IMG/VR virus record: IMGVR_UViG_3300034105_002770
Location: 1 to 27,712 of that record
DNA from: a virus
Length of the DNA stretch: 27,712 nucleotides
Direction: 5' to 3' (one strand)
In this document: piece by piece, positions 1 to 27,712 of the stretch
Numbering within the stretch: the first letter of the stretch is position 1
How the letters are laid out: each line of letters opens with the position of its first letter
Position numbers and translations under genes: made by a program
Notes under the pieces: model-generated
The model's input: the letters and a program-made list of their open reading frames with translations, nothing else
Told to the model about the DNA's origin: nothing
Databases searched by the model: none

Positions 1-1386
1 TTCTTTACATTTTTTGTCCCAGGTTATCAGTTTATGAAACCTTTCAAAGACAGACTTTGGGATGGAAAGATACGTCTTTTTGATTCTAGAAAAAATGTTT
101 TGTTTTACGGTTTACTGCCATATCTACGAAAGTTTTGTGAAGAAAGAAAATATAAATTTTTTATAGATTCAGATGTGAGTCTAACGGAAAGTTTTTCATT
201 GATCGAAGCGGAAAAGTTTATTTCAAATCTCAAACTTCCTAGTCAACTAGAAAAAAGAGATTATCAAATTTCTTCTTTTGTACATGCGATAAGAAACAAA
301 AGAGTTTTGTTATTGTCTCCTACTTCATCTGGTAAATCATTCATATTGTATTTGATTCTCAGGTACATCCAACAAGATCACAAAAAAGGTCTACTAATTG
401 TTCCTAGAACATCTCTAGCCGAACAGATGTATTCCGATTTTGCATCTTATGGTTATGATTCAGAAAAATATTGTCATAGACAATATTCAGGTAAAGAAAA
501 GACTACAGATAAGTTTTTGACTATTACTACTTGGCAATCAATCTACAAAAATCCACCAGAATACTTTGAACAATTTGATTTTGTTCTGGGTGATGAAGCA
601 CACGAATTTAAAGCTAAGTCATTAACAACAATCATGTCGAGTTTAGTCAATACTAATTATAGAATAGGTTGTACCGGTACTTTAGACGGAACACATACGC
701 ATAAACTTGTTCTTGAAGGTCTTTTTGGTCCGGTTCTGTCAGTTACAACTACAAAAGAATTAATGGACAACAAACATGTGGCAGACTTTAGTATAAAATG
801 TTTAGTACTAAAATATCCAGAAGAAACATGTAAGATGGCCAGAAAGTGGGATTATAATGAAGAGATTAATTATATCGTTACCAATCCATACAGAAATACT
901 TTCATTAAAAATTTAGTTCTATCACTGAAAGGTAATTCTTTAGTATTGTTCAATTTGGTCGAGAAACACGGAAGACAATTATTCAGAATGATCGAAGAAG
1001 AAAAAGGTAAAAGAAAAGTATTCTTTGTTTATGGTGGCACCGATGTTGATGTTCGTGAATCCATTCGGTCAATTACAGAGAAAGAAAATGATGCAATTAT
1101 TGTTGCAAGTTATGGCACCTTTTCAACTGGAATAAATATACGCAACCTTCATAATGTTATCTTTGCATCACCTTCAAAATCTAGAGTTCGTAATCTACAA
1201 TCGATAGGTAGAGGCCTCAGAATTGGTGACAATAAAACTGAAGCTGTTTTATATGATATTTCCGATGATTTTAGAACTGGTAAATTTACCAACTTTACTA
1301 TAAAACACTTCATAGAGAGAGTGAATATATATGATAGTGAGAAGTTTAAATATAAATTTTATAATGTAGAGTTGAAAAATGGATAA
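1..1386 (+). CDS. uvsW: UvsW-like RNA/DNA helicase, 5' end outside window
   Basis: Superfamily 2 helicase that in T4 unwinds R-loops and branched recombination intermediates and shuts off origin replication. Seen: Walker A SPTSSGKS (nt 316-339), DEAH box (nt 592-603), and a C-terminal motif VI with Q-S-I-G-R-G-L-R. The first ATG in this frame is at 34, but the open frame continues upstream to base 1. Its translation (FFTFFVPGYQF, then the WDGKIRL motif) lines up with the N-terminal domain of T4 UvsW (FFSFEADGYRF, then WDGRIRL). The ATG at 34 is therefore probably internal and the gene is cut by the window edge. About 460 codons are visible against 503 in T4. It overlaps the next gene by 8 bases. 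Identification is confident; the true start is not visible. Confidence 0.95.
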   Translation, partial: FFTFFVPGYQFMKPFKDRLWDGKIRLFDSRKNVLFYGLLPYLRKFCEERKYKFFIDSDVSLTESFSLIEAEKFISNLKLPSQLEKRDYQISSFVHAIRNKRVLLLSPTSSGKSFILYLILRYIQQDHKKGLLIVPRTSLAEQMYSDFASYGYDSEKYCHRQYSGKEKTTDKFLTITTWQSIYKNPPEYFEQFDFVLGDEAHEFKAKSLTTIMSSLVNTNYRIGCTGTLDGTHTHKLVLEGLFGPVLSVTTTKELMDNKHVADFSIKCLVLKYPEETCKMARKWDYNEEINYIVTNPYRNTFIKNLVLSLKGNSLVLFNLVEKHGRQLFRMIEEEKGKRKVFFVYGGTDVDVRESIRSITEKENDAIIVASYGTFSTGINIRNLHNVIFASPSKSRVRNLQSIGRGLRIGDNKTEAVLYDISDDFRTGKFTNFTIKHFIERVNIYDSEKFKYKFYNVELKNG

Positions 1387-1810
1387 TGTTAAAATCGTAA
1401 GATTAAATAGTGGTGAAGATGTCATCGCTCAATGTAGTGAGGATGATGGTCAATACACTCTAGTTGAACCTATGACAATTTTGTTTAAACGATTGCCTAG
1501 TGGAAAGGCCTTTATGATGATGTCTCCTTGGTTACCTCTTGAACTCGTTGAAGAAAATGTTGCATTCATATTTTCTTCCGATGTTCTCACTATGTTTAAA
1601 CCTAAAACTGTGGTAATTGATTATTATACCAGAATTGTAAATGAGGTAACACTTGAGAGTGTACTCAATACAAAGAACATCGAAGAATCTCTCTCGATCA
1701 CAGATGAAAGTGATTATGATGAAGAAATGGACATGTCTGATGAAGAGTCCATTGAGGACATTATGGAATCATTCGGTACTAATGTTACCAAGAAGTCTTT
1801 ATTACATTAA
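1379..1810 (+). CDS. Sm-like (LSm/Hfq-fold) phage protein, putative
   Basis: 143 residues, starting inside the end of uvsW, so probably translationally coupled to it. The N-terminal 80 residues alternate short hydrophobic strands with turns: VKIVRLNSGEDVIAQ, then LVEPMTILF, then FMMMSPWLPL, then a final strand near VLTMFKP followed by Y. This matches the five-strand layout of Sm-fold proteins and resembles the protein at 19613-19918 here. The C-terminal third is acidic (many D/E) and probably disordered. A small gene sits between uvsW and 55 in several T4-like marine phages as I recall them. RNA binding is inferred from the fold guess only; no catalytic motif is seen. Confidence 0.75.
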   Translation: MDNVKIVRLNSGEDVIAQCSEDDGQYTLVEPMTILFKRLPSGKAFMMMSPWLPLELVEENVAFIFSSDVLTMFKPKTVVIDYYTRIVNEVTLESVLNTKNIEESLSITDESDYDEEMDMSDEESIEDIMESFGTNVTKKSLLH

Positions 1811-1842
1811 TCTTAAACAGCAACACCGAGAGTTTACACTCT

Positions 1843-1905
1843 GTCAAGCCGTAAGTCAAGCGTATTTAAGGTAATAATGAATATATTTTAATACAGAGCT
1901 TGACA
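1843..1905. repeat. GTCAAGC repeats, two direct and one inverted
   Basis: GTCAAGC occurs at 1843-1849 and 1855-1861, and its reverse complement GCTTGAC at 1898-1904, where it overlaps the -35 box of the gene 55 promoter. TGTCAAGC (1842-1849) and GCTTGACA (1898-1905) make an 8-base inverted repeat. It could be an operator, or a stem in read-through RNA from uvsW. Function unknown. Confidence 0.5.
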
Positions 1906-1928
1906 CGGCATTCAAAATAGATTATTAT
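1900..1928 (+). promoter_or_regulatory. Sigma-70-type promoter for gene 55
   Basis: TTGACA (1900-1905), a 17-base spacer, then TATTAT (1923-1928). The predicted start near 1935 leaves a leader of about 20 bases with GAGG before the gene 55 ATG at 1954. It lies in the only sizeable gap (1811-1953) in this operon and allows early or middle transcription of the late sigma factor by host polymerase. Confidence 0.75.
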
Positions 1929-1953
1929 ATTGTAACTGAACAATAGAGGTGAT

Positions 1954-2523
1954 ATGTCCGACAAACCCAAAAAACACTATGTAAATAACTCCGATTTCCT
2001 TGCCTCATTGGTTGATTACCATAAAAGATGTGAGGCGTCTAGGAGTAAAGATGAGGACGAGCCTCCTATACCTGAATATATCGGTGAATGTTTCCTCAAG
2101 ATTGCGGAACATCTATCGAGAAAACCAAACTTTATTTCCTATTCTTTCCGAGATGAAATGATTTGTGACGGTATTGAAAATTGTATCATGTATTTTCGTA
2201 ACTTTGACCCTAGTAAGTCTAGTAATCCTTTTGCCTATTTTACGCAGATAATTTACTTTGCTTTCCTACGTAGAATTACCCGTGAAAAGAAACAGTTGTA
2301 TGTGAAGTATAAGGCCACTCAACAATTTGGTATTCTGGATGAGGGTGAAATGTATGAAGATGAGAATGGCAACATGAGACAATTTGAGATGTATGATAAC
2401 ATTTCAGAATTCATTTTCAACTTTGAGGAAAGTAAAAAAGCAAAGAAGAAAAGTAAAACTAAAGGTCTTGAGAATTTCATTGAAGTTGTAGAAGAAGATA
2501 AGATTGACGAAGAAAAAAGGTAG
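1954..2523 (+). CDS. 55: Late-transcription sigma factor gp55
   Basis: 189 residues (T4 gp55: 185). Divergent sigma-70-family protein that directs host RNA polymerase to TATAAATA late promoters and works with the sliding clamp gp45. The N-terminus (Y-V-N-N, then a helix ending in W/Y-K/H), the block LSRKPNFISYSFRDEMICDG with I-E-N following, and NFDPSKSSNPFAYFTQ match T4 gp55 region 2 (MIADGIEA, NFDETKYKNPHAYITQ). The tail is rich in K and E, as expected for the clamp- and flap-contacting C-terminus, but I see no exact T4 tail motif. It has its own promoter and a GAGG ribosome-binding site, and is followed by gene 47 after 6 bases. Two perfect TATAAATA boxes in this window are likely targets. 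Confidence 0.93.
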   Translation: MSDKPKKHYVNNSDFLASLVDYHKRCEASRSKDEDEPPIPEYIGECFLKIAEHLSRKPNFISYSFRDEMICDGIENCIMYFRNFDPSKSSNPFAYFTQIIYFAFLRRITREKKQLYVKYKATQQFGILDEGEMYEDENGNMRQFEMYDNISEFIFNFEESKKAKKKSKTKGLENFIEVVEEDKIDEEKR

Positions 2524-2529
2524 TATATT

Positions 2530-3597
2530 ATGAAGATTGCTCTGATTAATGACACTCATGCTGGAGCGAGAGGTGACAATCCTATTTTCAATGAATTCTT
2601 TTTTAAGTTTTGGGAAAACACTTTCTTTCCTTATCTAAAAGAAAATAACATCAAACACATCTGTCACCTAGGTGATGTAGTTGATAGACGTAAATTTATC
2701 AATTTTGTCACTCTGAACTCTTGGCGTAAAAGATTCTTTAATCGATTACTTGAAGAAAACATCACAATGGATGTGATTGTAGGTAATCACGATGTATTCT
2801 ATCGCAACACAAATGAAATCAATGCGATGAATGAATTGTTCGCCGGTTATTCGAACATAAAGATTCTTGTTGAAGCTGCAGAGTTGCAATACGATTCACT
2901 TAAGGTTGCAATGGTGCCTTGGATCAATTCAGGCAATTACGAGAAGACTATGGAGTTTCTTAAGAACACCTCATCTGAAGTTGTATTTGGTCACTTAGAG
3001 ATTGCAGGATTCGAAATGGACAGAGGAAATATCTGTCACACTGGTTTAGACAAGAAAGTGTTTGATAGATTCGACTCCGTTCTTTCTGGACACTTCCATC
3101 ACAAGTCTACAGATGGTGTCATCACATACCTGGGAAATCAGTACCAGATGACATGGGCTGATCACGGTGACGAAAGAGGATTTCATGTCTTTGATACTGA
3201 AACCCGTGAACTTGAATTTGTTCGCAATCCTTTTGAGATGTTTTATAAAATATCATATGATGATACCGTACAAGATTTTGAATACTGGAAGAAATACGAT
3301 TACAGTAAAATGAAAGATTGTTATGTTAAGATCATTGCTGTGAATAAACAGAATCCTTACCTGTTTGATACAGTAGTCGAAAACTTATATAAGATTGGTG
3401 TTGCCGATATTGCCATTGTTGAAGACTTTACCGAAGAAAGTATTGCCGATGATGAATTGGTAAATCAGGCAGAAGATACAATGACCATACTATCTAAGTA
3501 CATTGACGGCTTGACATTGAATGTGAATGGTGATAAACTTAAGAATATAATGCGTGAACTCTATGTTGAGGCACTTAACACCGAAATCTCTGAATGA
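2530..3597 (+). CDS. 47: Recombination nuclease subunit gp47 (Mre11-like)
   Basis: 355 residues (T4 gp47 about 339). Metallophosphoesterase-fold nuclease that with gp46 resects DNA ends for UvsX-dependent recombination and replication, and degrades host DNA. Mre11 metal ligands are visible in order: D8-x-H10 (NDTHAG), GD at 48-49 (HLGDVVDRR), GNHD at 85-88, GH at 154-155, and GHFHH at 187-191. The C-terminal part is the cap/partner-binding region. It starts 6 bases after gene 55 and overlaps gene 46 by 4 bases, so the two subunits are translated together. Identification is firm. Confidence 0.95.
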   Translation: MKIALINDTHAGARGDNPIFNEFFFKFWENTFFPYLKENNIKHICHLGDVVDRRKFINFVTLNSWRKRFFNRLLEENITMDVIVGNHDVFYRNTNEINAMNELFAGYSNIKILVEAAELQYDSLKVAMVPWINSGNYEKTMEFLKNTSSEVVFGHLEIAGFEMDRGNICHTGLDKKVFDRFDSVLSGHFHHKSTDGVITYLGNQYQMTWADHGDERGFHVFDTETRELEFVRNPFEMFYKISYDDTVQDFEYWKKYDYSKMKDCYVKIIAVNKQNPYLFDTVVENLYKIGVADIAIVEDFTEESIADDELVNQAEDTMTILSKYIDGLTLNVNGDKLKNIMRELYVEALNTEISE

Positions 3598-5306
3598 TAA
3601 ATTTCAAAACTGTAAAATACCGAAATTTCATTAGCTCTGGTAATTACTTTACCGAGATACAACTTAACCGATCACAGAATACTCTTGTGGTCGGATCCAA
3701 TGGTGCTGGCAAAAGTACTCTGTTGGATGCGATTTGCTTTGCCTTATTTGGGAAGGCCTTTCGTAATATAAACAAACCGGCATTGATCAATAGTATCAAT
3801 CAGAAGGATTGTTTGGTCGAGATTGAGTTTGATATCGGAAACAAACAGTATAAGATTGTACGTGGTATTAAACCCAATCTGTTTGAGATTTACTGCAACG
3901 ATGTTTTGGTCAATCAAGATGCTGCGGTAAAAGATTACCAAGAATACTTTGAAAAATTTATTCTTAAATTAAATTTTAAATCTTTTACACAGATTGTAAT
4001 TTTAGGTTCGGCTTCATTTGTTCCTTTCATGCAATTATCTGCCTCAGATCGTAGAGCAATCATAGAAGACTTATTAGATATTCAGATATTCTCATCGATG
4101 AATCTGATTCTCAGGGATAAGTTATCCAAAAATAAAGATAAGACAGGTGAGAATAAACATCAAGTTGAGTTTTCTAACCAAGCTTATGAAATGCAGAGTA
4201 AACACATTCTGAAATTGAAACAGAATAACGAAGATAAGATCGAAGAATATGAGTTGGAGATTGAACAGAACAACGAAAAAGTCAATGTTGCACTCGGTGA
4301 TGTTGATGCTTTAACCAATCGCATAGATCAACTTATGCAAAGTATTGTTGACAAAGATGTTGTTAACAAGAAGTTGAAAGATTTGACACAGTTAGAAACA
4401 CAAATTGAAACCAATTCTAACAAAGTTAAGAAAGACATAAAGTTTTTCGATAGCAGTGATCAATGTCCAACTTGTAGACAACCAATAGAAGAAGATTTTA
4501 AGAAGAATCAATTGACTTCTTTGGAAGCTAAGTCGAAACATTGTGATCACGGACTTGCACAAATATCCGAAAAGATTAAATCGGAACAGGAAAGAGTTAA
4601 TGACATTGATGAAACATTAAAGATGATTCAGAAAATGCAGGTTAAATTGGCAACATATAACACCAGTATCTCGGAGATGAATAAGTATGTTTCTAAAATC
4701 AACAAACAGATCGAATCTCTGAAAACTGTCAAAGAAGATTTGAATGTTGAAATGAATAAACTTGAAGAGATCAAAACCAAGTTGAGTGAGTTGGAGACAA
4801 ACCACAAAAGATTATTGGATGAAAAATCTTACTATGAAGCTGCCTCAATTCTGTTGAAAGATACCGGCATCAAAACTAAGATCGTCAAACAGTACTTACC
4901 TATTATAAACAAATTGGTAAACAAGTATCTAGCATCATTAGATTTTTTTGTTAACTTTAACCTCGATGAATCATTTAAAGAGTCTATAAAGTCCAGACAT
5001 AGAGATGAATTCACATATGCTTCTTTTTCCGAAGGCGAGAAACAGAGAATCGATATGGCTCTGATGTTGACATGGCGTGCTGTTGCTAAGTTAAAGAATT
5101 CTACAAACACGAATCTATTAATCTTGGATGAAGTATTTGATTCGAGTCTAGATGCTAATGGTACAGAATATCTAATGAACATTTTACATATGTTAGAGGA
5201 TGTTAATTTGTTTGTTATCAGTCACAAGGGTGACATTTTGCAGGATAAGTTTCGATCCGTAATTAGGTTCGAGAAGGTAAATAATTTTTCTAGGATGACG
5301 AAATGA
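3594..5306 (+). CDS. 46: Recombination nuclease ATPase gp46 (Rad50-like)
   Basis: 570 residues (T4 gp46: 560). SMC-family ATPase partner of gp47. Visible in order: Walker A GSNGAGKST (34-42), coiled-coil arm from about residue 180, a zinc hook CPTC at 291-294, the returning coil to about 410, the ABC signature SFSEGEKQR (477-485), and Walker B LLILDEVFD (508-516). The arms are short, as in T4. It is joined by 4-base overlaps to gene 47 upstream and to the deformylase downstream, so the three genes form one translational unit. Confidence 0.95.
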   Translation: MINFKTVKYRNFISSGNYFTEIQLNRSQNTLVVGSNGAGKSTLLDAICFALFGKAFRNINKPALINSINQKDCLVEIEFDIGNKQYKIVRGIKPNLFEIYCNDVLVNQDAAVKDYQEYFEKFILKLNFKSFTQIVILGSASFVPFMQLSASDRRAIIEDLLDIQIFSSMNLILRDKLSKNKDKTGENKHQVEFSNQAYEMQSKHILKLKQNNEDKIEEYELEIEQNNEKVNVALGDVDALTNRIDQLMQSIVDKDVVNKKLKDLTQLETQIETNSNKVKKDIKFFDSSDQCPTCRQPIEEDFKKNQLTSLEAKSKHCDHGLAQISEKIKSEQERVNDIDETLKMIQKMQVKLATYNTSISEMNKYVSKINKQIESLKTVKEDLNVEMNKLEEIKTKLSELETNHKRLLDEKSYYEAASILLKDTGIKTKIVKQYLPIINKLVNKYLASLDFFVNFNLDESFKESIKSRHRDEFTYASFSEGEKQRIDMALMLTWRAVAKLKNSTNTNLLILDEVFDSSLDANGTEYLMNILHMLEDVNLFVISHKGDILQDKFRSVIRFEKVNNFSRMTK

Positions 5307-5872
5307 GTGATGTGATTACGATTGATACAGGTGTTGGTGTTTCATCTCAATTAAGAGTTGAAGCTTTACCTTTATATACCGATAACTATAGAATGTTAAG
5401 TGAAGTTATGCCCGATTATGATGTCACGAAGTTGCCTAATAATGATATTTCTCTGTTAGTTGCTAGATTGAAATTCACAATGAAGAAGTTTGCTGGTGTA
5501 GGACTGTCAGCTAATCAGTGTGGTATTAAGCGAAGAGTTTTTGTTGTTGGTTATGAGGATTTTCAACTCACATGCATTAATCCAAAAATAGTTAAAACAT
5601 ATGGTGAAATGGAAAAGGCTCGTGAAGGTTGTTTATCTTCACCTGCGTTGACATTAAATATTCCTAGGCATAAAAAGATTGATGTAGAATTTTATGATGA
5701 AAATGGAAATCTACATCAACTTACTATGGATGGGTTGACGGCTATATGTTTTCAACATGAGTTGGATCACATGAATGGCATATATTTTACAGATCATGTT
5801 GGTGAAGTATCTCTCCTTCTTGCTAGACAGAAACAAACCAAAATTATCAAAAAATACAAGAGAATTAAATAA
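5303..5872 (+). CDS. def: Peptide deformylase
   Basis: 189 residues. Metal-dependent removal of the formyl group from nascent proteins. All three family motifs are present: GVGLSANQ (65-72, motif I), EGCLS (108-112, motif II, with metal-ligand C110), and QHELDH (151-156, motif III, with two His ligands and catalytic Glu), so it is probably active. Phage deformylases are known in marine T4-like phages, where they are thought to favour rapid turnover or synthesis of particular proteins. Here the gene sits inside the recombination operon (ATGA overlap with gene 46, TAATG with the next gene), which implies early/middle expression. Confidence 0.93.
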   Translation: MSDVITIDTGVGVSSQLRVEALPLYTDNYRMLSEVMPDYDVTKLPNNDISLLVARLKFTMKKFAGVGLSANQCGIKRRVFVVGYEDFQLTCINPKIVKTYGEMEKAREGCLSSPALTLNIPRHKKIDVEFYDENGNLHQLTMDGLTAICFQHELDHMNGIYFTDHVGEVSLLLARQKQTKIIKKYKRIK

Positions 5873-7215
5873 TGGCTTACAATTTTGATCCTAAAGATGA
5901 TGTCGAGACACAATGGGTGAAATGGCAGGAGTTCAATCCTGTTGAATCGTTCGAAGATGTTGACGAGGTAAAACTAAAGGAAAAACTTATTGTAGATTTA
6001 TCTTACGTTTCGCAGATGGATGTTAAAGAGTATACTCTGTATCAGAAATGGTGTGAGATTCATGAGAAATATCCTACAGTAAAAAACTTAACTGTATTCG
6101 GTGATGAAGAAGTGTTCCTTGAGGATGCAAATCAGAGAAAGTACATCGATGCTGTTAAAGATAATATTTGGGTGCCTCAGTCAGCTGAAGACTATATGAA
6201 TCTACAGCCATTACTGGAGTATACAGATGACTCTGGATCGATCACCAAGAAGTCTGTTGAAGGTACGAACATTCAACTAGATAAGAAGAGAAGTAAAGAA
6301 TTACCAGAACAATGGAATACAGCAAGAAACTTTATCTCTACGATGAAGAATAATAGTAATATCGGTAGAAACTTAAACTTTATGGTGAAAGATGGGAAAA
6401 CTAACAAGTACTTGGGTGTGGTGTGTATATCTTCTGACTTCCTTGATCTTACACCTAGGGATAATGTTATTGGTTGGCCTAGGGACTTAAAGACCACAGG
6501 CGGCATGATCAATCATACCGCAATCGGTTCTACAATTGTTCCCTTTCAACCACTAGGTTATAATTATGTTGGTGGTAAATTGTTAGCTCTGTTGTGTCTG
6601 TCTGATGAAGTGCAGACACTTTGGAAAAAACAATACGGTGATACTTTAGTGGGTGTGACAACGACTTCTCTCTACGGCAAAACCAAATTGAATGGTCTTT
6701 CACAATATGATAACTTAGACCATTGGCAGAAAATGGGATTTACTTCTGGTTCGGTTTCATTCGAACCTTCCCGTGAAACTAGATATATGGTCAGAAGTTG
6801 GTTAAAGAAGTATCATACTAGAAAATATTTTGAGTGGTATGTTGCTAAAAAGTCTAGTGGTCAGCCATACAAAAGAGATCATAAGAATCGTTCTTTGAAT
6901 TTCACTTATTCAAAGTTTGGCATTGCTAAAGAGTTGATTCGTTCAGAACATGCTAGAGGAATATATTTCAGTCCACTATATAACAACACATACGAATTTC
7001 TGCGTGGTGAGATCAAAGAAGATCAATTGGTTAAATCGTTCGATACTTCATATGAATCTTTAGTGTCGATATGGAAAGAGAAACATGCCAAAGGAAGAAT
7101 TAAGCAACTCACTAAAAAGAACACCGTCTCTTACGAATCTCTTTTTTATGACGATCTTATATATTTGGATTGGGAAGAAACTAAGGCAAAGTACCTAGGA
7201 CAAGTTGGGCGATAA
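5872..7215 (+). CDS. DUF4338/DruA-like protein A (447 residues)
   Basis: No assured function. Residues about 165-310 carry the pattern I associate with DUF4338, the domain of the Druantia defence protein DruA: a strand pair with L-G-V-V-C-I-S-S, then PRDNVIGW, then IGSTIVPFQPLGYNYVGGKLLALL, WKKQYGD, a T-T-S-L-Y-G strand, and W-x-x-M-G-x-T-S-G. The GGKLLA helix start resembles an acetyl-CoA-binding loop of GNAT/Mom-type acyltransferases; that link is my inference. A clear paralogue lies at 25253-26368 (shared IVP-QP-G-NY-GGKLLA and TTSLYG-SQYD) and a shorter relative at 14892-15470. The first 160 and last 130 residues are unrecognised, the latter rich in K, R and Y. It starts at a TAATG overlap with the deformylase and ends the operon. 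Confidence 0.85.
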   Translation: MAYNFDPKDDVETQWVKWQEFNPVESFEDVDEVKLKEKLIVDLSYVSQMDVKEYTLYQKWCEIHEKYPTVKNLTVFGDEEVFLEDANQRKYIDAVKDNIWVPQSAEDYMNLQPLLEYTDDSGSITKKSVEGTNIQLDKKRSKELPEQWNTARNFISTMKNNSNIGRNLNFMVKDGKTNKYLGVVCISSDFLDLTPRDNVIGWPRDLKTTGGMINHTAIGSTIVPFQPLGYNYVGGKLLALLCLSDEVQTLWKKQYGDTLVGVTTTSLYGKTKLNGLSQYDNLDHWQKMGFTSGSVSFEPSRETRYMVRSWLKKYHTRKYFEWYVAKKSSGQPYKRDHKNRSLNFTYSKFGIAKELIRSEHARGIYFSPLYNNTYEFLRGEIKEDQLVKSFDTSYESLVSIWKEKHAKGRIKQLTKKNTVSYESLFYDDLIYLDWEETKAKYLGQVGR

Positions 7216-7228
7216 TGAAAAAAAGTGC

Positions 7229-7257
7229 TTGACTTTATGATAGAAAGCCTATATAAT
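7229..7257 (+). promoter_or_regulatory. Consensus sigma-70 promoter for tRNA-like RNA
   Basis: TTGACT (7229-7234), 17-base spacer, TATAAT (7252-7257). The predicted transcription start near 7264 is only about 3 bases before the tRNA-like sequence. One of the best promoter matches in the window. Confidence 0.85.
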
Positions 7258-7266
7258 TATATACTT

Positions 7267-7333
7267 GCGGTGTGTTTAGAACAGGGTAGGTGTCCAACTT
7301 ACTTGCTTGGTGCGAATCCAAGACACCGCTCCA
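7267..7333 (+). tRNA. tRNA-Gly(UCC)-like RNA lacking a D-arm
   Basis: Seen: a 7-bp acceptor stem GCGGTGT (7267-7273) with ACACCGC (7323-7329), then unpaired T and an encoded CCA (7330-7333); a 5-bp T stem CTTGG/CCAAG around the 7-base loop TGCGAAT; and a 5-bp stem GTAGG/CTTAC (7286-7290, 7298-7302) around the loop TGTCCAA, placing TCC as anticodon. First pairs G-C, C-G, G-C, discriminator U and C35/C36 are the known identity set of bacterial tRNA-Gly. Odd: the 12 bases between acceptor and anticodon stems form no D-stem, position 33 is G instead of U, and T-loop position 55 is G instead of T. The body is 63 bases before the discriminator, about ten fewer than normal. It could be a decaying tRNA, a non-translational tRNA mimic or another stable RNA. 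GGTGTC at 7289-7294 can also pair with GACACC at 7322-7327, a competing fold. Confidence 0.55.
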
Positions 7334-7341
7334 ATTACCCG

Positions 7342-7375
7342 ACAGATGTTGTATAAAAACAACATCTGTTTTTTT
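7342..7375 (+). terminator. Rho-independent terminator after tRNA-like RNA
   Basis: Perfect 11-bp stem ACAGATGTTGT (7342-7352) with ACAACATCTGT (7359-7369), a 6-base loop, then a T run to 7375. It ends the tRNA-like transcript, making a predicted primary RNA of about 110 bases. Confidence 0.92.
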
Positions 7376-7379
7376 ATAC

Positions 7380-7408
7380 TTGACGGGTAAGTATATTGCT
7401 GTTATAAT
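7380..7408 (+). promoter_or_regulatory. Sigma-70 promoter for 7435-9824 genes
   Basis: TTGACG (7380-7385), 17-base spacer ending in TGT (extended -10), TATAAT (7403-7408). It follows directly on the terminator. CGGGTAA (7384-7390) across the -35/spacer is the inverse of TTACCCG (7335-7341) on the other side of the terminator. Confidence 0.82.
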
Positions 7409-7434
7409 GGTTTCTATGTTAATGAGGAAACATT

Positions 7435-7629
7435 ATGAAATCAACAGTCAATAACGATTATTCACATACTCTACTAGAGCAGGAAGAAATGATGTTTTAT
7501 TCTTGCCTCAATGATACATTGGATGCTTTCCGAACTTTCGGTATTAAAAGCATGTTGAAAGAAGTACAGAAAGATCCCAAACTGAATTCTCAGTTGGTTG
7601 ATTTTATTAACTCTTTTCAGAAAAAATAA
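7435..7629 (+). CDS. Small acidic/helical protein, unknown
   Basis: 64 residues, not recognised. No membrane segment and no signal peptide; predominantly helical by composition, with two Cys/Met-containing segments in the middle (MMFYSCLNDTLDAF). It has a good start: GAGGA at 7424-7428 seven bases before the ATG, and its own consensus promoter. It overlaps the following VWA-peptidase gene in a TAATG junction, so it may be a partner or simply lead the operon. Real gene status is supported by promoter, ribosome-binding site and tight coupling rather than by family. Confidence 0.75.
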   Translation: MKSTVNNDYSHTLLEQEEMMFYSCLNDTLDAFRTFGIKSMLKEVQKDPKLNSQLVDFINSFQKK

Positions 7630-9824
7630 TGTTTACAACACAATCAAAATCCCAATTAGCCAAATTATTGGCTGTAGAAAATATTACGGTCGAACATCGT
7701 AAAATGCAAACCGCAAAATTCGATGTAAAGAATCGTGTTTTATATTGTCCAATCTGGAAAGAAATGTCTTCCTCAATGTATGATCTTTTGATGGGTCATG
7801 AAGTTGGGCATGCTTTGTTTACTCCAGCGGATGGTTGGCATGATGCAATTTGTGAGAAAGGTGCAAACTATAAATCTTTCTTGAATGTTATCGAAGACGC
7901 TCGAATCGAGAAAAAAGTCAAGCGTAAATATCCAGGAATTAAACGTCCTTTCGTTGAGGCATATACTAAACTAATTGAAGATGATTTTTTTGGCATCAAA
8001 GGCCGAAATGTAAATAATTTATCTTTTATTGATCGTGTCAATCTTTTCACTAAACTTGAAGGTTCGATTGCCATCAAATTTACCGATTATGAGCAAACAC
8101 TTGTTGATCGAGTTTTGAGTGTAGAATCATGGAGTGATGTTATTGCTGTTGCTAATGAGATTTATGATTACTCTAAAGATGAACAGCAATCTATGGCTCA
8201 GGAACAAGAAAAATCATATGAAATGAATGATGATGATGAAGAGGACTCACAGGAAATGGAATCTTCTGAACCTGATTCCGATGATAGTGAAGAGTCTGGC
8301 AATTCAGATGATGAAGAATCGGATGAGGATACTGACGAAGAAGATTATAATGAATTTAATGATGATTTGGAACCATCTTGTGGTACAGATGATGCTTTTC
8401 GGCGAAATGAAATTAAGTTATTGGATGATAAATCGAAAGAATATATCTATCTAGAATTACCTAAATTTAATATATCAGATGTTTTAACACCCTCAAAGAT
8501 TGTGCATCAAAGAATGTCCGAGTTTTTTCAATTGAGAGATCATGAAGATTATTTCGGTGTTGCCAATAAAGCTTTAAGTGAATTTAAGAATAAAAACAGT
8601 AGATATATTTCCTTGTTAGCTAAAGAATTCGAAATGAAAAAGTCGGCGAAATCTTTTGCTAAAAATAAAATTTCGGAAACAGGTGATATCGACTTAAATA
8701 AAATATACAAATATCAAGTTGAAGATAACTTGTTTCGTAAACTTATCACCAAATCTAAAGGTAAATCGCATGGATTGGTTCTGGTTCTAGATAAATCTGG
8801 ATCGATGCGGAATAATATGGGTGCATCGATTGAACAGATTCTTGTACTTACCATGTTTTGTCGTAAAGTTAGTATACCTTTTGTTGTATATGGATTTGGT
8901 AATAGTGAAGCTGCACGTAAGTCTGATTTTCCCGATAAAGAAACACATACTGTGTTTGAAAAAAAAGAGAACGTTTTCGTTTTTCAAGATGTGTATTTGA
9001 GAGAATATCTTTCCTCTACAATGAAGGCGAATGAATTTAATGAATCAGTTAAAAATCTCTTGTTATTGAAAAATTGTTTCGATAATGGTTTAAGATATCC
9101 TAGGAGTGAAAACTTAACATCCACACCTTTGATTGAAAGTATGGTGGTTTTACAGCCAATTGTCAAATCATTTAAAAAATCCAATAATTTGGATATCGTA
9201 AACATGGTTTTGGTGAATGATGGTGATGCAGATGAAATTGATGGATGGATGACCAAATCCGAAGACCGTGAAGGTGTTGTTAGAAATCATATGAATCTAT
9301 CTTATCGTAATTTTTTCTTGGTAGATAAAGAGAACAGATATCAATCTAAAATAGAATCACATGAACATTTTCATTGGAATTATGATGATGGTGTACGTAT
9401 TGCTGTATTCGAGTGGTTCAGAAAAACCACAGGTTCGAAAATTTTCGGATTCTTTTTATCTGAATCATCACCTATTAAGATGAGAAATACTATTATATTT
9501 AAGTATAAGGATGAAAAAGGAAAAGACATAGCTAAAATGTTGGGTGTTAATGTCAAAGTAAGTTATAGAAGCTTAGATACACGAATAATTGTTGCCGATT
9601 TGTTTAAGAAATTAAAAGAAAATAAATTTCTTATATCTTACAGTGAAGGATATAATACATTTTTTATATTACCGGGTGGCAATAATTTGAGTATCGAGGA
9701 TGAAGAATTGGAGATTTCAGGTAATATTACCGTAAATAAACTCAAGACCGCCTTCAGTAAATTAGGCAAACTTAAAAGCAACAACCGAGTCTTGGTTTCC
9801 AAATTCATTAAAGGAATCTCTTGA
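7629..9824 (+). CDS. HEXXH metallopeptidase-like + VWA domain protein (CobT-like)
   Basis: 731 residues. N-terminal metallopeptidase-like domain with H57-E-V-G-H61 and a downstream NVIEDARIEKK helix (about 86-96) likely to give the third zinc ligand. Residues about 195-250 are a strongly acidic D/E/S linker of low complexity. A VWA domain follows, with an intact MIDAS motif D388-K-S-G-S392. Acidic linker plus VWA is the layout of CobT, the cobaltochelatase subunit, and the next gene encodes the CobS-like ATPase. Related peptidase/cobS pairs are known in T4-like cyanophages. I infer an AAA+/VWA machine with a proteolytic or remodelling role; actual cobalt insertion is doubtful because no CobN is present here. 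It starts at a TAATG overlap, and its stop codon lies within the -35 box of the next promoter. Confidence 0.88.
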   Translation: MFTTQSKSQLAKLLAVENITVEHRKMQTAKFDVKNRVLYCPIWKEMSSSMYDLLMGHEVGHALFTPADGWHDAICEKGANYKSFLNVIEDARIEKKVKRKYPGIKRPFVEAYTKLIEDDFFGIKGRNVNNLSFIDRVNLFTKLEGSIAIKFTDYEQTLVDRVLSVESWSDVIAVANEIYDYSKDEQQSMAQEQEKSYEMNDDDEEDSQEMESSEPDSDDSEESGNSDDEESDEDTDEEDYNEFNDDLEPSCGTDDAFRRNEIKLLDDKSKEYIYLELPKFNISDVLTPSKIVHQRMSEFFQLRDHEDYFGVANKALSEFKNKNSRYISLLAKEFEMKKSAKSFAKNKISETGDIDLNKIYKYQVEDNLFRKLITKSKGKSHGLVLVLDKSGSMRNNMGASIEQILVLTMFCRKVSIPFVVYGFGNSEAARKSDFPDKETHTVFEKKENVFVFQDVYLREYLSSTMKANEFNESVKNLLLLKNCFDNGLRYPRSENLTSTPLIESMVVLQPIVKSFKKSNNLDIVNMVLVNDGDADEIDGWMTKSEDREGVVRNHMNLSYRNFFLVDKENRYQSKIESHEHFHWNYDDGVRIAVFEWFRKTTGSKIFGFFLSESSPIKMRNTIIFKYKDEKGKDIAKMLGVNVKVSYRSLDTRIIVADLFKKLKENKFLISYSEGYNTFFILPGGNNLSIEDEELEISGNITVNKLKTAFSKLGKLKSNNRVLVSKFIKGIS

Positions 9825-9849
9825 CAGGTAACTATAAACGTGTTATGAT
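9821..9849 (+). promoter_or_regulatory. Sigma-70 promoter for cobS-like gene
   Basis: TTGACA (9821-9826, overlapping the stop codon of the VWA gene), 17-base spacer ending TGT, TATGAT (9844-9849). The predicted start near 9856 leaves a 24-base leader with AAGG before the ATG at 9880. Confidence 0.75.
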
Positions 9850-9879
9850 GGTATTGTTAACTTGATAAGGTCATTTGTG

Positions 9880-11043
9880 ATGAGAAAAGAAAACAAAGAA
9901 ATTCGTGAGAAGTTTTTGAGTGCTCTAAATAGTTTAGGTAAGTCTACAGTTAGTCGTTCTGATATCTCTTCAGTTTGTAGTAAAATCGGAGTGGCAACGG
10001 TTCATTGGTTTACTAATGATCCAGAAAATAAATTGTCCCGTGGTGTTTACAGAGTGCCTGCAATGGCTGAAATGGTCGGTCAGGTCATACCTATGAGAAA
10101 AGTCGAAGTGAAAGAAACCACTAAAATTTCAAGTGTGGCCACCGAATTAGAAACTGAAAGTTTGGTTCCGTCACTATATTCAAACTATGTTCCCTTCGGA
10201 CATTATGATGATTTGATTCGAATTATTGCATCGAAAAAATTCTATCCCATTTTCATCACTGGACATTCCGGTAATGGTAAAACAATGTCTGTTGAACAAG
10301 CGTGTGCTAAACTTGGTCGTAAATTTTTATGTGTTTCGATGACACCTGAAACCGATGAGAGTGACCTTTTAGGTAACTACATTCTAATTAACGGTCAAAT
10401 GGAATGGCGTGATGGTCCTGTTACCGTTGCTGCTCGACAAGGTGCAGTACTCTGTATAGATGAAATTGATTATGGTGCTCAGAATCTCTCTTGTTTGCAA
10501 CGTGTTCTTGAAGGCAAACCATTCCTTCTTAAAAAGAAAAATGAAGTTGTCGCACCAGCTGAAGGTTTTACCGTTATCGCTACTGCGAATACAAAAGGTA
10601 AAGGTTCTGATGACGGTCGTTATATGTTCACCAACGTATTGAACGAAGCCTTCCTTGAACGATTCTTAAACACATATGAACAAGACTGGCCTCCTGTTGT
10701 CGTTGAGAAGAAAATCTTAAAGAAAGAAATGAAATCTCAAGGTAAAACAGATGATGATTTTGCCACTAAGTTGGTAGATTGGGCTGATGTTATTCGTAAA
10801 TCATTTGCCGAAGAAGCAACTGACGAAGTGATTTCCACTCGCCGCCTTGTGCATATTGCCAAAACATACGGCGTATTTGGTGATCGAATTAAATCTATTG
10901 AATTGTGTCTAAATCGTTTTGATGAAGATACAAAAATGTCTTTCCTCGACCTATACAATAAGTTGGATGCGGACATCAACAAACCTGAAGAAACTGTTCA
11001 GGCAACTACAGAGACAAATGCCGGGCAAGAAATTCCTTTTTGA
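9880..11043 (+). CDS. cobS: CobS/MoxR-type AAA+ ATPase
   Basis: 387 residues from the ATG at 9880. An in-frame TTG at 9862 is less likely because TAAGG at 9866-9870 is well placed for 9880. Walker A GHSGNGKT (128-135), the CobS/MoxR signature M-E-W-R-D-G-P-V-T-V-A-x-R-x-G, Walker B VLCIDEID (190-197), sensor region I-A-T-A-N-T, and an arginine in RFLN. The first 70 residues form a small helical domain that may bind a partner or DNA. CobS is a core gene of T4-like cyanophages, where it is usually called a cobalamin-synthesis gene. Its pairing with the VWA protein upstream suggests an ATPase that works through the MIDAS domain; substrate unknown. Confidence 0.9.
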   Translation: MRKENKEIREKFLSALNSLGKSTVSRSDISSVCSKIGVATVHWFTNDPENKLSRGVYRVPAMAEMVGQVIPMRKVEVKETTKISSVATELETESLVPSLYSNYVPFGHYDDLIRIIASKKFYPIFITGHSGNGKTMSVEQACAKLGRKFLCVSMTPETDESDLLGNYILINGQMEWRDGPVTVAARQGAVLCIDEIDYGAQNLSCLQRVLEGKPFLLKKKNEVVAPAEGFTVIATANTKGKGSDDGRYMFTNVLNEAFLERFLNTYEQDWPPVVVEKKILKKEMKSQGKTDDDFATKLVDWADVIRKSFAEEATDEVISTRRLVHIAKTYGVFGDRIKSIELCLNRFDEDTKMSFLDLYNKLDADINKPEETVQATTETNAGQEIPF

Positions 11044-11064
11044 TCATATTTGCCTGATAAACGC

Positions 11065-11093
11065 TTGACATCTGTATCTGTTTGATGTATAAT
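11065..11093 (+). promoter_or_regulatory. Perfect-consensus sigma-70 promoter
   Basis: TTGACA (11065-11070), 17-base spacer, TATAAT (11088-11093): both boxes are exact consensus. The predicted start near 11100 begins a leader of about 80 bases with a pseudoknot. Confidence 0.9.
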
Positions 11094-11108
11094 TTACTTT
11101 AAGTTGTC

Positions 11109-11147
11109 GGGGTTTTGATTCACACCCCTAGTATTGTAAGTGAATCA
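11109..11147 (+). promoter_or_regulatory. H-type pseudoknot in mRNA leader
   Basis: Stem 1: GGGGT (11109-11113) with ACCCC (11124-11128). Stem 2: TGATTCAC (11116-11123), lying in the stem 1 loop, with GTGAATCA (11140-11147), 8 perfect pairs. Loop 1 is 2 bases, the junction 0, loop 3 is 11 A/T-rich bases: standard H-type geometry. An AT-rich unstructured stretch follows, then GGAG (11166-11169) and the ATG at 11179. The layout resembles the autoregulatory pseudoknot leader of T4 gene 32. Pairing is read directly; function is inferred. Confidence 0.65.
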
Positions 11148-11178
11148 TTTTAATATTATAATTATGGAGTTTTACATT

Positions 11179-11451
11179 ATGTCTACAAAATCGAAAATCC
11201 TTTCGTACCTGAGCAAGTCCGGTAAATACAACACATTGACGGCTGCAAAAATGCAATCAATGTTTGGTGTGCAGAATCCTTCAGCCACTATCGATTCTTT
11301 GCGTAAAGAAGGCAATTCAATTTACTTGAACACTCGCACACTTGATAGCGGTGAGAAAGTTTCGTATTACCGTCTTGGTACACCAACCAAGCGCATGGTC
11401 GCTGCTGGTATCTTGGCTCTACGCCAAAACGGTGTAAACACATTCGCCTAA
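11179..11451 (+). CDS. Small winged-helix-like DNA-binding protein
   Basis: 90 residues from the ATG at 11179, 9 bases after GGAG (11166-11169). An in-frame GTG at 11140 lies inside the pseudoknot and is rejected. Residues about 5-60 read as a helix-turn-helix with wing: K-I-L-S-Y-L-S, then LTAAKMQSMFGVQNPSATID (recognition-helix pattern), SLRKEG, then a hairpin I-Y-L-N-T-R ending VSYYRLG. The C-terminal helix KRMVAAGILALRQNG may dimerise. Basic overall. It is a one-gene transcription unit with an exact consensus promoter and a strong terminator, so it is probably abundant early. A regulator or DNA-organising protein is inferred; no target is known. Confidence 0.85.
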   Translation: MSTKSKILSYLSKSGKYNTLTAAKMQSMFGVQNPSATIDSLRKEGNSIYLNTRTLDSGEKVSYYRLGTPTKRMVAAGILALRQNGVNTFA

Positions 11452-11472
11452 ATTAACAACGAATGTGTGAGT

Positions 11473-11508
11473 GAGGAGAGATATATATTTGTATCTCTCC
11501 TCTTTTTT
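11473..11508 (+). terminator. Rho-independent terminator
   Basis: Perfect 11-bp stem GAGGAGAGATA (11473-11483) with TATCTCTCCTC (11492-11502), 8-base loop, then six T (11503-11508). It ends the single-gene unit of the winged-helix-like protein. Confidence 0.93.
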
Positions 11509-11524
11509 ATTTTATGGATACATT

Positions 11525-12340
11525 ATGGAAATTAAAATCAAAGTTGAAGACTTGAAAGAGTATAGTCTGTTTGTAGCTACACCGATGTATGGTGGAATGG
11601 CACATGGTATGTACATGAAGTCATGTCTAGACTTACAAAATATCATGAGTAAGTACGGCGTGGAAGTCAAGTTTTCATTCTTATTTAATGAATCTCTCAT
11701 CACTAGAGCACGAAACTATTTGGTTGATGAATTCTTGCGTTCAGAATGTACGCATATGCTTTTCATCGATTCAGACATTCACTATAACCCACAAGATGTC
11801 ATTGCTCTGTTAGCATTAAATAAAGAAGTTATTGGTGGTCCTTATCCCAAAAAGTCTATCAATTGGAATAATGTGGCACTTGCTGCAAGAAATAATCCTG
11901 ATATGCCACCACATGAACTAGAAGGCCTTGTTGGTGAATATGTGTTTAATGTAGTGAAAGGCACATCACAATTCTCTGTTACCGAACCTCTTGAGGTTTT
12001 AGAGATTGGAACCGGATTCATGTTGATTAAGCGTGAAGTTTTCGGTAAAATGTCAGAGGCCTATCCTCTTATTCGTTATAAACCTGATCATGTTGGTCAA
12101 AAGAACTTTGATGGCACCCGTTACATTCATGCATATTTTGATACTGTAATTGATTCTATTGACAGTATCACTGGCGGTGGTAGTGAACGATACTTGTCAG
12201 AAGATTATATGTTTTGTCAGATGTGGCGAAAAATTGGTGGACAAATCTTTCTGTGTCCATGGATGAAGACACAGCACATCGGAAGTTATGCTTTTACAGG
12301 TAACATGGCATCAATCGCACAATATACAGGTAAAATGTAA
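11525..12340 (+). CDS. GT-A-fold glycosyltransferase-like protein
   Basis: 271 residues from the ATG at 11525, 6 bases after GGA; an in-frame GTG at 11471 falls in the terminator stem and is rejected. Motifs: N-terminal strand LFVATPMYGGMAHGMYM, a middle N-E-S-L-I-T-R-A-R-N block, then THMLFIDSDIHY with a DxD-type metal/nucleotide-sugar site (D-S-D), GGPYP, an acceptor-side IGTGFMLIKREVF segment, and a late SEDYMFC motif. This is the arrangement of family 2-like phage glycosyltransferases. No promoter was found after the terminator, so its transcription source is unclear. It may modify DNA bases, the host surface or virion proteins; the sequence does not decide. The next gene begins at a TAATG overlap. 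Confidence 0.82.
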   Translation: MEIKIKVEDLKEYSLFVATPMYGGMAHGMYMKSCLDLQNIMSKYGVEVKFSFLFNESLITRARNYLVDEFLRSECTHMLFIDSDIHYNPQDVIALLALNKEVIGGPYPKKSINWNNVALAARNNPDMPPHELEGLVGEYVFNVVKGTSQFSVTEPLEVLEIGTGFMLIKREVFGKMSEAYPLIRYKPDHVGQKNFDGTRYIHAYFDTVIDSIDSITGGGSERYLSEDYMFCQMWRKIGGQIFLCPWMKTQHIGSYAFTGNMASIAQYTGKM

Positions 12341-12948
12341 TGTTAATCGGTGTGGTGGGATTTATCGGCAGTGGTAAAGGTACTGTAGGAGATTTCCTTC
12401 AAGATCATGGTTTTATCCAAGATAGTTTTGCACGACCATTGAAGGACGCTGTTTCTATTATGTTTGGATGGCCTAGAGAACTCTTAGAGGGTGATACAGA
12501 GTTGTCTAGGCGATGGCGTGAAGAACCTGATGCTTTCTGGAGTGATAGTTTCGGAAAGAGTTTCTCTCCTAGGGATGCCCTACAACTTATGGGTACTGAA
12601 GCTGGAAGAGAAGTTTTTCATCCTGATATTTGGGTGATATCTCTACTGAATCGGGCTAGAGGTAAAGATGTTGTTATCACCGATGTCAGATTTCAGAATG
12701 AGATTAAATACATTCAAGAAAATGGTGGTATTGTTATAAGAGTAAAAAGAGGAGATGATCCTGTTTGGTTTGAAAACATGACACTACTTAATGCCGAAGC
12801 TTCCCGTGTGGAATATATGTCAAAATATAATGTTCACCGGTCGGAATGGGATTGGGCAGGTTGTGATTTTGATTACCTAATTGAAAATGAAGGCAGCATT
12901 GGTGATTTACGGAAGAAAATCGAAAATGTCTTGCAAAAACTTAAATAA
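12340..12948 (+). CDS. 1: Deoxynucleoside monophosphate kinase (T4 gp1-like)
   Basis: 202 residues. P-loop kinase that phosphorylates dNMPs for the phage dNTP pool. Walker A GFIGSGKGT (7-15) is followed by the D-S-F-A-R-P-L-K-D lid/base region typical of phage dNMP kinases. A LMGTEAGREVFHPDIW block and VVITDVRFQNE (Walker B-like strand with DVRF) follow, both characteristic of the T4 gp1 family. Length is a little below T4 gp1 (241). TAATG overlap with the preceding gene; the clamp gene follows after 30 bases. It pairs functionally with the dCMP deaminase and MazG-like genes further on. Confidence 0.9.
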   Translation: MLIGVVGFIGSGKGTVGDFLQDHGFIQDSFARPLKDAVSIMFGWPRELLEGDTELSRRWREEPDAFWSDSFGKSFSPRDALQLMGTEAGREVFHPDIWVISLLNRARGKDVVITDVRFQNEIKYIQENGGIVIRVKRGDDPVWFENMTLLNAEASRVEYMSKYNVHRSEWDWAGCDFDYLIENEGSIGDLRKKIENVLQKLK

Positions 12949-12959
12949 TGTGTTATATT
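12931..12959 (+). promoter_or_regulatory. Possible promoter for clamp gene 45
   Basis: TTGCAA (12931-12936), 17-base spacer ending TGT (extended -10), TATATT (12954-12959). It overlaps the end of the kinase gene. Weaker than the others; the extended TGT makes it plausible. Confidence 0.45.
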
Positions 12960-12978
12960 ATGATTTTACGGAGTAATT

Positions 12979-13659
12979 ATGAAACTATCTACTGAAACAG
13001 TTAATCTACTGAAAAACTTTTCCAACATTAATTCTGGTATCGTGTTCCGACCAGGCAATACGATCAAGACTATTTCTACCAACAAAAACATTTTGGCTGA
13101 AGCTACGATCAAAGAAACCATTCCTTGCGAATTTGGTGTCTATGATCTCAGTAAATTTATCAATGTTATTTCTTTATACAAAGAAGAAGTTGATGTTGAG
13201 TTTAAAGAACTGAGTGCTGTAATCTCTGGCATGAGTGGTCGTAGTAATGTTGACTATCGCTTTTGTGCTGCGAAAATGATTAACGCTGCACCTGAGAAAC
13301 CTGTTGCTATGCCTGAAGCAGAAATCAACTTTGTTCTCACACAATCTGATTTCGACTGGATCATTCGAACGGCTTCTGTTCTTGGTTCACCTAATATTGC
13401 TGTTGTTTCTGATGGCACCAAGATTGAACTGATGACTTATGATGCAAGTAATGACAGTGAATCTACCAACACTTTGAATGTGGGTGAAGGAACTGGTGAT
13501 AAATTTAAAATGATCTTCAAAACTGAAGCTCTGAAACTTATCCCTGGAACTTACGAAGTGAAGATTTCATCGAAAGGTGTTTCACATTTCAAGAACAAAG
13601 ATATTCCCATTCAGTATTGGATTACGATTGAATCTGGATCGACATTTACTAAAGGTTAA
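12979..13659 (+). CDS. 45: DNA polymerase sliding clamp gp45
   Basis: 226 residues (T4 gp45: 228). Trimeric ring that tethers gp43 to DNA and, bound by gp55, activates late transcription. The N-terminus MKLSTETVNLLKNFSNINSG with I-V-F-R-P-G, the block FGVYDLSKFINVISL, and the C-terminal PIQYWITIE match the clamp family along its whole length. GGAG lies 6 bases before the ATG. The loader gene 44 follows after 31 bases. The promoter candidate upstream (12931-12959) would give the high clamp levels needed. Confidence 0.95.
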   Translation: MKLSTETVNLLKNFSNINSGIVFRPGNTIKTISTNKNILAEATIKETIPCEFGVYDLSKFINVISLYKEEVDVEFKELSAVISGMSGRSNVDYRFCAAKMINAAPEKPVAMPEAEINFVLTQSDFDWIIRTASVLGSPNIAVVSDGTKIELMTYDASNDSESTNTLNVGEGTGDKFKMIFKTEALKLIPGTYEVKISSKGVSHFKNKDIPIQYWITIESGSTFTKG

Positions 13660-13690
13660 TTTTTGTTTTTTTATATTATGGAGTATGTGA

Positions 13691-14626
13691 ATGTTAGAAA
13701 AACTTTTGTGGGTAGAAGCATATAGACCACAGACTATTGGTGATTGTATACTTCCGGAAAGACTGAAGAAGCCTTTTCAGGAGTATGTCAATCAGAAAAA
13801 TATTCCTAATTTAATTCTGAGTGGTGGTGCAGGTGTAGGTAAGACTACGGTTGCTAAGGCATTGTGTGAAGAAGTTGGTTGTGATTACATGATCATCAAC
13901 GGTTCAGATGAATCTGGTATTGATGTGTTCCGAAACAAGATTAAGACATATGCCTCAAGTATGTCCTTTTCTGGTGGTCGAAAGGTCATCATTATCGATG
14001 AAGCTGATTATTTGAATCCCAATTCAACTCAACCCGCATTGCGTAATGCTATTGAAGAATTTTCTGACAATTGTTCTTTTATCTTTACTTGTAATTTCAA
14101 ACAACGTATCATTGATCCACTACATAGTCGATGTGCTGTTATTGATTTCGCTCTTAAGGGTAACGAAAAGACACAAATGGCAGGACAATTCTTCAAGAGA
14201 CTGCAATCAATACTTAAGAATGAAAATGTAGAATATGATGATAAGGTTCTAGTTGAACTTGTCAAGAAGCATTTCCCAGACTTTCGCAGAACTATTAATG
14301 AACTGCAAAGATACTCAAAGTTTGGTAAGATTGATAGTGGTGTTCTTGCACAGATTGTTGATGTGTCGATAAGTGATATTGTCGAGTATATTAAAGACAA
14401 AGACTTTGGTGCTATTCGTAAATGGGTTGCAAGTAATGACATTGATTCAGCCGTATTCTTCCGTAAACTGTATGATAATCTGTATGAAGTTTTAAAGCCA
14501 CAAAGCATTCCACAAGCAGTTATTATTCTTGCTGACTATCAGTACAAGCAAGCATTCGTTGCTGACCAAGAAATCAATACTGTTGCCTGTTTGACTGAGT
14601 TGATGGTTGGGTGTGAATTCAAATGA
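13691..14626 (+). CDS. 44: Clamp loader large subunit gp44
   Basis: 311 residues (T4 gp44: 319). AAA+ ATPase that, as a tetramer with gp62, opens and loads the gp45 clamp. Walker A GGAGVGKT (45-52), Walker B IIIDEADYLN (DEAD at 103-106), sensor 1 IFTCN (131-135), and the arginine-finger motif SRC at 146-148. The N-terminus W-V-E-A-Y-R-P is typical of RFC/gp44 proteins. GGAG precedes the ATG. It ends in an ATGA overlap with a small membrane protein gene, not with gene 62 as in T4. Confidence 0.95.
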   Translation: MLEKLLWVEAYRPQTIGDCILPERLKKPFQEYVNQKNIPNLILSGGAGVGKTTVAKALCEEVGCDYMIINGSDESGIDVFRNKIKTYASSMSFSGGRKVIIIDEADYLNPNSTQPALRNAIEEFSDNCSFIFTCNFKQRIIDPLHSRCAVIDFALKGNEKTQMAGQFFKRLQSILKNENVEYDDKVLVELVKKHFPDFRRTINELQRYSKFGKIDSGVLAQIVDVSISDIVEYIKDKDFGAIRKWVASNDIDSAVFFRKLYDNLYEVLKPQSIPQAVIILADYQYKQAFVADQEINTVACLTELMVGCEFK

Positions 14627-14895
14627 ACTGGTTAAATTGGATCAAAAATGATTTCAACTCTCATCCATTCCGGTTTTGTGTCGAGTGTGTTGCTTGGATC
14701 TTTAGCATATCTTGCTCAATCATCCTGGCAATCACCGTCAAAGACCCCGCATTTTATATTCTTTATCCTTTATGGATATCTGGTTGTATTATGTACGCTT
14801 GGGCTGCATGGACTCGCAAGTCATTTGGTATGCTTGTTAACTACTTCTTGTTAGCTACTATTGATGTGATAGGATTTATGAGGTATATGGTGTGA
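14623..14895 (+). CDS. Small membrane protein, three hydrophobic segments
   Basis: 90 residues, unrecognised. Hydrophobic segments at about 18-39, 43-63 and 68-87, with short basic or acidic links (K-D-P, T-R-K-S), indicate a small inner-membrane protein without a cleavable signal. It overlaps gene 44 by ATGA and its last codons overlap the GTG start of the next gene, so it is translated with the clamp-loader genes. No holin-specific feature (charged tail, dual start) is evident. Possible roles, such as a membrane anchor for replication or a host-membrane modifier, are guesses only. Confidence 0.78.
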   Translation: MNWLNWIKNDFNSHPFRFCVECVAWIFSISCSIILAITVKDPAFYILYPLWISGCIMYAWAAWTRKSFGMLVNYFLLATIDVIGFMRYMV

Positions 14896-15470
14896 TTGAG
14901 TTGGTTCAAGTCATAAATCAAGAACAGAAAAATCTTGTCAAATGGATTATTGAGAACCATCATTCATATGTTCCAACAAATTCTTCCGTTGGAAGAAGAA
15001 TTGATTGGTTAATCTTTATACATGATGCATCGCCTTTACCTAAGTGTATAGGTATGATAGGATTGGGTTCATCTGTCTATCCTCCACCAAAAGATATTCT
15101 GAATTACTTGGGCATATCTAAACAACAATACAAATTGATTTTCAATAATATTGCTAATAATTGGAGGTTTTGTATGACGGAATCTGTAAAGAATGCTGGT
15201 ACTCAAATCCTTAAACAACTTAGACAGAAAGCACCAAAAGCATGGAAAGATAAGTATGGTGATGATCTGACACATATTATAACCTTTGTTGGTGCTGGTA
15301 AAAATGGTTCTGTTTATTTGGCTGATAATTGGACCAATATTGGTGAAACTTCTGGTCTACCAAAACATAAATCATCTTCCATGAAATGGAATACAAGTGA
15401 ACAACTTAAAGAATTATTTGTTAAACCAACTGGTGAAAACAAAAAGATTATATTGGTTAAAAAATTATGA
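14892..15470 (+). CDS. DUF4338/DruA-like protein C (192 residues)
   Basis: The closest of three related proteins to the DUF4338 pattern as I know it from DruA of Druantia. In order: IIENHHSY (the H-H position), RRIDWLIFI strand, IGMIGLGSS, NNIANNWRF, W-K-D-K-Y-G-D, ITFV, then G-S-V-Y-L-A-D-N-W-T-N-I-G-E-T-S-G. Canonical members read HHYLG, RYLI, NN-RF, W-x-x-YG, ETFV, G-x-x-Y-x-A-x-N-W-x-x-x-G-x-T-x-G at the same places. It consists of the core domain only. It starts with GTG inside the end of the membrane protein gene and overlaps gene 62 by ATGA. Biochemical activity is unknown; a GNAT/Mom-type fold is my inference. Confidence 0.85.
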   Translation: MIELVQVINQEQKNLVKWIIENHHSYVPTNSSVGRRIDWLIFIHDASPLPKCIGMIGLGSSVYPPPKDILNYLGISKQQYKLIFNNIANNWRFCMTESVKNAGTQILKQLRQKAPKAWKDKYGDDLTHIITFVGAGKNGSVYLADNWTNIGETSGLPKHKSSSMKWNTSEQLKELFVKPTGENKKIILVKKL

Positions 15471-15853
15471 GCAACCCATTTGATTATGTTAATGCTATTC
15501 TTCAAAACAAGAAGCAGATTATTGTTGATGAATTGACAGAGAAGGACTATGTTCCTTTCATTGTCAATCGGTCGTTATCTTATCATTCCGACTGTGTAAT
15601 GTATGCAAATGAAGTCAACCGCAGGCATTTCCTTGATAAAAAGATGCAGAATGATTTCCTTATAAATACAATTAGACCTCAGAAGAGGAAGTTTTCTAAG
15701 TGGATTAAGACTGAAAAGAGTGATGATATAGAATGCTTAAAATTATTTTATGGATTCTCTGAAATTAAAGCTCGAGAAGTTTTGAATCTCCTTAGTGACG
15801 AAGATATCAGAAAAATAAAAGAAATGACCGATATCGGTGGATTAAGGAAATGA
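15467..15853 (+). CDS. 62: Clamp loader small subunit gp62
   Basis: 128 residues, much shorter than T4 gp62 (187) but of the size seen in marine T4-like phages. It joins the gp44 tetramer to complete the loader. Family features: N-P-F-D-Y-V start, D-E-L-T-E-K-D-Y-x-P-F-I-V-N-R-S-L-S-Y, ANEVNRRHFLDKKMQ, INTIRPQKRKFSKW, and a C-terminal helix pair ending at LLSDEDIRKIKE. Position just before regA also fits, since T4 has regA-62-44 in one cluster. ATGA overlap with the DUF4338 gene. A TATAAATA sequence at 15661 is inside the coding frame and probably fortuitous. Confidence 0.9.
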   Translation: MSNPFDYVNAILQNKKQIIVDELTEKDYVPFIVNRSLSYHSDCVMYANEVNRRHFLDKKMQNDFLINTIRPQKRKFSKWIKTEKSDDIECLKLFYGFSEIKAREVLNLLSDEDIRKIKEMTDIGGLRK

Positions 15854-15854
15854 A

Positions 15855-16259
15855 ATGTATGATTTATCGAATTTTGTTGAGATAAAACTTATCGAACAAG
15901 ATGACTTTTTGAAGGTGAAAGAAACTCTTACTAGAATAGGAGTCTCTTCTCGTAAAGAACGAATTTTGTACCAGTCCTGTCACATTTTACATAAACAAGG
16001 ACATTACTACCTGGTACATTTCAAAGAGATGTTTGCATTAGATGGTAAACCATCCAACATTTCAGAGAATGATATACAGAGAAGAAATGCTATTGCAACT
16101 TTATTGCAAGAATGGGGATTGTTAGAGATACTTAATCCTCTGATCATGTTAAATAATATAGCTCCTATACACCAAATTAAGATCATATCTTATAAAGAAA
16201 AAGATGAATGGGAGTTAGTAAGTAAATACAATATGGGAAAAAAGAAAGATACTTATTAA
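15855..16259 (+). CDS. regA: Translational repressor RegA
   Basis: 134 residues (T4 RegA: 122). RNA-binding protein that represses many early phage mRNAs by covering their start regions, including clamp and loader genes. Nearly identical segments to T4 are visible: DFLKVKETLTRIG, LYQSCHILHKQGHYYLVHFK followed by EMFALDG, RRNAIATLLQEWGLLEI, and ISYKEKDEWELV-KY. An N-terminal extension of about 8 residues and a short basic tail are additional. It starts 1 base after gene 62. Targets here cannot be listed from sequence alone. Confidence 0.96.
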   Translation: MYDLSNFVEIKLIEQDDFLKVKETLTRIGVSSRKERILYQSCHILHKQGHYYLVHFKEMFALDGKPSNISENDIQRRNAIATLLQEWGLLEILNPLIMLNNIAPIHQIKIISYKEKDEWELVSKYNMGKKKDTY

Positions 16260-16274
16260 TTCTGGATAATTCAT

Positions 16275-16442
16275 ATGAAACTTTTACAATTGCGAAATGT
16301 CTATACAGGAGAAGTTGTTGTTTGTGAGGATATCAATAATGTGGTTGAAGGAAACGGAATAAGTTTCATCACAGTTTTTAGAGAAGAATATCCACACCGA
16401 ACATTTTTGGTAAATAGAGAAGCGTTCAAGGTTTTACCTTAA
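16275..16442 (+). CDS. 55-residue conserved-looking small protein
   Basis: ATG at 16275, TAA at 16440-16442. Protein begins MKLLQLRNVYTGEVVVCEDI and ends with a FREEYPHRTFLVNREAFKVL segment. It looks like a small beta-rich domain: strand, T-G-E turn, strand, then R-T-F-L-V-N strand and helix. Codon use and sense-strand character fit neighbouring genes, and it fills the gap after regA (15 bases). Upstream sequence has no strong ribosome-binding site (GGATAA at 16263-16268 is the best). Function unknown; similar short proteins seem familiar from marine T4-like phages but I cannot name a family. Confidence 0.65.
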   Translation: MKLLQLRNVYTGEVVVCEDINNVVEGNGISFITVFREEYPHRTFLVNREAFKVLP

Positions 16443-16444
16443 CG

Positions 16445-16462
16445 CTAAGGTGTCCACCTTAG
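16445..16462 (+). other. Stable hairpin just after the regA operon
   Basis: CTAAGGTG (16445-16452) and CACCTTAG (16455-16462) form a near-perfect hairpin 2 bases after the stop of the 55-residue protein gene. No T run follows, so it is not a classic terminator; it may be a 3'-end protector or processing site, or the first part of the hsp20 leader. Confidence 0.6.
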
Positions 16463-16465
16463 GAT

Positions 16466-16570
16466 CCGTTCTGTTGCTACGGTAAAAGGCGTCCGAGAAA
16501 TTTCACTGGCATTCGTTAATTGCCGCTGGATAAAGTAACCAGCATTCTACGCCTAATGGGTAGAAATTTT
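16466..16570 (+). promoter_or_regulatory. Structured RNA leader before hsp20, possible pseudoknot
   Basis: Pairings seen: CCGT/ACGG hairpin (16466-16469, 16479-16482); a 6-bp closing stem AGGCGT (16487-16492) with ACGCCT (16549-16554); inside it GGCA/TGCC (16508-16511, 16521-16524) and GCTGG/CCAGC (16525-16529, 16539-16543), each with 9-base loops; and GAAATTTC (16497-16504), which can pair across the closing stem with GAAATTTT (16563-16570) to make a pseudoknot. No sigma-70 promoter is seen nearby. Compensatory evidence is not available from one sequence. Confidence 0.45.
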
Positions 16571-16595
16571 AACTCGCTTAACAAGGAGCATTAGC

Positions 16596-17036
16596 ATGTC
16601 TTTAACTTTTAGAAGTCCAAACTTTATTGGTTTTGATCGTCTCTTAGATACATTTGATACGATTGCCAATACACATAGTACAACTTTCCCACACCACAAT
16701 ATTGTCCGAGAAGGAAATAAGTATACAGTAGAACTTGCTGTTGCTGGATTTTCTGATAAGGATATTGATATCGAGGTTGAGAAGAATGTACTTCACATCA
16801 GAGGTATTATACCGAAGCAAGAATCTAACGATAAGGTGGAGTATTTGCATAGAGGTATAGCCAACCGATCATTTCATAAATTAGTACAGTTATATGATAC
16901 CATTGAAGTGACTGGTGCCGACTTGAATAACGGTATACTTACCGTAAATCTTGAGAACATTATTCCAGAAGAAAAGAAGGCAAAAAAGATTCCTTTGGGT
17001 AGTGTAGGTAATAAACAACAATTATTGAATGAGTAA
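16596..17036 (+). CDS. hsp20: Small heat-shock protein Hsp20
   Basis: 146 residues. ATP-independent chaperone of the alpha-crystallin family that holds unfolding proteins; Hsp20 is a core gene of T4-like cyanophages. The alpha-crystallin domain spans about 33-125: NIVREGNKYTVELAVAGFSD, then IDIEVEKNVLHIRG, and GILTVNLE near the end. The usual A-G-x-x-x-x-D-I-x-I-E-V signature is intact. The C-terminal K-K-I-P-L gives an I-x-I/V-like tail motif (K-I-P-L) for oligomer contacts. AAGGAG (16583-16588) is 7 bases before the ATG, a strong site, and the leader is structured. A separate promoter follows the gene. Confidence 0.95.
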   Translation: MSLTFRSPNFIGFDRLLDTFDTIANTHSTTFPHHNIVREGNKYTVELAVAGFSDKDIDIEVEKNVLHIRGIIPKQESNDKVEYLHRGIANRSFHKLVQLYDTIEVTGADLNNGILTVNLENIIPEEKKAKKIPLGSVGNKQQLLNE

Positions 17037-17046
17037 TATTTAATAG

Positions 17047-17075
17047 TTGACCTTCGGTGTTTTTTATGTTATAAT
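17047..17075 (+). promoter_or_regulatory. Sigma-70 promoter for 17099-19313 operon
   Basis: TTGACC (17047-17052), 17-base spacer ending TGT, TATAAT (17070-17075). Predicted start near 17082; GGAG at 17090-17093 precedes the ATG at 17099. Confidence 0.85.
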
Positions 17076-17098
17076 GTATTATTGATTATGGAGTTGTT

Positions 17099-17974
17099 AT
17101 GAGAGTAGCTGTTGCATCAGATTTGCATCTTGAATTTGGTAACATTGAACTAAAAAACACCGAAAATGCTGACGTTCTAATTCTGTCTGGCGACATTTGT
17201 GTTGCTAGTAAATTTTCCAATAAACCTGAATACTTAAAGTTTTTTGAACAAGTCTGTTCAGAATTCAAAGAGGTATTGTATGTTATGGGAAATCACGAAC
17301 ACTATGATGGTGACTTTGCAACAAGCAAAGACATTCTACAAGAACACCTCTCACACCTTAATAATTTACACCTTCTAGAAAAGGAAACTTTTCAGTTAGA
17401 AGAGTATACTTTTGTGGGTGGAACTCTGTGGACTGATATGAATAATGAGGATCAGTTTACCATGTATCATGTTGGTCGTTCAATGAATGACTTCCGTTGC
17501 ATTGAAAACTCCAATAAAGTATTGACTCGTAAAGTACCAATCTATGAAAAAGGTGAAGACGGGAAATATGTTATTGGTGAGAATGGTTCACTGGTTCAGA
17601 TTGGTGAAAAATTCAAGGAATATACTGCAACTTTAACCACGGAAGATGTGGTCGAAGATCATAAGAAATTTCTAAAGTATTTAAAAACTGTTCTGAAGAA
17701 AGATCGTAAATTTATTGTTGTCGGCCATCACGCACCATCCAAATTGTCTACACACCCACGTTATCAGAATGATACTCTAATGAATGGTGGTTACAGTTCT
17801 TCATTAGACTTTTTTATTGAAGATCATCCTGAAATTGTTTTGTGGACACACGGACATACTCACGAAACATTTGATTACAATATCGGCCCAACCAGAATTT
17901 TTTGTAACCCACGTGGTTATGTTAACTATGAAAATCGTGCTGAGGAATTTCAATTGAGGTTTATTGACGTATGA
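17099..17974 (+). CDS. Calcineurin-like metallophosphoesterase
   Basis: 291 residues. Dinuclear-metal phosphoesterase with all ligand motifs: D8-L-H10, G-D at 31-32, GNHE at 64-67, GHHAPS near 204-209, and T-H-G-H-T-H near 249-254. This set marks an active enzyme, but the substrate (nucleotide, protein phosphate or RNA) is not evident. It is distinct from gp47, which uses GNHD and has a different C-terminal region. First gene of an operon with a consensus promoter; joined by ATGA overlap to dCMP deaminase, hinting at nucleotide metabolism. Confidence 0.92.
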   Translation: MRVAVASDLHLEFGNIELKNTENADVLILSGDICVASKFSNKPEYLKFFEQVCSEFKEVLYVMGNHEHYDGDFATSKDILQEHLSHLNNLHLLEKETFQLEEYTFVGGTLWTDMNNEDQFTMYHVGRSMNDFRCIENSNKVLTRKVPIYEKGEDGKYVIGENGSLVQIGEKFKEYTATLTTEDVVEDHKKFLKYLKTVLKKDRKFIVVGHHAPSKLSTHPRYQNDTLMNGGYSSSLDFFIEDHPEIVLWTHGHTHETFDYNIGPTRIFCNPRGYVNYENRAEEFQLRFIDV

Positions 17975-18387
17975 AAAAGAAATATATCGAAGCACACATG
18001 AAGGCAGCTGAAGTCTATTCACAATTATCTTCAGCTGTTCGATTAAAAGTTGGTTGTGTTGTAGTAAAAGACAACACCATCATTGGTATTGGATACAATG
18101 GTATGCCAAGTGGTTGGACAAATATATGTGAAGATGAGTTAGGTAACGGTGAAAACAAAACCAAACCTGAGGTTTTACATTCTGAAACAAATGCAATTGC
18201 TAAAATTGCTCGTAGCACCAATTCGAGTGAAGGTGCTGCATTGTTTGTTACTCATGCGCCGTGTTTAGATTGTGCAAAAATTATTCATCAAGCCGGTATT
18301 AATTCTGTTTACTATCGAAATACCTATCGTTCAACCGATGGTGTTGAGTTTTTACAGAGGTGTGGTATAAATGTCGAAAATGTATGA
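17971..18387 (+). CDS. cd: dCMP deaminase
   Basis: 138 residues. Zinc enzyme converting dCMP to dUMP, feeding dTMP synthesis. Catalytic H70-S-E72 (the HxE motif) and the zinc motif P-C98-L-D-C101 are both intact, with GYNGMP and the usual C-terminal Y-Y-R strand. Shorter than T4 Cd (193), lacking most of the insertion that binds extra zinc; allosteric control by dCTP/dTTP cannot be judged. ATGA overlap with the phosphoesterase gene; the next gene begins within its last 17 bases. Confidence 0.93.
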   Translation: MKKKYIEAHMKAAEVYSQLSSAVRLKVGCVVVKDNTIIGIGYNGMPSGWTNICEDELGNGENKTKPEVLHSETNAIAKIARSTNSSEGAALFVTHAPCLDCAKIIHQAGINSVYYRNTYRSTDGVEFLQRCGINVENV

Positions 18388-18547
18388 TGCTAAAGTTTTA
18401 GAAATCTGTGATAATGGTGATGCTATTGTAGAATTACCAGAAGAACTCATGAAGAAACTTGGTTGGAAAGTGGGTGATAAACTAGACTATCGAATGGAAG
18501 ATGGTTCAGTTTATATTACAAATTTATCATTGAAGGAAAAAAAGTAA
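18371..18547 (+). CDS. AbrB/MazE-like swapped-hairpin DNA-binding protein
   Basis: 58 residues from the ATG at 18371, with GAGG at 18357-18360. It overlaps the end of the dCMP deaminase gene by 17 bases and the next gene by one base (TAATG). Sequence pattern: a strand KVLEICDNGDAIVELPEEL, then MKKLGWKVGDKLDY, then a strand D-G-S-V-Y-I-T-N. This is the classic looped-hinge AbrB/SpoVT layout (beta, P-x-E-L, L-G-W-x-x-G-D, closing strand). No toxin gene is adjacent, so it is more likely a transcription regulator than an antitoxin. Confidence 0.8.
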   Translation: MSKMYDAKVLEICDNGDAIVELPEELMKKLGWKVGDKLDYRMEDGSVYITNLSLKEKK

Positions 18548-18963
18548 TGTTAGAATGTATGGTTATAGGTGATAGTATTGCTGTTGGAACTCATCAGTTT
18601 TACCAAGAATGTAAACTTGTCGGTAGAGGTGGCATCAACACATGGCAGTTCAATAAGATGTACAAACAATCTTATTATGCTGAAACTGTAATTATTAGTC
18701 TTGGGTCAAACGACCATAAGTATATTAAAACTTATGATGAGATGTTTGAGATGCGTCAAAGAGTTGGGGCTAAAAGAGTTTTTTGGATTCTACCTGCTGG
18801 TAATCTAAAAGCAAGTGAAGTGCCCATCGAAAATGTTCAGAAAATTGTGAAAGAATTGGCTGAGTATTATGGCGATACGGTGCTTCCAATCAATGGACTA
18901 CAAAAAGATGGTATTCATCCATCTTGGTCTGGTTATAAAGATATTGTACAGAGGACAAAATAA
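18547..18963 (+). CDS. SGNH/GDSL-type hydrolase-like protein
   Basis: 138 residues, short for the family. Block I VIGDSIAVG with the putative nucleophile S10, block II glycine in GRGG (26-29), block III LGSND (52-56), and block V D121-G-I-H124 supply the Ser, Gly, Asn and His positions of SGNH esterases. Activity could be ester removal from sugars or lipids at the host surface; the substrate is unknown. Its location inside a nucleotide-metabolism operon (TAATG overlaps on both sides) is unexpected. Motif order is clear; function is inferred. Confidence 0.8.
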   Translation: MLECMVIGDSIAVGTHQFYQECKLVGRGGINTWQFNKMYKQSYYAETVIISLGSNDHKYIKTYDEMFEMRQRVGAKRVFWILPAGNLKASEVPIENVQKIVKELAEYYGDTVLPINGLQKDGIHPSWSGYKDIVQRTK

Positions 18964-19313
18964 TGAATATGTATAATGATGTTGTGAAATTTATTGAGGC
19001 CTGTGATCAAAAACCTTCAAGTGAGACTAATGAATTATATTCTAGGTTGATCAATGAGGAGTTTACAGAATTCTGTTTAGCTAAAGCTCAAGAGGATGAA
19101 GTAGAACAACTTGATGCTTGCATGGACATGATTTGGGTTATTCTAGGTTTTTGCCACATGAAAGGTTTTAATGTTGCTGGAGCATGGAATGAAGTATCTA
19201 AATCCAACCTGTGTAAGATTGATTCGAAAACAGGTAAAGTAATCAAGAGACATGACGGTAAGATTCTAAAACCGGAAGGTTGGTTGCCTCCAGACCTATC
19301 AAAATTTATTTAA
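18963..19313 (+). CDS. MazG-like nucleotide pyrophosphohydrolase
   Basis: 116 residues. All-alpha NTP-PPase type. The metal-binding helix pair is visible as EEFTEFCLA (E-E-x-x-E) and LDACMDMIWVILGF (E/D-x-x-D), followed by AWNEVSKSNLCKI and a K-V-I-K-R-H-D-G-K-I-L-K-P-E-G-W tail usual for phage members. Likely hydrolyses dNTPs or, as proposed for cyanophage MazG, affects (p)ppGpp or dGTP/dCTP levels; the substrate cannot be read. Last gene of the operon beginning at 17099. Confidence 0.88.
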   Translation: MNMYNDVVKFIEACDQKPSSETNELYSRLINEEFTEFCLAKAQEDEVEQLDACMDMIWVILGFCHMKGFNVAGAWNEVSKSNLCKIDSKTGKVIKRHDGKILKPEGWLPPDLSKFI

Positions 19314-19327
19314 GGTAAACAGTAACA

Positions 19328-19352
19328 AAGTCCTTGCATAATAACAGGACTT
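19328..19352. repeat. Inverted repeat across promoter -35 region
   Basis: AAGTCCT (19328-19334) and AGGACTT (19346-19352), 7 perfect pairs with an 11-base gap. It straddles the -35 box (19334-19339) and spacer of the promoter for the polymerase operon, as an operator would. Without a T run it is unlikely to be a terminator. Confidence 0.5.
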
Positions 19353-19362
19353 ATGTTATAAT
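19334..19362 (+). promoter_or_regulatory. Promoter for DNA polymerase operon
   Basis: TTGCAT (19334-19339), 17-base spacer ending TGT (extended -10), TATAAT (19357-19362). Predicted start near 19369, 23 bases before the ATG at 19392. Confidence 0.7.
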
Positions 19363-19391
19363 TATTATTATATGTTAACTTGTGAGAAAAA

Positions 19392-19616
19392 ATGAACACA
19401 CAAAAAATTGCAAAGCAAATCGCCATTTCCCTTGGTTTGCATAGGTCATATGATTATGACTTGTTTTTACGGGAATATGACAACATGGTCGAGGTTGTAG
19501 GACTCGTAGACGATCCAACATACAATATCAACGACTTCAGAGGTCGTGAGATGTTGTTTCCTAAAAAATGGGTCACATTGAGTGTGCTTGATTCAAATTA
19601 TGAGGTGAAAGTATGA
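19392..19616 (+). CDS. Small protein, unknown
   Basis: 74 residues, not recognised. The N-terminal helix QKIAKQIAISLGLHRSYDYD is followed by a mixed segment ending in a LFPKKWVTLSVLDSNYEVKV beta region. No membrane segment. Weak ribosome-binding site (GTGAGAAAA before the ATG). First gene after the promoter at 19334-19362 and overlapping the next gene by ATGA, so it belongs to the polymerase operon. Confidence 0.72.
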   Translation: MNTQKIAKQIAISLGLHRSYDYDLFLREYDNMVEVVGLVDDPTYNINDFRGREMLFPKKWVTLSVLDSNYEVKV

Positions 19617-19918
19617 GTTTAAAGTTGGTAACATTTAAGACCAACCACACAATTCTTGGAAGTGTGGAAGAAGTTCTTGGTCAACTTATTGTTAAGAAGC
19701 CTGTTCAAGTGGTGTCTGTTCCTCCCACAGCACAAAATCCTCAAGGTGGAATTGCATTCTCACCTTTTGTTGAGTATGCTCAAGAATTCGAAACAGGATT
19801 TAAAATCGATCCGAAAGATGTTCTCATGGTAAGTACTCCCGTCACAGAATTGGAAAATCAATACAATCATGTATTCGGATCAGGAATTCAAATCGCATCA
19901 ACTTTACCGAAGCTTTAA
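19613..19918 (+). CDS. Second Sm-like phage protein, putative
   Basis: 101 residues. KLVTFKTNHTILGSVEEVLG, IVKKPVQVV, then IAFSPFVEYA and a final strand near DVLMVSTPVTELENQY give the same strand order as the protein at 1379-1810 (LNSGEDVIAQ, VEPMTILF, FMMMSPWLPL, VLTMFKP, ending in Y). Both look like Sm/LSm-type small beta barrels without the long acidic tail in this case. Overlaps gene 43 by one base (TAATG). A role in RNA handling or as a polymerase-operon regulator is inference only. Confidence 0.75.
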   Translation: MSLKLVTFKTNHTILGSVEEVLGQLIVKKPVQVVSVPPTAQNPQGGIAFSPFVEYAQEFETGFKIDPKDVLMVSTPVTELENQYNHVFGSGIQIASTLPKL

Positions 19919-22452
19919 TGGAAAACTTCTATACTAATGTTTTATGTGTCGGCAGTAACATTCTATACCGTGGCGTAAAGAACGGTCGTAGAGTGAAGTT
20001 GAAGATTGGGTATAAACCCAGTCTGTTTATACCTGCAAAGAAACAGACTGAATTCACGACATTACAAGGAGAGTATCTTGAACGAAAAACTTTCGAGACG
20101 ATCCGAGAGGCTCGGGATTTTGTTAAGCGGTACGAAGAGGTTGGCAACTTCAAAATCTTTGGTAACAACAAGTATGAATACGCCTTTATTGCTGATCAGC
20201 AAAAAGGAATGGTCGAATATGACCAAGAAAAAATCTCAATTGCAGTAATCGATATCGAGGTAGGATCAGAAAATGGATTTCCAGACCCTTATTTGGCAAA
20301 TGAGCCAATCACGGCTGTTTGTATACGTTATGTCAATGGCAGAACAATTGTCTATGGTTGTGGCGATTATATTAATAAAGATGAACACGTAACCTACATC
20401 AAGTGTAAAGATGAGTGGTCATTATGTAAAAAGTTCCTTGAAGATTGGTCTGAAAACTGTCCTGATATTCTAACTGGCTGGAACATAAAGTTCTTTGATA
20501 TTCCATATTTGTATAATCGTTTCATGAAAATTCTTGGTGAAGACGATGCCAAGAAACTCAGTCCTTGGGGTCTGATCAATGAGCGAAAAGTTTTTGCAAT
20601 GAATCGTGAGAATATCGCATATGAACTTCTAGGTGTTGCTACTTGGGACTATATCGAACTGTACCGATGGTATGCACCAGGTGGAAAATCACAAGAATCG
20701 TATCGTCTTGATGCAATCGCTAGCGTAGAAGTTGGTGATAATAAACTTTCATATGATGAGTATGATAGTCTTCATGAATTGTATCGATTAAATTACCAAA
20801 AGTTTATTGAGTATAACATCAAAGACGTTGATTTGATTTTACGCCTTGAAGATAAACTCAAATTGATCGAAATGGGATTAACTCTTGCTTATGATACAAA
20901 GTGTAACTATGAAGATATCTTTGCACAGACTCGCATGTGGGATGCACTAATCTATAATAATCTTCTTGAAAAGAATATTGTTGTTCCTCCTAAAACTCAC
21001 AGTCAGAAGAGTGAACGTTTCGAGGGTGCTTATGTAAAAGATCCTCAGATTGGTATGCATCATTGGGTTGCCAGCTTTGACTTAGATTCTTTGTATCCGC
21101 ATTTGATGATGCAATACAATATTTCTCCAGAAACTCTGGTTAATCCTGAAGATTATACTCCACTAATGAGAAGTATCATTTCATCTGGTGTCTCTGTTGA
21201 TAAATTACTCGACAAGAAACTTGATCTATCAGGTTTGAAAGATGTGACGTTGACACCGAATGGCCAGTTTTTCCGAACTGACAAACAAGGTTTTTTGCCT
21301 AAGATGTTGGAAGAAATGTATGAAGACCGCAAGAAATTTAAGAAACTTATGCTCAAGGCTAAACAGGATTATGAGAATGAAACTGACGAGTCTAAAAAGT
21401 ATGAGATTGAAAAACGCATTTCTAGATATGATAATCTACAACTCGCAAAGAAAGTAGGTCTTAACTCTGCTTACGGTGCAATGGGTTCTCAGTATTTCCG
21501 TTTCTATGATTTGCGTCAAGCGATTGCTGTCACTACTGCTGGTCAATTATCAATTCGTTGGATTGAAAAGAAACTAAATCAGTACATGAATAATATTCTT
21601 AAGACCGATGATGATTATGTTATCGCTTCAGATACAGATTCTATTTACATGAGACTTGGTCCTTTGGTTGATAAAGTATGCGGTTCATCTTTGCCTGCCA
21701 ATAAAGTAATCGAATTTATGGATAAAGTCTGTGAAGATAAACTTCAACCATACATCGATACAAGTTATCAAGAATTGGCAAAGTATGTTAATGCCTTTAG
21801 TCAGAAGATGCGTATGAAGCGAGAAGGTCTTTCCGATAAAGGAATCTGGACAGCTAAGAAGAGATACATTCTTAATGTATATAATAACGAAGGTGTGCAG
21901 TATAATGAACCTCACCTTAAAGTGATGGGTCTTGAAATGGTTAAGTCTTCAACACCATCAGCTATTCGTGCCAAGATGTATGAAACAATCAAGTTGTTGA
22001 TTACAGGCACGGAATCGGATGTACAGGATTTTATTGAGAAATTTAGAGAAGAGTTTAAGAGTCTTCCGCCAGAAGAGATTTCTTTTCCAAGAGGTGTCAA
22101 TGGTCTGAAGGAGTATTCTGATTCGAATTCTCTGTACAAGAAAGGCACACCTATACACGTTAAGGGTGCTCTACTTTATAATCATTACTTAAAACAGATG
22201 AAACTTGAGAAAAAGTATCCTCTGATACAAGAAGGTGAGAAGTTGAAGTTTACTTATCTGAAACAACCTAATCCTTTTAAAGATACGGTCATTTCATATC
22301 CAGGCAGATTACCAGCAGAATTTCAACTTGTAAGTTATGTAAATTATGATATGCAGTTTGATAAGGCATATTTGGATCCTGTCAAGATCATTTTAGATTG
22401 TATTGGCTGGAGTCCTGTCAAGGTAAACTCGTTAGAAAGTTTCTTCGGATGA
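19918..22452 (+). CDS. 43: Family B DNA polymerase gp43
   Basis: 844 residues (T4: 898). Replicative polymerase with 3'-5' exonuclease. Exo I D112-I-E114 (the same numbers as T4), Exo II GWNIKFFDIPYLYN (D194), Exo III Y299-N-I-K-D303; polymerase motif A DLDSLYP (388-394), motif B KKVGLNSAYGAMG (511-523), motif C SDTDS (571-575). All catalytic acids are present, so both activities are predicted to be intact. The C-terminus ends in LESFFG, fitting a clamp-binding peptide for gp45. It starts in a TAATG overlap with the Sm-like gene. Confidence 0.97.
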   Translation: MENFYTNVLCVGSNILYRGVKNGRRVKLKIGYKPSLFIPAKKQTEFTTLQGEYLERKTFETIREARDFVKRYEEVGNFKIFGNNKYEYAFIADQQKGMVEYDQEKISIAVIDIEVGSENGFPDPYLANEPITAVCIRYVNGRTIVYGCGDYINKDEHVTYIKCKDEWSLCKKFLEDWSENCPDILTGWNIKFFDIPYLYNRFMKILGEDDAKKLSPWGLINERKVFAMNRENIAYELLGVATWDYIELYRWYAPGGKSQESYRLDAIASVEVGDNKLSYDEYDSLHELYRLNYQKFIEYNIKDVDLILRLEDKLKLIEMGLTLAYDTKCNYEDIFAQTRMWDALIYNNLLEKNIVVPPKTHSQKSERFEGAYVKDPQIGMHHWVASFDLDSLYPHLMMQYNISPETLVNPEDYTPLMRSIISSGVSVDKLLDKKLDLSGLKDVTLTPNGQFFRTDKQGFLPKMLEEMYEDRKKFKKLMLKAKQDYENETDESKKYEIEKRISRYDNLQLAKKVGLNSAYGAMGSQYFRFYDLRQAIAVTTAGQLSIRWIEKKLNQYMNNILKTDDDYVIASDTDSIYMRLGPLVDKVCGSSLPANKVIEFMDKVCEDKLQPYIDTSYQELAKYVNAFSQKMRMKREGLSDKGIWTAKKRYILNVYNNEGVQYNEPHLKVMGLEMVKSSTPSAIRAKMYETIKLLITGTESDVQDFIEKFREEFKSLPPEEISFPRGVNGLKEYSDSNSLYKKGTPIHVKGALLYNHYLKQMKLEKKYPLIQEGEKLKFTYLKQPNPFKDTVISYPGRLPAEFQLVSYVNYDMQFDKAYLDPVKIILDCIGWSPVKVNSLESFFG

Positions 22453-22462
22453 TATAAAGTTG

Positions 22463-22470
22463 TATAAATA
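22463..22470 (+). promoter_or_regulatory. T4-type late promoter box before uvsX
   Basis: Exact TATAAATA, the gp55-dependent late consensus. Transcription would begin near 22476, at the foot of the hairpin 22476-22496. Lies in the 72-base gap between gene 43 and uvsX. Confidence 0.7.
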
Positions 22471-22475
22471 AAATT

Positions 22476-22496
22476 AAGAGGGGTAGTCACCCTCTT
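22476..22496 (+). other. Leader hairpin of uvsX
   Basis: AAGAGGG (22476-22482) with CCCTCTT (22490-22496), 7 bp and a 7-base loop. It would be the extreme 5' end of a late transcript and could protect it from 5'-end-dependent decay, or act as a weak terminator/attenuator of gene 43 transcripts (only TTT follows). An AAAGGAAA site remains open downstream. Confidence 0.6.
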
Positions 22497-22524
22497 TAAA
22501 ACAATCAACACACAAAGGAAAATT

Positions 22525-23592
22525 ATGAGTTTGTTAGAAAAAATGAGAAAGTCTGGCTCTATCAAGTCAGCAGAATTACTAAGTGAATCTACTTTCTTTA
22601 ACAAGAAAGATCCAGTTCCAACAGAAGTACCCATTATCAACTTGGCATTGTCTGCTGATCTTGAGGGTGGTCTTATTTCTGGATTGACATTTCTTGCCGG
22701 TCCATCAAGACACTTTAAGTCCTTACTTGGTTTAGTAATGATCAAGGCATACATGGACAAATATCCCGATGCGGTATGTTTGTTTTACGATTCTGAATTT
22801 GGTATTACACCAGAATATATTCAGACCAATGGTATTGATACCAGTCGTGTATTGCACCTTCCCATCGAACATCTTGAACAACTAAAGTTTGATATTTCAA
22901 AACGTTTATCTGAAATCGAACGTGGTGACAAAGTGATAATTTTTATCGATTCAGTAGGTAATTTGGCTTCAAAGAAAGAAGTTGAAGATGCACTTGATGA
23001 GAAGTCTGTTGCTGATATGACACGGGCTCGAGTGATGAAATCTCTCTGGCGTATCGTTACTCCACATTTGACCACTAAAGATATTCCTTGTATTGCGGTT
23101 AATCATACCTATCAAACAATGGAAATGTTTTCGAAGGCAGTTATGTCTGGCGGCACTGGCGGCATGTACTCCGCTAACCAAGTATTCATTATTGGTAAAG
23201 CACAAGAGAAAGACGGTACTGATTTAGTTGGTTATAATTTCACAATCAACATTGAGAAGTCGAGATTCGTTCGTGAGAAATCCAAGTTTCCATTCTTGGT
23301 TACATTCGATGGTGGTATTCAGAGATACTCTGGATTAATGGACATTGCACTTGATGGTAAGTTTGTCACGAAACCAAAGAATGGCTGGTACGCAATGGTT
23401 GACCAAGAAACCGGTGAACTAGGACCAAACAAACGAATGGCTGATACTAACTGTGCTGAGTTTTGGGATCCAATCCTGACAAATCAGAAATTTAAAGACT
23501 ACGTTAAAAACAAATATGGGATTACACATGGGAACCTTTTGGGAGAAGATCCAATTCTGGAAGAATTGGAAGAAGATGAAGACGCCGCTTGA
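22525..23592 (+). CDS. uvsX: RecA-like recombinase UvsX
   Basis: 355 residues (T4: about 391). Strand-exchange protein that loads with UvsY on gp32-coated ssDNA and starts recombination-dependent replication. Walker A GPSRHFKS (59-66; T4 has GPSKSFKS), the catalytic E91 in YDSEFG, Walker B-like VIIFIDSVGNLASK, and an L2-region stretch SGGTGGMYSANQVFIIGK. The C-terminus is acidic (EELEEDED), as in RecA-type proteins. AAAGGAAA precedes the ATG. Its end overlaps the next small gene by 17 bases. Confidence 0.96.
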   Translation: MSLLEKMRKSGSIKSAELLSESTFFNKKDPVPTEVPIINLALSADLEGGLISGLTFLAGPSRHFKSLLGLVMIKAYMDKYPDAVCLFYDSEFGITPEYIQTNGIDTSRVLHLPIEHLEQLKFDISKRLSEIERGDKVIIFIDSVGNLASKKEVEDALDEKSVADMTRARVMKSLWRIVTPHLTTKDIPCIAVNHTYQTMEMFSKAVMSGGTGGMYSANQVFIIGKAQEKDGTDLVGYNFTINIEKSRFVREKSKFPFLVTFDGGIQRYSGLMDIALDGKFVTKPKNGWYAMVDQETGELGPNKRMADTNCAEFWDPILTNQKFKDYVKNKYGITHGNLLGEDPILEELEEDEDAA

Positions 23593-23899
23593 GGGTGTTG
23601 ATTTCGATTTTCATAAAATTGAAGATAGTGATTTAACCGGTATCAAACTACTCAACGGTAAATACCGAGATATAACTTACTACTACGGTGTCGTGAAGAT
23701 TCAGGAACAAGGTGAACTTGCAACGGTTAACTTTGAATTTAAAGTGTTGGAATCAACAACTTATACCGAAGAACAGTTGCAAAAAGATGCGGAGTTTGTT
23801 ACACTGTTAGGAGAAATCTTAACAGAAATTATTATTAACCAATCGGTAAAACATGATACGACTCGAAACAACGATACTGAAGAATTTGATATATTGTGA
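23576..23899 (+). CDS. Small protein between uvsX and 41, unknown
   Basis: 107 residues from the ATG at 23576, preceded by GGAAG. An earlier in-frame ATG at 23516 would overlap uvsX by 77 bases and gives an unlikely Trp/Lys-rich N-terminus. Segments GIKLLNGKYRDITYYYGVVK and GELATVNFEFKVLES look beta-rich, followed by a helix with E-F-V-T-L-L-G-E-I-L. Its end overlaps gene 41 by 47 bases. A gene in this position is a recurrent feature of marine T4-like phages as I recall, but I know no function; accessory to recombinase or helicase is a guess from position. Confidence 0.75.
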   Translation: MKTPLEGVDFDFHKIEDSDLTGIKLLNGKYRDITYYYGVVKIQEQGELATVNFEFKVLESTTYTEEQLQKDAEFVTLLGEILTEIIINQSVKHDTTRNNDTEEFDIL

Positions 23900-25256
23900 G
23901 GAATACACACGTAAAGTTCTGCCATTCCTAAACAGTGAATATTTCTCAGATAGTACTGAGAAGTGTGTATTCAATGAAGTGGAAAGGTTTGTAAATCAAT
24001 ACAAAGTTTTACCTACGCATGAAGCTCTCATCATCAACCTAACTGATTCGAATGATCTAACGGAAGAACAAGTAAAGTCTTCCGTTAGACTTTTGAAAGA
24101 GTTGGATGATAAAAAATCTGAACCATCTGAAGTTAACTGGTTAACTGAACAGACTGAAAAGTTTTGTCAAGACAAAGCCATTTATAATGCAATTATGGAA
24201 TCTGTGGGCATTCTTGATGATAAAGATAGTAAACGTGCCAAAGGTGAGATACCTAAACTATTGTCCGATGCACTTGGTGTATCATTCGATCAGAACGTTG
24301 GTCATGATTACTTGAATGATTCTGAAACACGATTTGATTTCTATCATCGTAGAGAAAAAAAGATTAAGTTTGATCTAGACTTTTTCAACAAGATCACCAA
24401 AGGTGGTTTACCTGTAAAGACTTTGAATATTGCATTGGCTGGAACAGGTGTTGGTAAGTCTCTGTTTATGTGTCACGTTGCTGCATCTTGTATCAGTCAA
24501 GGTCACAATGTACTCTACATTACCATGGAAATGGCTGAAGAGAGAATTGCTGAGCGTATCGATGCAAACATGTTGAACGTCACGATGGATGATCTACACT
24601 TAATTCCTAAAGAAGATTATGAAAGAAGGTTTTCTGCACTCAAGAGTAAGACGCAAGGCAAGTTAATTATCAAAGAGTACCCAACCGCTTCAGCACATGC
24701 AGGACACTTTCGTGCTTTGCTAAGTGAATTGAAACTTAAGAAGAATTTCACACCAGAAATTATCTTCATTGATTATTTGAATATCTGTTCGTCATCTAGA
24801 ATTAAACAAGGTGGTTCGGTTAACTCGTATACTTACATTAAATCTATTGCTGAAGAACTCAGAGGCCTTGCTGTTGAGGCTGGTGTGCCAATTGTATCTG
24901 CAACACAAACTACTCGTAGTGGTTTCAGTAATACCGATGTTGGTCTCGAAGATACTTCCGAATCATTTGGTTTACCTGCAACTGCCGACTTTATGTTTGC
25001 TTTGATTAGTACGGAAGAACTTGAACAGTTGAATCAGATTATGGTTAAACAGTTGAAGAATCGTTATGGTGATCCAAACATGAACAAGAAATTTGTGATT
25101 GGTGTTGATCGTTCCAAGATGAGACTGTATGATGCTGAGGCTTCTGCACAGCAAGACTTGTCCGATTCTGGTCAAAGTATACCTGATACACCATTGAACA
25201 CTTTCGGTAATAGAGAGAGAAAGTTTAATTCTAAATTTGAAGGCGTTAGAGTATGA
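23853..25256 (+). CDS. 41: Replicative DNA helicase gp41 (DnaB-like)
   Basis: 467 residues (T4: 475). Hexameric 5'-3' helicase that also stimulates primase. Long matches to T4 gp41: FLNSEYF near the start, ITKGGLPVKTLNIALAGTGV with Walker A AGTGVGKS (196-203), HNVLYITMEMAEE, RIDANMLNV, LLSELKLKKNF, IIFIDYLNIC (Walker B), SYTYIKSIAEELRGLAVE, and ESFGLPATADFM near the C-terminal part. Overlaps the preceding small gene by 47 bases and the next gene by ATGA. No primase (gp61) gene is visible in the window. Confidence 0.96.
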   Translation: MIRLETTILKNLIYCEEYTRKVLPFLNSEYFSDSTEKCVFNEVERFVNQYKVLPTHEALIINLTDSNDLTEEQVKSSVRLLKELDDKKSEPSEVNWLTEQTEKFCQDKAIYNAIMESVGILDDKDSKRAKGEIPKLLSDALGVSFDQNVGHDYLNDSETRFDFYHRREKKIKFDLDFFNKITKGGLPVKTLNIALAGTGVGKSLFMCHVAASCISQGHNVLYITMEMAEERIAERIDANMLNVTMDDLHLIPKEDYERRFSALKSKTQGKLIIKEYPTASAHAGHFRALLSELKLKKNFTPEIIFIDYLNICSSSRIKQGGSVNSYTYIKSIAEELRGLAVEAGVPIVSATQTTRSGFSNTDVGLEDTSESFGLPATADFMFALISTEELEQLNQIMVKQLKNRYGDPNMNKKFVIGVDRSKMRLYDAEASAQQDLSDSGQSIPDTPLNTFGNRERKFNSKFEGVRV

Positions 25257-26368
25257 ACTTGACTAGAGATCAGGCTCTGCATTGTGTTGAGGTCTTTCAT
25301 GATTACTTTGATAAGTTTGATAGAATCGATGAGTACATGAGAGATCAAAAACTCAATGCATTATCTGAATTGCCTATTGCTTTACCTGGTTGTGGTCCAG
25401 AGGAAGATTTGTTTTCTGACTTCAATGTTTCTCCCATTAATATGGAATTTGAAATAGTGGAACTTGAACCTGATAGATGGCAATTATATCTTGATATCAC
25501 CTCTTCACACATCAACTCTTCAAGTCCAGGTAGAAATGTCAAGTTGGCTGTTCGTGAGAAGACTACAGGAAAGTTTGTGGGATTCATCAGGATTGGTTCT
25601 CCAACGATTATGATGAAGCCTCGTAATGTTCTATTAGACTGTGTGATTACGAATGAGACAGAGACAACCAAATCTTTCAACAAGGCTGCCGCTATGGGTT
25701 TTGTAATTGTTCCCGCACAACCTTTCGGATTCAATTACCTTGGCGGCAAGTTACTTGCGGCAATCTGTTGTTCGCATGAAGTAAGAGAGAAGTTGAATGC
25801 CAAATATAATATGAATTTGTGCTTATTTGAAACTACCAGTCTTTATGGTTCATCGAAGACGGTATCTCAATATGATGGCATGAAACCTTTTCTGCGTTTT
25901 GGTGGAATAACTGAATCAGATTTTCTACCAATGATGCACGGTAAGCCTTATGATAATCTGAAAGATTATGTTGAAAAGATTAAGGGTGGATCATTTGTAC
26001 CTGAAGATGCATCAAGTAGAAAATTAAAGATTATCAATACTATAATCTCTATGACTAAGAGTGCATTGAAACCACATAAAGAAGATTATGATAGGTTTGT
26101 TTCAATCGTCAATAAGGCCAAGTCTCTAACAGAAAAGAAACGTTATTATCATTGTAGTTACGGAGTGAAAAACTACAAAGATATCGTTCTAGGTAAAACT
26201 CAAGAGATCATCAAAGATGATAATTATGATAAACACAATCTATCATACATCGTTGAGTGGTGGAAGAAAAAGGCTGAGAATCGATATCAGAGTTTGAAGA
26301 CTGAAGGTAGATTGAGAACTGAACAAGAAGTTTGGACAGGTGATAAAAAGATTGACATTATACGGTAA
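25253..26368 (+). CDS. DUF4338/DruA-like protein B (371 residues)
   Basis: Paralogue of the protein at 5872-7215. Core at about residues 95-230: VKLAVREKTTGKFVGFIRIG, a KPRN block, VIVPAQPFGFNYLGGKLLAA, LCLFETTSLYG, and SQYDGMKPFLRFGG. Shared residues with A include IVP-QP-G-NY-GGKLLA, S-x-E-V, Y-x-x-x-L and TTSLYG-SQYD. The N-terminal 80 residues and a basic C-terminal helical region (rich in K, about 240-371) differ. Function unknown; it is coupled by ATGA to helicase gene 41, which puts it with replication genes. The next gene is preceded by a late promoter, so this is probably the end of the early/middle operon. Confidence 0.85.
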   Translation: MNLTRDQALHCVEVFHDYFDKFDRIDEYMRDQKLNALSELPIALPGCGPEEDLFSDFNVSPINMEFEIVELEPDRWQLYLDITSSHINSSSPGRNVKLAVREKTTGKFVGFIRIGSPTIMMKPRNVLLDCVITNETETTKSFNKAAAMGFVIVPAQPFGFNYLGGKLLAAICCSHEVREKLNAKYNMNLCLFETTSLYGSSKTVSQYDGMKPFLRFGGITESDFLPMMHGKPYDNLKDYVEKIKGGSFVPEDASSRKLKIINTIISMTKSALKPHKEDYDRFVSIVNKAKSLTEKKRYYHCSYGVKNYKDIVLGKTQEIIKDDNYDKHNLSYIVEWWKKKAENRYQSLKTEGRLRTEQEVWTGDKKIDIIR

Positions 26369-26380
26369 ATGATGTATTAT
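26352..26380 (+). promoter_or_regulatory. Possible sigma-70 promoter overlapping late promoter
   Basis: TTGACA (26352-26357), 17-base spacer, TATTAT (26375-26380). Its -10 box shares three bases with the late box at 26378-26385. Predicted start near 26387. Confidence 0.5.
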
Positions 26381-26385
26381 AAATA
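26378..26385 (+). promoter_or_regulatory. T4-type late promoter box
   Basis: Exact TATAAATA. Transcription would start near 26391, inside the left arm of the hairpin 26384-26409. Confidence 0.72.
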
Positions 26386-26409
26386 CCTAATAAAACTCTT
26401 TGTTAGGTA
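26384..26409 (+). promoter_or_regulatory. Hairpin covering the ribosome-binding region
   Basis: TACCTAATAAA (26384-26394) pairs with TTTGTTAGGTA (26399-26409): 11 continuous pairs including one T-G, with a 4-base loop. The right arm holds TTAGGT, the only purine-rich ribosome-binding candidate, and ends 3 bases before the ATG at 26413. Read-through RNA should be closed; RNA starting at the late site lacks 7 bases of the left arm. Confidence 0.7.
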
Positions 26410-26412
26410 CTC

Positions 26413-27513
26413 ATGAAAATTCCATCGAAAGTCAATATTGATACTGATGTCAAAGTATCTGGTGCTGGTTCAGAAGTTACAGCTCTAGCGGAAAGTATGC
26501 AAGCCTATGCTTGTGCAACAAGACAGTTTTTGGGTAAAGACTTGATTGATATTTCTCAGGTCACAGAAAAAACTATCGGTGACGCTGATTGTGACAGAAC
26601 ATTGAAAAAGTGTTTTGATGGTTTGGATGAGAATTGGTTTAGAAGTATCGTGTTAACTGCAAACCTTATTTTCCAAGAAGTGCCGGGTGCATTAAGTGGT
26701 AAAAATTTCAAGTTCTATCGTGGTGGTAAATTGGTTGATTCAATTTATAGTGAATGGAGAAGAATGAAGAAAGACAGTGGTATAAGTGGAGACGATAAGT
26801 GGAATCCTGCCGACATTTGGATGGTCAAAAAAGGATTTGTGTTAGAAACAGGTTGGCCAACCTTGACAGACTATAATCGTTACATATATGATCAATTTGC
26901 CTACACCAATTTAATCGGCATCTCACTTAAAAAGATTGGTCCTAAAGATTCTCCACATTCGAAGATTTTCAATAACAATAAACCTTTAGTTGCTAAATAT
27001 ACTGGTATCAAATTAGGTCTTAACATGACCGATTCGAAAGATATCTATATAAAGTACACTTCTGAAGGAGAAGAAGGATCTCTTCAAATGAGAAACTTCT
27101 CAGGCAGACCTGTGCCTTCTTCGTGGCAAGGAGAAATTAAAGGTAAATCCGCAGCTGGTGGTAAAATTGGTGGTGGAGGTATTTTTGCTGGAGCTATTGA
27201 AGTTGGTGTACCTAGATCAAAGTTGACTCTACCTAATCAGACGCCTATAAATAATCCTACGGAAAAAGATTTTAAATCCTTTGCTATTGCATTTAAAGAG
27301 TTATCGGGTTCAAAAGAAAAATTGGAAAATTTGATACTTCAAGCCAAATCTGGACATAGACAGGACAAAACTTGGTGGATGTCAAAATATATTGGAGTGA
27401 TATTAATTCACACAGTTATCAAAGAAAATAAAGCTGATAATTTGTGTAAATTCATTTATGAATATGCATCTTCGGCGACAAAGAACAGTAGTATTTTTAT
27501 AAAGTATAGTTAA
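26413..27513 (+). CDS. Unrecognised 366-residue protein, late-expressed
   Basis: I do not recognise the family. No signal peptide or membrane segment. The middle carries KWNPADIWMV (129-138), then FAYTNLIGISLKK (162-174). A D followed about 40 residues later by ISLKK in a predicted strand resembles the PD-(D/E)xK nuclease core (D134 and K173), but the acidic residue of the second motif is S171 here, so this is only a hint. A glycine-rich loop GKSAAGGKIGGGGIFAGAIE occurs around 245-264. Late promoter and hairpin upstream suggest late expression, which fits a virion, packaging or DNA-end function. The following gene starts one base after its stop. Confidence 0.75.
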   Translation: MKIPSKVNIDTDVKVSGAGSEVTALAESMQAYACATRQFLGKDLIDISQVTEKTIGDADCDRTLKKCFDGLDENWFRSIVLTANLIFQEVPGALSGKNFKFYRGGKLVDSIYSEWRRMKKDSGISGDDKWNPADIWMVKKGFVLETGWPTLTDYNRYIYDQFAYTNLIGISLKKIGPKDSPHSKIFNNNKPLVAKYTGIKLGLNMTDSKDIYIKYTSEGEEGSLQMRNFSGRPVPSSWQGEIKGKSAAGGKIGGGGIFAGAIEVGVPRSKLTLPNQTPINNPTEKDFKSFAIAFKELSGSKEKLENLILQAKSGHRQDKTWWMSKYIGVILIHTVIKENKADNLCKFIYEYASSATKNSSIFIKYS

Positions 27514-27514
27514 T

Positions 27515-27712
27515 ATGAAATTCAAACAATTTATAGCAGAATCATCCAAAGAAGGTAAGAACGTACACTTGGAACATCTAGAAGAGGAAATCTTCAATAG
27601 AGGTACAACAGGCGCTCGTGATGCCATTAATTTCCTACAATCATTACGTGATATGTTGGCTGGAAGTTCGGAATCAAACATTAATGTTACCACCAAATGG
27701 GATGGCGCACCT
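27515..27712 (+). CDS. Protein with KWDG motif, 3' end outside window
   Basis: 66 residues visible, cut by the window end. Begins MKFKQFIAESSK, then HLEHLEEEIFNRG, INFLQSLRDMLAG, and NINVTTKWDGAP at the edge. This pattern is familiar from a conserved protein family of T4-like marine phages (I believe the DUF6267 type, unverified). The strand followed by K-W-D-G resembles the K-x-D-G nucleotidyl-lysine motif of ligases and capping enzymes; whether the rest supports that is outside the window. It follows the previous gene by one base, with no own ribosome-binding site, suggesting coupling. Confidence 0.78.
   Translation, partial: MKFKQFIAESSKEGKNVHLEHLEEEIFNRGTTGARDAINFLQSLRDMLAGSSESNINVTTKWDGAP

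Follow-up and report, generated by a model that had tools for sequence, protein, structure and literature searches.

A tRNA-Gly-like RNA of aquatic phages that keeps its glycine-charging features and is probably used outside protein synthesis

The window (the whole 27,712-nt stretch of DNA that was analysed) carries at 7267–7333 a real tRNA-Gly-like RNA, which is a separate transcription unit here and in many of the other members of its family. From the pattern of conservation we lean towards reading it as a phage-encoded analogue of tRNA-Gly that could be charged by the host glycyl-tRNA synthetase (GlyRS) but would be barred from translation. The window comes from a T4-like phage of aquatic origin, kin to the Kyanoviridae, and this fragment has genes for a UvsW-type helicase, gp47, gp46, peptide deformylase, gp45, gp44, RegA, DNA polymerase and UvsX. 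The RNA unit lies between a DruA-family gene and a small ORF, the latter preceding a peptidase gene. Three DruA-family (PF14236) ORFs lie within this single phage fragment. The features, with the evidence for each in brackets, are as follows.

5872–7215, plus strand: DruA-family protein of 447 aa with a predicted GNAT-like fold, candidate partner of the RNA (PF14236, fold model, co-occurrence)
7229–7257, plus strand: sigma70-type promoter, TTGACT-17-TATAAT, with the end of the -10 box 9 nt upstream of G1 (scan)
7267–7333, plus strand: body of the tRNA-Gly-like RNA, 67 nt, CCA encoded (sequence reading, relatives, RNAalifold, covariation)
7267–7273, plus strand: 5′ strand of the acceptor stem, GCGGTGT, pairing with 7323–7329; G1, C2 and G3 are GlyRS identity elements (RNAalifold, covariation; identity set from PMC9976931)
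7274–7282, plus strand: mini D-arm GTT-TAG-AAC of 3 bp with a 3-nt loop, lacking G18G19 (RNAalifold; 3/3 pairs compensated)
7284–7304, plus strand: anticodon arm with a 7-bp stem (7284–7290/7298–7304) and loop TGTCCAA at 7291–7297, giving G33 and TCC at 34–36 (7/7 pairs compensated)
7306–7322, plus strand: T arm CTTGG-TGCGAAT-CCAAG, where UGC replaces the UUC of the canonical loop and position 55 is G (RNAalifold, covariation)
7323–7333, plus strand: 3′ strand of the acceptor stem, ACACCGC (7323–7329), then discriminator U73 and CCA (7330–7333) (sequence reading, covariation)
7341–7370, plus strand: intrinsic terminator with a 12-bp stem and a T run after it (scan)
7435–7629, plus strand: small downstream ORF of 64 aa (neighbour outside the RNA unit, with its own promoter-like site at 7380–7408)
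7629–9824, plus strand: peptidase-family neighbour, phrog_459 (anchor for locating the locus in other contigs)
14892–15470, plus strand: short DruA-family ORF of 192 aa in the gp44/RegA interval (PF14236, E=6e-13)
25253–26368, plus strand: third DruA-family protein, 371 aa (PF14236, phrog_19197)

An earlier sequence-only reading of this DNA had given the RNA its own promoter and terminator, and both were recovered by our scan. In 46 of 78 distinct relatives the RNA is preceded by a promoter scoring at least 9/12, as opposed to 12% of shuffles, with the -10 box commonly 8–13 nt from G1. Terminators were also found 3′ of the RNA in several relatives, their sequences unrelated to one another. Because a terminator of its own follows the RNA, which also sits at other loci, we rejected the idea that it is a cis-regulatory leader of the peptidase. 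The window gave no tRNA call with ARAGORN or with the Rfam tRNA model (RF00005), even at E≤5, and no known Rfam family matched the RNA. Within the window, 46 bases of the promoter region (7219–7264) are 85% identical to the human faecal phage record MT835855.1.

Using the peptidase as an anchor, 80 loci were fetched, and a covariance model was built from the alignment of the first relatives. When searched with this model, 74 of 81 sources had the RNA, on the peptidase's strand and upstream of it. Of the seven sources without it, six are contigs whose sequence ahead of the peptidase, at under 200 bases, is too short, leaving one (L013) that truly lacks the RNA and an informative count of 74/75 peptidase loci. 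Pattern scans of viral contigs added members at other genome positions, bringing the total to at least 93 distinct bodies, all in uncultivated phage contigs. The RNA is found beside the peptidase, between the S21 and GroES genes and within tRNA clusters, and some contigs carry tandem diverged copies with CCA encoded in each. Given these several unrelated positions, the tandem copies and the good promoters, the RNA is trans-acting, and its sequence context indicates that it is probably well expressed. Several carriers also encode an ordinary tRNA-Gly with anticodon UCC or GCC, some in sets of 15–28 tRNAs.

Some individual contigs had further features. Tandem copies with unlike loops, each with CCA, are present in L125 (326–465, TGTCCAA with TGCCCAA) and L126 (304–444, ATCCCCT with TGTCCAG). 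The 214-kb phage contig L127 (G001) has 28 tRNA predictions, including anticodons CTA and TTA (1488–1562 and 6633–6706), potential readers of the stop codons TAG and TAA. The pattern used to scan the viral contigs matched at least 118 stretches in the bacterial and archaeal genome collection; among the 80 loci listed none scored above 19 bits to the model, compared to roughly 50–85 bits for true members, and we rejected bacterial membership and regard these matches as chance. As far as searched, the RNA is phage-specific. Cultured phages searched by DNA similarity gave no true match to the RNA of the window, and no paper describing such phage tRNAs was found in the literature searched.

RNAalifold, run on the alignment of the first relatives, folded the RNA as a cloverleaf with a 3-bp D stem. 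Among 45 distinct peptidase-locus sequences, 17 of the 22 pairs were compensated (both sides changed) and 94.6% of cells were paired, a covariation score that was reached by 0/500 shuffles and was abolished when the pairing partners were slid by 1–3 bases. This alignment had been fitted to the covariance model, which favours pairing, but the effect is nevertheless large, and a MAFFT alignment of the first 18 sequences gave the same answer (0/500 shuffles). All four stems are strongly supported by covariation, and the RNA is a conserved four-arm structured RNA. Paired substitutions in related phages at the same locus, which the sequence-only reading had proposed looking for, are thus present.

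That reading had described the RNA as missing its D-arm. The mini D-arm at 7274–7282, with compensatory changes in all three of its pairs, overturns this description and led us to reject a strictly D-armless structure. The perfect 7-bp acceptor stem, the perfect T stem with G at position 55, and the CCA encoded after U73 could all be read in the sequence as claimed. The anticodon-type hairpin was right in its TCC at 34–36 and its G33; its stem is 7 bp rather than 5. It had also been suggested that GGTGTC could pair with GACACC in place of the acceptor stem. Such a switch is feasible in the window sequence alone, but it is not kept among relatives, where the loop is constant while the 3′ strand of the acceptor covaries with its own 5′ partner (as read from the alignments rather than formally counted), and we rejected it for this reason.

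The same covariation decides whether the RNA could simply be a decaying tRNA-Gly, one of the functions suggested earlier. The D-loop and elbow residues are lost, as decay would predict, and a short deletion within a normal D arm could yield such an RNA. However, the relatives have compensatory changes across all four stems and the RNA is at the same locus in 74/75, with close and distant kin alike keeping the structure in this way and none having an ordinary tRNA there. The outcome that the earlier reading had named as refuting it, an ordinary tRNA at this locus in kin together with random decay here, was looked for and did not appear. We consider decay extremely improbable and, on the covariation, refuted. 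The conservation pattern is best matched by two of the other earlier suggestions, a GlyRS substrate or a non-ribosomal glycine donor.

Bacterial GlyRS recognizes tRNA-Gly through U73, G1-C72, C2-G71, G3-C70, C35 and C36 (PMC9976931). The complete set is present in the window, as had been noted, and in the peptidase-locus set G1-C72, C2-G71, G3-C70, U73 and CCA are invariant while the lower acceptor pairs drift. The conservation of the acceptor end was judged on that set, and the 93 bodies were left out of it because their extraction required these ends. The CC at 35–36 is found in 92 of the 93 distinct bodies, the lone exception (L150) being a parsing artefact, and it is kept whatever the remainder of the loop looks like, with GUCCA, UACCC, UCCCC, UUCCC, CCCA and CCCC all seen in various clades.

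The features used in decoding look very different. The D loop is 3–5 nt in the 93 bodies, leaving no room for G18G19, and GG is absent from all of them; the T loop is UGCRAAU in most, and T54-T55 is gone from nearly all. At position 33, 53 bodies have G, 34 have U and 6 have C; 29 have C at position 37, and some anticodon loops are just 4–6 nt long. Some freshwater-type members do have U33, but with an unusual C37, and a normal-sized loop with both U33 and a purine at 37 is found in 1/93 only. Taken together, the varied loop changes, the lost elbow and the invariant identity set indicate from sequence comparison that decoding features were lost by several routes while synthetase contacts were retained. 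Since the charging features are all kept and the ribosome features are lost, the RNA probably supplies or diverts glycine for use outside protein synthesis.

These loops also bear on whether the RNA could be a working minimal tRNA for translation, like the mitochondrial tRNAs that lack normal elbows. The UCC anticodon is in place in many members, the glycine identity is complete, and the marine members described below have a normal anticodon loop. This reading is difficult to reconcile with a G or C at position 33 in 59/93 bodies, with C37 and the shortened loops, and with the canonical tRNA-Gly UCC that adjoins the RNA in several phages, and we think it improbable. Slightly less probable again is a regulatory role, in which a small RNA would use its C-rich loop to base-pair with G-rich ribosome-binding sites and owe no more than stability and processing to its tRNA shape. 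The C-rich loop and the RNA's own promoter and terminator would suit such a role, but it leaves unexplained why the three upper acceptor pairs, U73 and CCA are invariant amid drift elsewhere.

A second elbow-altered subfamily was found in marine phages related to Pelagibacter phage Mosig, and consists of full-length tRNA-Gly-like RNAs with a D loop without GG, a T loop of GGCAGUA (or AGCGUUA) and compensation in 13/20 pairs. Viral contigs yielded twenty of them, none recognized by ARAGORN, although it calls an ordinary tRNA-Gly(GCC) in three of the contigs that bear them. With UUUCCAA or UUACCAA they have a normal anticodon loop, in which U33 is kept, and for this reason the marine subfamily could represent an earlier stage or still be able to decode. 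Among cultured phages, Mosig (MT647606.1, 7774–7857) carries such an RNA, which ARAGORN misses and which lies in a region annotated as hypothetical protein, and so does HTVC008M (KC465899.1, 91135–91218, also delimited as 91140–91213), where it is called tRNA-Gly(ACC) by ARAGORN and Rfam. Both have anticodon ACC, no GG in the D loop and an altered T loop. At Pelagibacter-type loci with an orthologous DruA protein, an elbow-altered tRNA-Gly is present in 15 of the 16 having at least 8 kb downstream, though these marine loci were selected by their DruA gene. L142, L143, L171, L199, L202 and L224 share a variant form in which the anticodon stem is longer, the loop is TTCCT and the T loop (GGCGGTT) resembles the marine one.

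The closest parallel is the non-proteinogenic tRNA-Gly of staphylococci, which serves cell-wall pentaglycine synthesis (Giannouli et al. 2009, as described in PMC4052509). According to that description, glycine identity is kept and G18G19 is lost, as in the phage RNA, and the staphylococcal tRNA is presumed to bypass EF-Tu and translation and to serve a non-ribosomal transferase instead, which is what we propose for the phage RNA. The loss of G18G19 is found in all phage bodies, and in the marine members likewise. The staphylococcal tRNA differs in being encoded on a bacterial chromosome and in having a substitution at 18–19 rather than a 3–5-nt D loop (PMC4052509), while the phage RNA is, as far as searched, phage-only and has a mini D-arm, a 7-bp anticodon stem and an altered anticodon loop. 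By analogy, it is likely that host GlyRS would load the phage RNA with glycine and that the product would be poorly used by EF-Tu and the ribosome, as with the staphylococcal cell-wall tRNA-Gly.

Animal mitochondrial tRNA-Ser without a D arm likewise has a reduced D side and lacks the normal elbow contacts (PMC9976931). That tRNA decodes, however, whereas the phage RNA has a D arm, a loop usually without U33 or with C37, and often coexists with an ordinary tRNA-Gly. The ordinary phage tRNA-Gly(UCC), which shares the acceptor end, discriminator, CCA and CC at 35–36, is the probable ancestor. The phage RNA differs from it in having no elbow, in its anticodon stem and loop, and in being missed by ARAGORN and the Rfam tRNA model. 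Of the canonical hallmarks, GG in the D loop is absent from all bodies of the phage RNA, UUC in the T loop has been replaced in most, and an anticodon loop of 7 nt that has both U33 and a purine at 37 is seen in one body only.

The main rival to a glycine donor is a decoy, in which the RNA, charged or not, would soak up a host factor that targets tRNA-Gly and so shield phage translation; the factor could be an anticodon nuclease, for example, or a Gly-tRNA-acetylating GNAT toxin. A strong promoter of its own, conservation of the glycine acceptor end and of CC in the loop, tandem copies whose loops differ, and the phage-only distribution, as far as searched, are all what a decoy would lead us to expect. 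On the other hand, a nuclease decoy should retain the natural anticodon loop, and this loop has been rebuilt in every clade with CC alone kept; no matching defence system was identified. We hold a decoy to be unlikely.

If the RNA is instead a glycine donor, the DruA-family protein is our candidate for receiving the glycine. DruA-family genes are present in 17/17 large RNA-bearing contigs, also where gene and RNA are not adjacent, and are absent from one related contig without the RNA (a single negative contig), though this co-occurrence could reflect shared core genes. The AlphaFold model of the 447-aa protein (pLDDT 86) matched almost exclusively GNAT acetyltransferases in the PDB, weakly (best E 5e-3), and among viral models its best function-named match was Mom of Salmonella phage FSL SP-031 (E=1.1e-3). 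A cyanophage homologue was annotated as Mom by its depositors. In complete records of cyanophages and Pelagibacter phages, tRNA-Gly is present in 13/14 DruA-positive compared to 3/12 DruA-negative genomes (Fisher p ~6e-4, calculated by hand), an association that is only suggestive since the records are related, tRNA numbers differ and the cyanophage tRNA-Gly is ordinary. A FemAB-like transferase as the partner was rejected, with PF13480, the sole such family searched, absent from 18 phage contigs.

The product of Mom in phage Mu corresponds to a glycinamide. The structural matches of the modelled DruA-family neighbour to GNAT proteins, Mom among them, are weak to moderate. Mom transfers an acyl group to adenine N6, and glycyl-CoA has been proposed as its donor (PMC7824862), as opposed to the tRNA donor proposed here; no description of a tRNA donor for Mom was found in the literature searched. 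Co-occurrence and the predicted fold suggest that the DruA-family protein may receive glycine from the RNA, which we put forward tentatively. By analogy with Mom, this protein would then attach a glycyl-derived group, either to DNA or to some other acceptor. That the glycine-charged RNA is a dedicated donor for a Mom/DruA-type GNAT enzyme that places such a group on phage DNA, or else on RNA or protein, is a shade more doubtful still.

Phage tRNAs are generally viewed as translation helpers, and a family that keeps charging features alone points to a non-ribosomal use of glycine while the host is infected. The RNA family is widespread in phages of aquatic bacteria, with cultured relatives that infect SAR11. 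DruA-family proteins are known from the Druantia defence system, and if the GNAT-like partner is correct, it would give them a possible role and provide a directly testable donor for Mom-like modification. If the donor reading is true, it would be a case of nucleic-acid modification with an aminoacyl-tRNA as substrate, and may answer what Mom-like enzymes use as their donor.
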